Positions 1-64,000 of a DNA stretch of 64,000 nucleotides are shown piece by piece; positions within the stretch are counted from its first letter, which is position 1, and each line of letters begins with the position of its first letter. This DNA comes from an uncultured Schlesneria sp. Lineage in GTDB: Bacteria; Planctomycetota; Planctomycetia; Planctomycetales; Planctomycetaceae. The stretch covers positions 1 through 64,000 of the forward strand of contig CAIVEI010000050.1 in NCBI GenBank assembly GCA_903904835.1, read 5' to 3'. The position numbers were made by a program, and so were the translations under genes. The notes beneath the pieces were generated by a model. That model saw nothing but the letters and a program-made list of their open reading frames with translations, ran no database searches and had not been told where the DNA came from.

Positions 1-125
1 AGTCCTCATCCCTGTGCGTTACAATCCTTTTTGCGAATAATTCCACCCGCCGTAAATTGCCAGAAGAATGGCCGCATGGTGGATCTTGCATATTAAAAAA
101 CCGCTTTGCGGAAGGGATTCCGGTT

Positions 126-3680
<3,555 letters not shown>

Positions 3681-3681
3681 C

Positions 3682-4482
3682 TTATTTCAGCGTAAACGCG
3701 GCAGTAAACTCAGGCCCATCGATGCTCGTCACGCCGTTTGCCGCCGAACCTTTGTAACTCTTGGGTGATTCAATAAACGTAGCTGTTACCGTCCCCATCT
3801 CGCCGGCTTTGACGAGGCCCGCGTGAACGGCAGCGGCGGCAAGATCGCTGCTCGTGGTGTAGGTGCCAGTACCAATCACTTGCCCCTCGACCTTACCGGT
3901 CACGGCAAACAAAACCGACTGGCCAATCATTCCGTTATAAGCCTCAAGGTTACCCGGATTCGGAATCGCTTCTTTGGTAACTGCCGGATCAGTTGAAGCG
4001 ACGACTGCCGCAGCAGTTGCACTGACTTTGACGGCCAATTCCTGCGGAGTCAAAAATCCGTCATGGTTCTTATCGAGGCGTTTGAATTCCGCATATTTCG
4101 AGCGTTCCCATTCGTAAAGACCGATCTGCCCATCGCCATTCTTATCGTAAGCTTGATACTCTTTTGGAAGTGGCGATGTCCGAACCTTCCTGGTTTGAGT
4201 CGTATCGGCAACGTGGTAGAGCGTGTTTGGAAGGACGTCGACGTCTTCGCTTTTGTCGAATCCGATCCAGTGGATGCGGATCTGCTTATCGCGTTTCAGT
4301 TCGATCACTTCCACGAGATAGTTCTTCTTATCCCAGATACCGACAAGTTTGGTCCCCACGGTCAGCTTCGCGTCGTTGTCGACCTGTTTTCCGGCGATGA
4401 TGTTTGGGGGAATTTCTTCCTTGCCGAACGAAAAACTCGCCGTGAGAAAAATCAGAATTGATGCCAAACAGAATCGCAACAT
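3682..4482 (-). CDS. Secreted Tudor-like / EF-hand / LCCL domain protein
   Basis: A 266 aa exported protein of unknown role. Residues 1-20 are a signal peptide. Residues about 40-92 (VGTKLVGIWDKKNYLVEVIE, then IRIHWIGF) resemble an SH3/Tudor-like barrel. Two canonical EF-hand calcium loops follow, D113-E124 and D137-E148. The C-terminal 80 residues (from about 178) have the LCCL pattern: VIGTGTYTTSSDLAAAAVHA, then a GSAANGVTS end. LCCL domains are best known from animal extracellular proteins but do occur in planctomycetes. A calcium-dependent structural or adhesion role is inference. It lies convergent to dnaE and divergent from the FtsQ-like gene. The domain order is clear; the function is not. 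Confidence 0.85.
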   Translation of the reverse strand: MLRFCLASILIFLTASFSFGKEEIPPNIIAGKQVDNDAKLTVGTKLVGIWDKKNYLVEVIELKRDKQIRIHWIGFDKSEDVDVLPNTLYHVADTTQTRKVRTSPLPKEYQAYDKNGDGQIGLYEWERSKYAEFKRLDKNHDGFLTPQELAVKVSATAAAVVASTDPAVTKEAIPNPGNLEAYNGMIGQSVLFAVTGKVEGQVIGTGTYTTSSDLAAAAVHAGLVKAGEMGTVTATFIESPKSYKGSAANGVTSIDGPEFTAAFTLK

Positions 4483-4789
4483 GACTGCACCTCAACTTCG
4501 CTCTGGAAGACCCCACCCGAAGTTTCGTGGGAAACTTAACCGATTCACTCTATTGTGCCATACAAATGGGAATTCAGCTATCTTTTTCCCCGATTTCCAT
4601 CAGATCGGCATCATTTGCCGATCCCATTTGATCCGATGATCCAGATAGGCCACAGGCAGTTCGTCAGGAGCCCCCGCTTCATCAACCCGAGCGGCTTTGG
4701 CAACACTGATATCGTCAAGTTCCGATAGAGGGGATTCGTTCGAATTGTTCGAACGACCCTGGGTAAAATGGTTGGATTGCAGCAAACTT
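4483..4789. other. Intergenic region between divergent genes
   Basis: About 300 bp between the divergent EF-hand/LCCL and FtsQ-like genes. It presumably holds both promoters. I see no convincing -35/-10 pair, hairpin or repeat. An in-frame TTG at 4697 could extend the FtsQ-like protein into this stretch. Confidence 0.4.
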
Positions 4790-5809
4790 ATGGCTCGTAC
4801 TGGTAAAACAGTTGTCGAAACCGCCAGGCAAACATCGGCGGTTTCGTCGTTTATCCAGTGGTTTTTTCAACCGGCGATGCTGTTTCGCGCATCACTGGTA
4901 GCGGGGATCTGTGCGCTTTGGCCTTATGTGGCGCAGAAGCTTCCATCCCTTGAGGGACGTCCCGAATACCAGATTTCGTTTACGGAAATTCAAGTCAGTC
5001 CGCTCCCCAAGCACCCGGTTCCGCAGAATCTGGTTGAGCAGGTCGCAGAGCAGTCTGGCGTACCATCGAAGGTCTCTTTGCTCAGCGAAAGTTTGACATC
5101 AGATATCGCGGCGGCATTTCGACGCCATCCCTGGGTTGCAAAAGTCGTTCGAGTCCAAAAATCGTTTCCTGCGGCCGTCACCGTTGAGCTGGAATATCGT
5201 CAGCCAGTCCTGATGGCTCAGGTGCAGGGGGGACGGATTCCGATTGATATTAATGGGGTCTTGTTGCCGACCGCTGATTTTTCCGCGAGCGATACGAATC
5301 GCTTTCCCGTCATTCAATACACCGGAACGAAACCCAAAATCCGTCCTGGAACAATTTGGAATGAACCCAACATCCTGGCTGCGGCTCGCCTGGCGGAACT
5401 TCTCGGTGAAAAGTGGAAACCTCTCAAACTGGAAGCCATCGTCGTTCCACAACTTGCCGAGCCTTCGATCGACCCGAAGGAGATCCTGCTCGAATTAACT
5501 GCCATGGGTGGTTCACGAATCGTGTGGGGAAGAGCACCTGGCAGCGATCATCCAGGTGAACTTGAACCAACCCAGAAAATTCGCCGACTCGAAAAATACC
5601 TCGCCGACTATGGAGACTACGGTCAGCCGCACGGTCCATACGAGATCGATATTCGGCACTGGCAGGAAATTACTCGTCGACCCTTGGCGACGCCGCAGGC
5701 ACAAGCAAAACCATCAAAGACGCAGCGACCCAATGCGAAAAAAGCTGCCGACGCGGTCAGCGGGAAACTTCGCGAAGCGAACGCTCTTCAACCGGAGAAA
5801 AAGCGGTAG
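4790..5809 (+). CDS. FtsQ/DivIB-like POTRA-domain membrane protein
   Basis: A 339 aa protein with one N-terminal membrane segment (about residues 28-47, PAMLFRASLVAGICALWPYV), then a periplasmic POTRA-like domain and the FtsQ beta domain. The signature is the run HPWVAKVVRVQKSFPAAVTV, then ELEYRQPVLM and IDINGVLLP, which matches the FtsQ/DivIB pattern of a short POTRA strand followed by a conserved DxxG turn. The C-terminal 40 residues are rich in Ala, Lys and Gln and look disordered. The ATG at 4790 is chosen; a TTG at 4697 would add 31 polar residues. It is not in a division/cell-wall cluster: its neighbours are a secreted EF-hand protein and cytochrome c assembly genes. Planctomycetes lack FtsZ, so its role is probably in the envelope or a modified divisome (inference). 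Confidence 0.7.
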   Translation: MARTGKTVVETARQTSAVSSFIQWFFQPAMLFRASLVAGICALWPYVAQKLPSLEGRPEYQISFTEIQVSPLPKHPVPQNLVEQVAEQSGVPSKVSLLSESLTSDIAAAFRRHPWVAKVVRVQKSFPAAVTVELEYRQPVLMAQVQGGRIPIDINGVLLPTADFSASDTNRFPVIQYTGTKPKIRPGTIWNEPNILAAARLAELLGEKWKPLKLEAIVVPQLAEPSIDPKEILLELTAMGGSRIVWGRAPGSDHPGELEPTQKIRRLEKYLADYGDYGQPHGPYEIDIRHWQEITRRPLATPQAQAKPSKTQRPNAKKAADAVSGKLREANALQPEKKR

Positions 5810-5820
5810 CGTGTCGATCT

Positions 5821-5917
5821 GGGGTCGGACGTTGAAATTTCAAAATTGGCCGATCAGGTCGATAATCCATGAAAAACGCTGGGTCAGTCAATTTTGAAAT
5901 TTTGAACTCCCGACCCC
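5821..5917. repeat. Long imperfect inverted repeat after the ftsQ-like gene
   Basis: Two arms of about 28-29 bases (5821-5848 and 5889-5917) are near-perfect reverse complements. Each has an outer GGGGTCGG/CCGACCCC block and an inner AAATTTCAAAATTG block, around a 40-base loop. It starts 11 bases after the FtsQ-like stop. It may act as a bidirectional terminator for the converging ftsQ-like and ccsBA transcripts, or be a mobile palindromic element. Confidence 0.7.
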
Positions 5918-5943
5918 TTCTTTGGTAAACCAACAAAATCGAA

Positions 5944-5993
5944 CAACACTGCTTGTCCGGGTACGGTCAAGCAGTGGCATAAGGTGTTTCATC
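5944..5993. repeat. Dispersed CACTGCTTG..CAAGCAGTGGC repeat, copy 1
   Basis: Short inverted repeat (AACACTGCTTG followed by GGTCAAGCAGTGGC). It matches motifs at 12411-12520 and 26587-26600, so it belongs to a dispersed intergenic family. It is in the 3' region shared by the converging ftsQ-like and ccsBA genes. Confidence 0.6.
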
Positions 5994-6082
5994 CTCATTC
6001 AACGCGCGAGCAGTCTTCCTATTCGCATCCTTTCGCCCGACGCGCACGAACCGGCTTTGCCTGCGACTGCACGAAGCCGACG

Positions 6083-9000
6083 CTACGAATTCGCGGTCGC
6101 TGCCTTGTCCTGCTTTCGCAGACTCCACCACATGCCTCTCGGTAACATCCCGACTCCGATAATCACCAGATTCACGAGGATAAACAGTCCGAGATTTCGC
6201 AGTGTTCCCTGTTTGAAACCGTAGGAATGTAGGCCAGCTCCTAACGCATTGACGCCCCACCATGACCAACTGACGAAGATATTGCCCCCAACTGCCAGCA
6301 CTGCCAGTCCTCGCTCTTTCACCAGCCCACCCCAGCGGGCATGAAGCGCGAGTGCGTTCCAGAGCACGATGATCAGCGCGGCATTTTCTTTCGGATCCCA
6401 GCCCCAGAATCGGCCCCAGGAATCGTCGGCCCAAAGTCCGCCCAGCACCGTTCCAACAAAACTGAAGAAAATCGAGAAGCAAAGCGTTCCATAGATCATG
6501 CGGTAAATGTCTCGTCCGTCGCTGGCGGACAATGAGGGGGTACAGACGCCGCGCAGGATGTAAGCGACGCCGAATAACCCTGCGAGGTAAGTTGTTGCAT
6601 ATCCCAGTGTGATACAAGTCACGTGTGTCGCCAGCCAGAATTGCGTGTCGAGAACGGCTTGAAGAACGGTGAACGTATCGCCGTCATTTGCCAGTCCATC
6701 AGCAATCTGCAACGTGGCATAGCCTGCGGCAGCGGCGACAATATTGCCGATCCCGATCCGGTAAATCACTTCGAACATCAGCCCGAACAAGACACAACCC
6801 CAGCCGATAAACACCGCAGACGAATACAGACTGGTGACCGGCGGCCGTCCGGAAATGATCAGTCGAGCCAGGAGCGCTGCCGAGTGCAGTACCAGTGTCA
6901 CGACCAACAGGTAGAACGCCGCTCGGTTAAAACCGCGTGGCCAGACCAGCCAGCCACAGGCACCGAGAATGAATGCAATCAAATACAAGACGCTGGCGTG
7001 GGTGAACGGTCGGACGAAGTTGAAATACGATTCCAGACGGATCACCGAGGGCTTGACGTCTTTCGGATGCTGATCGTCGACCAGTTTTAAGAGCCCATCA
7101 ACCGCCTGGTTAAATTCCGGGGCTTTGTCATCGGAAAACGCCATCAACAGTTTTTCCCAAGTCGCCACCACCTGGCTTTCCTCACCATTTTTTCGCATAC
7201 GATTCGGCAGGTCAGTTAACCAGGCCCGGGAGAGGATGTGCCATTTCTCTTCATCATTTCTCGGCCAGACTGCGAAGACGGGTTGGCCCTGTTCCTCCAT
7301 CACTTCCGCAAATTGACTGACCATTTGAAACGATCGCAACACCTCCTGTTGTGTCTCACCCCGAATCCGGTGTTGCAGACCAAAGGCGAAAGCGAGGTTG
7401 TCGAAGGTCGAAACTTTATCACTAAGCTCCAGCACCTTTTTCTGGTAAACGCTCAGTTGCTTTCGATCCTTTTGGGATTGAACGCGGGCAAGCTTGACTT
7501 GCTTTTCAAATTCTTCCTGCTGTGAGCGAATTTCAGCTCTTGAATACCGCATCCCTTCACGCTTTTTGACGCCGATCGTTTCCTGCAATTCCAGATTCTC
7601 GACTCGGAAGATTTCACGTTCTTCAGAAACCTTTGTTTCGGAGATGACTTCCAGTAACCACTGAATTGCAGGGATCTTCCGCTTCGAATCTTCGTCACCA
7701 ACGGTAATCTGGGTTCGTCCGGAAATCGTTAACAAGGCCGCGGCGGCGGCTGTATCAAGCGGCTTGGTCCGGCCCTCTGAAACAACCGGAATCTGACCAA
7801 AGCGGTAGAGGTCCATCGACAAAGTTTTTGCTTTTGGTGGCATCGCAATACTGCCGATGTAGGCAGCGGCAAAACCGGCAATCACAAAGGCAAACGCAGC
7901 CGACGCCCATCCGGAGGCGTTTTCAGTCGGAGAAAGTCCCAAGACCGGCTCTACGGATTGTTTGGGCTTGATACCCAACTTCGCCGCCAGCTTTGCGGCC
8001 CGTTCGGATTCTTCTGCGGAAATGTTGGGGACGTCACCTTTCGTCAGGAATTGAACGAGTATGGTTAAAAAATGAGTCAACATTCCGATCCCGACAAGCA
8101 TGCAGCCGACATACGGCATCATCCAGCCGGAATTGGCGACAACGGAAAGCGTCGCGTGCTCGGAACCGGTACGCGAGTCGCGGTAATAGCCGCTTTGGTA
8201 AAAGGTTTCGTCAGCAAACCTGAGCGGATTATTCATCCAGATGGTTTTGTCTTCGTCGACATTTCGAGCCGTATCGCGAATATGGACTTTTGACGCATAA
8301 TTTCGTGGCGTACTCGTACCGAGATAGTCTTCCTTCTTGACGTCAATTAATTCGAAAACATAAGGCTTGTAATAGCGTTTCGGCCTGAGAGCGATTTGAT
8401 AAGTCTTCCCGTCATACGAAATCGTGTCGAATTCGTCACTCATTGAAAGCATCCAACTGACGAGATAGGTTCCGATCGGCTTGCTATCGACCTTGGATTC
8501 GAGCGTGACATATGCGGCGGGTGTGTCGACGCGACTGTCATTGTCGGTACCCGCTCCAGGTTGCCTTTCATCCGCCATCCATGAGAGGCCATTACCTTCG
8601 GTTGCCGGATTTTTCTCTTTTGACGAAGCCGCTCGAATTTCTGCGTTCTTCACGAACCCGGATACCGTAATCTTGAAGGGAAGATCAGGATGCTCGATCG
8701 GCTTACCGCTCAGCAAAACTGATTTGGGAATCGCGACGACGTGGTCTTCTTTCGAATCGGTGACGTCAATCACCGCGAGTTCAATCGTGCGAATGTCCTG
8801 AACGTAATTCGTTCGTTCACCCTCGACGAAATTCATCTGAGTCTCAACGGCAGTCAGTGCGACGTGCAGTTCATAAAACATCATCAAACCGATACCACCG
8901 TGAAGTAGAACAATCCCGGCTCGCTTGCCAAACACAATCCAGCAGCCACCAAGCAACGCGATCGAAGTCGCGGCCCCTTGAGTCAATTGCCACAGGATTC

Positions 9001-9724
9001 GAAGCGAAGCATCGCTCGGTCGCCCTGCCTGGCCACGTGCCACAATCCAAGCGAGAAGCGACGCCAGACCAACTCCTGTGACCGCGAGTAGACCCCGCAA
9101 GAAAAGTTGTCGAACCCACTTGTCGCCCGATTTCGACAGCGGTTGCTGACAAAGCAGGACGAAACCAAACCCGGCAGCCAGTGCCGCTAATCCCAATAAT
9201 CCCTGATATCCGATCCATTGAGTGCTATAAGGAATCAATGGTTCAGACATAATCCCCTTTGAGTTCCCGCCCGCCGCGATGATCGCCCAGGTCATGACGC
9301 AGCCGATGGCGATGCTGATGAAACCAGCAAACAGCCGCGTTCCGCTCGCCACGGCTTTGAACCGGATCAGATGTGCCGAGACCAGATTGACGGCCAACAG
9401 CAAACCAAGAATCTTGCCGCCGGGGAAATAGATTCCTCCCGGCACCTTCAATGGATTTTCAGGAAAAAACGATGCGGGAAAGAAGACCTGGAAGGGGATC
9501 CACGCAAACCAGCAGCGGAAATAAAGACCGATCACTTCCCAGATATCTTTATCAACCTGAGCAAAAGTCCCTGCGAGGATCAGAAAGATCGACAGTGCAA
9601 ATAAGACGACCGTCAGCTTCAGCGATGCGGCTGGTTCAAGGACCTTCTTAATTCCATTCCAAAGCGCGTGCTCCGACGATTCTTGACTGACGAAACTACC
9701 GGAATTCATTACGCCTGTTGCCAT
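6083..9724 (-). CDS. ccsBA: Fused ResB-CcsA (CcsBA) cytochrome c synthase
   Basis: A 1,213 aa polytopic membrane protein of the System II cytochrome c biogenesis pathway. It would export haem and attach it to CxxCH apocytochromes on the outer face of the membrane. The N-terminal half is ResB-like: membrane segments, then a large soluble domain with KPYVFELIDVKKEDYLG and NNPLRFADETFYQSGYY. A charged coiled linker of about 250 residues follows. The C-terminal 330 residues are CcsA-like, with the tryptophan-rich haem motif WGRFWGWDPKENAAL near residue 1100 and the late histidine motif GLHSYGF. ATG 9724 is preferred over ATG 9739 because GGTGAGG sits 5-6 bases upstream of it. ResB-CcsA fusions are known in several phyla. 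The next gene downstream of its promoter side (9818-10894) encodes a lipoprotein on the same strand. Confidence 0.93.
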   Translation of the reverse strand: MATGVMNSGSFVSQESSEHALWNGIKKVLEPAASLKLTVVLFALSIFLILAGTFAQVDKDIWEVIGLYFRCWFAWIPFQVFFPASFFPENPLKVPGGIYFPGGKILGLLLAVNLVSAHLIRFKAVASGTRLFAGFISIAIGCVMTWAIIAAGGNSKGIMSEPLIPYSTQWIGYQGLLGLAALAAGFGFVLLCQQPLSKSGDKWVRQLFLRGLLAVTGVGLASLLAWIVARGQAGRPSDASLRILWQLTQGAATSIALLGGCWIVFGKRAGIVLLHGGIGLMMFYELHVALTAVETQMNFVEGERTNYVQDIRTIELAVIDVTDSKEDHVVAIPKSVLLSGKPIEHPDLPFKITVSGFVKNAEIRAASSKEKNPATEGNGLSWMADERQPGAGTDNDSRVDTPAAYVTLESKVDSKPIGTYLVSWMLSMSDEFDTISYDGKTYQIALRPKRYYKPYVFELIDVKKEDYLGTSTPRNYASKVHIRDTARNVDEDKTIWMNNPLRFADETFYQSGYYRDSRTGSEHATLSVVANSGWMMPYVGCMLVGIGMLTHFLTILVQFLTKGDVPNISAEESERAAKLAAKLGIKPKQSVEPVLGLSPTENASGWASAAFAFVIAGFAAAYIGSIAMPPKAKTLSMDLYRFGQIPVVSEGRTKPLDTAAAAALLTISGRTQITVGDEDSKRKIPAIQWLLEVISETKVSEEREIFRVENLELQETIGVKKREGMRYSRAEIRSQQEEFEKQVKLARVQSQKDRKQLSVYQKKVLELSDKVSTFDNLAFAFGLQHRIRGETQQEVLRSFQMVSQFAEVMEEQGQPVFAVWPRNDEEKWHILSRAWLTDLPNRMRKNGEESQVVATWEKLLMAFSDDKAPEFNQAVDGLLKLVDDQHPKDVKPSVIRLESYFNFVRPFTHASVLYLIAFILGACGWLVWPRGFNRAAFYLLVVTLVLHSAALLARLIISGRPPVTSLYSSAVFIGWGCVLFGLMFEVIYRIGIGNIVAAAAGYATLQIADGLANDGDTFTVLQAVLDTQFWLATHVTCITLGYATTYLAGLFGVAYILRGVCTPSLSASDGRDIYRMIYGTLCFSIFFSFVGTVLGGLWADDSWGRFWGWDPKENAALIIVLWNALALHARWGGLVKERGLAVLAVGGNIFVSWSWWGVNALGAGLHSYGFKQGTLRNLGLFILVNLVIIGVGMLPRGMWWSLRKQDKAATANS

Positions 9725-9817
9725 CAAACACCTCACCATCGAACGGGGTTGATTGGGTTTCTTGTATTTCCCGGATCTGGCTTCGCCGGGGAAAAACGGA
9801 GTCGATTAATTCGGATT

Positions 9818-10894
9818 CTACAAATTCAGCGACTTAAGAAATTCGACGAATCGCTCTCGCTCGCGCTCGACCAGCGAAGTATCACCCGCCATCTTTGCAA
9901 ACCACATCTGACCTTGATTTTCGACAATCACTCCGAAAATCGAACGTCCCTCCTGGGACATCTCGTAGAGGTTGCCTGCCATTTGACCAACGTCAACCTT
10001 TTTGGCTGTGGCAGCCAGTTGTTCTTCTGTCAGCGGACCAAGCCCGACTTGTCCACGCCAGCGGTTCACGTTCAGTAGCGGGCTACCGCCGGCCGAGGTG
10101 ACGGTGATTGCGGCTTTCTTGTCGCCGTCCAACACCTGCAGTGAAACCGCAGCAAACTTTGCGGAAGGCCCGTCGATCCATCCTTCAGGTTTATTGTAAG
10201 GAAGTGCTGATTTCTCGACGGCTGGTTCGGCATTCGCCTGGATCGGACTGGTGGCCTGTGCCGGTGGTGTCATCCCAGCGGGTTTCGGACGCGGTCGTCC
10301 CACCAGGTTTGTCCAATAACCCTTGCCGTCTGCGATCGGGATCTGCTCGGATTGATCTTCGAGGTCTTCGTTCCTGATCGGCGGTAATGACAACTGCCCT
10401 CGCCAGCGATTGATGTTCATCACGACCTGCTCGGCTTGCGGTAAATCGTCTCGGCCGGGGAACTTCGTCACAGTCATTTCGAGTGGCGGTTCCCCGTCCA
10501 GTATCAGCGTCGCATACCGCATCTCACTCGCGTCCAGTTTTTTCCAACCAGCGGGCAATGTCCATTCCACCTGGTCGTTATTTGGAAATTGCAGTGTCTT
10601 CAGAAATTCTCGCACATCGTTTTCGCGAGCCGTCACCGCTTCGACGCTTCCCTGCAGCTTGAAGAACCACAGTGTGGTCGCTCTTGGGACCACCAGTCCG
10701 ATCATTCGTTCGGGCTTGGGATGCGCTCGTTCAAAGTTGGCAAGATATTCGGTTGTTTGCAGTGATTCATGTTTCACGACGGGATAGGTCGTGATCTTCT
10801 CGACCTTTTCACAGCCACACATCGTCACGCAGCAGGCAACCAACAAACCAGAAGACGCGACACCGAACGGAGTAATTGTGTTGAGCTTTGACAC
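9818..10894 (-). CDS. Lipoprotein with a tandemly repeated, circularly offset domain
   Basis: A 358 aa protein with an N-terminal signal ending in a lipobox-like VTMCGC. No named family is recognised. It contains an internal repeat. One unit runs WTLPAGWKKLDASEMRYATL, then MNINRWRGQLSLPPI; the second has PEGWIDGPSAKFAAVSLQVL, then LNVNRWRGQVGLGPL. A WFFKLQG..FLKTLQF element occurs near the N terminus and recurs as WFAKMAGDTS..FLKSLNL at the C terminus, so the ends look like complementary pieces of the same unit. GTG is the apparent start. It lies just upstream of ccsBA on the same strand, so a periplasmic role linked to cytochrome assembly is possible but unproven. Confidence 0.75.
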   Translation of the reverse strand: MSKLNTITPFGVASSGLLVACCVTMCGCEKVEKITTYPVVKHESLQTTEYLANFERAHPKPERMIGLVVPRATTLWFFKLQGSVEAVTARENDVREFLKTLQFPNNDQVEWTLPAGWKKLDASEMRYATLILDGEPPLEMTVTKFPGRDDLPQAEQVVMNINRWRGQLSLPPIRNEDLEDQSEQIPIADGKGYWTNLVGRPRPKPAGMTPPAQATSPIQANAEPAVEKSALPYNKPEGWIDGPSAKFAAVSLQVLDGDKKAAITVTSAGGSPLLNVNRWRGQVGLGPLTEEQLAATAKKVDVGQMAGNLYEMSQEGRSIFGVIVENQGQMWFAKMAGDTSLVERERERFVEFLKSLNL

Positions 10895-11040
10895 GGCGAT
10901 ACTCTGTTTTAAAGGCAGGAAGCAGGCAAAACACGACCGAATTTACGATCGAGTCGGGTGGGCAACCAGGCGGGACGATTTCGGCAGTTACATTGAATTA
11001 TAGCGATGCGTTCTTCGGAAAGCACCAGTGAAGTTAATTC

Positions 11041-12324
11041 TCAATCGTTCCGCCATGTCGGTCGTGTCAACTGACCTGCTTTGACGATTCCCCCTTGCAT
11101 CACAGCGATGAACCGTTCCCGGTTTTCCAGAATGGAGATGTCAGCCAGAACATCTCCTTCGACCACCAGAACATCAGCGAGCTTGCCTGTTTCCAAAGTT
11201 CCCAATTCGTGCTCGCGTCCGAGGATCTCGGCACCCGTCTTCGTCGCACACGTCAGCGTTTCCAGCGGAGTGAATCCGACGTAGTTCACGAAGAACGAAA
11301 GCTCACGGGCATAGTGACCATGCGGGTTCCAGCCAAACCCATAATCACCCCCCATGCCCAGTCGTCCACCCGCATTGAGGATTCGGCGCGCGCTATCCGC
11401 ACCTCCGTCCAAAGTCTCTTTGTGTCCGTCGATAACACGTTGCGACAGCCCGAATTCCGGTCCGCGTTCGATGCTGGCCAGTTCGAAGTAGAGCGCAGGG
11501 ATCACCGGAGTATTCCGCCTCAAGATCATTTCCAGTGCTTCGTCGTCAACGAACGTGCCATGTTCGATCGTGTCATAACCCGCTCGCAATGCGTTCTTGA
11601 TCCCTTCTGTCGCCCGACAATGTCCCGTTACTTTCAATCCGTGATTGTGCGCCGTCGCAACAACCGCATGCATTTCATCGAATGTCATGCACAACGTGTG
11701 ATGGTCATTCAGGTCGGGTGACGCCGCGTCGCCAGTTGGGTACGTCTTCACCCATTCGACGCCATCTTTGACCAGTTTTCGCACGGCAGCTCGCGCTTCA
11801 TCCTGGCCGTTCACAAGCAGTACCAGGCCTTCCATACCGATCTTGCGAAAGTCGGGATTCCAATCCATCAGCCCGCCAACGCTACAAATCTCGCGACCGC
11901 TCGTGGCCATGCGTGGTCCAGGAATCAAGTCACTCTCCAGAGCCTTCTTCAGCCACACGTCGACATTAAACAAACTGCCGCCGCTACGAGCAGAGGTATA
12001 GCCGCATTCAAGCGCTAGTTTTGTGTTGCATGACGCAAGGAGCGTGACGTATTCGACCGGGTACTTGATATCAAGATCTTCCAACGCCTCGATATTGAAA
12101 TAAGTCGGATGGAAATGAGATTCGATGAGTCCCGGCATAATCGTCCCGCCACGTGCATCAATGGTCGAGGCGGATCGCTCGACCAGAGGAGCCTCTTTCG
12201 TGGGGCCAACATATTCGATGCGGCCGTCTCTCACGATCACCGTCGCGTCGGGAATCGGTCCAATACCAGTACCGACAATCACCGATCCATTCGAGATAAC
12301 CGTACATCCTGTGGCTGTCTTCAT
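11041..12324 (-). CDS. Amidohydrolase family protein (imidazolonepropionase/prolidase-like)
   Basis: A 427 aa metal-dependent hydrolase of the amidohydrolase superfamily. The N-terminal beta sandwich is followed by MPGLIESHFHPT, which contains the HxH metal motif. Further ligands are in KVTGHCRATEG and YDTIEHGTFVDDE, and the late aspartate is in LGMGGDYGFGWNP. The C terminus closes the small domain (GTLETGKLADVLVVEGD). No signal peptide is visible, so it is probably cytoplasmic. The substrate cannot be deduced; related enzymes cleave cyclic amides, peptides or organophosphates. AAGGA lies upstream of the ATG. It is a single gene, divergent from the diadenylate cyclase gene. Confidence 0.9.
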   Translation of the reverse strand: MKTATGCTVISNGSVIVGTGIGPIPDATVIVRDGRIEYVGPTKEAPLVERSASTIDARGGTIMPGLIESHFHPTYFNIEALEDLDIKYPVEYVTLLASCNTKLALECGYTSARSGGSLFNVDVWLKKALESDLIPGPRMATSGREICSVGGLMDWNPDFRKIGMEGLVLLVNGQDEARAAVRKLVKDGVEWVKTYPTGDAASPDLNDHHTLCMTFDEMHAVVATAHNHGLKVTGHCRATEGIKNALRAGYDTIEHGTFVDDEALEMILRRNTPVIPALYFELASIERGPEFGLSQRVIDGHKETLDGGADSARRILNAGGRLGMGGDYGFGWNPHGHYARELSFFVNYVGFTPLETLTCATKTGAEILGREHELGTLETGKLADVLVVEGDVLADISILENRERFIAVMQGGIVKAGQLTRPTWRND

Positions 12325-12410
12325 AATGTCTATCCTTCTGGCTGCTATTGATTCTTGGGCGCGTCAATTCAACGAAGGGATTTGTCTGTTTTTGAAATCA
12401 GGATTCTGTG

Positions 12411-12527
12411 ACACTGCTTAGGAGTCTTCGGAGAAGCAGTGGCTTTGTCCTTTTCTGGGTCACATGACCGGTCGAAGAGCACTGCTTGACCGAAGACGTT
12501 CAGGCAGTGGCACCCTGATTCAGAAAT
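12411..12527. repeat. Dispersed CACTGCTT repeat, copy 2 (two arms)
   Basis: This stretch, within the 380 bp gap between divergent genes, has two related halves: CACTGCTTAGGAGTCTTCGG then AGAAGCAGTGGC, and GCACTGCTTGACCGAAGACG then TTCAGGCAGTGGCACCC. Both are imperfect inverted repeats with the same core as 5944-5993. No gene is seen in the rest of 12325-12705. Confidence 0.65.
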
Positions 12528-12705
12528 TGACAAAGTAAACGTTCACATTACAGAGAATTTGCGGCAGACGAAACGCGCCGTGATCAATCGATTCTTTTGC
12601 AATATCCTGAAGAGCGCGGTTGCCATGTTTTAGTGGCTTGAACTATAAGACCGTTGGCGTTTGCGTTGGCATGATCTTGTCTGACGACCGAGCGGAGACG
12701 AAACA

Positions 12706-14067
12706 TTGGATTTTGGCGATTTGGTCAGTGCGATTCGGATTGTGGAGCTGACGGTCAAACAGCGTCCTGCCGCCATTCGAGCGCTTGTTCAAGCCGCGAA
12801 CTGGGAAGACGAAGGGATCGCTCCCGATACGGTTCTTCAAGCCATCGAAGAACGTGAAGCGGCTGCCCAAACTCTTGTTTCCAGCGATTTTGCTCTGCCA
12901 CACGCCTTCGTCGACTGGGAAGGTGATTTTCGCGTCGTCCTTGGCCGTAGCCGAACGGGGATCGACTATGGCGTCCCCAGCGGCCAAAGCGTGAAACTGG
13001 TCGTGCTGCTGGTCATTGGACGGAAACTGCAGCAAACGCACGTCGAAGTTCTGGCGGGTCTTGCTGAACTGCTGAAGCTGCCCGAGTTCCGACAGCAACT
13101 GATCGACGCAAAAGATACGAAGACGATCGATACGTTATTGCTGGCAAAAGCAGGGATTCAGCCAGATCAGCGTCCCGTCCGTTTTCCGGGGATTCCGCGT
13201 TTAACACAAGTTATCGTCAAGCAGGCGATGCAGTTGGTAGAATCGCTGGGTGCACAGGCATTGCTGATTGCCATCGACCGGCTGGAAAGCGTGCCGTGGG
13301 ATTCGCTGGCTCAGTGGAAGGGTCGATTGCTCATCGTCACGACAGAGCATAGCGAAGATTTTCATATCGACCGTGAAGACACGCACGTGTTTGAAGGCTT
13401 ACACGCTTCCCTTTCCCGTATGGACCGAGCCAATCTCGGGCAACTTCTCGCGTCATCACAAAACCTGTTGCACGAAAAAACCAGCGTGATTTGTGTCACT
13501 GGGCCCGATGGACGGCGGCTTGACAGTATCACCGTCACAAAACCGGAAGCCCATTTCCGGGCCATGTTATCCGAGAAGAACCGTCGTGGAATCGACATCG
13601 TTCGTCCGGCAGTCATGCTCAGGGTCTTATCTCTGGCGGTCGAAATCGCAGCCGAAGGTCGCGAAGCACATCCGGTGGGGTGCATGTTCGTCGTGGGTGA
13701 CGCGCGCAATGTCCTGCGAAACGCACAACAACTGGTCTTGAACCCGTTTCATGGATACTCAAAGCAGCTTCGCAACGTCCTCGACCCGAGTTTGAGTGAA
13801 ACAATGAAAGAATACGCCCTGATCGACGGGGCATTCATCATTCAGGGTGACGGAACCGTCCTCAGCGCAGGGACATACCTCATGCCCAAGTCGTCGCCGC
13901 CGGGTCTTCCGCATGGACTGGGTGCCCGACATCAGACGGCAGCCGCGATTTCAGCTCATACTCTGGCCATGGCAATTACCGTCAGTCAGTCAACCGGGAC
14001 TGTCACGCTGTTCCGCAATGGGACGGCGGTCTTCACCCTTGAACGGGCCGCGACCACGAAGTGGTAG
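12706..14067 (+). CDS. EIIA (PTS type 2) - PK_C-like - DAC diadenylate cyclase
   Basis: A 453 aa three-domain protein. Residues 1-150 match a fructose/mannitol-type EIIA domain: a candidate phospho-histidine at H66 (SSDFALPHAF), then GIDYGVPSGQSVKLVVLLVI and the HVEVLAGLAELLK helix. Residues about 165-290 resemble the pyruvate kinase C-terminal domain (VIVKQAMQLVESLGAQALLI, then LSRMDRANLGQLLA and KTSVICVTG). Residues about 305-445 are a DisA_N/DAC domain: FVVGDARNVL, the DGA motif at D374, and GLGARHQTAA at about 405-413. The PK_C-DAC order resembles archaeal DacZ. RHQ stands where CdaA and DisA have RHR. TTG is the start, supported by GGAG eight bases upstream. It probably makes c-di-AMP under phosphotransfer or metabolite control (inference). 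Confidence 0.85.
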   Translation: MDFGDLVSAIRIVELTVKQRPAAIRALVQAANWEDEGIAPDTVLQAIEEREAAAQTLVSSDFALPHAFVDWEGDFRVVLGRSRTGIDYGVPSGQSVKLVVLLVIGRKLQQTHVEVLAGLAELLKLPEFRQQLIDAKDTKTIDTLLLAKAGIQPDQRPVRFPGIPRLTQVIVKQAMQLVESLGAQALLIAIDRLESVPWDSLAQWKGRLLIVTTEHSEDFHIDREDTHVFEGLHASLSRMDRANLGQLLASSQNLLHEKTSVICVTGPDGRRLDSITVTKPEAHFRAMLSEKNRRGIDIVRPAVMLRVLSLAVEIAAEGREAHPVGCMFVVGDARNVLRNAQQLVLNPFHGYSKQLRNVLDPSLSETMKEYALIDGAFIIQGDGTVLSAGTYLMPKSSPPGLPHGLGARHQTAAAISAHTLAMAITVSQSTGTVTLFRNGTAVFTLERAATTKW

Positions 14068-14078
14068 GTTTAAGTTTT

Positions 14079-14141
14079 TGTAGTGTGGGCTTTAGCCCGC
14101 ACAAATTGTGATGGCGCACGGGCTGAAGCCCATACTACGGC
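14079..14141. repeat. Dispersed GTAGTGTGGGCTTTAGCCCGC palindromic repeat, copy 1
   Basis: Imperfect inverted repeat: the left arm at 14080-14100 (GTAGTGTGGGCTTTAGCCCG) pairs with the right arm ending GGGCTGAAGCCCATACTACG. It lies between two convergent genes, and the stop codon of the PHP gene (14135-14137) falls inside the right arm. Related elements occur at 26604-26737. It probably doubles as a bidirectional terminator. Confidence 0.75.
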
Positions 14142-15448
14142 GTAACCGGTTGCGTCCACGCTCGCTGAGGCTCACCGATTTCAGCCGGGTTTGGATGGGG
14201 TCGCGATGAGGTAATCCTCGCTCGAACATACAACTCGTCGCCAGAAAACGCATATGACGCTGACGTTCCCGTCACGGTTTTCAACACTTGGCCGATGTCG
14301 TTCGAGTATTTTCGGGTGACCGGAAGTGCCTTGCCCCCCTTATCGACAACCGGTTCACTTTTAGGGTCGAACCCCTCTCGCGTTCCAATAAACTCGATCG
14401 TGTACGTCGTATTGGGATCGGGCCGGACGAGGACTTCAAGACTTTTTCCGGTCATCGTCACTTCTTCCAGTGTCACCCCCGATGACGAATAGAAACGACC
14501 CGCTTCCATGGCATGGATCAACGCTCCGGGGTCAAGTCTCTCCGTTAAGACCATCACCCAACCCCGTCCGGGTTCACTCGCGCGAGACGGAATATTGTGA
14601 TACGAATGCCCGTCGTCTGTTGCCAGACCATAAAGAAGTGGCAGGTTCAGTTCGGTCAAGCGTCTGGTGTTGATAATGTCCCAGATTCGTTCCGTGGTAG
14701 CATGAATCTCATCACCCTGATTGTGAACAAGGGGGTGACCGTTATAGACCTCGAAGAAATTCTCTCCCCGAATCGGTGCCAGATCTTCTGCCGTAATTCC
14801 CCAGGAAAAATTGGGGTGATTGAGGTGAATCATCATGGGTCGACGAGTTCGTTCACGCTGGGCATGCAGAGCGTTCACGTCATTTTGAATTGTTTCCGAG
14901 ACGCTGTTACCACCGTGAGGCGGAATCGTCCTGACGAGATTAGACACATTCAGGTGAATCGGGTGTTTGGCGAATGAGTCGCTGATTTCTTCGCCCTGAA
15001 TCAGCAGGAACTTGTCCTTTTCATTCAATTTGGCGAAGACTTCGTCGAATCGTTTCAGACGAATTTCGTGTTTTTTGTCTTTAATTCGCTCTTCAATCCA
15101 ATTGTCGGGAAACCTGGCTTTGAGTTTTTCATAAGCAGCCACTCCACCTTTCGTGTGTTCAATCTCCAGCCAGCGGATTTTATCCGCGATCGTATTGTGG
15201 TCGGTGAAGACGAGAAAGTCATATCCTTTTTCGCGATACCAGATGGCGATCATTTCCAGGTAGTCGTCACCATCGCTCCAATGGGAATGCGTGTGAAGAT
15301 TGCCGCGAAACCACTTGAGTGGGCCTGCTTCCCTCAAGCTGTCAGCCGCGGCGTTACCGGACGGCACCGGGCGCGACAGACCGACTGCCATCGAGATCAC
15401 GATGACAACGATCAGCCCCAATCCAAGCGGGCGAAGTCGAACAAACAT
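14135..15448 (-). CDS. CehA/McbA-type PHP metal-dependent hydrolase
   Basis: A 437 aa exported or membrane-anchored protein; residues 7-24 form a hydrophobic helix. The PHP-type metal site is clear: FRGNLHTHSHWSDGDD at about residues 49-64, then DFLVFTDHNTIADK and a later QGEEISD. MIHLNHPNFSW and TDDGHSYH supply further histidine and aspartate ligands. This pattern matches CehA/McbA family hydrolases, members of which hydrolyse carbamates or phosphoesters; the substrate here is unknown. The C-terminal 110 residues form a beta-rich domain. GAAGGAAC before the ATG is a good ribosome site. The final codons overlap a dispersed repeat. Confidence 0.88.
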   Translation of the reverse strand: MFVRLRPLGLGLIVVIVISMAVGLSRPVPSGNAAADSLREAGPLKWFRGNLHTHSHWSDGDDYLEMIAIWYREKGYDFLVFTDHNTIADKIRWLEIEHTKGGVAAYEKLKARFPDNWIEERIKDKKHEIRLKRFDEVFAKLNEKDKFLLIQGEEISDSFAKHPIHLNVSNLVRTIPPHGGNSVSETIQNDVNALHAQRERTRRPMMIHLNHPNFSWGITAEDLAPIRGENFFEVYNGHPLVHNQGDEIHATTERIWDIINTRRLTELNLPLLYGLATDDGHSYHNIPSRASEPGRGWVMVLTERLDPGALIHAMEAGRFYSSSGVTLEEVTMTGKSLEVLVRPDPNTTYTIEFIGTREGFDPKSEPVVDKGGKALPVTRKYSNDIGQVLKTVTGTSASYAFSGDELYVRARITSSRPHPNPAEIGEPQRAWTQPVTP

Positions 15449-16375
15449 TGAGGTTCCTTCAAGTTTGATCTGAACTGCGATTCAAATGGGTGGCACGTGA
15501 ACCGGAAGGGAATTTGGGGTCCGCGTTTCGAAGCGTGTCAATTCGGAAAATGTTTGTCAGTAGATGTTCTCAAATCCGAGAGATTTCGCCAAGCGACTGG
15601 GGTTTGAAGACGAGCCATGGAAGTAATACCGCAGGCCCGATGTCAATAAAATTGTCACCAGAAATCAAACAAGACCAGTGGAACTGGAGGCGGTTTTCCC
15701 GATTTTGTCCGTATTAAACAATTCCGACTTGCCAAACCTGCGGTCCGGTCTATCACTCCTATGGCCCGGCGCCGGATTTACACCAAACATCATCGGCAAA
15801 ATCCCGTCGAAGACCAGATTTTTGCTTGTGGCGTGTACCGTGCGGTCATGCGTCGCAATCTGCAGACAGAATAGTTGATTCCTGGCTGAATTTTCGAAGT
15901 CGAGAGCCGCATCAGGAGCTTCGGCTCCATGAACCCAAGGAACTTTGGCGCCACTTGCAACGTCAAGTTCCTCAAGAGATACCAAAAATTATGAAAACAG
16001 CTTTTCTTCGGTTTTTTGGAGTACCCGTGGCAACGCCCGCTCTCGCCCTTGGCGGGGGTCAGGTCATCTCCGGGTCCTTCGACATCAACAACGGCGACCT
16101 GGATCTCTCTTCCCGATGCGGCACGCGAAAAATCGACAATGCCAGACCGATCCCCACAGGTGATCAATTATCCGGTGATCTGGCTGAGCTCTTTCCAGGT
16201 ATAACGGCTAATTGGTGGTAAAAGCCGTTTTAACAATCGCATTTGAATCAGGTTGGAACAGCGCTTTTTCCGGTAATCGAGTCTTCTCACGATACCGATT
16301 TTGCCATGCGACCGTCGTCGTGGGAGCGCTTGCGAATAAGTGCCAGCATCAGGATTTCTGGAAAGGAATCTTCCC
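15449..16375. other. Long gap without a convincing gene
   Basis: About 930 bp with short open frames on both strands but no recognisable protein. The most gene-like are a frame at 15991-16221 (+), whose first 22 residues look like a signal peptide, and a TTG frame at 15665-15985 (-). Neither has a strong ribosome site, and they overlap antisense frames of similar quality. The area may be a decayed gene. Confidence 0.4.
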
Positions 16376-16774
16376 ATGGCGTCACTGATTGAGTACGAAC
16401 AAAGTACCGGCCTCGTTCGCGAAGTCTATGACGACATCCGCACCACTCGCCAAACGGATGAGATCAACAATTTCTGGAAAGCGATCGCCAACCACCCGCC
16501 AACTCTTCAACGGACCTGGTTGATGCTGAAAGAGGTGATGGGTGGGCCGGGTGAACTGGACCCGCTGGTACGGGAACTGATCTATATCGCTGTCAGTGCG
16601 ACAAACGGTTGCGATTATTGCATCGCGTCACACAGCGCTGCCGCCGTTAAGAAGGGGATGACCGACGCGATGTTCGGTGAACTAATGAGCATCGTCGGTG
16701 CGGCCAACATGACAAATCGACTGGCCAATGGATATCAGGTCCCCGTGGACGAGAAATTCAAACGGCCAGTCTGA
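16376..16774 (+). CDS. AhpD-like carboxymuconolactone decarboxylase family protein
   Basis: A 132 aa all-helical protein of the CMD/AhpD family. The redox motif CDYCIASH is at about residues 81-88 (CxxCxxxH), inside the usual context LDPLVRELIYIAVSATNGCD. Family members are peroxidase-like or decarboxylase-like; an intact CxxC with a downstream histidine favours a peroxidatic role (inference). AAAGGAA lies 8-9 bases before the ATG at 16376; an upstream in-frame ATG at 16340 would add 12 atypical residues and is rejected. It stands alone and convergent to the DUF1080 gene. Confidence 0.88.
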   Translation: MASLIEYEQSTGLVREVYDDIRTTRQTDEINNFWKAIANHPPTLQRTWLMLKEVMGGPGELDPLVRELIYIAVSATNGCDYCIASHSAAAVKKGMTDAMFGELMSIVGAANMTNRLANGYQVPVDEKFKRPV

Positions 16775-16792
16775 TCCGTCTTGCCGAGCAAC

Positions 16793-17587
16793 TTATTCGA
16801 TCGGCTTCTCGTTCCCTTTGTCGTCTCGGAGGAATGGCTTTTTCACCTGCACCCCGATGGTCGGTTTGGTTTCGCGAATCCAGATGTTGCGGAACCGCAT
16901 TGGATTGCCGTGGTCCTGAAGCCGAATTGGCAACTTGTCAGCGTGCTTTTTGTACTGTGGCGGACGGTTGTAGGGGGTATCACCTTTCAATTCGAAATGA
17001 TTCAGGATCAGAACGCCATTATGCAAAGCCGTAATATACGCTGGCGATTTCAATGATCCGTCTTCGTTGAAACGAGGGCCGGTCCAGATCACGTCGTAGA
17101 TGTTCCAGGTCCCTGGAGCCTTTGTCGCATTCACCTGGGGTGGTGTCTGCTTGTAAATGGCTCCTGCCTGACCGTCGAAATAAGTCTTGTTTTCAAACGA
17201 ATCCAGCACCTGTAACTCGTAATTATCCTGGAAGAAAATGCCGCTGTTTCCGCGTCCCTGTCCGCTTCCGGTCGCTGGTGTTGGTGCCGACCATTCGATG
17301 TGAAGCTGGCAGTCTCCGAATGATTCCTTTGTACGAATATCTCCCTTACCAGCGATCATCGCTCCATCTTCGATTTTCCACTTGTCCGCACCCTGCCAGG
17401 CCGAAAAATCTTTACCATTGAATAAGACGACGGCGTCCGACGGCGCACCGTTGTTTTCGGCGGGGACGACCAGAGGTGGCTCTTTCCACTCGATCCCATT
17501 GAGATATTCATCTGCATTCACGGGACAACCCATTCCTGAAACGAACGCGGTTAATACAACTCCCATCAGCCAATCGGATTTTTTCAT
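16793..17587 (-). CDS. Secreted DUF1080 (3-keto-disaccharide hydrolase-like) protein
   Basis: A 264 aa secreted protein: signal peptide at residues 1-25 (MKKSDWLMGVVLTAFVSGMG), then one DUF1080 concanavalin-like domain (VVLFNGKDFSAWQGADKWKI, GNSGIFFQDNYELQVLDS, GTWNIYDVIWTGPRF, MRFRNIWIRE). DUF1080 domains are abundant in planctomycetes and related to glycan-cleaving or keto-sugar hydrolases. The start at 17587 is chosen because AAGGAACAGGAAACC precedes it and the signal peptide begins there; the frame is open to 17704. The substrate is unknown. Confidence 0.9.
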   Translation of the reverse strand: MKKSDWLMGVVLTAFVSGMGCPVNADEYLNGIEWKEPPLVVPAENNGAPSDAVVLFNGKDFSAWQGADKWKIEDGAMIAGKGDIRTKESFGDCQLHIEWSAPTPATGSGQGRGNSGIFFQDNYELQVLDSFENKTYFDGQAGAIYKQTPPQVNATKAPGTWNIYDVIWTGPRFNEDGSLKSPAYITALHNGVLILNHFELKGDTPYNRPPQYKKHADKLPIRLQDHGNPMRFRNIWIRETKPTIGVQVKKPFLRDDKGNEKPIE

Positions 17588-17773
17588 CGGTTTCCTGTTC
17601 CTTAAGAAGATTTCACTGAATCTCGACAACGATCCTCGCGCCTGGCATTGATGAAATCCCAGCATTCTCAAATCTGTTTGACGCGAGTCGAATAGGCTAC
17701 GCATCTTACCGAGACCGCCGTTGAAATTCTGCTGTTTTCGGGGCGCGATGCTTATGGAGCAGAAATTCTCAAA

Positions 17774-17880
17774 AAGGGTGCCACGGTTTTACCGTATTCG
17801 GTAAGGCCGTCCTCTTCGAACGCGTTTTCGACCAATAAAGACACGGCCTTGTCGAAAACTCCAAAACCCTGGCACCCCGA
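17774..17880. repeat. Palindromic intergenic element GGGTGCCACGGTTTT..CCCTGGCACCCC
   Basis: Inverted repeat of about 105 bp in the gap between the DUF1080 gene and a histidine kinase gene. The left end GGGTGCCACGGTTTT pairs with the right end AAAACCCTGGCACCC; an inner GGCCGTCCTCTTCG pairs loosely with ACGGCCTTGTCGA. The GGGTGCCAC end resembles the end of the CACTGCTT family. No gene is seen in the remainder of 17588-18107. Confidence 0.65.
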
Positions 17881-18107
17881 GCTTCGACTGCTATCTGAAT
17901 AAGCTCAACACCGTGTGTTGCCGGCATACCCTCTCTGAATTACCTGCCCGTCGCAACTTGAGTACGCGATACGACCCTCGGGTGTTAGTAGACTCAGAAC
18001 AATCGATACGTCTTGCGCGTGAAGTCGACTTGCCCGGTCGTCCGATACTCGACGAGTAACGTAACAAGAAGCTCTCATCACGTGATTACAACAAGGTCGT
18101 TTCCGAC

Positions 18108-18923
18108 ATGAAGAGCACAGTTTCTGAATTCGACGAACGTCGGGCTGCAGCACGAATTGCCGAACTTCAGCAACAGGTGCAGTCCTTGCAACAGCAATTG
18201 CTGCAGGCTCAAAAAATGAGTTCCGTCGGCGTGCTCGCCTCATCGATCACCCACGAATTCAATAATATTCTGATGACGGTGATCAACTACGCCAAGATGG
18301 GGATCCGTCACAAAGACGCTGCGATGCGAGACAAATCGTTCGAGAAAATCCTCGCCGCCGGACATCGGGCCTCGAAAATCACAACGGGCATGTTGTCGTA
18401 TGCCAGACAGCAGGGGGATCGTCGAGAACCGATGGATCTTGTTCCGCTGGTTGAAGATGTCCTGGTGCTGGTCGAGAAAGATTTGCAGCGTTACCGGGTC
18501 AGGCTGACGACAAAATTCGACGACCATCCGTTCGCCGCCGTGAATTCCGGCCAGGTACAACAAGTGATCCTGAACCTGATCGTCAACGCACGCCAGGCGA
18601 TGGAACAGGGTGGCAATCTGACCGTCACCGTTCGTCAGAATAAGGAACAAGGTCAGGCCGAGCTCAGCATTCAGGATTCCGGATGTGGAATTCCGCCGGA
18701 AAAGCTGCGTCGGATCTTCGAACCGTTCTTCACGACGAAGACCGCTGACGAACAGGGACAGGGTGGAACCGGTTTGGGTCTCTCGCTGGCTCGCGACATC
18801 ATGGAAGCTCACGGAGGCCGGATTCGAGTGGAAAGCGCCGTGGGAATCGGAACAACATTCACGCTGAAATTTCCACTGGTTGCTTCGCCAGTGAAACCGG
18901 TTGTCGCTCAAGCAGTACGGTAA
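18108..18923 (+). CDS. Soluble sensor histidine kinase
   Basis: A 271 aa cytoplasmic kinase without membrane segments or a recognised sensor domain. Residues 5-35 form a glutamine-rich coiled coil (RIAELQQQVQSLQQQLLQAQ). The H box is ASSITHEFNNILM at about residues 43-55, of the NtrB-like HEFNN type. The ATPase domain has the N box (NLIVNARQAM), G1 (DSGCGIP), F box (FEPFFTT) and G2 (GGTGLGLSLA), all intact. No response regulator gene is adjacent, so its partner is encoded elsewhere. AAGG lies 11 bases before the ATG. Confidence 0.92.
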   Translation: MKSTVSEFDERRAAARIAELQQQVQSLQQQLLQAQKMSSVGVLASSITHEFNNILMTVINYAKMGIRHKDAAMRDKSFEKILAAGHRASKITTGMLSYARQQGDRREPMDLVPLVEDVLVLVEKDLQRYRVRLTTKFDDHPFAAVNSGQVQQVILNLIVNARQAMEQGGNLTVTVRQNKEQGQAELSIQDSGCGIPPEKLRRIFEPFFTTKTADEQGQGGTGLGLSLARDIMEAHGGRIRVESAVGIGTTFTLKFPLVASPVKPVVAQAVR

Positions 18924-18950
18924 CGGAATCGTTCCATTCAAAAGAATTCA

Positions 18951-19066
18951 GCCACAGATCCACACAGATAAGAAATATGAAGCGCGAGAAAAATTACAGA
19001 AATAATCATTTTCCAGTTTTTTCTTATGCGTTTATCTGTGTGAATCTGAGTGCATCTGTGGCCAAT
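18951..19066. repeat. Dispersed CCACAGATNCACACAGAT inverted repeat, copy 1
   Basis: The left arm AGCCACAGATCCACACAGAT and the right arm ATCTGTGTGAATCTGAGTGC (followed by ATCTGTGGCC) are near reverse complements, separated by an A/T-rich spacer. A second, more divergent copy lies at 45034-45160. It sits between converging genes (histidine kinase and glycosidase-like). Confidence 0.7.
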
Positions 19067-19140
19067 ACTCTTTTCCTTCAGTGCTTCGATCGCTACTCCT
19101 GAATCAGGGTATCTTCCTGATTCTTATCCGTGTGATTTCG

Positions 19141-20772
19141 TCAGGGATTGATGGAAAATTCTGCTGACGGGACGTGATTGGGGTATTCCCATTTCCCGAC
19201 ATTGTCGCGGACCCATTCGTAATAAAATCGAATCCCTCGGTCTGTCGGGCCGGTTCCGTAGCCACCCATTTCCGCATGCGGTGCTGTGCCGCTGTAGTTC
19301 GTAATTCCCTGTACAAAGCCTGAATGGAACATGAAGACCGCATTCGGGGCGTCGAGGTACTTACGGCAGTTTGAAAAGACGGCATCCAGGTTTGTCTGAT
19401 TAAAAATTCCATCGTTCTGGAAATAGTCTTCGCGGATCGGTTCGACATTGACGACGAACCCGTCTTTCGGAATGGGCATTCCCTTCTGAATGATTCGCAC
19501 GTCCATCGTTGGATAGTGATCTTCGGTCTCGGCTTTCCAATGCGGTCCGACTCCCGCTTCGATATTCGGGGCGATCGCTTTGAACCAGGCGGTCATCAGC
19601 GCTTTCTTCTGTGGACCATCCGGTTCACGGATCAAGAGTTTGTCGGCACTCAACGGGTGATTGAATTCGTCGCACAGATTGACGAACACATTGCGCAGTT
19701 TCTTGTCGGTCAGAAACCGAGCGGTTTCTTCGATCGCCTTTCGGATGGCGGCGTCATCATAAAAGTCCTGATCCTTGCGAGGCGTGATGACTCCGATCAT
19801 CACGACCATGCCTCGTCGGTCCGCTTCGCGAATGAACCATTCCATCCGTCGAGCGACTTCGGGCAAGAGCACTCCATGTCGGCTGAATCCGTTCAGGCCC
19901 GCATCTCCGTTGGGAAAGCCCGCGTTGACTCCTTGGATGTATGCCCCAACCAGATTGATTCCATGAGCGTTCATGTTGTCGAAGTTACGAATGAAGCGTT
20001 CTGTCACGGCATCACTGAAGAAAGCATTACCGCAGCGAAGTCCCCAGAGATCAACTTCATGACCGCCGAGATACGATCGGTCGTTATTGATTTCGAATTC
20101 CTTCGTTTCGGTGATCGCTTCGGCAGGTTTGGGAACGATCAGCTTCCCCTTCGCCGTCAGGTCGTCGAAATATGTTTGAGCATCCGACTTGGACCACAGT
20201 CCGATCCGTCCGTAACCTCGAATCGACGAATCTTCAACCTCAAGATGAATCGCCTCGTCCAGGTGGCAACCAATCTTGCTGCCGGTCATCGTGATACGGA
20301 GCGTATGCCAGTCGGTATCGCCGGGAGCTTTAATACTTCCGAGTTGAATCCGTTTGCCATCGACCACTTTGTAAACGCGGAACGAATCTTCCAGCGGATT
20401 GAAACGAGCCAGATAATAAGTCTGCGAATTCTTGACGCGCCAGACCAGGCCACCCCCTTGATCGACGACCCCTTTAACAGCCTTCAACCGGACGCTCAGT
20501 TCCAGATCCAAATAGAGGACATCGGGCCGAAGAACGAGATTAAAAACGGAGTCTGCGTTCTGAGCGGTCTGGGCGAGGACATGATTCTGCCCATCCTGCG
20601 TAACAGTCCATTCTCCAATGGATGTACGAAAGCCAGACGGGGGCTTGCCCGATGAATCCCGTTCAAAATCCCAAATCCGGTCACCAGGCACCGCATCGTT
20701 TGCCAGTGCCAATCCGGTGACAAGGCTGCCAATGACGATTGCGAGTTGTCGACGAAACAAGTTAATTCCCAT
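19141..20772 (-). CDS. Secreted LamG-like plus TIM-barrel glycosidase-like protein
   Basis: A 543 aa exported protein: signal peptide at residues 1-24 (RRQLAIVIGSLVTGLALA). Residues about 30-205 form a concanavalin/DUF1080-like sandwich (VFNLVLRPDVLYLDLELSVR, WHTLRITMTGSKIGCHLD, GRIGLWSKSDAQTYFDDL). Residues about 215-543 resemble a clan-A glycoside hydrolase barrel (MNAHGINLVGAYIQGVNAGF, RMEWFIREADRRGMVVMIG, NVFVNLCDEFNHP), with acidic residues at DEF as candidate catalytic or substrate ligands. Enzyme class and substrate are not identified. It lies alone between two repeat-bearing gaps. Confidence 0.8.
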   Translation of the reverse strand: MGINLFRRQLAIVIGSLVTGLALANDAVPGDRIWDFERDSSGKPPSGFRTSIGEWTVTQDGQNHVLAQTAQNADSVFNLVLRPDVLYLDLELSVRLKAVKGVVDQGGGLVWRVKNSQTYYLARFNPLEDSFRVYKVVDGKRIQLGSIKAPGDTDWHTLRITMTGSKIGCHLDEAIHLEVEDSSIRGYGRIGLWSKSDAQTYFDDLTAKGKLIVPKPAEAITETKEFEINNDRSYLGGHEVDLWGLRCGNAFFSDAVTERFIRNFDNMNAHGINLVGAYIQGVNAGFPNGDAGLNGFSRHGVLLPEVARRMEWFIREADRRGMVVMIGVITPRKDQDFYDDAAIRKAIEETARFLTDKKLRNVFVNLCDEFNHPLSADKLLIREPDGPQKKALMTAWFKAIAPNIEAGVGPHWKAETEDHYPTMDVRIIQKGMPIPKDGFVVNVEPIREDYFQNDGIFNQTNLDAVFSNCRKYLDAPNAVFMFHSGFVQGITNYSGTAPHAEMGGYGTGPTDRGIRFYYEWVRDNVGKWEYPNHVPSAEFSINP

Positions 20773-20937
20773 GATTTACAGCAAGTCGTGAGTGATTTGA
20801 GATCGCAGTAACGCTGCCCACTGACATCAGGCAGAATGTCTCTATTCTGACAGACAACACTCAAGAACTGCAAGTGTGGGACATGGAACACGACCGGTCT
20901 GGTGCGCAGATCATGTGATCGATTTTTAACAACAACA

Positions 20938-21122
20938 CTTCTCGCTTCACGAAAACCGATTTGCAGGGAATAGACCAACTTTGTTCTCTTCGTCTCCTTC
21001 GTGGTGTTTCTCTGCCGATCTCCGCTGATCGATTGCCAAAAGGCCAACCTTCAGTACGCCGCGAAGGGAAGAATTCAAATGTGATGTCCTCTTCGCGACT
21101 CCGCGCCTTCGCGTGAAAACTT
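20938..21122. repeat. CTTCGTGGTG..CTTCGCGTGAAAAC low-complexity intergenic element
   Basis: This part of the 480 bp gap contains CTCTTCGTCTCCTTCGTGGT and, 110 bp on, CTCTTCGCGACTCCGCGCCT then TCGCGTGAAAAC, with TTCTCGCTTCACGAAAA at the other end. The sequence style matches intergenic elements I recall in planctomycete and verrucomicrobial genomes, but no second copy is in this window. The other parts of 20773-21254 show nothing else. Confidence 0.45.
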
Positions 21123-21254
21123 TTTTTCTACGACCACAAACGCGATTCATTTAATTGCCAATGCCTGATTGTGGGACTGTCTGGTATCATTATCTTGGAT
21201 AAGGTCTCACAAATTCAATCCGTTGGTTGTTAAGCGAGTTCAGGAGTCAATTCG

Positions 21255-21578
21255 ATGACGAGCCGTTTTGTGATTGCCGCATTCAAGCCGAAGCCGGGAA
21301 AGGACGCGGAACTCGCCGCCGTTGTCGAGAAGCATTGGGACATTCTGCAGAGGGAAGGACTGGTCACGGATCGTCCCCGCTATGCGATGCAGGCCAAAGA
21401 CGGAACGATTGTGGAGGTCTTCGAATGGCTGTCATCCGAAGCCATCGAAAAAGCCCATCATAACCCAACCGTTCTCGCGTTATGGGCCGAATTCGAAGCA
21501 GCCTGCGAATACGTTCCACTGGCCAGTTTGCCAGAATCGCTTCATCCATTTTCCGAATTTCATCCGTTGCCAATCTAA
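21255..21578 (+). CDS. ABM-like dimeric alpha/beta-barrel protein
   Basis: A 107 aa protein with the ferredoxin-like pattern of antibiotic-biosynthesis-monooxygenase-like proteins: MTSRFVIAAFKPKPGKDAEL, a helix, then a strand (TIVEVFEWLSSEAIEKAHHN) and NPTVLALWAEFEAACEYVPL. Such proteins are small dimers with diverse roles, including haem degradation and quinone oxidation; none can be assigned. CAGGAG eight bases before the ATG supports the start. It is a single gene upstream of modA. Confidence 0.75.
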   Translation: MTSRFVIAAFKPKPGKDAELAAVVEKHWDILQREGLVTDRPRYAMQAKDGTIVEVFEWLSSEAIEKAHHNPTVLALWAEFEAACEYVPLASLPESLHPFSEFHPLPI

Positions 21579-21710
21579 TGCACTCGTCATGCCGGACGGT
21601 GACGAGACTAATCGGGTTTTGCTGATCAGAGTCTCGAGTTCTCTATTTGTCGGCGATAATCCAACCTGTTTCCAAATCTTAGAAACATGGATTGATGGGG
21701 TACTTCAGGC

Positions 21711-22520
21711 ATGAAATCATTTCTGGGTAAAGCGATTCTGATTGCGTTATTAGCTGGCTGTGATCGCGTCCCCGTTGATGCCGATTTCCCCAAAACAACG
21801 ACCTTTCCGCAAAAATCCATTTCCGTCGCGGCAGCTTCGGACTTGAAGTTTGCTTTTGAGGAAATTGCCAGTGAGTTCAAAAAGTTGCATCCCGAGATTC
21901 AGATCGAGACGACATTCGGTTCGTCAGGAAATTTCTTCTCGCAGCTTTCAAATAAAGCCCCGTTTGACATCTTTTTCTCAGCCGATATTGGTTATCCCGA
22001 AAAGCTGATCGAGCAGGGTGATGGGCTGAAAGAGGCTCTGTTTTCCTATGCAGTGGGTCATATTGGCATCTGGGTACGCAATGATTGTTCACTCGATCTG
22101 GACAAAAACGGAATTGCCGTTTTGACCGACGCTTCGGTGAAAAAGATCGCCATTGCAAATCCAAGATTCGCTCCATACGGCCGTGCCGCAGAGGCCGCTT
22201 TAAATCATTTTGAAATCTACGAATCGATTCAGGATCGACTGGTTCTCGGCGATAACATCGCTCAAACAGTTCAGTTCGTGGAATCAGGAGCAGCGGATGT
22301 CGGGATCATCGCTGCATCATTGGCAACTGCATCGAATTTGCAAAACAAGGGACGATTCTGGCTATTGCCGACCGATTCGTATCCGACGCTCGTTCAGGCG
22401 GGCGTGATCCTCTCGTGGGCCAAAGATCGTCAGGCGTGTGAACAGCTTCGGCTGTTCGTGACATCAGAAGCGGGTCAGGCGATTCTTAAAAAGCATGGAT
22501 TTGCCCCGCCGGGCCATTAA
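21711..22520 (+). CDS. modA: ModA-like molybdate ABC transporter substrate-binding lipoprotein
   Basis: A 269 aa lipoprotein (lipobox LLAGC, Cys at about residue 17) of the molybdate-binding family. Motifs: SVAAASDLKFAFEEIASEFK at the first lobe, FGSSGNFFSQLSNKAPFDIF, FSADIGYPEKLI, NPRFAPYGRAAEAALNHF, and the late GVILSWAKDRQACEQLRLF. It would bind molybdate or tungstate outside the membrane. No permease (modB) or ATPase (modC) gene is next to it; the following gene is a multicopper oxidase 107 bp downstream. Its transporter is probably encoded elsewhere. Confidence 0.88.
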   Translation: MKSFLGKAILIALLAGCDRVPVDADFPKTTTFPQKSISVAAASDLKFAFEEIASEFKKLHPEIQIETTFGSSGNFFSQLSNKAPFDIFFSADIGYPEKLIEQGDGLKEALFSYAVGHIGIWVRNDCSLDLDKNGIAVLTDASVKKIAIANPRFAPYGRAAEAALNHFEIYESIQDRLVLGDNIAQTVQFVESGAADVGIIAASLATASNLQNKGRFWLLPTDSYPTLVQAGVILSWAKDRQACEQLRLFVTSEAGQAILKKHGFAPPGH

Positions 22521-22627
22521 AGAGAGACGTGCGAACGGCGAAGTTTTCGGGATGTTTTGATTCGGGTCGCCTTCACAGCTAACTGATGTCGTTTTATGAT
22601 CTCATCGTCTGACAATGGAGTGTGACG

Positions 22628-25180
22628 ATGAAACGGATTTTCATTCTTCTTTCTGGTTTGCTTTTTTGTGACGCGGAAACCGTGTTCGCCCAGGGGTTGG
22701 ACACGAGCAAACCATCACACGTGACCCATCGGATCTCGCCGGAACAACTGACGGAAATTCGGCGAAAAGAGAGTCTGACTCAAGAGCAGCCGATTGCGCC
22801 AACGCCGTTCTCGATGCCGAGCAGTTCGCGTGGTCAGTCGATTGATTCGACTGATGCACTCGGTCGCCTGTTTTCGAAAATGTCCCGTCGTGACCGTCGA
22901 TTCCATTTTGGACACGCCAAAGAGACGCTGGAAGGACGCGATCTCGAACAGGCGATGACGAGAACCAAAGATGTCGTTTTATACGAATTAGAAGTCACGG
23001 AGACCGAGCCTGACTTGCCATTGATCGACGTCGACGGAGATGGCAAGCCCGACCAGGTCGATGCAATTCGTTACAGCGGACCAGGTTTTCCGAACCGACG
23101 ATTATGTGGTCCGACGATGGTCATCAATCGCAACCAAAAGCTGATCATTAATCTCAAGAACAAACTGAAACCGAGTCGCGAGCCGGTCCTCGACTGGAAC
23201 GCGGGTGCTGAACCTCCTTCGGCTCCAGAACCACTTGCCTATTGGATGATGGATGCGCCTCACAATCTTTTCTCGACCAATTTGCACACGCACGGATTGC
23301 ACGTCAGTCCTGGCGGTGGTCACGATAATGCCTTTCTCGATCTGCCCCCTGCCACGGGTGACAAACCCAATGAATTATTCCTCGATTACGAGCTGCCTCA
23401 AAATCACGTGGCGGGAACATTCTGGTATCACGCGCACGAACACGGGTCTGCGACGTATCAACTGGCAAATGGCCTCGCTGGCGCTTTAATTGTTCTGGGA
23501 GACACCGATCCGGCATCAAACGATCTCGAAAAAATGAAAGAGATCCAGGCTGCCAACCGGATCAAGCATCCCACGGACAGTACGAAAGACGTCGAGTACG
23601 GGCGCGTTCTTCTACTTCAGCAGTTGGTTTTCACGAAAGTCGGAGGCCAGGACGGTGGTCAGGCAACCCGATGGATCGTTGATCCTGCCGACGTGAACGA
23701 TCGCAAAAACGCGCCAGCCGAAAAAAACGTTGGCCGGATCACCGAGGGAATCCCCAGCAATAAGCCGGAATCGGCGGAAGTCCTGGCGGTTAACGGCCAG
23801 AATGCGCCGACGATCGAGATTCAACGAGGTCAGATCGAACGCTGGCGGCTGATTCATGCCGGACGAGAATCAGCATTGAATCTCGCCTGGTATCGCGCCA
23901 GTGATTTAAAGGACGCGTCGATTGATGTCCCCGGGATTACCAATGCGATTGAGACTTATGAGATCGCGACGGATGGAATCCCGACCGGACATCTCAGAAA
24001 GAAAATCCATAACGAACTTTATCCAGGGTATCGCAGCGACGTGCTGGTGCGAGTGACCGACCAGGCGGCTGATGGGGAATATTGGCTGCTTCCGTCCGAA
24101 GCAAAGCGTCTGGTGCGAACTCATCTCGGACCGGTCAAGAATGCGACTCCTGTGGCGAAGCTGATGGTTCAAGGGCAACTTGCGATTCCGATGAGTCTGC
24201 CTCCTGTCGCACAGATCACGAAGCTCAAGCGTCCGGCTCCCGACGTGACGGGTGCGGAAACTCTGGAGCTGAATTTTACCTTTGCGGATAAGGAACGATT
24301 TGGAGTTTCGACCGTTCCTCGCCATGTCGGGAAGCCCTACGCCGAGTCTGGAACGGCTGACAGTATCACGATCAAGATCGATACTCCTCAGATCTGGAAT
24401 CTCGGCGTTAAGGAATTTCTGCCGGGTGTCGCGGAGTCTGTCAAACATCCGTTTCACATGCACGTGAATCCGTTTTACGTTCCCTCGCTGGGGGTATGGA
24501 AGGACACGCTGGTCATCAGCCGCGAGATCGTGACTCCGATCCACTTTATCCCCAGCGACTATTGCGGGCGATCCGTCGTGCATTGCCACATTCTTGATCA
24601 CGAGGATCAAGGGATGATGAAAGACCTCAATATCGTCGGAACGACACGCGCTCAATATCCCGAGCTTTATCTGTTGGAACGTGTCGCTGAAGCGGAACGA
24701 ATGAAAATTGACGGACTTGATCAAGAACCCGGTAAGAACAACGTGCTGGTGTTCATTAGCGGCATGGGATGTCCCCACTGTGCCGACGGGCTTGTTCGAC
24801 TCTGGAAGCGATCTGACCCGTTGAAGAACCTTGACGCCACGATCAAATGCATGAGTGCGACTCCGTTTCAGCAGCGGGAACTGAATGCTCTGGGAGTTCG
24901 AAAAAAAGATCACTTCACATTTCATGTGGTCCCTGATGGTTTCGATCTCGCCAAATGTGACTCTTCATCTGCGGCCGAAAACGAGCCTGCGATCACGCAT
25001 GGGGTCCTGATCTTCGACAAGCAGCAGAAACTGCGATATCGCTATCTTGCCGATCGTCCATTGAGTGACCTGGACGAAATCACGTACGCCCTGATGGAAC
25101 TGAATGATCCCGGTCCTAGCCGGAAGGGCCGCTTTCAGCGAGTCCCCATGGCCAAGCGAAAGACGACGTCAGATAATTGA
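22628..25180 (+). CDS. Multicopper oxidase with C-terminal thioredoxin-like domain
   Basis: An 850 aa exported protein with a signal peptide (MKRIFILLSGLLFCDAETVF). The cupredoxin core has all four copper motifs: NLHTHGLHV, FWYHAHEHGSA, HPFHMHVNPF, and HCHILDHEDQGMM (HCHxxxHxxxxM, type 1 site with axial Met). Like other laccase-type enzymes it would oxidise a substrate and reduce oxygen. After about residue 700 a thioredoxin-like domain follows (NNVLVFISGMGCPHCADGLV), with a CPHC redox motif. The fusion is unusual. The ATG at 22628 is chosen over GTG 22622 because TGGAG lies seven bases before it. Substrate not inferable. Confidence 0.88.
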   Translation: MKRIFILLSGLLFCDAETVFAQGLDTSKPSHVTHRISPEQLTEIRRKESLTQEQPIAPTPFSMPSSSRGQSIDSTDALGRLFSKMSRRDRRFHFGHAKETLEGRDLEQAMTRTKDVVLYELEVTETEPDLPLIDVDGDGKPDQVDAIRYSGPGFPNRRLCGPTMVINRNQKLIINLKNKLKPSREPVLDWNAGAEPPSAPEPLAYWMMDAPHNLFSTNLHTHGLHVSPGGGHDNAFLDLPPATGDKPNELFLDYELPQNHVAGTFWYHAHEHGSATYQLANGLAGALIVLGDTDPASNDLEKMKEIQAANRIKHPTDSTKDVEYGRVLLLQQLVFTKVGGQDGGQATRWIVDPADVNDRKNAPAEKNVGRITEGIPSNKPESAEVLAVNGQNAPTIEIQRGQIERWRLIHAGRESALNLAWYRASDLKDASIDVPGITNAIETYEIATDGIPTGHLRKKIHNELYPGYRSDVLVRVTDQAADGEYWLLPSEAKRLVRTHLGPVKNATPVAKLMVQGQLAIPMSLPPVAQITKLKRPAPDVTGAETLELNFTFADKERFGVSTVPRHVGKPYAESGTADSITIKIDTPQIWNLGVKEFLPGVAESVKHPFHMHVNPFYVPSLGVWKDTLVISREIVTPIHFIPSDYCGRSVVHCHILDHEDQGMMKDLNIVGTTRAQYPELYLLERVAEAERMKIDGLDQEPGKNNVLVFISGMGCPHCADGLVRLWKRSDPLKNLDATIKCMSATPFQQRELNALGVRKKDHFTFHVVPDGFDLAKCDSSSAAENEPAITHGVLIFDKQQKLRYRYLADRPLSDLDEITYALMELNDPGPSRKGRFQRVPMAKRKTTSDN

Positions 25181-25603
25181 GTCGATCCGTCGGATGATTC
25201 GGGAAAGGCAATATTCATTGGCCATTGCATTTCCATCGATTTAGTCGTAACGTCTTCTTTAAGACATTTACGCTTTACTCTACGTTCGTAGGAATGGTCG
25301 AGGCGAGGCGAGGCGGTCAACGGAACAAATTCGTGGTGACAAAGCAATCGCTTTTTGTACCGATCGGTATGTTGAAGACTCGCGAGCCTCAGCGGTAAGA
25401 CCACAGAGAAACTCTGTATTTGAAGGTTCCAAATTTTAAAGCATTACAATTTATAATGTTACGATCTGTATCTGCAAACAACCCGGAATCCTTGTATTGA
25501 TACTGAGACTCAGTCTCAATATTATTGCTGCCGGATCGACAGCAGGCTACTGGTCGATTCAAGTGAAATGCTCGAGATTTTTGATGGGTTCCGTCTTTCT
25601 TTT
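25181..25603. other. Intergenic region upstream of DUF1559 gene
   Basis: About 420 bp, A/T-rich towards the right end (TTACAATTTATAATGTTACG near 25445). No gene or clear repeat. The A/T-rich part probably includes the promoter of the DUF1559 gene. Confidence 0.35.
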
Positions 25604-26563
25604 ATGACTCAGTTGGGGTGCCCTGTGATTCGATTTGATTCCTTTTCAAAACAGGCGCGTAAGGGCTTTACGCTGATCGAATTGATGGTCGTCATTGCCG
25701 TGATTGCCATCCTGGTGACGTTGATTCTGCCGGCTGTCCAGCAGGCACGCGAGGCGGCTCGTCGAACTCAATGCAAGAACAATCTGAGGCAGATCTGTCT
25801 GGCTCTGCAAAACTATTGCGACTTATACGGTCGATTTCCGCCCGGGTACGTCGCCAGTTCTGACACAACTGCGACGACTCCAGGCTGGGGTTGGGGTGCG
25901 ATGATTCTTCCTCAAATAGATCAATTTCCGCTCTTCGGCATTATCGATTTCAGTTTGCCGATTGAACATCCATTGAACTCGGCCCCTGTCGCGACGAGAT
26001 TCCCGGCATTCCTGTGTGCATCAGATATCGTCCCAAACGGGACCTTCGCAATTACAAATGCCGCTGGGGGGAAAGTCGTCCAAACGGGTCCCAGCAGTTA
26101 CGTTGGCTGCGTCGGAAACGATTCATCTGATGTCGATGACAATGTTAACCCGGGAAATGGAATGCTGTTTCGAAACAGCAGTATCCGCATTGCCGAAGTA
26201 TTAGACGGAACCTCAAATACGATCCTTGTGGCGGAACGTTCGTGGGCACAGGCGAATGGGACGTGGATCGGCGCACCGAACACAGGTCGCTTACGTGCGG
26301 GGACAAGTAATCGCGCGGCTCCACTCGATGAAGCATCGTCATTTCATGTGTTGGGACATGCCCACTGGATCAATGCTATCAATGATCCCGATGGAGGACT
26401 GGATGATTTTTCCAGCATGCACGCGGGTGGGATCAATGCCGCGTTCGTCGATGGCTCCGTCCGCTTTCTGCATTCGGTGACCAGTGACGGTGGTTCGGCA
26501 AATAACCTTCAGGCGCTGGGAACTCGCGCCGGTGGTGAAATTACCGCCGATTTTGGCTACTAG
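25604..26563 (+). CDS. DUF1559 pilin-like protein (type II secretion/prepilin N terminus)
   Basis: A protein of about 319 aa with a prepilin-type N terminus: [20 protein letters not shown], cleaved after Gly, followed by [20 protein letters not shown]. The body and C terminus are DUF1559: [13 protein letters not shown], the H-X-G box (ACTRVG region reads [20 protein letters not shown]) and the end [18 protein letters not shown]1559 proteins are abundant in planctomycetes and probably assemble into surface structures or are exported (inference). Start uncertain: ATG 25604 is chosen; 25568 and a GTG near 25625 are also possible. Confidence 0.88.
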
Positions 26564-26586
26564 TGGGTGTCAATCTTCTGAATTAC

Positions 26587-26600
26587 GTTGCCACTGCTTG
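26587..26600. repeat. Partial CACTGCTT-type motif, copy 3
   Basis: GCCACTGCTTGACCGTCTTC occurs just after the DUF1559 gene. It matches the core seen at 5944-5993 and 12411-12527 but no second arm is obvious here. Confidence 0.45.
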
Positions 26601-26603
26601 ACC

Positions 26604-26737
26604 GTCTTCAATCGTAGCTGCGGCTTCCAGCCGCAGAAGTAAAAAGGGTGAGAATGGCGAGTCACAACCCGTAGCATGGGCTTCAGCCAAAACATCGTGT
26701 GCGGCCTAAAGCCCGCACTACAAAAACTGACAACCTC
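26604..26737. repeat. Dispersed GCGGGCTTTAG/CTGACAACC repeat, copy 2
   Basis: This element contains ATCGTAGCTGCGGCTTCCAG, CATGGGCTTCAGCC, GCCTAAAGCCCGCACTACA, and ends AAAACTGACAACCTCTCC. The AGCCCGCACTAC arm matches the family at 14079-14141, and the AAAACTGACAACC end matches the element at 36680-36782. Confidence 0.6.
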
Positions 26738-26794
26738 TCCGCATGATGAGCATCGCTCGATATCCCGTCGTCACCAAAAAAACATCCTGAAACA

Positions 26795-26870
26795 TTAGCC
26801 CGACGCGCTAGCGAGGGAATTTATTCGCCGTCAAAAAAAGAGAAGATCCGTCGCTTGCGCGTCTGGCTAA
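26795..26870. repeat. TTAGCCCGACGCGC palindromic repeat, copy 1
   Basis: Inverted repeat: left arm TTAGCCCGACGCGCTAGCGA and right arm TCGCTTGCGCGTCTGGCTAA, near reverse complements, around an A-rich spacer. A second copy is at 28980-29056, and the two bracket the kinase-fragment and second DUF1559 genes. Confidence 0.8.
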
Positions 26871-26911
26871 TGACGAATCCGTGCTAGCCGACAGTGGATC
26901 GACGCGAGACC

Positions 26912-27712
26912 TCAGAATTCCCCGGTGACTTCCCCCCCGGTTCGTGTTCCTAATGCGCGCCAGATCTGACGATCGATATTCTCCAACTGCGCGACTAACC
27001 GAGTTCGTTCACCCTGGATCAACTGTTCTCGCATCGTGTTTAACAGGCGACTCATAGAATTTATGCTTTGAACCAATCGAGAGAATTCGTCGTCGATCGG
27101 GCCGCGACTTAATTCCAGGCCGAAATCTCCTTGAGCAATTGTTTCGACGTGCCTTTCCAAAGTCCGAATACGGCGAGCCCAGGTCGAGGAAAGCAGCAAT
27201 GTCAAAGGAACCGAACAAAGAATTGTGGCGAGCCCGACAGCCAGCGGCGGCCAAATGGCGTCACGACTGGATTTTCGAATTGTTTCCTCAGGCGTCAGGA
27301 TGTACAGCCGCTGAGTTGGTGATCCACGAATTCGACCCGCTCGGACAAGATACGGTATCCCGCCGATCGTTTTTCGTTGCGGCTGTTCTGTAGAGTCGGT
27401 CGCAGAGTTTTCGTTGAATGCCAGTCCAGTCAATTCTTCCTTTGGCAGTGTCCCAACAAGGACTCGTCGTTCAACGTTGTCCCAGACAACAAGCTCGTCC
27501 CCTGTCAGTCGACGCAGTTTTTCCATCACGTTTGTTGAGATGGGAAAGCTTGATTCTTCCAGCACACCAATGATCTGCCGCTGCCGAGCGTCGAGCGCAC
27601 CCAGATTCCGATCGGACAACCACCATGCCGAAAAAATCGCATTGGCAGCCACGGCGACAAGCAGAAGTCCCAGCAAAGGCCACAAGATTTGATCACGAAT
27701 CGGCAGTTTCAA
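26912..27712 (-). pseudogene. HAMP sensor-kinase fragment fused to a DUF1559 C-terminal tail
   Basis: An intact 266 aa reading frame with an abnormal end. Residues 1-243 are the input half of a sensor histidine kinase: two membrane segments (about 10-33 and 153-175), a periplasmic domain between them, a HAMP segment (about 176-228), and the start of the dimerisation helix (QGERTRLVAQL). At residue 244 the sequence changes to NIDRQIWRALGTRTGGEVTG(EF), the standard DUF1559 tail (compare the tails of the genes at 25604 and 27977). The histidine box and ATPase domain are absent, so it cannot be a kinase. A deletion or recombination joined the two genes (inference). It may be a dead relic or still make a membrane protein. 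Confidence 0.85.
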
Positions 27713-27976
27713 GAAGCGGGCCTCTTAAAGAAGAGATTTATCCCTCGAAGAAATAAATGGTTTCGAAGACGAGAATTCAGCTCATGACACTCGTTCGAGT
27801 TTAAAAAAGTTATCGCGTTCAAGTTTTTCCTGACAGATCAGAAGCGATATCTCGGTGAACTTTTAGCACTTTTGTCAGTTGCAGCCCGCCACTGTATTGA
27901 ATATTCTAAACTACGATTTTGAGTTATCAAAACATTGTTTTCCAAAAAACCAATATGATTGTTGTTGAGTGTCGAA

Positions 27977-28966
27977 ATGACCGATAAAAATAGCCGATTC
28001 CGAGCTTTTACGTTGATTGAGTTGCTGGTTGTCATCGCCATCATTGCGGTGTTGATTTCGTTGTTACTACCTGCGGTACAACAGGCTCGCGAGGCTGCAC
28101 GACGAACACAGTGCAAAAGCAATCTCAAGCAACTCGGGCTGGCGATACATAACTATGAAGCTTCGTCGCGATGCTTGCCGCCCGGGTACATCAGCGTACC
28201 CGGATCGGGCACGATGGACGCAATTTCAGGTGACTGGGGGACGGGCTGGGGATGGTTGACCCACCTTTTGCCGAACATCGATCAGGCACCACTTTACAAT
28301 TCACTGAACATGAATTCGTCCTGCTGGTCACCGATCAATTCCACGTTTGTCACCACGGGGATTAATGTCTTTTTGTGTCCCACTGCGGTGAATCCAGCAG
28401 CGACTGTGAATGTGGAGGACGTGAGTCATAAAACGCTCGTCGTTTTTGGCCGCTCGAACTACGTTCACAATGCTGGATGGAATGATCTCTGGAGTGCGCC
28501 GGCAACGGCACCACAGGATTATAGCGGGGTTGCGAATGGCGCGATGTACCGCGACAGCAGCGTCAAGTTTTCAGACGTGAATGATGGGTTGAGTAACACG
28601 GTCTTCGTCGGAGAACGTTCGCCGAATTTGAGTGACGCTGTCTGGCCCGGCGTGATTCCCGGTTCAGCACATTACGCGCGTCCGCCATTCGGGAGCATTG
28701 GCTCAGGTGGCCCAGGAACGAACTGGGACAGCGGTGGAAGTTATGTGGGTGCACACAGTGGGCCGTCCATTTACGAATCGCCTGTTGTGATTCATCCTCC
28801 GAACAGTCCATTAGGCCACACAGACCAGATGCAATCACAGCATACGGGAGGTGCTCATATTTTGCTGGGGGACGGATCTGTCCGTTTCATCAGTGAGACG
28901 GTCAACTTGGGGATCTGGGCTGCACTTTCAAGTCGAAACGGCGGAGAAGTGTTAGGCGAATTTTAG
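27977..28966 (+). CDS. DUF1559 pilin-like protein
   Basis: A 329 aa protein with the prepilin N terminus ([20 protein letters not shown], then [20 protein letters not shown]) and a full DUF1559 body. Characteristic elements are [11 protein letters not shown], the [10 protein letters not shown] block and the [14 protein letters not shown] segment, with the C terminus [16 protein letters not shown] 27977 fits the short leader typical of these proteins; upstream TTG codons would add six residues. It is followed 180 bp downstream by a small lipoprotein gene, a common pairing for DUF1559 genes in planctomycetes. Confidence 0.92.
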
Positions 28967-28979
28967 CCCGGATTATTCA

Positions 28980-29056
28980 TTAGCCCGACCCGCAAACGAG
29001 GGATCTTATTCCCGTTTAAAACGAAGAGAAGATCCCTCGCTTGCGCGTCGGGTCAA
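28980..29056. repeat. TTAGCCCGACCCGC palindromic repeat, copy 2
   Basis: Left arm TTAGCCCGACCCGCAAACGA, right arm GATCCCTCGCTTGCGCGTCG followed by GGTCAA; close to the copy at 26795-26870. It starts 14 bases after the DUF1559 stop and could act as a terminator. Confidence 0.8.
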
Positions 29057-29146
29057 CGTGACACGGTGTTCTAGTAGATGCACAAATATTCGCGCTCGTG
29101 CATAGAAAGCGACTGTTTCACATCGATGCTCAAAAGAGGTGAAGTG

Positions 29147-29476
29147 ATGCCAAGACTCCGACAGATTCTCATTTTCTGCGTTCTTTTCGCATTATCGTTT
29201 ACGGTCGTGGGATGCTCCAAACCGACAGTGACTGCGCGGGAAAATCGGCGATTGCTGGACGCCATTTTGACGGCGATCACGATGAAGAACCAAAAGTGGT
29301 TGGCTGACGACGCCGAAATCGCAAAGACGCGACATGAGGCGCGGAAACTAACCGATTGGGAATTCGAGCAATTATCGAGAATTATTGATAAGGGGACTGC
29401 AGGCGAGTGGAAAACCGCCGAGGAACTTGGCTACGAATTCCGCAAAGCGCATCCTTTTGTCAAAGAGGGGCGTTAA
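29147..29476 (+). CDS. Small lipoprotein downstream of DUF1559 gene
   Basis: A 109 aa protein with a lipoprotein signal (PRLRQILIFCVLFALSFTVV then GCSKPTV; Cys near residue 24). The rest is a helical charged region (ARENRRLLDAILTAITMKNQ). No family recognised. The ATG at 29147 is preferred: AGAGGTGA lies five to eight bases upstream. Small lipoproteins of this type often follow DUF1559 genes, so a shared role is plausible (inference). Confidence 0.75.
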   Translation: MPRLRQILIFCVLFALSFTVVGCSKPTVTARENRRLLDAILTAITMKNQKWLADDAEIAKTRHEARKLTDWEFEQLSRIIDKGTAGEWKTAEELGYEFRKAHPFVKEGR

Positions 29477-29629
29477 AGAATCGTCGATATGTTCGAACGA
29501 AATCTGTCGATCCGCTCATCAAAATGAATTTGAACATCAATCACATTTTGCTTCTCGGTCAGGAATCGTAGACAAGCGATCGTCAGTGACGTACGTTGTC
29601 TTGTTCATTGTGATGTGAGGAGTGCTATC

Positions 29630-29881
29630 ATGGATGGAATTTCATATTCCGTGGCTTGAGCTAATCTGGCGAAAATAATGGACCGTGTTTGTGATGACCG
29701 TGAGGCGATTATCATCACACGAAACGGTAAACAATCTGTCGTGATGATTTCGATGGAGTACTATAACTCATTAGAAGAAACCGCGTACTTGTTGCGGACG
29801 CCGGCAAATGTGCGTCGTCTGTTATCCGCCATTGGTTCGCTTAACGCTAGCACCGGGAATGAACGGGAGCTTTCTCAGTGA
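29630..29881 (+). pseudogene. YefM/Phd-type antitoxin gene with an in-frame TGA
   Basis: Read from ATG 29630 (GAGGAG eight bases upstream), the protein is MDGISYSVA-stop-ANLAKIMDRVCDDREAII (shown to 18 residues after the stop), then the antitoxin body with ITRNGKQSVVMISMEYYNSL and ELSQ at the end. YefM homologues have Arg at the stop position (SYSxARANLAK), so a single CGA to TGA change at 29657 explains it. Translation could restart at ATG 29678, giving a 67 aa protein without its N-terminal DNA-binding strand. Regulation by the N-terminal part would be lost. The paired toxin gene is also truncated. Confidence 0.8.
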
Positions 29882-29928
29882 AGCTTATCTTTCCAGACGA
29901 AGCCTACTACGGAGTGAGCCTGACATGA
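29878..29928 (+). pseudogene. Truncated YoeB-type toxin remnant
   Basis: A GTG overlapping the antitoxin stop opens VKLIFPDEAYYGVSLT-stop. The first nine residues (MKLIFPDEA form) match the YoeB N terminus; the rest is unrelated and ends in 16 codons. The stop overlaps the ATG of the next gene (29925). The toxin body, including its catalytic residues, is gone, so the pair cannot be toxic. Confidence 0.75.
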
Positions 29929-30986
29929 ACACGCCTGGCAGCGCGTCAACGATCGAGCGATTGAGTGACGTCATTGAGTCGATCCCGATCCCAACCGGGC
30001 ACCGACGTCGTTGGATCAGGGACGTGTTGCATTGGATCCGTCGGACGCATCTCTATTTCGGGATTTTCCTTTTTCCCTGGGCCGTGATGTATGGGGTAAC
30101 GGGGTTTCTGTTCAATCATCCATTGGCATTCAGCGACCTGAAAGCTCGATCGTTTTCTCAATCGGACTGGTCGGGGACTGATCTCGCTAAACCACTGAGT
30201 GCCGTTGAGATCGCGACGGATGTGGTTGAGGCTTTGAAAAAACGCTCGCCTGATGCGGCGAATTACAAACTTGTCGATCCTGACCAAGCGGCATTCGTAC
30301 AGGAGATCGTCTCGGCCTCCGTCAAATCCGAGGGTCTGCAGACAACATTGTTTTTTGATGTCCTGGGACGGGGCGGTTCAATTCATTTTTCGCCGACGAA
30401 GGATTCCTCCAGCAGCGAAAAGCCGCCTTTTGCTATCGGCGTTTCCAGTGCAACGGGTTCCTCAGGCACGAAGAAGAAGAACAATTCGGCAGAAGCAGGA
30501 TCTCAAGATGTTGAGAAACTGATGCTCGAATATCCGTTGGCTGAGCGGTACAAGCAGGCGATTCCGATCCTTCTGACGAAACTTGGTTACGCGACCGGCG
30601 AAGTGAAGGTTGGTTTCATCCCGGATCTTTCATTCCATCTGGAAGCTGACGGCAAGAAATGGGTGGCTCGTTACAACGTGCTTCAAGGGAGTCTTTCGGG
30701 TCGTCCTATTGAAACCGATCCACCGGGTGAGCGGCTGAGCGTTCGACGATTTTTGACGAAACTGCATAAGACTCATGCCTATACGTATTCGATCGGTTCG
30801 CAATGGTTGTGGGCGGTGTTCGTCGACTTGATGTCGGGCGTCATGCTTTTCTGGGGAGTCTCGGGACTGCTAATGTGGTGGCAGATTAAGAGGACACGTT
30901 CTGCAGGCCTGCTGTTGATGATTGCCAGCGTCGTTATCGCGGGAGTCTTAACGGTCGGAATGTGGCAGGCCTTGTCGTTCGGGTGA
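29925..30986 (+). CDS. PepSY-associated transmembrane protein
   Basis: A 353 aa inner-membrane protein. Residues 35-60 hold the first membrane helix with the family pattern HLYFGIFLFPWAVMYGVTGF. A periplasmic domain of about 200 residues follows. Near the C terminus LTKLHKTHAYTYSIGSQWLW leads into two or three further helices (VDLMSGVMLFWGVSGLLMWW and LLLMIASVVIAGVLTVGMWQ). PepSY-associated proteins include siderophore-related reductases; the role here is unknown. ATG 29925 overlaps the stop of the toxin remnant. Alternative upstream starts would run through the antitoxin region in another frame. Confidence 0.85.
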   Translation: MNTPGSASTIERLSDVIESIPIPTGHRRRWIRDVLHWIRRTHLYFGIFLFPWAVMYGVTGFLFNHPLAFSDLKARSFSQSDWSGTDLAKPLSAVEIATDVVEALKKRSPDAANYKLVDPDQAAFVQEIVSASVKSEGLQTTLFFDVLGRGGSIHFSPTKDSSSSEKPPFAIGVSSATGSSGTKKKNNSAEAGSQDVEKLMLEYPLAERYKQAIPILLTKLGYATGEVKVGFIPDLSFHLEADGKKWVARYNVLQGSLSGRPIETDPPGERLSVRRFLTKLHKTHAYTYSIGSQWLWAVFVDLMSGVMLFWGVSGLLMWWQIKRTRSAGLLLMIASVVIAGVLTVGMWQALSFG

Positions 30987-31034
30987 ACTCACTTCGATCA
31001 AATTTGATTCCATAAGTTTCAAGTCGAAGCGAGT

Positions 31035-32009
31035 TTGAGTCTGTCGCTGATCCAGGATTTACACGTGGCGCGATTGATTGGTATGGACGAAGCGGGACTC
31101 GGTCCGAACCTGGGGCCCTTCGTCGTGGCGGTCACCGTCTGGGACGTTCCAGGTTCTCCTTTCGAGTTCGATTTCTGGAAAACTTTCGAAGATGTGCTGA
31201 CAAATTCTCCGGGCGCTCGTGACACACGGCTGCATGTGGCCGATTCGAAAGAAGTGTTTCAGCCGAAACGGGGGTTTACTGCCTTGGAACGAGGTGTCGT
31301 CGCTGCGTTACGAATGAACGGACTTGAACCTCGTTCTTTCGAGGAACTCTGTCACGGCCTCTCGGCCAACGCGACACACGATGACGCCGTTGCAGCAATA
31401 CCACCCTGGTATCGAGATCATCCCCTTGAACTCCCCACCGAACCGATTGATATTGGGATTAGCGACGCATGGCGCACTACTTGCCAACATCATGCTGTTC
31501 GACTGGTGGCGATCAAGGCGGCGATCATCGAACCGCAGCGATTCAATCAATTGATAAGGGAATACGACAATAAGTCATTGGTCGTTTCTCGCGTCGCGTT
31601 TCAATTACTGCGATCCGTCTGGAGTCCCGATGAAGCCGAGACGTTTGTTGTGGGTGACAAACATGGTGGTCGAAATCGATATGATCAACTGTTGTCCGAA
31701 GTGCTCGACGGTGAAATGATTTTCCGTTTGGAGGAAGGGGCCGATCGCAGTGATTACCGTGTCGGAAAAACGGTCCTTCGATTTCAGCCACGAGCCGAAG
31801 AGCATGGACCCGTTGCTCTTGCGTCGATGACCGCCAAGTACGTGCGGGAGCTGGCGATGAGCCGATTTAATCAGTTTTGGGCCAGCCACATCGATGGACT
31901 GAAGCCGACCCAGGGTTATCCCGTCGACGCCAAGCGGTTTCGGGAAGAAATCGCCGAAACGCAGCGAACTCTGGGCATCTCAGACGACGTTTTGTGGCGA
32001 AACCGATGA
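31035..32009 (+). CDS. Divergent RNase HII-like protein
   Basis: A 324 aa protein with RNase HII signatures. The acidic motif IGMDEAGLGPNLGPFVVA corresponds to GxDEAGxGPLAGP; HVADSKEVF matches the DSK motif; VALASMTAKYVRELAM matches ASIxAKVxRD; IDGLKPTQGYPVDAKRF matches the KGYGT..H segment. An additional acidic site is likely VVGDKHGGRNRY. It is longer than standard RNase HII (about 200 aa) and has a 90-residue insertion with unusual sequence, so its substrate could differ from RNA/DNA hybrids. TTG 31035 or GTG 31065 could start it; both precede the DEAG motif. It is a single gene. Confidence 0.72.
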   Translation: MSLSLIQDLHVARLIGMDEAGLGPNLGPFVVAVTVWDVPGSPFEFDFWKTFEDVLTNSPGARDTRLHVADSKEVFQPKRGFTALERGVVAALRMNGLEPRSFEELCHGLSANATHDDAVAAIPPWYRDHPLELPTEPIDIGISDAWRTTCQHHAVRLVAIKAAIIEPQRFNQLIREYDNKSLVVSRVAFQLLRSVWSPDEAETFVVGDKHGGRNRYDQLLSEVLDGEMIFRLEEGADRSDYRVGKTVLRFQPRAEEHGPVALASMTAKYVRELAMSRFNQFWASHIDGLKPTQGYPVDAKRFREEIAETQRTLGISDDVLWRNR

Positions 32010-32201
32010 TCGTTTTTTATCGGCAGTTTTTGCCGACAAGAATACATAACGGAAAAAACCCGTCTGTGCGCGTTTTGAACTCCCGATTATCATCCTTCCG
32101 CGTTCGTCAGGTTCGCCTCTGCGATTGAAGATTTTTCGTGGTCCGGTCGAAATTGATAGAACGTGTTTGCAGCAAAAGTTGGATTATAACGGGAGCCAGC
32201 C

Positions 32202-32876
32202 ATGGATCGGCGGCGTTTCTTTGAATGGATCAGCGTTTCCCTCGCCAGTTCGGTTGTCGGGTTCGCTGTCGGATGTAAAGGACGGCAATATGCTCACGTC
32301 CTGAACGAATCCGATCGCGATATGGTCGGCAGCCACACTGCGGGTGCCGAAACCTGGGAACCGTTGATTCAAACTTCCGTCACCCAGTTGCTGGGCCGCG
32401 AAGAAGGTTCCGTTAAACTGACTTCGCATACGGGTGAACCCTGCAAGAAACGGATTTGTTTCCTGCAGGTTGATAATCGCAGTTCCGAGGAAATCGGCGA
32501 TTTCGGCGATCAGATCTATCAAGAGATCGACACGATCGTTAACGCATCCGAAGCATTTGAACTGGTCAACGTTCGCGCTGTCAAAGCGGGTTTGCAGCAA
32601 GCCGGACTTCGACCCGACGACCTGTATACTCCCAGTGCACGGCGAAAGCTTGCCGCCGTCATGGAACAGGAACGGGAACCGATCGATTACTTCCTGTACG
32701 CCACGATTACATCGGGAACCACTCGAAGTAACAGCAAAGACTATCAGCGGGATTACCTCTTCACGCTGGAGCTGGTTAACTTCGAAACCGGCCACACCGA
32801 AAAAGAATCGGCCAAAATTCGTAAGGGCTACCACAAATCGAAACTCGGAAAACTCCGCAACTACGGATCGGGTTGA
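32202..32876 (+). CDS. LpoB-like lipoprotein (penicillin-binding protein activator type)
   Basis: A 224 aa exported protein: MDRRRFFEWISVSLASSVVG then VGC, a lipoprotein-like signal. The body has the LpoB/CsgG-like pattern FLQVDNRSSEEIGDFGDQIY, then VNASEAFELVNVRAVKAGLQ, KLAAVMEQEREPIDYFLYAT, and TLELVNFETGH. LpoB family proteins stimulate peptidoglycan synthases. It overlaps the next gene by frame proximity (start of the COG3014-like gene at 32906, 30 bases after the stop), and such LpoB/COG3014 pairs are known. A role in envelope synthesis is inference. Confidence 0.75.
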   Translation: MDRRRFFEWISVSLASSVVGFAVGCKGRQYAHVLNESDRDMVGSHTAGAETWEPLIQTSVTQLLGREEGSVKLTSHTGEPCKKRICFLQVDNRSSEEIGDFGDQIYQEIDTIVNASEAFELVNVRAVKAGLQQAGLRPDDLYTPSARRKLAAVMEQEREPIDYFLYATITSGTTRSNSKDYQRDYLFTLELVNFETGHTEKESAKIRKGYHKSKLGKLRNYGSG

Positions 32877-32905
32877 TATTCGAGTGGATATTTTTCGAGG
32901 TGGCG

Positions 32906-34318
32906 ATGAATCCCAAGAGATCCTCTCCAAGCCGATTGTCAGGTGTATTGGCTGGCCGATTTGTTCTGGCGGTCCAGTCATGCGCAATTTTTTCGCTGTT
33001 GATCGCGCTGTCCGGTTGCAGTACTCACTTCAACCGGCTTGAGCCGATCCGTACGGCGTTCTTTGATGGCAATCTCGCCACTGCCGATGAACACATCGAA
33101 AAGGAACTGAAAAAGCACAAAGGCGAAAAAGACGTCTTGTTGCTTGATAAAGCGATCATCGAACTGGCATCCGGTCGACCGAAGGAAGCCGAACGCCTGT
33201 TGCGACAGGTTCGTGACAAGTTCGACGATCTGGAAGGGATCGACGCGGCGAAAGAAGTCGCTTCCATGCTGACGGACGACAAAGTGCGACCGTACGCCGG
33301 CGAAGACTACGAAAAAGTTCTGATTCGCGCGATGCTGTCGATTACGAACCTGATGTCCGAAGGGGGCGATGCCGGCGCCTATGCATTGCAGGTGGTCGAC
33401 AAGCAACAGCAGATCATGCAGGCAGTCGAAGAAAAGTACAAAGAAGACAATCAAGATGCCGTGAAGTCCTACAAGCAGGTCGCCTTAGGCCCGTACATTC
33501 GAGGAATGCTGGCCGAGGAATCGATGGCCTTGGAAGATGCGGTCCGTGCCCGAGTTCAAGTTGCCAACTGGGAACCACACTTCCGTGACGGCAAGGCGGA
33601 CATCGAGCGTTGCCAACATGAAGTTCCGATGCACCCCGGAAACGGGGCACTCTACGTCTTCGCGTTGGTCGGTCGCGGACCGATCAAACAAGAAACAGCC
33701 GAGATTCCCACTCAGGCCGCATTACTCGTTGCCGACCGAATCTTCGACGCCGTTGGAAAGCGCAATGTCACCCCGACACTCGCTCCTGTGAAGATTCCAC
33801 AGGTGGTGAACTTTGTTCCGGTCGCCGACTTTGTTTCTGTTCAAGTCGACGGCAAAGTCGCCGGTCAGACGGCAACGATCGTGGACATCGGGGACATGGC
33901 GGTCAAACAGCAAGAGGCCCATTATCCCGCGATCATCGGCCGAGCGGTCGCTCGTCGTGTGATCAAGAAGGGAATTCTGTACATTGCAGAGGACGCTGCC
34001 AACGTCGAAAAAGGCTCGTTACTCAGTCTTGGGGTCATGGCCGCAGGGGTCGCCTGGGAAGCCTCGGAATCGGCAGACACACGCTGTTGGGGTTTGCTGC
34101 CTGACACGATCCAGGTCTTCCGCGTGGAACTGCCGGAAGGCGAGCACACGATCACGCTGCGTCCCTCCCAGCGCCAGGGGGATTTCGGCACCCCGGCATC
34201 GACCAAGGTGACGATCCGGCCAGGACGTCATTCCTACCTCTTGGGAAATCTTCCCACATCCCAGTTCGTCGGTCAGCTGCTGACATCACCACGTGAGATC
34301 GGCGAAGAGACCCGATAA
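32906..34318 (+). CDS. COG3014-like outer-membrane lipoprotein
   Basis: A 470 aa lipoprotein: signal ending LIALSGC (Cys near residue 38), then an amphipathic helical region of TPR type (EAERLLRQVRDKFDDLEGID) and a beta-rich second half (YVFALVGRGPIKQETAEIPT, VNFVPVADFVSVQVDGKVAG). COG3014 proteins accompany LpoB-like lipoproteins. ATG 32906 is chosen; GGTGG lies about seven bases upstream. Its last 170 bases are duplicated in degraded form at 35424-35600, after an unrelated gene. Confidence 0.78.
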   Translation: MNPKRSSPSRLSGVLAGRFVLAVQSCAIFSLLIALSGCSTHFNRLEPIRTAFFDGNLATADEHIEKELKKHKGEKDVLLLDKAIIELASGRPKEAERLLRQVRDKFDDLEGIDAAKEVASMLTDDKVRPYAGEDYEKVLIRAMLSITNLMSEGGDAGAYALQVVDKQQQIMQAVEEKYKEDNQDAVKSYKQVALGPYIRGMLAEESMALEDAVRARVQVANWEPHFRDGKADIERCQHEVPMHPGNGALYVFALVGRGPIKQETAEIPTQAALLVADRIFDAVGKRNVTPTLAPVKIPQVVNFVPVADFVSVQVDGKVAGQTATIVDIGDMAVKQQEAHYPAIIGRAVARRVIKKGILYIAEDAANVEKGSLLSLGVMAAGVAWEASESADTRCWGLLPDTIQVFRVELPEGEHTITLRPSQRQGDFGTPASTKVTIRPGRHSYLLGNLPTSQFVGQLLTSPREIGEETR

Positions 34319-34590
34319 CCTTCGGGTGGTATTCGAAGTTCGATCTCATGAATGATTTCAGTAGGGTAATTCCGTTAAATGACGTGAATCATCGATGAAT
34401 GACGGAACGTGCGTGTGCGCTGAATTAAATCAGGTAACAAACGCTGGCCTTGTCAGCGCGGTGGAATATGAGTTTTGTGTAAAAAATGGAGTTCAATGAT
34501 TCTATTACTGGTTACAAAATCTCCAGCTGGATAAAAGTGGTTGGGCGTCGTGCCAGCGACTTTGATTTCCATTTTTCAGGAGAGAACAGC

Positions 34591-35289
34591 ATGCGATTTC
34601 GTTCTATGGTTTCTGTGTTCGCGTTTGCTTTGATCCAGGCAATCGCCCCGTTCGCGTCAGCGGACACGATCGTTGACGTGAGTCCTAATGACGCTGGTAG
34701 TGGAGGTAGTTCCTTTCGCATCGGCGGGGTGAACAGCCAGGTCGAGATGATGTCGTGGACGCAGTCTGGCTCTTATACGGGCGTAAGCATCAGTGCTTTG
34801 GTCGGTTCAGTGAATGGCAGCTCAGCATCCGTTGATGCATATCTTTCCAAAGCGGTCGGTTCAAGTGCCACCTCAGCGGATCTCATCGACTCGACAACCG
34901 TCACCGCTCCTGCCTTTGCGGGCGCTGCCGATATCACATCGCTTACGTTGTTCAGTAACGAGACTCTCGCAGCTGGAACATATTATCTGACATTGTTCAA
35001 TAGCGACACCACTCCGGGTGACACCAACATCCGTTGGGCCTTCGGTTCCGCAGTGAACACCGGGACTGGTGTGACCGGGGGCTTTGCTAACGCTCTGGCA
35101 GGTAACGGCACTCCGAACACCACTTCACCTTGGAAATCCGATTTCAACACATCAAGTGTAGATCTCGGGTTTACGGTCACTGGCACCGCCGCCTCCGCCG
35201 TTCCCGAACCATCCACGCTCGCTCTGATGGGCCTCGGTGGGATCGGACTGATGGTACGCGCTTACCGACGACGGATGGCCGCTGTCTGA
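34591..35289 (+). CDS. PEP-CTERM exported protein
   Basis: A 232 aa protein: signal peptide (MRFRSMVSVFAFALIQAIAP), a beta-rich Ser/Thr/Gly-rich domain without a recognised family, and a C-terminal PEP-CTERM tail, VPEPSTLALMGLGGIGLMVR followed by AYRRRMAAV. The tail is cut and processed by an exosortase, which is not in this window. CAGGAGAG before the ATG at 34591 gives a strong start. It lies between the COG3014-like gene and a copy of that gene's 3' end, and is followed by a strong terminator. Confidence 0.88.
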   Translation: MRFRSMVSVFAFALIQAIAPFASADTIVDVSPNDAGSGGSSFRIGGVNSQVEMMSWTQSGSYTGVSISALVGSVNGSSASVDAYLSKAVGSSATSADLIDSTTVTAPAFAGAADITSLTLFSNETLAAGTYYLTLFNSDTTPGDTNIRWAFGSAVNTGTGVTGGFANALAGNGTPNTTSPWKSDFNTSSVDLGFTVTGTAASAVPEPSTLALMGLGGIGLMVRAYRRRMAAV

Positions 35290-35314
35290 TTCAGGTCGTT
35301 AGCGATTGATTTTC

Positions 35315-35346
35315 AAAACAGGCGGCTGGAAGCAGTCGCCTGTTTT
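35315..35346. terminator. Hairpin terminator after the PEP-CTERM gene
   Basis: AAAACAGGCGGCTG pairs with CAGTCGCCTGTTTT around a GAAG loop, with one G-T wobble in a 14-base-pair stem. It ends in a T-rich run (TTTTCGTT). It starts 26 bases after the PEP-CTERM stop, the expected position for a rho-independent terminator. Confidence 0.85.
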
Positions 35347-35423
35347 CGTTGCCACCCAGCAGCGGTGGATAACGGACCTTTGCACTACGAATTTGCATGA
35401 TGTTGTCTCGGTGAATGATTACT

Positions 35424-35600
35424 CGCAAACGATCAAGCTGCGTCCGTCTCAGCGTCAAGGGGATTTCCACACCCCGGCATCGACCAAGGTGACGATCTGA
35501 CCAGGACGTCATTCCTACCTCTTGGGAAATCTTCCGACATCCCCGTTCGTCGGTCAGCGGCTGACATCACCGCGTGAGATTGACGACGAAATTCGCTAAA
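35424..35600 (+). pseudogene. Duplicated 3' fragment of the COG3014-like lipoprotein gene
   Basis: This segment copies 34143-34318 with offset 1,281 and many substitutions (GCGTCCGTCTCAGCGTCAAG against GCGTCCCTCCCAGCGCCAGG). A CGG to TGA change gives a stop within it, and it has no start or upstream half, so it cannot be translated as a lipoprotein. It points to an old tandem duplication with loss of the front of the second copy. Confidence 0.85.
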
Positions 35601-35651
35601 CAGTTGAGGAGATTCTCCGTCAAGTGCGAGTCGGAAGCGCGAGCCTAAGTG

Positions 35652-36395
35652 ATGCCATCGCCAATCATTGAATTCGGAAAGTTTGCCCATCCCCGGCAGT
35701 GGTGGTTACGGCGTGAGCCACCTCCATGGCTGGATGATCCTCGGTGGGAAGCCAGGGCGTTTCGAGCGACGGTGTTTCTTGGTTTGTTAGGAAGCGTTTC
35801 TGGCAGCCTGAGCGCCGTCGGGCTCGTCTTATTATCGTATCTTTGGAAGCGAGTTATTGGCAGACCGGACATTTTCGAAATTCAGCTCTTTCTCGGTCCG
35901 GGGTTCTGGTTCGGCGTCATGACCCTCGTTCCCTTATCACGTTGGCTGGGACGGGGGTGGGTGATGACGTTTCTGGCAGTGCCGGTTGCGATGCTGGCAA
36001 GCTTTTGTGGAGTGACAGCGTTCCTCATCGTCGAACCATTCATGGGTGAGAGTCCGAAATGGATTCCGGGCGGACGCGAAGCATCAGGTTTCTACGCGGG
36101 GTTTATCGGAGCTTTGGTCATCAGTCTCTGGATGGGCCATCCCAAGAAAAAGCTCGCCTGGTTGTCGGGGCTGCTGGCTGTTACCCTCGCGACGTTGGGC
36201 TGCGGTTCCCTTTTCCTGCGAGATTCAACGCCAGTATTCGGCGATATCGCACCCCAATTCTCCCAATTTTTTGGAATCCTCGCGTCATTCCAGACATTTC
36301 AATGCCTGACGGCAATTGGCTTAGGAGCACGATTATGGGGTCGTGCAACAGCGGACACGAAAAGCGTCCAGAATTACGGGGACAAACGTAAATAA
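35652..36395 (+). CDS. Hypothetical integral membrane protein
   Basis: A 247 aa protein with about five membrane segments (for example FLGLLGSVSGSLSAVGLVLL, FGVMTLVPLSRWLGRGWVMT, MLASFCGVTAFLIVEPFM, LAWLSGLLAVTLATLGCGSL). The N terminus is cytosolic-like and tryptophan- and proline-rich. No family is recognised. GTG 35649 and ATG 35652 are adjacent starts. It follows the duplicated fragment closely (52 bases) and may share its history. Confidence 0.55.
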   Translation: MPSPIIEFGKFAHPRQWWLRREPPPWLDDPRWEARAFRATVFLGLLGSVSGSLSAVGLVLLSYLWKRVIGRPDIFEIQLFLGPGFWFGVMTLVPLSRWLGRGWVMTFLAVPVAMLASFCGVTAFLIVEPFMGESPKWIPGGREASGFYAGFIGALVISLWMGHPKKKLAWLSGLLAVTLATLGCGSLFLRDSTPVFGDIAPQFSQFFGILASFQTFQCLTAIGLGARLWGRATADTKSVQNYGDKRK

Positions 36396-36679
36396 CCAGA
36401 CTCGAAACGGCGACTTCCACTACCACGATACGATCCAATCAGATTTTGCTTTCGCACCCGAGATGCTCGTCATGTTGCAGTATCACTAATGTCTTCAATA
36501 AAGCGCAACACGTCCGAAGCGGACAATCACGACTAAAAGGTCAGCCGGCGAGCCTCGCCCTCCTTGTGCAGCCTTGACGATCCGCCAGTCCGGCAATCAA
36601 AATCCTTCAGTAACGTCAATCTTTCGTCTGCGTCATTCGGAGAAGAGGCAGAGCTTACTGCGTCGTCCAACCTCTCCGA
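36396..36679. other. Intergenic stretch before the zinc peptidase gene
   Basis: Together with the repeat at 36680-36782 this makes up about 400 bp. No gene or promoter is obvious; short open frames are spurious. Confidence 0.35.
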
Positions 36680-36782
36680 GGTTGTCAGTCTTTTGTAAAT
36701 TGAAAATGGTGAGACACAAGCCGCAGAACAGATTTATGCATCGAGGCTGGAAGCCTCCACGACAAAAACTGACAACCACTCA
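36680..36782. repeat. Palindromic element with GAGGTTGTCAG / CTGACAACC ends
   Basis: The left end CCTCTCCGAGGTTGTCAGTC and the right end AAAAACTGACAACCACTC are imperfect reverse complements. The right end and inner AAAATGGTGAGACAC resemble the element at 26604-26737. It lies just before the zinc peptidase start. Confidence 0.65.
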
Positions 36783-36793
36783 GCGAAGATTCC

Positions 36794-37960
36794 ATGATTA
36801 ATATCTTTGAGGCTGTTACCAAACGCCTGGTCGACGCATGGAGGACGGAAGAACCGTCTGGACGCGGGTATAATTATCGCTGCCAGTGCGGACGCCCGAT
36901 TTTCTTTCGTAACAGTCTTTGCCTCGGATGTAAGTCCCCATTGGGCTATCAGCCGGAAGTGGCTCAGGTCTGTGCAATTCAACCCGGTCCCAAAAAGGGG
37001 ACTTGGATCATGCACGGTCAGGCGAAGAAAAACGCTCCTCTCTGGCGTCGTTGTGAGAACTTCGATTCCCCGGCGGGCTGCAACTGGCTGGTGTCGGCTG
37101 ACGAAGAAGAGACCCTGTGCCTTTCATGCCGATTGAACCAGACCATTCCCAACCTGGATGATCCCGATAATTGTCGGTGGTGGCGTCTGATCGAAAACGC
37201 CAAACGACTGCTCGTGGCACAACTGCTCAACCTGGGACTTCCCCTCAAGTCCAAGGTGAGCGAGGACACCGAGCACGGAGTCATGTTTGACTTTATGCGG
37301 TCGCCTGAAAAGGGGCCGCGAGTTCTCACTGGCCATGCGAATGGCCTGATCACTCTTAATGTGGAAGAGGCTGACGACTCGAATCGCGAGAAAATACGGC
37401 ATGAATTGCACGAACCGTACCGCACACTTATCGGTCATTTCCGCCACGAAATCGGCCACTATTATTGGGACCGTCTTGTCGCTGGGACGCACTGGCACGA
37501 GAAATTCCGGGAACTGTTCGGCGACGAGCGACAAGATTACGCCGCGGCACTGAAGCGAAACTACGAGCACGGACCCCCACCCGACTGGGCCGATCGACAC
37601 ATCACGTCTTATGCCGCAGTCCATCCGTGGGAGGACTGGGCCGAATGCTGGGCTCATTTCCTTCACGTCGTCGACAGCCTTGATACGGCGTTGGGTTTTG
37701 GACTACGCGGCGAGGACGTAGAAGCCGCAGTGGAGCCGTTTTGCGTAACCGATCTTTACGATCCAACGGTTCCGGATGCAAATCACGTGATCCTGCTGGT
37801 GAACTCGTGGGTGCAGTTAACGATGGTCCTCAACGAACTGGCTCGCAGCATGGGCCAGCAAGACTTCTACCCCTTCGTCATGTCGCGGCAGGTACTGCGA
37901 AAGCTGCATTTCATTCAACTGATCGTAAAAGAAACCCGAGGCGGGTATTCGATTATGTGA
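36794..37960 (+). CDS. Zinc-ribbon putative metallopeptidase (COG4307 / Peptidase_Mx type)
   Basis: A 388 aa protein. Residues 30-55 hold a zinc ribbon (CQCGRPIFFRNSLCLGCKSP), and four further CxxC-like cysteines follow near residues 80-120 (RRCENFDSPAGCNW, CLSCRL). The catalytic helix is GHFRHEIGHYYWDRLVAGTH (HExxH as HEIGH). This matches the putative zinc-binding metallopeptidase family. It has no signal peptide and is probably cytoplasmic. No neighbour suggests a role. Confidence 0.88.
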   Translation: MINIFEAVTKRLVDAWRTEEPSGRGYNYRCQCGRPIFFRNSLCLGCKSPLGYQPEVAQVCAIQPGPKKGTWIMHGQAKKNAPLWRRCENFDSPAGCNWLVSADEEETLCLSCRLNQTIPNLDDPDNCRWWRLIENAKRLLVAQLLNLGLPLKSKVSEDTEHGVMFDFMRSPEKGPRVLTGHANGLITLNVEEADDSNREKIRHELHEPYRTLIGHFRHEIGHYYWDRLVAGTHWHEKFRELFGDERQDYAAALKRNYEHGPPPDWADRHITSYAAVHPWEDWAECWAHFLHVVDSLDTALGFGLRGEDVEAAVEPFCVTDLYDPTVPDANHVILLVNSWVQLTMVLNELARSMGQQDFYPFVMSRQVLRKLHFIQLIVKETRGGYSIM

Positions 37961-38350
37961 CAGTATGCACGGCGAATCCGGGGATTTTGCAATTGGCCGT
38001 GGACGGGAACGACCACCAGTTTAAACGACATTGGACAAGTATAACGCAATAACCCTAAAACGAGGCGAACCGAGCGGTGTAAGAGCTCGGACTTTTTCAT
38101 GGAATCGGAATGCAAATTAGCGAATTCAGACAGGTTGAGATCGGGGCAGATTTCCGTTGACCTTGTCGACCAGCCTGCCGACCAACAAAATATGGCTTTA
38201 GAAACCATCACAACCGAAGTTACGAAGCATCAGTTCTATAAACTCATAGTAAAGCAGATAAGCGGTAGTGATATTTGTGATCCGACTGCCGTCGCCGCAA
38301 ATACCGGAAAACAAAAAGCCTCGTTAGCCATTTGGAAACCGGCAAAAAAA
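37961..38350. other. Intergenic region with one weak open frame
   Basis: About 390 bp between convergent genes. An open frame begins at 38099 (+) but continues only as the antisense of the PP2C gene; its unique part is about 84 residues and has no recognisable motif. No hairpin or repeat is clear. Confidence 0.35.
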
Positions 38351-39607
38351 TTAGCGACCGACTACCGCAGTGTCGACATCTGCGACTGCCGAAACTTCGA
38401 CTGCCAGAATGGAGATGTCGTCTTGAGGTCGATTGGGTCCATGCCACTGTGAGATTTCCCTCAAAATGGCCGAAATACTTTCTTGAAGTGGCATCGACCG
38501 ACTCTGATCAATTGCCTCGAGCAACCGGATACCTCCAAACAGTTCGCCGGAGGAGTTCATTGTTTCGGTCACACCATCGGAGTAAATATATAACCGGTCT
38601 CCCACCGCAAGATTGACTGACCTTTCCTCGAAAGCGTCGTCGGCGATGCCGATCGGAAACCCCTGACTCTCCAACATCACTGGTCTCGTGCACGACGTGA
38701 GATGGACAGGGCCAGGGTGCCCGGCGGAAACATAGCGAAACTCTCCGGTTGTCGAGTTCAAAATCCCATAGAGCATCGTCGTGAACTGATTCGTGGCTGT
38801 ATCGAACGGGAAAAGTCGGTTCAGATGGGCAGCGACTTGAACGGGCGAGGTGATCTTAAGCCGATGTGGCTCGGCCTGGTCAAGAATCAGAATCGATGAC
38901 GGTTCCGATGGCGGCGAGAGAAGACGGCTGAGCGTCACCGACAGGAGTGCAGCGACGACACCATGTCCGCTGACATCCAGGACGTAAAGTCCGATATTGC
39001 CATCATTGAGTGGAATGACGTTCAAGCCATCTCCCGCAAGTTCGTCGCAGGGCTGGTACCTCCATGCGAACTCGATTCCCGGTAGTCGAGGAACCTCGGA
39101 CGGCAGGAATGTCGACTGGATTCTGGCCGCCGCTTTCAGATCGCGAGACATCCGCGCGTTCGCATCCGCGAGTCGCGCATTGGTTTCCTCCAATTCAATT
39201 TGCAAGCCGCGAAGTTTCAGATGTGTTTCAACACGCGCATGCAATTCTTCCATTTGAAACGGCTTGGTGATGTAGTCGACACCGCCAATGGCGAAGGCCT
39301 TCACCTTGTCCAATTGTTCTGTGAGAGCGCTGATGAAAATGACAGGGATTCCCTTGAGTTTGTCATCGCCTTTCAGTTGCGCACACACCTCAAAGCCGTT
39401 CATCTCGGGCATATTAATGTCCATCAGGATCAAGTCCGGCGGATTCCTTTGCGCCGCCAATAGTGCCAACTTACCGCTGGGAACTGGACGGACTTTATAT
39501 CCGCGATCCTTGAGCATCCCGGCCAACACCTGAAGATTAGCGGGTGTATCGTCGACGACCAGGATGCTGGCCGGTTGCGAGGGACATTTTGATTTGTCGG
39601 AACTCAA
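38351..39607 (-). CDS. Response regulator with PP2C (SpoIIE/RsbU-type) phosphatase domain
   Basis: A 418 aa protein. Residues 13-130 are a receiver domain with phosphorylation site D63 (DLILMDINMPEMNGFEVCAQ). A coiled-coil linker follows (IELEETNARLADANARMSRD). Residues about 165-418 form a PP2C/SpoIIE phosphatase, with LAGDGLNVIPL, LYVLDVSGHGVVAALLS and YSDGVTETMNSSGELFGG holding the metal-binding aspartates. Such proteins dephosphorylate anti-sigma antagonists in partner-switching. TTG 39607 overlaps the TGA of the hybrid kinase gene (TTGA), with AAGGGGAG upstream, so the two are translationally coupled. Confidence 0.92.
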   Translation of the reverse strand: MSSDKSKCPSQPASILVVDDTPANLQVLAGMLKDRGYKVRPVPSGKLALLAAQRNPPDLILMDINMPEMNGFEVCAQLKGDDKLKGIPVIFISALTEQLDKVKAFAIGGVDYITKPFQMEELHARVETHLKLRGLQIELEETNARLADANARMSRDLKAAARIQSTFLPSEVPRLPGIEFAWRYQPCDELAGDGLNVIPLNDGNIGLYVLDVSGHGVVAALLSVTLSRLLSPPSEPSSILILDQAEPHRLKITSPVQVAAHLNRLFPFDTATNQFTTMLYGILNSTTGEFRYVSAGHPGPVHLTSCTRPVMLESQGFPIGIADDAFEERSVNLAVGDRLYIYSDGVTETMNSSGELFGGIRLLEAIDQSRSMPLQESISAILREISQWHGPNRPQDDISILAVEVSAVADVDTAVVGR

Positions 39608-42600
39608 ATTATGCTCCCCTTGCTGAAAAGGTCTAGAAGTTTCTGGTATTCGAAGTTCTCTGCCAAATGACGCAATGTCCGGGAAAGGCGCGCATCGCGG
39701 ACTTCGACTTCCTGGATCCTCGCCAGCAACTGGTCCAGATCCGCATTGAGGACCGCTTCGCGCATCTGGAGGATGATCTCTTGCGGCAGGTGGACCAGAG
39801 ATTCTGGCACGACTTCGGTCGCGTCTGGTTCGGTGGCGATTGTAGAATCGTCGGCGTAAACGTATTCCGCTCCCACATGAGTGTGAATCTTCTGGAAGAG
39901 CTCGACCTCTCTGAACGGTTTGCTGAGAAAGTCATCGGCACCGATCGCCATCAGTTCTTGACGGTTTTCGTCCATCGCACTGGCTGTCACTGCGATGATC
40001 TTCGTGTCACGTCCCCCTTGCATGGCGCGGATCTGGCGGATTGCCTCATGGCCGTCCATGACCGGCATACGGAAGTCCATCAGGATCAACTGTGGTCGCC
40101 ATTCCTCAAAATTCTGAACGGCTTCCAATCCGTTGGTGGCCAGTTGGACATCGAAACCAACAGGTTCAAGAAGCTGAGCCAATAGCTGTCGATTGTCTTC
40201 AATGTCATCGGCGATGAGCACGCGGAAGGGAGGTTGGCCGGGCTGAAGCGTCAAAACATGACGTGGCGTCGTTTTCGCTTGAACCGCCTGGGCTTCACCC
40301 TCCTTCAATGGAAGTTGAATAGCGAAAATGCTCCCTTTGCCGACAGCGCTGTTCACGGTGATGTCTCCCCCCATCAGCCGCACAAATTCCCTGCTAATCG
40401 CGAGACCCAGCCCTGTACCGGTTCCTGCCTGTTGTCCTGTTTTCGTTTGTTCGAAATGCCGGAACAGTTTTTCCTGATCGTCTGGCGAAATCCCCGGCCC
40501 CGTGTCCTCGATTTCAAAGTGCAGAGAGGGTCCGGATGCGAAAACCCGGTCCGCGCGCACGCGTAACCAAATACCTCCCTGTTCAGTGAATTTCACGGCG
40601 TTACCGATCAAGTTAATGAAGACCTGGCGTAGCTTGTTGATGTCAGCCACGATGTATCGGGGAACTGGGCCAATCATTTCAACCGAAAGGGACAATCGTT
40701 TTTCATCTGTGCGGACGCGAAACATCATCTCAAGGTCGTTGAGCAGAACCAGTAAGTCGAACGTCGAGAGATTGAGTGTCGTCCGACCCGCCTCAATCTT
40801 GGACATTTCCAGAATGTCATTAATAAGAGCCAGAAGATGTTCACCGCTCCGATTGATGGTCCCCAGGTATTGGCATTGCCGTGGAGTCAGTCCCTGATCC
40901 CTTTGCATAAGCTGAGAGAATCCGAGAATCGCATTCATGGGCGTGCGGATCTCATGCGACATGTTCGCCAGAAAGACACTTTTGGAACGATTGGCCTGCT
41001 GCAAAGACTGCTCGTAGCGTTTGCGTTCCGTGACATCGCGAGCCGCTGCAAACACTCCCTGCAATTTCCGGTCGCGGTCGTGGAACGTCGTCGCATTGTA
41101 AGACACGACCGTTTCCTTGCCATCCCTCGCACGTGCGGTGAGTTCGTAGTCGGTCAGCTTCCCCTCGCCGAGGACAAGTTTGATACCCGCTTCAGCCCGG
41201 TCCGGGTTCGTGAAATAGTCTTTGAACGGCGCTCCGATCAGTTCATCGCGCGTGCATCCGGTCAACGCCTCCATCTGCTTGTTCACGTCGGTGATGATGC
41301 CGCGCGGATCGGTGGTAATCAGGGCATCAATATTGGATTCAATGAGTGACCGCGTGTAGAACTGTTGATCGCGGACGCGTTGATCGAGCAGCATTCGCTC
41401 GGCTTCCACCTGTTTCCGCGCGGTGTTGTCGGTACCGATCAGCAGATAGCCGATGATTCCGCCAAAATCGTCTCGAAGCGCTGTGACTGAAACGATTGCC
41501 GGAAAGCGGCTGCCGTCTTTGCGGAAGTAAGTCAGTTCGTAAATATCTTCAATCCCGCGTGACGCTTTAAAAACAAGTGCCTCGAATCCGGGCGTGATCG
41601 TGGTACCTAGTTCGGCACTCAAGGCTTTCGCGCGCGTGATGACCTCCTGTGGATCAGAAATGTCGGCTGGAGTGATCTTGTCGACAACTTCAATGGCTGC
41701 GTAACCCAGCATTCGCTCGGCACCAACGTTAAAGATCTGTATCACACCCTTCTCGTCCGTGGCGATGCTGGAGAAGTTGGCGCTGTTGAAGATCGCATTC
41801 TGCAACGCACCTGCTTTAAGCAACGCCTCCTCTGCCTGTTTGCGTGCGGTATTATCGGTGCCAATCAACAGATAGCCGATGATGGCGTTTTGATCGTCGC
41901 GGAGCGCCGTCACCGAGACGACCGCCGGAAAACGGCTGCCATCTTTGCGGATATAGGTTAGTTCGTAGATATCCTCGATCCCGCGAGCGGCTTTAAAGAC
42001 GAGCGCCTCGAAGCCGGGCGTGATTGGCGTGGCAAGTTCCAGGCTGAGCGCAGCCGCACGGGCGATGACTTCCTGAGGATCAGAAATGTCAGCCGGGGTA
42101 ATCTTGTTCATCACTTCGGCGGCGGTATAACCCAGCATTCGCTCGGCACCCACATTGAAGATCTGAATGACTCCCTTCTCGTCCGTCGCGATACTCGAGA
42201 AGTTGGCGCTGTTGAAAATGGCACTCTGCAATGCCCCGACTTCAAGCAGGGCTTCTTCTGCTCGCTTCCGCGCGGTGACGTCTTCCATCGCCAGTACCAG
42301 CAACTCGCCATGCTGACCCGCTTCGAGTTTGCGCGCGTTCAGCAGCATCACGCGGCGTCCAATGACCGGAAACGTGTGTTCAAGCTCGAAATCGTTGAAA
42401 ACAGAGCTTTTGGGGACCACATCCTCGAGCAGGGTGCGTAACGCTGGGATGTCCCACTGGCCGTTTCCTAATTCGTAAATCAGCCGGTTCTCGGTTTCTT
42501 CAGACGAGACATGAAATGTTTGATAGAATGCGCGGTTGGCCGACCGCACGCGTAACGTTGCATCGAGAATCAACAACGACTCGCGCACCGTGTCGACGAT

Positions 42601-42651
42601 GTTCATAGCATAATTCTGGATATCCTCGACTAACGCTCGCCGCTCAACCAT
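39604..42651 (-). CDS. Hybrid sensor histidine kinase with multiple PAS domains and a receiver
   Basis: A 1,015 aa kinase. N-terminal PAS-like domain (residues 1-130), then two nearly identical PAS repeats (about 140-275 and 280-415; FNSANFSSIATDEKGVIQIF in both), a fourth PAS (about 420-545), the HisKA H box at about 563 (FLANMSHEIRTPMNAILGFS), an HATPase_c domain (GTGTGLGLAISREFVRLMGG at about 745), and a receiver (ILMDFRMPVMDGHEAIRQIR at about 855) with a C-terminal helical tail. No membrane segments are seen, so sensing is cytoplasmic, probably by PAS-bound ligands. It is the first gene of a coupled pair with the PP2C regulator. The PAS duplication is unusual. Confidence 0.93.
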   Translation of the reverse strand: MVERRALVEDIQNYAMNIVDTVRESLLILDATLRVRSANRAFYQTFHVSSEETENRLIYELGNGQWDIPALRTLLEDVVPKSSVFNDFELEHTFPVIGRRVMLLNARKLEAGQHGELLVLAMEDVTARKRAEEALLEVGALQSAIFNSANFSSIATDEKGVIQIFNVGAERMLGYTAAEVMNKITPADISDPQEVIARAAALSLELATPITPGFEALVFKAARGIEDIYELTYIRKDGSRFPAVVSVTALRDDQNAIIGYLLIGTDNTARKQAEEALLKAGALQNAIFNSANFSSIATDEKGVIQIFNVGAERMLGYAAIEVVDKITPADISDPQEVITRAKALSAELGTTITPGFEALVFKASRGIEDIYELTYFRKDGSRFPAIVSVTALRDDFGGIIGYLLIGTDNTARKQVEAERMLLDQRVRDQQFYTRSLIESNIDALITTDPRGIITDVNKQMEALTGCTRDELIGAPFKDYFTNPDRAEAGIKLVLGEGKLTDYELTARARDGKETVVSYNATTFHDRDRKLQGVFAAARDVTERKRYEQSLQQANRSKSVFLANMSHEIRTPMNAILGFSQLMQRDQGLTPRQCQYLGTINRSGEHLLALINDILEMSKIEAGRTTLNLSTFDLLVLLNDLEMMFRVRTDEKRLSLSVEMIGPVPRYIVADINKLRQVFINLIGNAVKFTEQGGIWLRVRADRVFASGPSLHFEIEDTGPGISPDDQEKLFRHFEQTKTGQQAGTGTGLGLAISREFVRLMGGDITVNSAVGKGSIFAIQLPLKEGEAQAVQAKTTPRHVLTLQPGQPPFRVLIADDIEDNRQLLAQLLEPVGFDVQLATNGLEAVQNFEEWRPQLILMDFRMPVMDGHEAIRQIRAMQGGRDTKIIAVTASAMDENRQELMAIGADDFLSKPFREVELFQKIHTHVGAEYVYADDSTIATEPDATEVVPESLVHLPQEIILQMREAVLNADLDQLLARIQEVEVRDARLSRTLRHLAENFEYQKLLDLFSKGSII

Positions 42652-43608
42652 TTTGCCAATCCTTCAGAGTGCGTCGAAGTCACATCAGCGCGGACCCGTT
42701 GCGGGCAGCTTTCGCCAGCTTTCGAGATCTTCAAAAGAAACGTTGGGTTTCAGACAGGACGGTCACGAAGTAATCGGGTCAACCATCGGAATCGATTGAA
42801 CCGCATCGCCGCGATTTGGCGGGCCACTGATTCCACTCTCGCCATCGAGAAGAACCACAGTGCTACCAACATGCAATTTTGTTTGACGACCATCACGTCA
42901 TAGGACGGTCAGATAAAAAAGAGGGCCATCCAGCCATAAATCACTCTACGAGTGTCGTTGACGGAAAGCAAGACCGAGGTTCAGGACTAAGAATGTCAGA
43001 CGCTCGGGCGGTTACGCCAAAACGTCGGGATCGAGGGTCGCAAGCAGATTCAGGTAAGTTGAAAACCGAGCCAGCCCCTGGAATTCGCAGTGGATTTTAA
43101 GAGTCTTTTTGCCCTGGAAGGCAACGCCGTGAGACATTTTTCTTCGAAGAAGCAGTAGTTCGAAATAAATCTTGTGTCAACAAAAGGTCGCCATCGTTAA
43201 CGGATTTGGGCGGGGTTCTTCGTCCCCTTAACACCCGATAATAGCCCAACCTTTCAAGGGTGGGTGAGTGGCCAGTCAATAAGTCCCAAAGGGACAAAAA
43301 AACATATCGTTGGTCGATGGGGACACTGCTTTTCTGTGCGACTCGTCACCAGTATGGCAACGTTGAAAAGACGGCTGACGACCTCAGATGTTCTGTTGAT
43401 CGTTCGCCTGCATGACGCTTACGGCTTTCCGTTGACCAGTGCGTCGACCCCAGAACATTAAGTCGCCACTCCACGGCACGTTAATATTGCGACAAACTTT
43501 TTCCAGTTTGTATATTGACAATCATAAAAACAATTTATAATCTTGACAAAGGTGCGATATTCGCATGTTTTTTTGGCTGTGTCTATTTGATTGACCGGGA
43601 GGACTTGA
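42652..43608. other. Long intergenic gap with hairpin-rich segment
   Basis: About 950 bp without a convincing gene. Near 43108-43300 there are several short hairpins: CCCAACCTTTCAAGGGTGGG, GTCCCAAAGGGAC and a CCCTGGAAGGCAACGCC block. These resemble degenerate intergenic elements of bacterial genomes; I cannot confirm them. The right end carries the promoter/operator-like sequences listed separately. Confidence 0.5.
43515..43565 (+). promoter_or_regulatory. Candidate promoter and palindromic operator for the AAA ATPase gene
   Basis: TTGACA (43515-43520) and TATAAT (43536-43541) are both consensus hexamers but with a 15-base spacer, two shorter than ideal. The palindrome TGCGATATTCGCA follows at 43553-43565, at the expected position for an operator overlapping the start region. 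GGGAGGA lies at about 43597-43603, just before the ATG at 43609. Confidence 0.45.
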
Positions 43609-44772
43609 ATGAATCTGGAAAAGTTGAGCGATATCCCTGCGACGACGCCGGGATGGGTTTGGAAGGGGGTGATCCCTGAGGGACAATTAACGTTATTGAC
43701 GGGGGAGCCGGGTGTTGGGAAGAGTCTGTTTGCGATGGATGCCATTGCTCGGCTGACTCGGGGTGAGCGCGGTCTGACTGTTGACGAGATGGGTGAGCCG
43801 GGCCAGGTCATTCTGTTTTCGGGTGAAGATGGGATCGCCAGCGTGGTTCGAAATCGTCTGGAGGCTGCGAAAGCGGTGCTCCCTTTGGTCAACATTGTCG
43901 TCAATGACACGACCGCCACGTCGGAAAAACCTGAATTGAGACGCAGCCGGCTCGATGATGATGGTGAAATTGAATCGCTGGAATTGTATCTGACGTTACT
44001 GCGTGAGACGGGTGCGCCTTGTCGTCTGGTCGTGATTGATCCCGCCAAGAATTTTCTCGATGCGACGAACGGTCGCGACGATGCGAAAATTCGGGCAACA
44101 TTGGCAAAGCTGACAGATCTGGCGAACCGATCGGGAGCAGCGATCCTGTTGATCGCCGCTCCGTCCAAGTTTGAGAAAGGGAAACGTGGCAATTGGTCGC
44201 CGACATCTCCGGTCCTCGCCGAGGTGGCTCGTTCAGTCTGGACGATTGTTCGTGATCCCGACGAACCGGGTCGACGAGTCCTGTTGCCCGTCAAAACCAA
44301 CTTGTGTGAAACTCCTCCCGGTATCGGCTTTACGATTCAGAATCAGCGGATCTTTTGGGAAAACGCGTGGGTTCGTCAGACGGCGGAACAATACGTGGCT
44401 GACGCGACACAAACAGAGCAGTTGCTAAACGTGGCGGCAAAGAGTGAACTGTCGCGGGTGACCGAATGGGTGAAAAAACGATTGAATGACGGACCTGTTT
44501 ATACCAGCGTCCTCAAAGAAGATGCGGCTGGCCACGACATCAGTGAAAAGACGTTGATGCGCGCACTGATCCTGTTGGGTGGTATCAAAGGAAAGGAAAA
44601 GAAATCAGACGGGCGATGGTTCTGGCGCATGCCAGATCCGCTGACAGTACCTGTCATTTCCGGCTCCCCTGCGGTGAAGACCAGAACACTCGAATTCAAG
44701 ACGATGGCCGAGATCTGTGCGGAAGCGGACAAAGCGAAAACTCTCAAAAACACTATAAAAAAGGGAACTTGA
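43609..44772 (+). CDS. RepA-like AAA ATPase (AAA_25 family)
   Basis: A 387 aa ATPase of the RecA/RepA-like type. Walker A is GEPGVGKS (residues 32-39), preceded by VWKGVIPEGQLTLLT; Walker B is RLVVIDPAKNF near residue 140; a sensor-like IAAPSKFEKGKRG follows. The C-terminal region (about residues 275-387) contains a winged-helix-like stretch (VTEWVKKRLNDGPVYTSVLK). Such proteins are found with phage, plasmid and integrated-element replication genes. No primase, integrase or other mobile genes are next to it, so its origin is unclear. The strong GGGAGGA site and the promoter candidates suggest it is expressed. Its last 20 codons and 3' flank recur at 45229-45330. Confidence 0.82.
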   Translation: MNLEKLSDIPATTPGWVWKGVIPEGQLTLLTGEPGVGKSLFAMDAIARLTRGERGLTVDEMGEPGQVILFSGEDGIASVVRNRLEAAKAVLPLVNIVVNDTTATSEKPELRRSRLDDDGEIESLELYLTLLRETGAPCRLVVIDPAKNFLDATNGRDDAKIRATLAKLTDLANRSGAAILLIAAPSKFEKGKRGNWSPTSPVLAEVARSVWTIVRDPDEPGRRVLLPVKTNLCETPPGIGFTIQNQRIFWENAWVRQTAEQYVADATQTEQLLNVAAKSELSRVTEWVKKRLNDGPVYTSVLKEDAAGHDISEKTLMRALILLGGIKGKEKKSDGRWFWRMPDPLTVPVISGSPAVKTRTLEFKTMAEICAEADKAKTLKNTIKKGT

Positions 44773-44836
44773 CCAACTTGGCCAACTTTTTTCAACATCG
44801 ATAAGATGATGGATCGAAGAGGGAACAAGATTTTGA
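44737..44836. repeat. Direct repeat copy 1 at the end of the AAA ATPase gene
   Basis: Contains CACTATAAAAAAGGGAACTT, then ACCAACTTGGCCAACTT and, further on, GGATCGAAGAGGGAACAAGA. The same order of sequences appears at 45229-45330. It includes the last codons and stop of the AAA gene. Confidence 0.75.
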
Positions 44837-45033
44837 ACAACAGGCAATGAAGGTCCGGCTCGCAAGGTCAACGCGCGATCGGTATCCCTATTCTGAACCC
44901 ATCATCCGACGCGCATCGACCGGCTGTGCCGGGAAGAATCTCAGGATTAACATCCTTGTCTTTAACCAGGTTTTCCTGCATCGAATGGTACAGTTATCGA
45001 TCCCCGAGGAGGGAGAAAGAGCGAAGAGGTTTT

Positions 45034-45160
45034 GCCACGGATGAACACAGAAGCACACGGAAAAATGCAAAACAGGAAAATACAGGCGAAGGAGTCTTTC
45101 AACTGTCTTTCATGGGATTTGCCCTTTATCTGTGTGGTTCTGTGTGCATCTGTGGCCGAA
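45034..45160. repeat. Dispersed CCACAGAT inverted repeat, copy 2
   Basis: The left arm TGCCACGGATGAACACAGAA and the right arm ATCTGTGTGGTTCTGTGTGC (then ATCTGTGGCCG) are reverse complements of each other with mismatches. It matches the copy at 18951-19066. Confidence 0.7.
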
Positions 45161-45228
45161 CTCTTTTGAATTTCATTCCTACGCCAGGGACAAGAATGGG
45201 CGGAACCTTGATGAACTTAACCAAATTC

Positions 45229-45330
45229 AAACCCTCGCAAACTCTATAAAAAAGGGAACTTGGCCAACTCGGCCAACTTGTTTTCGATTTTCGGCGAGTC
45301 GACGGACAAGAGAGGGATCGAGGTTTCGAA
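45229..45330. repeat. Direct repeat copy 2, in non-coding DNA
   Basis: CTCTATAAAAAAGGGAACTT, GGCCAACTCGGCCAACTTG and GACAAGAGAGGGATCGAGGT follow the same order as in copy 1. In its reading frame it would encode QTLANSIKKGT, close to the KTLKNTIKKGT end of the AAA ATPase, which suggests the tail of a lost paralogue. Confidence 0.7.
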
Positions 45331-45343
45331 TGGAAGACAATTC

Positions 45344-45399
45344 GCAAGGCGGAGCTTCGAAGAGAGGCATTACCAGGCGGGAGCGTGGTAACGAGCGAA
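45344..45399. repeat. GCGGAGCTT..GGCGGGAGC intergenic repeat, copy 1
   Basis: GCAAGGCGGAGCTTCGAAGA is followed by ATTACCAGGCGGGAGCGTGG and TAACGAG. A related copy lies at 49843-49896. The two copies flank the giant secreted gene at 45505-49803. Confidence 0.65.
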
Positions 45400-45504
45400 C
45401 CTGAGAACGGGGCGAGATCTGGGCGAATTTGTGTTATTCTTCTGCGGAAGTCATCCCCTGATTCTTCCGTTGAAATCGCCCAACATCAACCCTCCTTTTC
45501 CTGG

Positions 45505-48500
45505 ATGGACGGAATGTTTTTTCGCCACTTGACCATTCGCACCATTGTCAACTTGATCTGCCTGCTGGCCATTCCTAGTTCGCTGGTCAGTGCACAACAA
45601 CCCGACAAGCGATTGCCTCTGTTTAACGGCTCAAATTTGGACGGCTGGGAAGGGGACCCGAATCACTGGCGTGTCGAAGCCGGGTCGATTGTGGGAGTCA
45701 TTCCGAAAGGTCAGACGCTGGGTAAAAATACCTGGCTCGTCTGGCGGGGTGGCGAGATCGTCGATTTTGAACTTTCGCTTCAATTCAAGCTGACCGGTCT
45801 ACCAGCAGCCAATTCGGGGATCCAGTTTCGTTGCCAGGTCAAGAATGTCGATCACGTTTCCGGCTATCAGGCCGACCTCGATATGGGAGCCACCTGGTTG
45901 GGACGAATCTACGACGAACATGGTCGTGCACTGCTCGTCGAACGAGGGAGCCGGGTCGAGATCGCGCTGGATGGAACACGAAAGGTCGAATCGTTCGCAC
46001 CTGCCAATCAATATGCGGTGTTATTCCGCGAGAACGACTGGAATGATTATCGAATCGTTGCCATTGGTGACCGGACATCGGTCTATATCAATGGAACACT
46101 CTTCAGTGAACTACGCGATCAACAAATGAATGAGCGGGATTTGAAAGGATCGCTGGCATTTCAACTTCATAGCGGACCAGAAACGCGAATCGAGTTTCGA
46201 AATATTTTGCTGGAACATCTGCATGCCGACGACCAACGACTGCCTCCGTTTCGAATCAAACCGCAACCGGTTCTTGATACAACAAACGTCGGAATCATCC
46301 CGAAAGGGGCTGATGGTAAAGATCTGAATCTGGGATTTGAAGCGGGCAATTTGAACGACTGGTCCGCGACGGGTAATGCCTTCAAATCTCAGCCGGTGAA
46401 AATGGATGGGATCGCCCAGCGCTGGCAGGGACAAGTCAGCAATAAGAATGGCGACTACTTCATTGGAGGCTACGAAATCGTCGGGGATACCGGGACCGGG
46501 ACACTCCGGTCTTCACCGTTCAAGGTGACTCATCCCTATGGCAGTTTCTTAATCTCAGGGGGCGAAACACCAGCGACGCGCGTTGATGTGATTCTGGTCG
46601 CGGAAGACGGCAAGGACCAGTCCGTTATCGCTACGGCGGTCGGTAAAAACCGGGAACAAATGCATCGAGTGGCGGTCGACCTCCGAAAAGTGCAGGGTCG
46701 ATTGATCGCCGTTCGACTGGTGGATGAAAATTCCGGTGGCTGGGGACATCTGAATTTTGATGATTTTCGATTTTATGATGAACCTCCCGCAACCCTGGAA
46801 AAGAGTTCTGAATGGCGATCGACGTTTACCCCGCTGCTCCAGCATCTTGTTCCCAACATCGTAGAACAGGACAAGGCTTTACCGGGCAACGAGACGGTGT
46901 CGAAGATGTTTGTTCCCGAGGGCTTTTCGGTCGACTTGATCGTGGCCGAACCCAAACTACATCAGCCGATGGCTTTCACATTCGACGCGAAGGGGCGACT
47001 GTGGGTTGTCGAAGGACATTCGTATCCGCAAAAGCGACCCGAAGGGGAAGGGCTTGATCGCATCCTGATCTTTACCGATGCCGATCACGATGGTTCCTTT
47101 GAAACTCGAACCGTTTTTGCCGAGGGATTAAACCTTGTCAGCGGCATGGAAGTCGGTCATGGTGGCGTCTGGATCGGGGCGGCTCCGCAACTGCTGTTTA
47201 TTCCGGACCGCGACGGCGACGACAAACCTGATTCCAAACCTGAAGTCCTGCTCGATGGTTTCGGGTTCGCTGATACACATGAAACGATGAACAGTTTTCT
47301 CTGGGGTCCGGATGGATGGCTTTACGGAAATCAGGGTGTCTTTAACTCGTCCAAGATCGGCCGTCCTGGTACACCTGACAATCAACGGACGTCGCTGAGC
47401 GCCGGAGTCTGGCGGTATCATCCGACCCGGCATCAGTTCGAAGTGTTTGCTCACGGAGGAAGCAATCAATGGGGTCTGGATTTTGATGAGGTGGGCCAGA
47501 TCTTCATGACTTATTGTCGCAGTTACTTTGGTCGCGGTGATACGTCACATGTGATGCAGGGGGGACATTACTGGAACCAGGTCAATTCGGGATACGCTCC
47601 GTTCATTTCGACGCAGGCCATACCGGGGCGGCCCTGGATGGTGAATTATCTGCTTGCTTCAGCACGCTATGGACACGGGGAAGGGGGCTCGGGCAAGCCT
47701 GGTTCCAACGACGTCTACGGCGGTCACTCGCACGTCGGCACCATGATCTACCAGGGGGACAACTGGCCGGCGGAGTATCGCAATCGGCTGTTCACTCACA
47801 ATCTGCATGGGCATCAGATGAATCAGCAGATCAATCGTCGAGAGGCGGGTGGCTATAACACGATTCACGCCGGTTATGACATGCTATTCTGCAGTGATCA
47901 GCAATATATTGGAGTCGACCTGCAGTACGGCCCTGATGGAGCGGTCTATATCAGCGACTGGTACGACCCGCGACACTGCCATAATCCGAACGCTGAGCAA
48001 TGGGATCGCAGTAACGGGCGGATGTATCGCATGAAATATAACTCCACCTGGAAGCCGGCGCATGTGGATTATACGAACGCGACCGACGACGAACTCGTCG
48101 CCGCGCAACATCATGAGAATGAGTGGCACGTCCGGATTGCTCGACTGGAACTGAGTGGTCGAGCCGCGAAACGGGAGATTGCAAAGTCAGCCGTGGCGAA
48201 GCTGGAACAGACAGCGTTAACGGATGATGATCCCGTGAATCGATTGAAGGCGATCTGGACCCTGCACGGGATTAATAAGCTTAGCCCGGCCATCATCAAA
48301 TCCGCTCTGGAACATTCGAGCGAGTACGTGCGGGCCTGGGGAATCCAGTTGTGGGTCGAAGTTGCGGGTCAATCGAAAGCCGATGGCCAGATCCGTCGAT
48401 TGAGCATCGGCGACCTGGTGCTGGGTGCAAAACTGGTATCGATGGCCAAGTCAGACGATTCGCTGTTTGTGCGTCGTTATCTGGCTTCGGCCGTCGGTCG

Positions 48501-49803
48501 AACGGGTGAAACGGGCTGGCCGATTGCCGTAGCAATTTGTGATCGTCCCGACAGTTCAACCGACCGAGACTTGCCGCCGCTTTTGTGGCACTCATTGGCT
48601 CCGATGGTCCTCAGCGACATTGATCGAGCATTTCAATTGGCCGAGACAACGAAAATTCCCGCGATCGCGGATGACATTTATTGGTATGCTGCGGCGAACT
48701 CCGACGCCGCTCGTGAAAAACTGCTAACCATGCTTTCCCGGCAAGACGGGCCTGTTCGTCTTCAGCAATTGGCGACGCTGCAATTCGCGGTGCGCGATGC
48801 TCGCAATCTCAATGCGCCGGTATCATGGAAAAATGTCTCCACTTCGCTCTACTCATCCGAAGATCAGCAGGTTGCCAACTCCGCAGAGGCAATCGGAGCC
48901 GCGTTTGGCGACGAAACAGCATTCCGCCGGGTCCGGCAGCGAGTGGCCAGTGGCACGCTGGGCAAAGAGGCTCTGTTGAAATCGTTGCGAATGCTTTCCA
49001 GCGACCCGTCGGCAGAGAATCTGCCGGTCTATTTAAAGCTCGTCTCCGATAAGGAAGCGGCCGCGCAGGTGATTCCGTTACTCGCCCGGTTTAATTCCTC
49101 AAGCGTTGTGGAAGAGTTATTAAAACGATTGCCTCAGTTACAGGACACCGCATACTCAGCAGCCATGGAGGCCTTGTGCAGTCGGACAGCCTGGGCAAAT
49201 CGGGTCCTCGATCGCATTGCGGACGGGACCCTGCCCAAATCGCACCTGACGGCGTTTTATGCGCGCCAGATGGCAAGTCTGGGAGATGCGGCGCTGAAAG
49301 CCCGCCTCGAAAAAGAATGGGGCCGACTTGGTCAGTCGTCGTCAGAGTTAAAGTTCGAGATCTCCAAACTCGCGACCGCGTACAAGACTGCACCTTTGTG
49401 GGCCTATAGTGACGATGCCGGAGCCGTCCACTTCAAGAAGTTGTGTTCACAGTGCCATTTACCAAACGGACAATGGTCAGCACTCGGTCCCAAGTTGACC
49501 GGTTCAGGAGCGAAGGGAGTGGAATACGTCGTCGAAAACGTACTCGATCCGAACGCCGTTGTCGGCCGCGACTATCAATCACGGATCATCCAGACGACCG
49601 GCGGTCGCGTCTTTTCGGGATTGATCGAAAAGGAATCCGAAACGTCAGTAACAATCCGCACATTGAACGACAGCGTCACGATTGCGAAAAGTGAAATCGA
49701 AGAAACAAAGATCTCGGAGAACTCATTCATGCCGGAAGGACTGTTAAAGACTCTGAGTGATCGCGAGAAGATCGAACTGCTCAAATATCTCATGCGGCAA
49801 TGA
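45505..49803 (+). CDS. Giant secreted DUF1080 / propeller / HEAT / cytochrome c protein
   Basis: A 1,432 aa exported protein with a signal peptide (HLTIRTIVNLICLLAIPSSL). Domains in order: DUF1080 concanavalin-like domain (RLPLFNGSNLDGWEGDPNHW), a second beta-sandwich module (about 270-430, GFEAGNLNDWSATGNAFKSQ), a dehydrogenase-like propeller (about 450-870; MFVPEGFSVDLIVAEPKLHQ, EGLNLVSGMEVGHGGVWIG), HEAT-like repeats (about 870-1270) and a C-terminal cytochrome c domain (HFKKLCSQCHLPNGQWSALG, CxxCH; then VLDPNAVVGRDYQ). This is the PVC-type layout seen across planctomycetes. Electron transfer from a carbohydrate substrate to a haem is plausible (inference). Start at 45505 or ATG 45514 is uncertain. 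Confidence 0.88.
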   Translation: MDGMFFRHLTIRTIVNLICLLAIPSSLVSAQQPDKRLPLFNGSNLDGWEGDPNHWRVEAGSIVGVIPKGQTLGKNTWLVWRGGEIVDFELSLQFKLTGLPAANSGIQFRCQVKNVDHVSGYQADLDMGATWLGRIYDEHGRALLVERGSRVEIALDGTRKVESFAPANQYAVLFRENDWNDYRIVAIGDRTSVYINGTLFSELRDQQMNERDLKGSLAFQLHSGPETRIEFRNILLEHLHADDQRLPPFRIKPQPVLDTTNVGIIPKGADGKDLNLGFEAGNLNDWSATGNAFKSQPVKMDGIAQRWQGQVSNKNGDYFIGGYEIVGDTGTGTLRSSPFKVTHPYGSFLISGGETPATRVDVILVAEDGKDQSVIATAVGKNREQMHRVAVDLRKVQGRLIAVRLVDENSGGWGHLNFDDFRFYDEPPATLEKSSEWRSTFTPLLQHLVPNIVEQDKALPGNETVSKMFVPEGFSVDLIVAEPKLHQPMAFTFDAKGRLWVVEGHSYPQKRPEGEGLDRILIFTDADHDGSFETRTVFAEGLNLVSGMEVGHGGVWIGAAPQLLFIPDRDGDDKPDSKPEVLLDGFGFADTHETMNSFLWGPDGWLYGNQGVFNSSKIGRPGTPDNQRTSLSAGVWRYHPTRHQFEVFAHGGSNQWGLDFDEVGQIFMTYCRSYFGRGDTSHVMQGGHYWNQVNSGYAPFISTQAIPGRPWMVNYLLASARYGHGEGGSGKPGSNDVYGGHSHVGTMIYQGDNWPAEYRNRLFTHNLHGHQMNQQINRREAGGYNTIHAGYDMLFCSDQQYIGVDLQYGPDGAVYISDWYDPRHCHNPNAEQWDRSNGRMYRMKYNSTWKPAHVDYTNATDDELVAAQHHENEWHVRIARLELSGRAAKREIAKSAVAKLEQTALTDDDPVNRLKAIWTLHGINKLSPAIIKSALEHSSEYVRAWGIQLWVEVAGQSKADGQIRRLSIGDLVLGAKLVSMAKSDDSLFVRRYLASAVGRTGETGWPIAVAICDRPDSSTDRDLPPLLWHSLAPMVLSDIDRAFQLAETTKIPAIADDIYWYAAANSDAAREKLLTMLSRQDGPVRLQQLATLQFAVRDARNLNAPVSWKNVSTSLYSSEDQQVANSAEAIGAAFGDETAFRRVRQRVASGTLGKEALLKSLRMLSSDPSAENLPVYLKLVSDKEAAAQVIPLLARFNSSSVVEELLKRLPQLQDTAYSAAMEALCSRTAWANRVLDRIADGTLPKSHLTAFYARQMASLGDAALKARLEKEWGRLGQSSSELKFEISKLATAYKTAPLWAYSDDAGAVHFKKLCSQCHLPNGQWSALGPKLTGSGAKGVEYVVENVLDPNAVVGRDYQSRIIQTTGGRVFSGLIEKESETSVTIRTLNDSVTIAKSEIEETKISENSFMPEGLLKTLSDREKIELLKYLMRQ

Positions 49804-49842
49804 CCAACCCCACCAGATTGTATTGACAGTTAATCGCTCATT

Positions 49843-49896
49843 CGCGAAGCGGAGCTTGTAAAAGGGTGTTCCCAGACGGGAGCTTAGGAACGAGAT
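49843..49896. repeat. GCGGAGCTT..GACGGGAGC intergenic repeat, copy 2
   Basis: GCGAAGCGGAGCTTGTAAAA followed by GTTCCCAGACGGGAGCTTAG and GAACGAG. It matches the copy at 45344-45399. The rest of 49804-50028 shows nothing else. Confidence 0.6.
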
Positions 49897-50028
49897 CACG
49901 AAGATAATAGGCCTTGCCCCTGGGTGAGTCGATCTTGACGTAACTGCCTGATCTGCCTACAGATCGCACGCAAAATACTCACGACAAGCGACCAGGCAGC
50001 ATGCTGCACAGGACCCGAGGAAGAGTCG

Positions 50029-51429
50029 ATGATGCGCGCGCAGGAAGTGATCAAACCCCGAAACTGTCTTTCCAGGCCGCTTCGCCATCTTTTGCTGCCG
50101 GTATTATGCATGATGATGCTGGCACTGCCCGTCACCCGGATTCTGTCAGCCGACGACAACATTCAGCAGGTGAGTGCGGTCGCCAGTTCAACAGATGACG
50201 TCGGCTGGCCACAGTTTCGAGGCCCGGATGAGCAGGGTCACGCGGATACGACCGAGTTACCTTTGACGTGGTCCGAAACCGAGAACGTTCGCTGGAAAAC
50301 ACTGGTGATGGGGTTGGGTTATTCATCCCCAGTCGTCCAGGGAAAACGAGTCTGGGTGACATCGACGACAGACGGACGTCGAAGCGTCAGGGCCTTGTGC
50401 TTTGATCGCGATACTGGCCGGCTGATTGTGATGTCCGACGAGTTGTTTGATGTGACGAAATCGGGACGGGTTTTATCAAGATACGGATATGCGTCGCCGA
50501 CGCCGCTTCTGGACGGTGATCGTTTGTTCGTTCATTTCGGCGCGGCTGGCACGGCCTGTTTGAAACTGGACGGAACCGTTGTCTGGCAACGAGTGATTCC
50601 TTACTACCAGCATCATGGACCAGCGACTTCGCCGGTCCTCGCTGACGGAACACTGGTGATTTTGTGCGACGGATTCACGCAGCCGTACTATGATGATCAC
50701 GTTCAAGAAGGGGTCGACGCCAACCAGTTTGTGATGGGACTCGATCCAGACACCGGTGAAATACGCTGGAAAACTCCACGCGACAGCCAGCATTCCTACA
50801 GCACGCCGCTGGTCATCAAAGTCGGTGGCCGAACCCAGGTCGTCTGTGCGGGTGGTAACGGTGTGTGGGGGTATGACCCGAACGACGGCACGGAATTGTG
50901 GTACTGCAAATACACGGGTTTCTCCGTTGTTCCGAAGCCGACCGCCGCACACGGGATGATTTTCGTCTGCACGGGATACGATACGGCATCGCTTTTCGCG
51001 ATTCGAGACGGGGCGACCGGCGACTGCTCGAAGACACATATTGCCTGGAGGTCGCACCGAAACATACCGCTGGTATCATCACCAATCGTGGTGGGTGATT
51101 ACCTTTATCTGGTCAGTGATCGGGGCATTGCAACCTGTTACAACGTCCATACAGGAAAATCAGTATGGTCAAAGCGAATTGAAGGGACGTTCGCAGCGTC
51201 CCCGATTTCCTCTGGCGACCGGATCTACTTTCCGAGCGAAGAGGGAATCACTTACGTGCTGAGGTCCGGGCCGAACTTCGAAGAACTGGCTCGTAATCCC
51301 CTGGATGGCAAACTCGCCACATCACCTGCCGCTGTTGGAAATTGCCTTTTTCTACGCAGCGAAAAGTACTTGTACTGCATCGGTAATGCTGAGGTTACCG
51401 CCGCATCGGATCGCAGTCCGAACAATTGA
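50029..51429 (+). CDS. Secreted PQQ-type beta-propeller protein (BamB-like)
   Basis: A 466 aa exported protein: a signal peptide (LRHLLLPVLCMMMLALPVTR), then a quinoprotein-like propeller with repeated blades. Typical pieces are WPQFRGPDEQGHADTTELPL, NVRWKTLVMGLGYSSPVVQG, GLDPDTGEIRWKTPRDSQHS and SLFAIRDGATGDCSKTHIAW. Such planctomycete proteins are annotated as outer-membrane assembly factor BamB-like or PQQ-repeat proteins; no cofactor site is clear, so an enzyme is not claimed. GAGGAAGAG before ATG 50029 is a strong ribosome site. It follows the giant cytochrome protein in the same direction. Confidence 0.88.
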   Translation: MMRAQEVIKPRNCLSRPLRHLLLPVLCMMMLALPVTRILSADDNIQQVSAVASSTDDVGWPQFRGPDEQGHADTTELPLTWSETENVRWKTLVMGLGYSSPVVQGKRVWVTSTTDGRRSVRALCFDRDTGRLIVMSDELFDVTKSGRVLSRYGYASPTPLLDGDRLFVHFGAAGTACLKLDGTVVWQRVIPYYQHHGPATSPVLADGTLVILCDGFTQPYYDDHVQEGVDANQFVMGLDPDTGEIRWKTPRDSQHSYSTPLVIKVGGRTQVVCAGGNGVWGYDPNDGTELWYCKYTGFSVVPKPTAAHGMIFVCTGYDTASLFAIRDGATGDCSKTHIAWRSHRNIPLVSSPIVVGDYLYLVSDRGIATCYNVHTGKSVWSKRIEGTFAASPISSGDRIYFPSEEGITYVLRSGPNFEELARNPLDGKLATSPAAVGNCLFLRSEKYLYCIGNAEVTAASDRSPNN

Positions 51430-51527
51430 TTGGCGACGCTTGCTCGATAGAGTAAGAAACAAACGTCACGATCAGAGTAACGCGCCGAGGTACCGCTCTG
51501 GTGATGCTTCGGCGTCATATGAGGATT

Positions 51528-52721
51528 TCACACACTTGCGAGATGCCGTGAGATCCGACGAGCAGTGTAGGCCGCACCAAATGCGAATCGCATAACGGGC
51601 CCAAAGCTGTTCGCTGAAGCGACTCCGATGAAGTACAGACCTGGGATCGAAGACTCAAAATTGGTGGAAAGGATCGGAGACTTTTCGACGGTCTTCATGG
51701 ATGACCGAATCTGGTCATCTAAAAACGAAAGCCGATCGACACTGACCCGATAGCCCGTGGCGGCAATCACGTGATCGGCGGTTTCTTCTTTTTTCTGACC
51801 GGATGCGTCAGTGAACGTGAGCCGAACACGTCCCTCGGTAGCTTCGGCTGCTTGCAGGCTATGTCCCTCCATGACCGGAACGTGCCCCACAATTTTGTCT
51901 TTGATAAACCAGCCCGATGAGGGGCCGAGATAGTTTTTCACAACCCGAAGTCGGAACTTCTCGGGAAGGAGGCGAAACAGATGAGGACCATCAGTGACGA
52001 ACCGAGAGCGCCAACCCATGCCAATCCCCGTCAACGGGTGTCGAAATTCCTGCCACCATGACCGAGGGGCTGACATGCCCGGCCTGGAGTGATATTTAAT
52101 CGGTCGCCGACAATAAATTTTGACATCCGCACCACTTTCGAAAAGCTCGGCAGCGAGATCGGTTGCCGAAGCGCCGCTGCCAATCACGACGACAGACCGA
52201 CCGCGAAATCGGTCAACCCTTCGGTGCGCCGAGCAATGTGACTGCAACTCGGGAGGGAGATGAGTCAGCACCGGTGGGACGTAGTCGAAATGGCTGATCC
52301 CTGCCGCAACCAGGACACGGCTTGCCAGGATGATTTCGCCGTCATCCGCCCTCAGTTGAAAACCACCGGAGACGGGCTTCAACGCGACGATCGTTCGCTC
52401 TTCGAGACTTGGGACCATTCGTTTTTGAAACGCCACTCCGTATTCGGAGAACGTATTGACATGCACTGGTATCCCTGTGTGATCATAGGGTATTCCTCGC
52501 TCGGCACAGAAATCCATCAATGTGAACTTCGAACCCGGGTCGGACAAGTTTGAAGCGAATCCGAGTGACTTAAGGAACATCCCTTGAGGCATGTTCTCTT
52601 TCCATGTCGACATCGGACGACCAAAGATCCGAAAGTTCACACCGCGAGATTTAAGATGAGCAGCGACCGAAAGTCCATAAGGCCCCGCTCCGATAATCGC
52701 GACATCCGACATATTGACCAT
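51528..52721 (-). CDS. FAD/NAD(P)-binding monooxygenase-like flavoprotein
   Basis: A 397 aa flavoprotein with two Rossmann motifs: the FAD site SDVAIIGAGPYGLSVAAHLK at the N terminus, and the NAD(P) site SVVVIGSGASATDLAAELFE near residue 180. It resembles flavin-containing, N-hydroxylating or Baeyer-Villiger-type monooxygenases; the class is not resolved. ATG 52721 is preferred, with TTGGGGATT seven bases upstream. It begins 25 bases after the NRPS stop on the same strand, so it is the second gene of that operon and probably oxidises the NRPS product (inference). Confidence 0.85.
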   Translation of the reverse strand: MVNMSDVAIIGAGPYGLSVAAHLKSRGVNFRIFGRPMSTWKENMPQGMFLKSLGFASNLSDPGSKFTLMDFCAERGIPYDHTGIPVHVNTFSEYGVAFQKRMVPSLEERTIVALKPVSGGFQLRADDGEIILASRVLVAAGISHFDYVPPVLTHLPPELQSHCSAHRRVDRFRGRSVVVIGSGASATDLAAELFESGADVKIYCRRPIKYHSRPGMSAPRSWWQEFRHPLTGIGMGWRSRFVTDGPHLFRLLPEKFRLRVVKNYLGPSSGWFIKDKIVGHVPVMEGHSLQAAEATEGRVRLTFTDASGQKKEETADHVIAATGYRVSVDRLSFLDDQIRSSMKTVEKSPILSTNFESSIPGLYFIGVASANSFGPVMRFAFGAAYTARRISRHLASV

Positions 52722-52746
52722 GATAATCCCCAACAACGGATATGAA

Positions 52747-55700
52747 TTAGTTCGGTGCCGCGCACGTTGAATTACGTTTGGCAATCAGCTTGCGAACGAT
52801 ATTCATCCAAATAGAATTATGTTCCGCCTTAGCAATATCGTAATGATTCAGATGCTCGGGTACCGAGCAGATCGTAACTGTTGACTTCGTCAGGCTTTTC
52901 AACCAGCTTGAATTGATTTCTAAATATTCTTTCGTACCGATCAGATACACGTCGTTCGCCAGCGGCGCTTGCAGGGTATAATTGCGAGCATGTCGACGCA
53001 AAAAAGCCTGCATATAGCGCCAGCGACGTGCCAAAGGGATCTGGAACCCCAGTTTCTGCATCCAGGGGACCGTCAAATGCATGAACTTACCGAGACATTT
53101 ATGGTAGATGTCTTTCGGCAGTTTCGAAATCCGATCCAATCGCTTAAATTCGGAGAGTGTATTAAGACTTCGGGTTCGACGACTTGGTTTAGAATCTGAA
53201 TGAAGACAGGCAGGAAACGGCTCCAACAGGATAAGATCGACTGGGCGGTCGTTGATTCTGGCGATCTGATGTGCGATCTCGATTGCCAGCAATCCCCCAT
53301 AAGAGTGTCCGCACAGCAGCAGGTTTCCAGCCGGACTGGCTTCCAACAGTTCCTCGAAATGTGCCATCGCCTGCTCCTTAGCGTCAAGATTCAGGTGAGG
53401 CCAGACGTGAAGTCCGTCAAGCTTAAGCCACCAGACAGCAACCTCAGGTGGAAGTTCTTCGAGGGTCGGTCGAAGTTTTGCCCCGATAATCACGAGCGAG
53501 GTCTCTCCGTTTCCGTGGCGAATCAATTCCAGGTAACGTCTGCCTGTCATGACATCCGGTATCTGTGAGGCGTCGTCCAGGTATCGTGCAAGTTCGGCAA
53601 CGGTCGCATAGGAAAACAGATCCACGATCTTAAGCTTTTTGACAGAAATGCGATTCACATTGTCGAGCACAAGCATTGCCAGCAGCGAGTGTCCCCCGAT
53701 CTCAAAGAAGTTATCGTGGAGGCCGATTCGGTCGACGCTGAGTACTTTGCTCCAGACACTTGCCAGCATTTGCTCGGTGGGCGTTCGCGGAGGAACGAAT
53801 GAACGCTCACGGCTCGGAGTACTCAGTTCCGGTATTGGTAACGCATGCTTATCGACCTTACCATTAACCGTTCTTGGGAGGTCATCGAGCATCACAAATG
53901 CGGTGGGAATCATGTACTCAGGAAGCTGATCCTGCAGATAATTTCGGAGTGGGATAATATCGTCACGGGCTTCGTTTGAACGAGCCACGATGTAGGCAAC
54001 GAGGCGTCTGTTGCCTGGACGGTCTTCCCTTAACAGGACAACAGCTTGCCGGACTTCAGGGTGTCGCGATAGCACCGACTCGATTTCACCAAGTTCGATT
54101 CGGAACCCGCGGAGCTTGATTTGTTGATCGCCGCGACCAAGAAACTCAATCGTACCGTCCGGCAACCATCGAACCATGTCCCCGGTTCGATACAACCTTG
54201 CGTCCGGCCGATTGCTGAACGGATCTGGCAGAAGCTTTTCCGTTGTCAGTTCTGGCTGGTTCAAGTAGCCACGAGCCAGACCGTCTCCTCCGAGATACAA
54301 TTCGCCAGCGACTCCAATCGGTACGGGTTGACCATGTGCGTCAAGCACATAAGCCGTCGTATTCGAAATGGGACGTCCAATTGGAATCGACAGACAGTCT
54401 TCGGCAACGTCAGTGGTCAGTCGATGGCAACACGCGAACGTTGTACTTTCGGTGGGACCATACCCATTGATCAATTGAGTCCGTGGTGCGAGAGCCTGCT
54501 GTGCCCGGCGGATGTGAGACACAGACAGCGCTTCGCCTCCCACCAATAATTGTTCGATCCCTTCGAGTGCCGCGACATTAGCGTCCACCAGCGCGTTAAA
54601 CAACGTTGAGGTCAGCCACAGAATGCGGATCTGTTTTCGACGGAGCAGACTTTGCAATTCTTTGAGATCAGGAAGATGTGCTGGAGCCAGAACAGACCGG
54701 CCCCCATGCAAGAGCGGCCCCCAGATCTCGAAGGTTGATGCGTCAAATGAAAGAACAGCCAATTGCAGTACGGACTGCGTCTCATCGAGTTGGACATAAT
54801 TCGCACCACAAACCAACCTCACGATTCCGCGATGGAGAATCTCGACCCCTTTGGCGATACCTGTTGACCCCGAGGTGTAGATCACATACGCCAAGCTGTT
54901 GGGCGACTGGTCGCAAATGATGTTCTCGTCCGACTCGCCACACCATTTCTGATCTTCATCATCAAGTACGAGCAATCGAACATGAGAATCTTTCCATCGG
55001 TGTTGAAGATGTCGTTGCGTCAGGATCAACGATGTTCCAGTATCGGACACAAGGAAATTGAGCCGTTCGGAAGGATAGTGAGAATCTAAAGGAACGTAGG
55101 CTCCTCCAGCCTTGAGTATCGCCAGCAAGCCGACAATCATTTCGAGCGATCGGTCGACGCTGATTCCAACACGTGTTTCCTGTTGGACTCCTTGTTTCTG
55201 CAGGTAGCGAGCCAGTTGATTGGCCCGTGCGTTAAGTTCACGATAAGTGAGTGATTGTTCTTCAAATTCAACAGCAATCGCATTCGGCATCCGGTCGACC
55301 TGCTGTTCGAATACTTGATGCACGCATTTATCACGAGGATATTCCGCCTGCGTCTGATTCCACTCGACGAGGATTTTGCGGCATTCTTCGGGCCGCATGA
55401 GGCTCAACTGACTGATTGTTGTGTCGGGTTCATTCGTGATCGAAGTCAGCAACTGGCAGAACTGATGGGCCAGGCGTTGAGCTGTTTCTGCGTTGAAAAG
55501 GTCAGTGCTGTATTCAATTTCGCCTGCCAGTCCTTGCGGTTCTCGGGATGGTCCCCACAATTCCGTCAGTTCGAGTGTCAGATCGAACTTGGCAGTCTTC
55601 TTCTCGACGATTTCCACCGTGACTTCAACACCCGGTAAAGAAAGCTCAGCTTCTTCGGTATTCTGCAAGACCAGAAGAACCTGAAACAGGGCATGCCGGT

Positions 55701-58665
55701 TCTTCGAGCGGGTCGGCTGAAGTGCGTGTACTGTTCTCTGAAACGGCAGATCCTGATGCTCGTACGCATTGAGGTCGAACTCTCGCACACGGCGCAGCAG
55801 TTCGCGGAAGGTGGGATTGCCGGAGAGATCTGCACGTAACACCAGCGTATTCACAAAGAATCCGACCAAGTGTTCCAGTGACTGTTCCCCTCTCCCTGCA
55901 ATCGGACTCCCTACCGCAATGTCGTCCCCGGCACCAAGTCGCGACAAAAGGACCGACAATCCCGCCTGCAATACCATGAAAAGGCTCGCCCCTTCAGAAC
56001 CGGCCAGCGAGGTCAGCTTCGTGTGCAGGTCAGCATCGATCTTGAGAGGGACGGTCCCACCACTGTGGCTACTGACTGATGGCCGTGGCCGATCGGCGGG
56101 AAGATTCAGTTCCTCGGGCAAGCCAGCGAGCGCCTGTTTCCAGAATGTCGTCTGCCGGGACATTTCGCTGTTGGGTTCGTCCGCCGATCCCAGCCAGTCT
56201 CGCTGCCACAGCGTGTAGTCGGCATATTGTATAGGTAGTCTGTCCCATGTTGGGGCGTGTCCACCAAGTCTGGCGGTGTAGGCTTGCGCGAGATCACGCC
56301 ACAGCGGGGCATGTGAGGAGCCATCCCCAACAATGTGATGCAGCACCAGCAATAGTACCTGCTGATTGGCAGAGATCTGAAATAACCACGCTCGAAGCGG
56401 CAGATCGCTCGTCAGATCAAACGTTGTGGCAGCGGCGTCGGCCAAACGGTTAGGAAGTTCGATTTCAGTGACTGGCTCAATTTTCAGCGTCACATTCGCC
56501 TGCGTTACGGGGATGATCCGCTGCCAGGGTTCCCCGTCTCGTACGGAAATGATCGTCCGCAGACTTTCATGACGACCTACGACGTCATTTAATGCGGCCT
56601 GAAACGCTGCGCCGTCGAACTGACCCCTCATTCGACGTGAGACAGGAAGATTATACGTCGCACTCGGTCCTTCCAGGTGATGCAGAAACCACAACCGTGA
56701 CTGTGCTGCGGACAATGGCAGTCGTTCAGGTCGGGACTGTTGAACCAGCGGGGGACGTGCCTGCTTAAAATCCCGAATTCGAGCTGCCAGTCCCGCCACC
56801 GTTGGACATTCAAAGATGACTCGAATGGGCAGTTCAACCTCAAACTTCGAGCGTGCCAGACTGGCCAGCCGCGTTGCCAGAAGTGAATGCCCGCCCAAGG
56901 CGAAGAAATTGTCATCAATTCCGACTCGGTGAAGCTTCAAGACTTCGGCGAACATCCTGCATAGCGACTTCTCAGTTGAGTTCACCGGTGCGCGATAAGC
57001 CTGCGTGGAAACGCTGGGAGGGGGAAGAGCCTTTCGATTGACTTTGCCATTTGTGTTAAGAGGCAGTTTGTCAAGAACCGTAAATGAAACGGACGCCACA
57101 TGAATCGGAAACCGATCCGCCAGGAAGGACCGCAGTTCCTCGACATCAATGTTGTCGTCTTTAAAAAGAACCACATAGACTGCCAGCATCGTGGTCCTTC
57201 CGGAAATCGGGATGACCACGCAGGCACTCACGGCAGGGTGCGTCTCCACCAAGGCGGCAATCTCAGCGGGTTCGACACGTACTCCGTGAATCTTGACCTG
57301 ATCGTCAATACGCCCCACGATTTCCAGCGTCCCGTCCGGCAGGTACCGACCTTCATCTCCCGTGAAATACACCAGATCCTTCTCGTCATTGCGAAAGGGA
57401 TTGACGACAAACTTCTTCGGCTCTTCTGGTCGCAAATACCCCTGCGACCGAAAGGGGGTCCTAATCACGATTTCACCGGGATTTCCGACGTCACACAGTT
57501 TTCCTGAAGAATCCAGGATCAGCGCCTGGGTCTGGGGCAGAGGACGCCCGACAGGCTGGACTCCTGAACATGGTATCGCCGGCACTTCGTAATGAAATTT
57601 CGCGAGTGTCGTTTCCGTGGGGCCGTACAGATTGCTGATCACACAATGCGAACTGACACGTTCCCTCCACCTTCGCACGATCACGTCGGTTAAGGATTCA
57701 CCGGCGAAGAATACGCGTCGAAGACTTGGTAAATTCAAATTCGAGTCATCATCTTCCAACCAGAACCTGGCCAGTGACGGGACGGCGTGCAGAATGGTGA
57801 TCTCTTCTCGCCGCATCCATTCAAACAAGCGTGATCCCTCGGCCTTCAGCGCTGGGTCCGGCAGACAGAGTGTTCCTCCGCTGGTGAGTGGCAAAAACAG
57901 TTCACGCAAGACCACGTCGAATGAAAGCGATGTCAATTGAGCCACTCGGTCAAAGGGCCCGACGCTGAACTGAGTGCGCTGCCAGTCGAGGAAATGACTC
58001 AACCCTTGATGAGACCCGCGCACTCCGCGAGGAATTCCCGTGGTGCCCGACGTGAAGCAAAGGTAGGCGGCTGCTTCGTCAGGTAAGTCAGGTTCACGTA
58101 ACGTTGCGTTAGAAACCAACCCTTCCTGCCCAATGACCGTACCCGTTTCCGGATCGATCACAATGGTTCGTACGGCGGATACATCGGGATTCACCGTCGA
58201 CGAGAATTTTTCGACCCGGATTAATGTGTGGACGGCAGCCTCTTCCAACATCGTTTTACGCCGCTCGATGGGAATCGCTTCGTCGACGAGTAACAGCACT
58301 CCACCGCGAAACAGCACTGCCAAGGCCGATACTACGACTCCCAGACTAGAATGGCCTAAGACTGCAACGACATTTCCCTGCTGCACCCCCGCGTCGGCCA
58401 GTTGGCAGGTAATATGAGCAGTCAGACTCTGTACCGTACTGTAGGACCACGATTGGCCACCGCTACTCAAGGCGACGTTTTTCGGTGATACACACATCCA
58501 GTGCAGAATGAGATTTGTTATCGGCGGAAAGAGCGGAGCCCTCAGCTCCAGAGTGACGTCGGTAATTGGATGTGTCGTTGCCAGAAATCTTTTGGATTGT
58601 CTTTCCTGTTCCGGCAGCCGGTACAAAGATTTTTCAAACTGGGATTGATCAGCCGTCACGTCCAT
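52747..58665 (-). CDS. Dimodular non-ribosomal peptide synthetase (A-T-C-A-T-TE)
   Basis: A 1,972 aa synthetase. A1 (about 30-515; AYLCFTSGTTGIPRGVRGSH), T1 (Ser near 592; DNFFALGGHSLLATRLASL), C (about 615-1060; HHIVGDG near 775, the HHxxxDG site), A2 (about 1090-1590; AYVIYTSGSTGIAKGVEI), T2 (Ser near 1657; DNFFEIGGHSLLAMLVLD), and a thioesterase (GHSYGG near 1785). The A2 binding pocket, read by hand alignment to PheA, is DAFWLGGTFK, one residue from the published valine code (DAFWIGGTFK), so valine is likely. The A1 pocket reads roughly DVRHFALLAK and is not assigned. In the thioesterase the usual Asp position appears to be Glu (VDLILLEPFP). No phosphopantetheinyl transferase is in the window. 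Confidence 0.93.
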   Translation of the reverse strand: MDVTADQSQFEKSLYRLPEQERQSKRFLATTHPITDVTLELRAPLFPPITNLILHWMCVSPKNVALSSGGQSWSYSTVQSLTAHITCQLADAGVQQGNVVAVLGHSSLGVVVSALAVLFRGGVLLLVDEAIPIERRKTMLEEAAVHTLIRVEKFSSTVNPDVSAVRTIVIDPETGTVIGQEGLVSNATLREPDLPDEAAAYLCFTSGTTGIPRGVRGSHQGLSHFLDWQRTQFSVGPFDRVAQLTSLSFDVVLRELFLPLTSGGTLCLPDPALKAEGSRLFEWMRREEITILHAVPSLARFWLEDDDSNLNLPSLRRVFFAGESLTDVIVRRWRERVSSHCVISNLYGPTETTLAKFHYEVPAIPCSGVQPVGRPLPQTQALILDSSGKLCDVGNPGEIVIRTPFRSQGYLRPEEPKKFVVNPFRNDEKDLVYFTGDEGRYLPDGTLEIVGRIDDQVKIHGVRVEPAEIAALVETHPAVSACVVIPISGRTTMLAVYVVLFKDDNIDVEELRSFLADRFPIHVASVSFTVLDKLPLNTNGKVNRKALPPPSVSTQAYRAPVNSTEKSLCRMFAEVLKLHRVGIDDNFFALGGHSLLATRLASLARSKFEVELPIRVIFECPTVAGLAARIRDFKQARPPLVQQSRPERLPLSAAQSRLWFLHHLEGPSATYNLPVSRRMRGQFDGAAFQAALNDVVGRHESLRTIISVRDGEPWQRIIPVTQANVTLKIEPVTEIELPNRLADAAATTFDLTSDLPLRAWLFQISANQQVLLLVLHHIVGDGSSHAPLWRDLAQAYTARLGGHAPTWDRLPIQYADYTLWQRDWLGSADEPNSEMSRQTTFWKQALAGLPEELNLPADRPRPSVSSHSGGTVPLKIDADLHTKLTSLAGSEGASLFMVLQAGLSVLLSRLGAGDDIAVGSPIAGRGEQSLEHLVGFFVNTLVLRADLSGNPTFRELLRRVREFDLNAYEHQDLPFQRTVHALQPTRSKNRHALFQVLLVLQNTEEAELSLPGVEVTVEIVEKKTAKFDLTLELTELWGPSREPQGLAGEIEYSTDLFNAETAQRLAHQFCQLLTSITNEPDTTISQLSLMRPEECRKILVEWNQTQAEYPRDKCVHQVFEQQVDRMPNAIAVEFEEQSLTYRELNARANQLARYLQKQGVQQETRVGISVDRSLEMIVGLLAILKAGGAYVPLDSHYPSERLNFLVSDTGTSLILTQRHLQHRWKDSHVRLLVLDDEDQKWCGESDENIICDQSPNSLAYVIYTSGSTGIAKGVEILHRGIVRLVCGANYVQLDETQSVLQLAVLSFDASTFEIWGPLLHGGRSVLAPAHLPDLKELQSLLRRKQIRILWLTSTLFNALVDANVAALEGIEQLLVGGEALSVSHIRRAQQALAPRTQLINGYGPTESTTFACCHRLTTDVAEDCLSIPIGRPISNTTAYVLDAHGQPVPIGVAGELYLGGDGLARGYLNQPELTTEKLLPDPFSNRPDARLYRTGDMVRWLPDGTIEFLGRGDQQIKLRGFRIELGEIESVLSRHPEVRQAVVLLREDRPGNRRLVAYIVARSNEARDDIIPLRNYLQDQLPEYMIPTAFVMLDDLPRTVNGKVDKHALPIPELSTPSRERSFVPPRTPTEQMLASVWSKVLSVDRIGLHDNFFEIGGHSLLAMLVLDNVNRISVKKLKIVDLFSYATVAELARYLDDASQIPDVMTGRRYLELIRHGNGETSLVIIGAKLRPTLEELPPEVAVWWLKLDGLHVWPHLNLDAKEQAMAHFEELLEASPAGNLLLCGHSYGGLLAIEIAHQIARINDRPVDLILLEPFPACLHSDSKPSRRTRSLNTLSEFKRLDRISKLPKDIYHKCLGKFMHLTVPWMQKLGFQIPLARRWRYMQAFLRRHARNYTLQAPLANDVYLIGTKEYLEINSSWLKSLTKSTVTICSVPEHLNHYDIAKAEHNSIWMNIVRKLIAKRNSTCAAPN

Positions 58666-59374
58666 CTCACAGTTTAGAATCGTTTATTGAATCTGTGTTT
58701 AAATTATCCGACTTTTGAAAGAATCCATTCATCGATCAACTGAAAATCAAACTTGGATTCCGTAGAACGATACAGATCGCTCATGAACTATGAACCGTGA
58801 GAAGTTGGTTGGATCCAAATTCATCAATCACGAGCAAAGATGTTAATGCGAGTTCTATTATTCTGCCACCATTTGTGGGTACCGTCGATCGGGTTTTCCA
58901 ACCTGAATTCGAGACCTTACGGGCGAGGCAATTCCAACACGCTCGACGGTATATTAACAGGCGAGTTCCACGGGGCGTCTGTTGGTTCGATGTGTTCGTC
59001 AGTCCTCGGCGGGGATTACGAAGCCGACGATCGGATTCGTTCCCTGCAACGGTTCGGTTTTCCGGCTGAGATAAGAGGCGGGAGCAGCCGTCTCGTGCTT
59101 TCCGATCTCGGACACAACCAGAGTGAACGGAATTAGGGTCCGCCTGGCGCAGCAAACGACGTAACGATGATGATCGGGGGGAGCGTTGACCGAAAAATAG
59201 GCTCGATTAACGGCAAACAAATCTTGATCGACACATATGCGAACCGCCTACGGTCGATGTGAACGACAGGAGCGAGACCGCTCGATTCCGTGCGGGAAAA
59301 CGCAGTGGAACCAAAGATGATTAAACCTCGGAAAATCACCTTCCAGAATCGTCTGACGACGAAATGCAAAAAAG
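58666..59374. other. Intergenic region between NRPS and tRNA
   Basis: About 700 bp. A/T-rich near the NRPS start (58666-58760), where its promoter must lie, but no unambiguous -35/-10 pair. Open frames here are short and unrecognised. No repeat is obvious. Confidence 0.4.
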
Positions 59375-59447
59375 TGGCTGGAGGCGGGATCGAACCGCCG
59401 ACACCAGGATTTTCAGTCCTGTGCTCTACCAACTGAGCTATCCAGCC
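59375..59447 (-). tRNA. tRNA-Phe (GAA)
   Basis: On the minus strand the gene begins GGCTGGATAGCTCAGTTGGT and ends CGATCCCGCCTCCAGCCA. It has a 7-base-pair acceptor stem (GGCTGGA/TCCAGCC), a D arm with GCTC/GAGC, an anticodon stem CAGGA/TCCTG around CTGAAAA (anticodon GAA), and a T arm with GGTTCGATCC. The length is 73 nt with discriminator A; CCA is not encoded. Bracketed by large intergenic gaps. Confidence 0.95.
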
Positions 59448-59901
59448 GCCGAAATTTTCCTTGCGAAAGATTTCGGAGGGATAAGGATCATACCGGCTCG
59501 TCACCATTTCGCAACTGTTCGCACTCGGATCGTCTTGATATCTGTCCGAAGGAATTGGATATCACTAGACGATCTCGGTGACGCAAATGGCTGCATATGC
59601 AGAAGAATCACCCGAACCGAAAAACTTTGTTTCGGTCAAACCGCACTCGAAGCGACTTCCATCTGCGAGAGAATTGCGGAATTAAAATCTGTTTCGACGA
59701 GTGAACACCGACGAATCCACATCGAATCATTGCTTTTCGATGTGATTATGGCCCAATTGCGTCAGTTGGCATGCAACTCGCTCTTCCTTTGTTATTCCGT
59801 CGGAACGGCGTCCCGCCGAAGGTCTGTTAAGTAGGTCGAATTTTTTCCCCATCTGTTCATCCGTGATGATCAGGCAAAAAGTAAGCCGATTGGAGTCATC
59901 A
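59448..59901. other. Intergenic region between tRNA and first Ser/Thr kinase
   Basis: About 450 bp. On the minus strand TATGAT (59487-59492) and TTGCGA (59509-59514) are separated by 16 bases, a good candidate promoter for the tRNA gene, giving a leader of about 35-40 bases. The rest is unremarkable; open frames in the plus direction run through the tRNA and are spurious. Confidence 0.4.
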
Positions 59902-61353
59902 ATGGAACCACGTTGGATCGGGCCGTTTGAATTGCTGGAAAAAATCGGCGAAGGGGGAATGGGTGTCGTTTATCGTGCACGCTATGTGGGAAATAACCGG
60001 CAAGTTGCGGTCAAATTGATCCCCAACGACGTTACCGCGAATTCGACGACACTGGCGCGATTCGAGCGAGAACTTGAGGTCCTTAAACAGCTATCGCATC
60101 CGAACATCGTGCATTGCTTTGGTGGCAGATGTGAAAGTCAACAGCGGTATTACGCGATGGAATATATTCCAGGAGGAACTCTCGCCGACTATCTGGCGGA
60201 AAAGGGTTCATTGCCCTGGGAGACGGTGGTCGACCTTGGCATACAGATGTGTGATGCCCTGCAGTACGCACACGAACGGGGAGTGACTCATCGTGACGTC
60301 AAACCGGGAAACTTTCTGCTGACAAAATCGGGGCAGCTAAAGCTGAGTGATTTCGGTCTGGCTTCGATTGTTTCGCAAGGTCGATTGACCGCATCCGGTC
60401 GAACGGTTGGTACGATCATGTACATGTCTCCTGAACAAATTCGGGGTGAGACCGTAACCAATCGGGTCGACCTGTATGGGCTGGGTTGCGTTCTGTTTGA
60501 GATGATGGTCGGATTCACCCCCTTTGTGGGATCGACTGCGGGTGAAGTCCTGCAACGGCACTTGAAAGATCCGGTCCCCCATGTTGCGAGCCTGGTACTC
60601 GACTGTCCACTCGAACTTGATCAATTACTTTACGAACTCCTTGCCAAGAATTCAGACGCCCGGCCAGCGTCGGCCGCCGATGTCGCGAGCCGGTTGAACG
60701 GCATCCTGTTACCTAGTCGAATGACGAAGGACTTCGACCTGAAATTGTTTTCATCACTCAACCGAAATGAAAACCCCTCGATTCCGCTAAAACCAATCAA
60801 GGCCAAGACTTCGCCTGTGCTTGACCGAAATACTGTCCCACAGAAGCGACATTTCAATCTCGTTCCCTGGATTTTCTCCGCGATCCTGGCGATTGGTTGT
60901 ACCTGGTTATGGAACGGCTGGAATCAGACGGCTGAACAACTTTGTCAGGCTGAGAAAACATGGACGGACCTGTTGGAAGGTTCCAACCCTGATAATCGCA
61001 TACTCGCCGCGAACGCTCTGGGCAAGTTTCCAACTCTCAGCGCATCCTCAATTGAAAAACTGGTACGTTCTACGAAATCACCCATCTCGGAGGTTCGCCT
61101 GGCGTCATTGAAAGCATTGAAAAGCCACGCCGCCGCGTCTCGGCCGATGTCGACCGAATTGATTCGAATCCGCAATTCTGACGAAAACACGTCGGTTCGT
61201 ACTGAAGCAGGTTTAACCGTCGCTGCGATCCTGAAGACACCCCGGCCCTACTCTTTGACCCTGATTTTGATGCAGACTCTGGTCGTAATAATCCTTGCAA
61301 CAACGATATTCAGCGGCTGGTGGATCTGGAAAAAACTGAAACCGTATGCGTAA
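59902..61353 (+). CDS. Ser/Thr protein kinase with two membrane segments and HEAT-like tail
   Basis: A 483 aa membrane kinase. The kinase domain (about 8-275) has the glycine loop EKIGEGGMGVVYRARY, VAVKLIPNDV (Lys), HRDVKPGNFLL (catalytic loop), DFG, and the TVGTIMYMSPEQ activation end. A first membrane helix (VPWIFSAILAIGCTWLWNGW) is near residue 330. A HEAT-like region follows (about 365-455; NRILAANALGKFPTLSASSI), then a second helix near the C terminus. ATG 59902 is chosen; TGGAG lies six to seven bases upstream. It is the first of three kinases in a row. Confidence 0.92.
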   Translation: MEPRWIGPFELLEKIGEGGMGVVYRARYVGNNRQVAVKLIPNDVTANSTTLARFERELEVLKQLSHPNIVHCFGGRCESQQRYYAMEYIPGGTLADYLAEKGSLPWETVVDLGIQMCDALQYAHERGVTHRDVKPGNFLLTKSGQLKLSDFGLASIVSQGRLTASGRTVGTIMYMSPEQIRGETVTNRVDLYGLGCVLFEMMVGFTPFVGSTAGEVLQRHLKDPVPHVASLVLDCPLELDQLLYELLAKNSDARPASAADVASRLNGILLPSRMTKDFDLKLFSSLNRNENPSIPLKPIKAKTSPVLDRNTVPQKRHFNLVPWIFSAILAIGCTWLWNGWNQTAEQLCQAEKTWTDLLEGSNPDNRILAANALGKFPTLSASSIEKLVRSTKSPISEVRLASLKALKSHAAASRPMSTELIRIRNSDENTSVRTEAGLTVAAILKTPRPYSLTLILMQTLVVIILATTIFSGWWIWKKLKPYA

Positions 61354-61442
61354 TCGATCAGGACGATTGACCTGACACGAGTACTCTACAAGAATACTTT
61401 TGTGTTTAAGGATCGATAAGTTCCTGGCAAAGCGTGCGCATT

Positions 61443-63194
61443 ATGGCGACATCACAGGCGATCGAATCCTTCTGGATACAACTTGCCGATAGTCGATTGG
61501 TGCCTGCAGCACAAATCAAAGTCATTGCCCGCGAACTTGAAACAGCAGGTGTGGCCTCGGATGCGGTCGCCGCAAAAAACCTGGTCCAGAGAGGATTGAT
61601 TACTCGATATCAGGCGGATCGACTGCTCGAAGGTCGATCTCGGGGTTTCTTTTTCGATGACTACAAGCTGCTTGATCTACTGGGGGTCGGCGGCATGGGT
61701 TGGGTTTATCGGGCCGAGAACACGAAAACGCACGAAATCTTTGCTTTGAAGGTGCTCCTCGATCAACTGAAACACGATCGAGGCCTGCTGGCTCGATTCG
61801 AACAGGAAGCTCGCGCAGGGCAACGGTTCAACCAGGAAAATATTGTTCGAACTTTCGGTTGCGGTGCAGCCGGCGGACTTCCGTACGTGATTATGGAATA
61901 TGTCGAGGGACCGAGCCTTTTAGAGTTACTACGGCTTCGCGACCATAGTCGATTACCGTGGGAACAAGCCTGCGATATCGCCAGACAGGCGGCTCGCGGC
62001 TTGCACCACGTTCATCTGGCCGGATTCGTTCACCGGGATATGAAGCCGCAGAATCTGCTCATCGATCGCAAGGGATTGGTCAAGATTCTGGACTTTGGTC
62101 TGTCGATGTTGAAAGATGGAGAAGAGGGGGACGAGTTTTCGATGGCCATGATTTTCGGCCATGAATGTGTTGGAACCGCAGCGTACACCGCGCCAGAACA
62201 AGCGCTCGACAGCCTGACGGCTGACGCTCGATCCGATATTTACAGTCTCGGATGTACGCTGTTCGCATCGCTGACGGGCGACACACCATTCCCATTTGCA
62301 AAAACATCAGAGGTTCTTAAGGCCCACCAAACACAGGTGGCTCGAAACGTCAGCGACATTGTTCCGTCGATTCCGCGCGCGGTGGGAAACATCGTCGCCA
62401 AGATGCTGGCCAAAAAGCCGGAGGATCGATTTGCTACTGCCGCCGAAGTCGTTGATGCACTTTCGGTGTGGTCACAAACCGCTCCAGTCGAATTTGATTT
62501 CCGTCGAATTCTGGCCGACAGGAACAAGGGGGCACAAGAAAAACTGCAAGAATATCAGAAGCAGCAACGCGCTAAAACGGGGGCGACAAATTCCACCGCA
62601 CGACTTACGTCGACTAGTTCTGTGGCCAGTACCGCATCGGGTTCATTACCTTCCCTTAGCATACCATCATCAGCGTCATCGGTTGCAAGGCGCGGGCCGT
62701 TTGGATTCGAGAATCAACCTGCGATTCTTGTGCGGCAACAAATCAATCCTGATGCACCAAAGGATGCCCAATCGACAAACGTGCGGAAGTCGACGATGGC
62801 ACTGGTGCCGCTGGCGGGTGGCGAGCCCATTCCGCTGCTGAAAGATCCCTTCGTTATTGGACGTCGCGTCGATTGTGATCTGCAGGTTCAGGATGCGTCA
62901 GTTTCGAGCCGACACTGCGAACTGCGGTTTGATGGCCAATATTGGACGATTGTCGATCTCAACAGCCGAAACGGTATCCGGGTCAATGGCGAACCTGTCC
63001 AGAAGCAGCGACTTCAAACCGGCGACACCGTGATCATTGGCCCCTCGCTTCGCCTTCGCTTTGGAAATCCCCAAGGAGAAGCGGTTGCGAGAATGTCCCG
63101 TCGTTTTCGCCGCGTCATGCTGGCTATAATGATTTTAATAGGAATTGCGATCCTTGTCGGTGTAGGATACTGGTTCTGGTACTTTGGACGTTAA
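61443..63194 (+). CDS. Ser/Thr protein kinase with FHA domain and C-terminal membrane anchor
   Basis: A 583 aa kinase. Residues 1-60 are the N-terminal helical domain typical of planctomycete kinases (ARELETAGVASDAVAAKNLV). The kinase domain spans about 70-350: LLDLLGVGGMGWVYRAENTK, LKVLLD (Lys), HRDMKPQNLL, DFGLSM and YTAPEQALDS. A Ser/Thr-rich linker follows, then an FHA domain (about 465-545; PFVIGRRVDCDLQVQDASVS, SRHCELRFDG, NSRNGIRVNG) that binds phosphothreonine. A single C-terminal membrane helix (MLAIMILIGIAILVGVGYWF) anchors it. Self-phosphorylation could recruit partners through the FHA domain (inference). Start 61443 (ATG) is chosen over GTG 61434. Confidence 0.93.
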   Translation: MATSQAIESFWIQLADSRLVPAAQIKVIARELETAGVASDAVAAKNLVQRGLITRYQADRLLEGRSRGFFFDDYKLLDLLGVGGMGWVYRAENTKTHEIFALKVLLDQLKHDRGLLARFEQEARAGQRFNQENIVRTFGCGAAGGLPYVIMEYVEGPSLLELLRLRDHSRLPWEQACDIARQAARGLHHVHLAGFVHRDMKPQNLLIDRKGLVKILDFGLSMLKDGEEGDEFSMAMIFGHECVGTAAYTAPEQALDSLTADARSDIYSLGCTLFASLTGDTPFPFAKTSEVLKAHQTQVARNVSDIVPSIPRAVGNIVAKMLAKKPEDRFATAAEVVDALSVWSQTAPVEFDFRRILADRNKGAQEKLQEYQKQQRAKTGATNSTARLTSTSSVASTASGSLPSLSIPSSASSVARRGPFGFENQPAILVRQQINPDAPKDAQSTNVRKSTMALVPLAGGEPIPLLKDPFVIGRRVDCDLQVQDASVSSRHCELRFDGQYWTIVDLNSRNGIRVNGEPVQKQRLQTGDTVIIGPSLRLRFGNPQGEAVARMSRRFRRVMLAIMILIGIAILVGVGYWFWYFGR

Positions 63195-63213
63195 GAGTTG
63201 AAAGTAGATTTCG

Positions 63214-64000
63214 ATGTCGGTCTCGGTTGATGGGTTCCTCAAACACCTCAGTGACAGTGGAGTGTTGTCGTCTGAGGAAATACGGGAGTTAGAGGCTCAG
63301 ATCCCATCGACAAAGCGATCGCACGATGCGATATCCCTCGCTCGTGAACTGGTTCGATTGAAGAAGCTGACCGTCTTTCAGGCGAATACGCTGTACGCTG
63401 AAAAACCAGCTCCTCTGATCCTGGGTAATTATGTACTGCAGGATAAAATCGGAACGGGTGGCATGGGGATGGTTTACAAAGCCCAGCATCGCCGTATGAA
63501 GCGACTGGTTGCCGTCAAGGTCCTGTCACCGACAGCGCTTAAGACGGCGAATGTGGTCAAACGGTTTCTACGTGAAGCAGAAGCTGCCGCGAAACTAAGT
63601 CATCCAAACATCGTGGCAGCGTTTGACGCCGACGAAATCGATGGCGTTCCGTTTCTGGCGATGGAGTTCGTCGATGGTAAAGACCTTGCCGTCCACGTCA
63701 AAGAACACGGCCCCATGTCCCCGGAAAAGGGATTGGACTGTTGCCTTCAAGCAGCCAGAGGACTTGAACACGCTCATCTCCAAGGGATCATTCACCGCGA
63801 CATCAAGCCCGCAAACTTACTTCTGGATGTGAATGGAACAGTCAAGATTCTGGACATGGGTCTTGCTCGGTTTCAGGAGGCAGGGACTGCGGCGGCTCCT
63901 GTTGCGGAAGCGGGGGGGATTACGCAGGCCGGCAGCATCGTGGGGACAGTCGACTTTATGTCACCGGAACAGGCGGTCGATTCGCGACAGGCTGACCACA
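63214..64000 (+). CDS. Ser/Thr protein kinase, truncated by the window end
   Basis: At least 262 residues from ATG 63214, open to the end of the window. The N-terminal helical domain (SVSVDGFLKHLSDSGVLSSE) precedes the kinase domain: YVLQDKIGTGGMGMVYKAQH, VAVKVLSP (Lys), HRDIKPANLLL, and the metal motif reads DMG (ILDMGLARF) instead of DFG, a variant common in planctomycete kinases. The activation end SIVGTVDFMSPEQ is present. It starts 19 bases after the previous kinase's stop and is probably in the same operon. Confidence 0.9.
   Translation, partial: MSVSVDGFLKHLSDSGVLSSEEIRELEAQIPSTKRSHDAISLARELVRLKKLTVFQANTLYAEKPAPLILGNYVLQDKIGTGGMGMVYKAQHRRMKRLVAVKVLSPTALKTANVVKRFLREAEAAAKLSHPNIVAAFDADEIDGVPFLAMEFVDGKDLAVHVKEHGPMSPEKGLDCCLQAARGLEHAHLQGIIHRDIKPANLLLDVNGTVKILDMGLARFQEAGTAAAPVAEAGGITQAGSIVGTVDFMSPEQAVDSRQADH

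Follow-up and report, generated by a model that had tools for sequence, protein, structure and literature searches.

The window, by which we mean the whole stretch of 64,000 nucleotides of an uncultured Schlesneria sp. that was analysed, carries a gene for a protein in which an EIIA type-2 domain of the phosphotransferase system (PTS) is joined to a DacZ-like part, consisting of a pyruvate-kinase-C-like (PK_C-like) domain and a diadenylate cyclase (DAC) domain (Table 1). The gene has a TTG start codon, upstream of which only seven further codons are found before an in-frame stop.

Table 1. Features of the EIIA-DacZ fusion gene and its product (positions in the window; residues of the protein)
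Feature	Position	Strand	Remarks
EIIA-DacZ fusion gene	12706..14067	+	453 aa plus stop; open frame
Shine-Dalgarno-like CGGAG	12693..12697	+	8 bases 5' of TTG start; read from sequence
EIIA type-2 domain	12709..13155	+	residues 2-150; PF00359 and fold
H66 codon, predicted phospho-acceptor, motif A-L-P-H	12901..12903	+	column conservation
Pyruvate-kinase-C-like DacZ N-terminal domain	13195..13563	+	residues 164-286; fold, sub-threshold DacZ_T/DacZ_P
DAC catalytic domain	13600..14040	+	residues 299-445; PF02457 and fold
DGA motif	13825..13833	+	residues 374-376; alignment
RHQ, where CdaA/DisA have RHR	13927..13935	+	residues 408-410; alignment

The outer two domains of the initial annotation, EIIA type 2 and DAC, were recovered by Pfam profiles as well as by fold. 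PTS_EIIA_2 (PF00359) matches residues 14-145 (E 4.4e-17, 62.8 bits, cut-off 27) and DAC (PF02457) matches residues 314-440 (E 2.6e-21, 75.9 bits, cut-off 27). Pfam profiles detect the middle domain weakly: DacZ_T reaches 18.4 bits (E 0.0025) against a cut-off of 27 and DacZ_P 17.0 bits (E 0.0047) against 27.4, both sub-threshold, and PK_C (PF02887) does not match the window protein. An AlphaFold model based on 67 sequences (mean pLDDT 86, pTM 0.65, with uncertain inter-domain geometry) was compared with structures in the PDB. Residues 2-150 of this model resemble EIIANtr (1a6j_A, Z 19.2, rmsd 2.2), residues 164-286 the C domain of E. coli pyruvate kinase II (6k0k_D, Z 14.4, rmsd 2.2), and the C-terminal part both DisA (residues 290-445; 9y4s_D, Z 14.9, rmsd 2.1) and CdaA (residues 296-446; 8c4n_B, Z 14.9). 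The PK_C-like assignment, also made in the initial annotation, therefore holds by fold and not by profile, since PF02887 gives no match. An SGRS-like loop, the motif of a fructose-1,6-bisphosphate site, was not seen by eye in this domain. Six other EIIA-DacZ proteins were scanned, five of which pass the DacZ_P cut-off (L055, L056, L057, L073 and L101; not L076), and three of which have sub-threshold PK_C (PF02887) matches (L055, L056 and L076). At the level of the predicted structure the three domains of the window protein are confirmed as real, and a chance fusion or a miscalled frame is ruled out because the whole architecture is conserved across phyla.

The best NCBIfam match is the haloarchaeal DacZ equivalog NF041371 (E 2.9e-34, 118.7 bits, under the cut-off of 430). 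Together with the PK_C-like fold preceding the DAC domain, this bears out the kinship to DacZ that had been proposed from the sequence at first sight. Scoring below the cut-offs of NF041371, DacZ_T and DacZ_P, the window protein is, as judged by sequence comparison, a divergent DacZ relative outside the curated DacZ sets. Among the NCBIfam models of EIIA domains, the fructose-type IIA scores higher than PtsN (58.1 versus 26.5 bits, both under cut-off), and PHROGs gave no match to the window protein up to E 1.

Relatives of the protein were collected in a survey of named contigs, comprising 80 loci of 217 relatives, most of them in metagenome-assembled records. Among these 80 loci the closest homologues are from uncultured Schlesneria (98-99% identical). 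An alignment of 67 rows was made from the window protein and 66 of the 80 named loci, and 56 of its rows carry EIIA. The alignment excludes near-duplicates or redundant kin (L033, L035, L038, L040, L046, L047, L094, L104 and L108), the partial L045, and four loci with truncated- or shifted-looking frames (L072, L084, L091 and L102); the plain DacZ row L110 has a chance His at the H66 column and was not scored as EIIA.

H66 had been singled out earlier as the candidate phospho-histidine, and the comparison upholds this choice. In the phmmer alignment to 4gqx, residues R50, H66 and H112 of the query face R, H and H of PtsN. The H66 column contains His in 53 of the 56 EIIA-bearing rows and Gln in the other three (L057, L068 and L071), all of which belong to the Fibrobacterota group of the tree and come from genomes that hold EI, so that a phospho-His is not required in every lineage. 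When the EIIA rows were filtered at 80% identity (42 rows), R50, A63 and P65 were invariant and H66 was present in 40 rows, compared to a median column conservation of 38% for the domain; H112 is less conserved (32/42). The linker from EIIA to the PK_C-like domain is short in these 42 rows (9-16 residues). All 67 rows share the DGA motif and the RH pair of the DAC domain. RH is followed by R in 18 rows, A in 17, Q in 13, T in 7, E in 4, V in 3, Y in 2, and S, N or M in one row each; in plain DacZ rows this position is occupied by E, R, Y, N or M. The RHQ variant, which the initial annotation had flagged as possibly altering activity or marking a separate DAC subgroup, is therefore ordinary variation among DacZ-type proteins, and its use as a marker of activity was rejected.

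The initial annotation had pointed to planctomycete genomes as the place to look for this architecture. A single match spans both EIIA and DAC in 27 of 392 genomes taken from the phylum, by a row count that misses split genes, and the fusion also occurs beyond the planctomycetes. The fusion loci are from Schlesneria and other Planctomycetota, Spirochaetota, Fibrobacterota, Kiritimatiellota/Verrucomicrobiota and Hydrogenedentota, as well as from a genome titled Deltaproteobacteria that is placed by the tree in Myxococcota. In a tree of the DacZ part with 73 rows, all 56 EIIA rows lie beyond one branch (SH-aLRT 98), requiring one change of the EIIA label. A quick tree of 84 rows, in which 11 plain DacZ proteins were added (6 of the host family, 4 of the class and 1 of the phylum), gives two label changes, with the plain DacZ of family and class on a long branch. 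Shuffling of the labels gives on average 15.5 changes for 73 rows and about 23.7 for 84 rows, indicating that the fusion is old and has arisen once or very few times. EIIA-DacZ is thus an old fusion kept across phyla rather than a repeated accident, although the trees do not separate gain from loss. That the fusion arose recently and locally, onto plain DacZ from the host's own family, was considered and rejected, as the plain DacZ proteins that were fetched (6 from the family and 4 from the class) form a distant clade of unsure placement.

Within the host family (28 genomes), six genomes carry the fusion, five of them without plain DacZ and one (G266) with both, while the other 22 have only EIIA-less matches, as judged by match range (Fisher p 6e-5, with relatedness ignored). 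Since five of the six fusion genomes are without it, the fusion seems to replace plain DacZ in this family. Among the literature matches listed, the titles and abstract openings mention neither an EIIA-DAC fusion nor a functional account of one. The architecture may nevertheless be catalogued elsewhere, because the curated DacZ_T, DacZ_P and DACNV models imply an earlier survey. DacZ-type proteins in planctomycetes are already known, such homologues being listed by Braun et al. 2019 (PMC6741144), where a word search returned neither 'PTS' nor 'EIIA'.

The partners for a phosphorelay, HPr and EI, whose survey had likewise been proposed, are found nearly throughout. In a search of 69 genomes, HPr was found in 68 and EI in 67; for the host and 27 family members these counts are 28/28 and 27/28, respectively. 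Two fusion genomes stand out, EI being missing from G215 and HPr from G392. A second search found EI in 23 of 23 genomes, including the three with Q66 (G393 is common to both searches). EI and HPr are equally common in genomes with plain DacZ, and their co-occurrence therefore does not single out the fusion. An HPr-kinase domain scored above cut-off in nine of the 69 genomes, i.e. eight genomes that were reached via loci of other phyla, plus G314; control by HPr kinase was set aside for the host family, where the domain was found in 0 of 28 genomes. The EIIC permease family PF02378, the one EIIC family covered by the search, scored above cut-off in one of the 69 genomes and was found neither in the host nor in the 27 searched members of its family. 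The host PTS therefore looks transport-less and regulatory, and PEP rather than sugar is the likely input. Of the two inputs considered in the initial annotation, the PEP-linked signal is thereby retained, and the state of sugar phosphotransfer becomes the less likely one.

The host genes for these partners lie on another contig, in an HPF-EIIA-HPr-EI cluster (L115:7166-10400, G000:C51), in which a ribosome hibernation factor adjoins a PTS that lacks a PF02378 permease. A second HPr-like host protein (L116:6863-7186, G000:C169) appears by eye to be without the usual phospho-His motif. Host EI gave no GAF domain match; PtsP has a GAF domain, according to a 2026 review (PMC13104625). Three EIIA domains were found in the host, namely the stand-alone EIIA of this cluster, an HTH_17-EIIA protein and EIIA-DacZ. 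The HTH_17-EIIA protein (L134:1409-2125, G000:C60) is possibly a PTS-controlled transcription factor. Other EIIA fusions in the phylum involve Na+/H+ exchanger-type proteins, an amino-acid permease that also has a universal stress domain, and bicarbonate-type transporters. In two of the latter (L139:2173-4245 and L052:4896-6956) the N domain matches both PTS_EIIA_2 and Band_3_cyto, providing a visible bridge from EIIA to the cytoplasmic domain of anion exchangers. The picture is that of a regulatory PTS with outputs that are often ion-related. In the 2026 review (PMC13104625), PTSNtr enzymes are also placed in Spirochaetales and Planctomycetales, and K+ homeostasis appears as a principal function of PTSNtr; another paper (PMC11808508) describes for E. 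coli that unphosphorylated PtsN inhibits the K+/H+ antiporter YcgO.

The bicarbonate-type transporters also bear on the question whether the EIIA domain of the fusion is a phosphate receiver at all. It could instead mediate protein binding or oligomerisation and so bring DacZ to partners such as transporters, with phosphorylation having little effect on the cyclase. Anion exchangers do use EIIA-like folds outside any PTS (human BTR1 was matched at Z 14.9), and the EIIA-like N domains of L139 and L052, as well as the Q66 of three fusions, favour such a role. Against this stand the strong conservation of R50, A63, P65 and H66, far above the median of the domain, and the presence of EI and HPr in nearly all hosts searched, and we regard the docking role as unlikely.

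The gene neighbourhood is weak evidence for a link to the PTS. In the window, no PTS genes adjoin the fusion gene. When 909 ORFs of the 80 named loci were clustered, no dominant neighbour emerged among the 40 largest clusters; the largest of these span 8 of the 80 loci and mostly reflect planctomycete synteny, with some general families such as histidine kinases. One cluster, reductase-like by eye, also includes a Fibrobacter and a Pontiellaceae locus. BLAST queries of the neighbours with EI, HPr, EIIA, HPF, K+ transporters and others gave scattered matches. Among the matches listed, the fusion lies near EI and a zinc-ribbon EIIA in L101, near a zinc-ribbon EIIA and a permease-EIIA in L078, and near a stand-alone EIIA in L061; the same list includes EIIA in L097, a bicarbonate-transporter-EIIA in L052, TrkH in L071 and an Na+/H+ exchanger in L074. 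Directly upstream of EIIA-DacZ in the Spirochaetales locus L061, a glycosyltransferase-like protein with a C-terminal EIIA is encoded (L061:1922-3463).

Other components of a c-di-AMP system are present in the host. PF02457 matches just one host protein besides the fusion, a divergent DACNV protein carrying the motifs DGA and GTRHR (G000:C152, L002:286-1671), and both a PgpH-type phosphodiesterase and a DHH-DHHA1 protein were found. The host also has one c-di-AMP riboswitch (58.5 bits, cut-off 38). With strict filters the riboswitch model matched 9 of 44 genomes, eight of the 28 with the fusion and one of the 16 with plain DacZ; three to four of the eight riboswitch-bearing fusion genomes are close Schlesneria kin. 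Riboswitch flanks were inspected in six genomes besides the host. The riboswitch is located 5' of TrkH in G216 and 5' of TrkH/KtrB in G247, where one small ORF and then a TrkA_N/TrkA_C gene follow. In G396 it precedes a gene for an AA_permease_2 protein, which we take to resemble KimA. In the Schlesneria genomes G400 and G402 it lies 5' of an SPFH/Band 7 gene (L156:2623-5028 and L157:1035-3299), which is not a K+ transporter. Nothing clear was found downstream in G105, nor a clear ORF in the short flank of G086. The host riboswitch (G000:C131) is near a contig end, and the partial ORF next to it resembles by eye the start of the SPFH gene. c-di-AMP is probably used in the host, and in some fusion lineages it is probably tied to K+ import. 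In Gram-positive bacteria c-di-AMP regulates K+, and since unphosphorylated PtsN inhibits a K+/H+ antiporter in E. coli, a shared K+ or osmotic output of the two systems is plausible.

Control could also run in the opposite direction, with ATP or c-di-AMP bound to the DAC and PK_C-like domains determining how readily EIIA takes up or retains phosphate, so that the protein would sense one of these nucleotides and act on the PTS. A nucleotide sensor would also keep substrate-binding motifs, and with just two other EIIA domains found in the host, that of the fusion could be a phosphate sink. Yet DGA and RH are kept across all 67 rows, and the lack of plain DacZ from five of the six fusion genomes of the host family looks as if the fusion does the enzyme's job, which makes this reversal very improbable. 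Very improbable too is a DAC domain that is inactive or has another product, in a protein that is a regulatory scaffold only. RHQ in place of RHR and the low score against the DacZ equivalog model (118.7 bits against 430) might hint at this. Against it, no row departs from DGA and RH, and the position following RH is variable in the whole group, plain DacZ included; the host also carries both the riboswitch for c-di-AMP and the PgpH-type phosphodiesterase, and its sole other PF02457 match is the divergent DACNV protein.

EIIA-DacZ shares features with several known systems. The order of a PK_C-like domain followed by DAC, with DGA and RH, is common to the window protein and to DacZ/CdaZ (Haloferax DacZ, Methanocaldococcus CdaZ), to which it adds the N-terminal EIIA type-2 domain, and from which it also differs in a middle domain that falls below the DacZ_T and DacZ_P cut-offs. 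The DAC fold (Z 14.9 each) with DGA and RH is likewise common to CdaA and DisA. The regulatory part consists of membrane helices in CdaA and is DNA-binding in DisA, unlike that of EIIA-DacZ. With PtsN/EIIANtr the EIIA domain of the fusion has in common its fold (Z 19.2) and the positions of R50, H66 and H112, and the setting is similar, i.e. a host genome with EI and HPr and without a PF02378 permease. In contrast to PtsN, which binds its targets, this EIIA is covalently joined to a nucleotide cyclase; moreover, its score is higher for fructose-type IIA (58.1) than for PtsN (26.5), and the host EI is without a GAF match. A link of PtsN to potassium has been reported in E. coli and other species (PMC11808508; PMC13104625). 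The HTH_17-EIIA, Na_H_Exchanger-EIIA and AA_permease-EIIA proteins and the bicarbonate transporters with EIIA/Band_3_cyto occur in the same phylum and have the same receiver module with a PH motif, but their output is a transporter or a DNA-binding domain, whereas that of EIIA-DacZ is a second-messenger synthase.

We propose, and consider it reasonably probable, that EIIA-DacZ belongs to the DacZ group and acts as a soluble, phosphorelay-gated diadenylate cyclase, being set by its fused PTS receiver and feeding into K+ and osmotic control. Phosphate would be transferred from PEP via EI and HPr to H66 of the EIIA domain, and the charge state of H66 would alter either the packing of EIIA on the PK_C-like and DAC domains or the pairing of DAC domains. 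The altered packing or pairing would in turn change the rate at which two ATP are converted to c-di-AMP. The input would most likely be the carbon-energy state, read out as PEP/pyruvate much as a nitrogen-type PTS does, and c-di-AMP would act on potassium and osmotic control, partly via riboswitches. We infer the phosphorylation of H66 in the fusion, its allosteric effect and c-di-AMP as the product. Counting against this proposal are the lineage with Q66, the sparse linkage to PTS genes, the presence of EI and HPr beside plain DacZ, and the SPFH gene behind the riboswitch in the host group.

The recurrence of the fusion in several phyla suggests that the PEP state of the cell may directly tune a K+-linked signal. 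The broader proposal, that EIIA-DacZ represents a widespread class of c-di-AMP synthases commanded by a PEP phosphorelay, leading from a transport-less PTS, as carbon/energy input, via EIIA-DacZ and c-di-AMP to K+ control, with PTSNtr and c-di-AMP signalling merged, we regard as evenly poised. If true, two systems that control K+ in other bacteria would be united within one polypeptide. The candidate signal is built into the protein itself, as the histidine that a PEP-dependent relay should phosphorylate, and EIIA-DacZ thereby offers an in vitro test with one residue and one enzyme. The finding also directs attention to c-di-AMP signalling in the Planctomycetota, in environmental Spirochaetota, in Fibrobacterota and in other groups.
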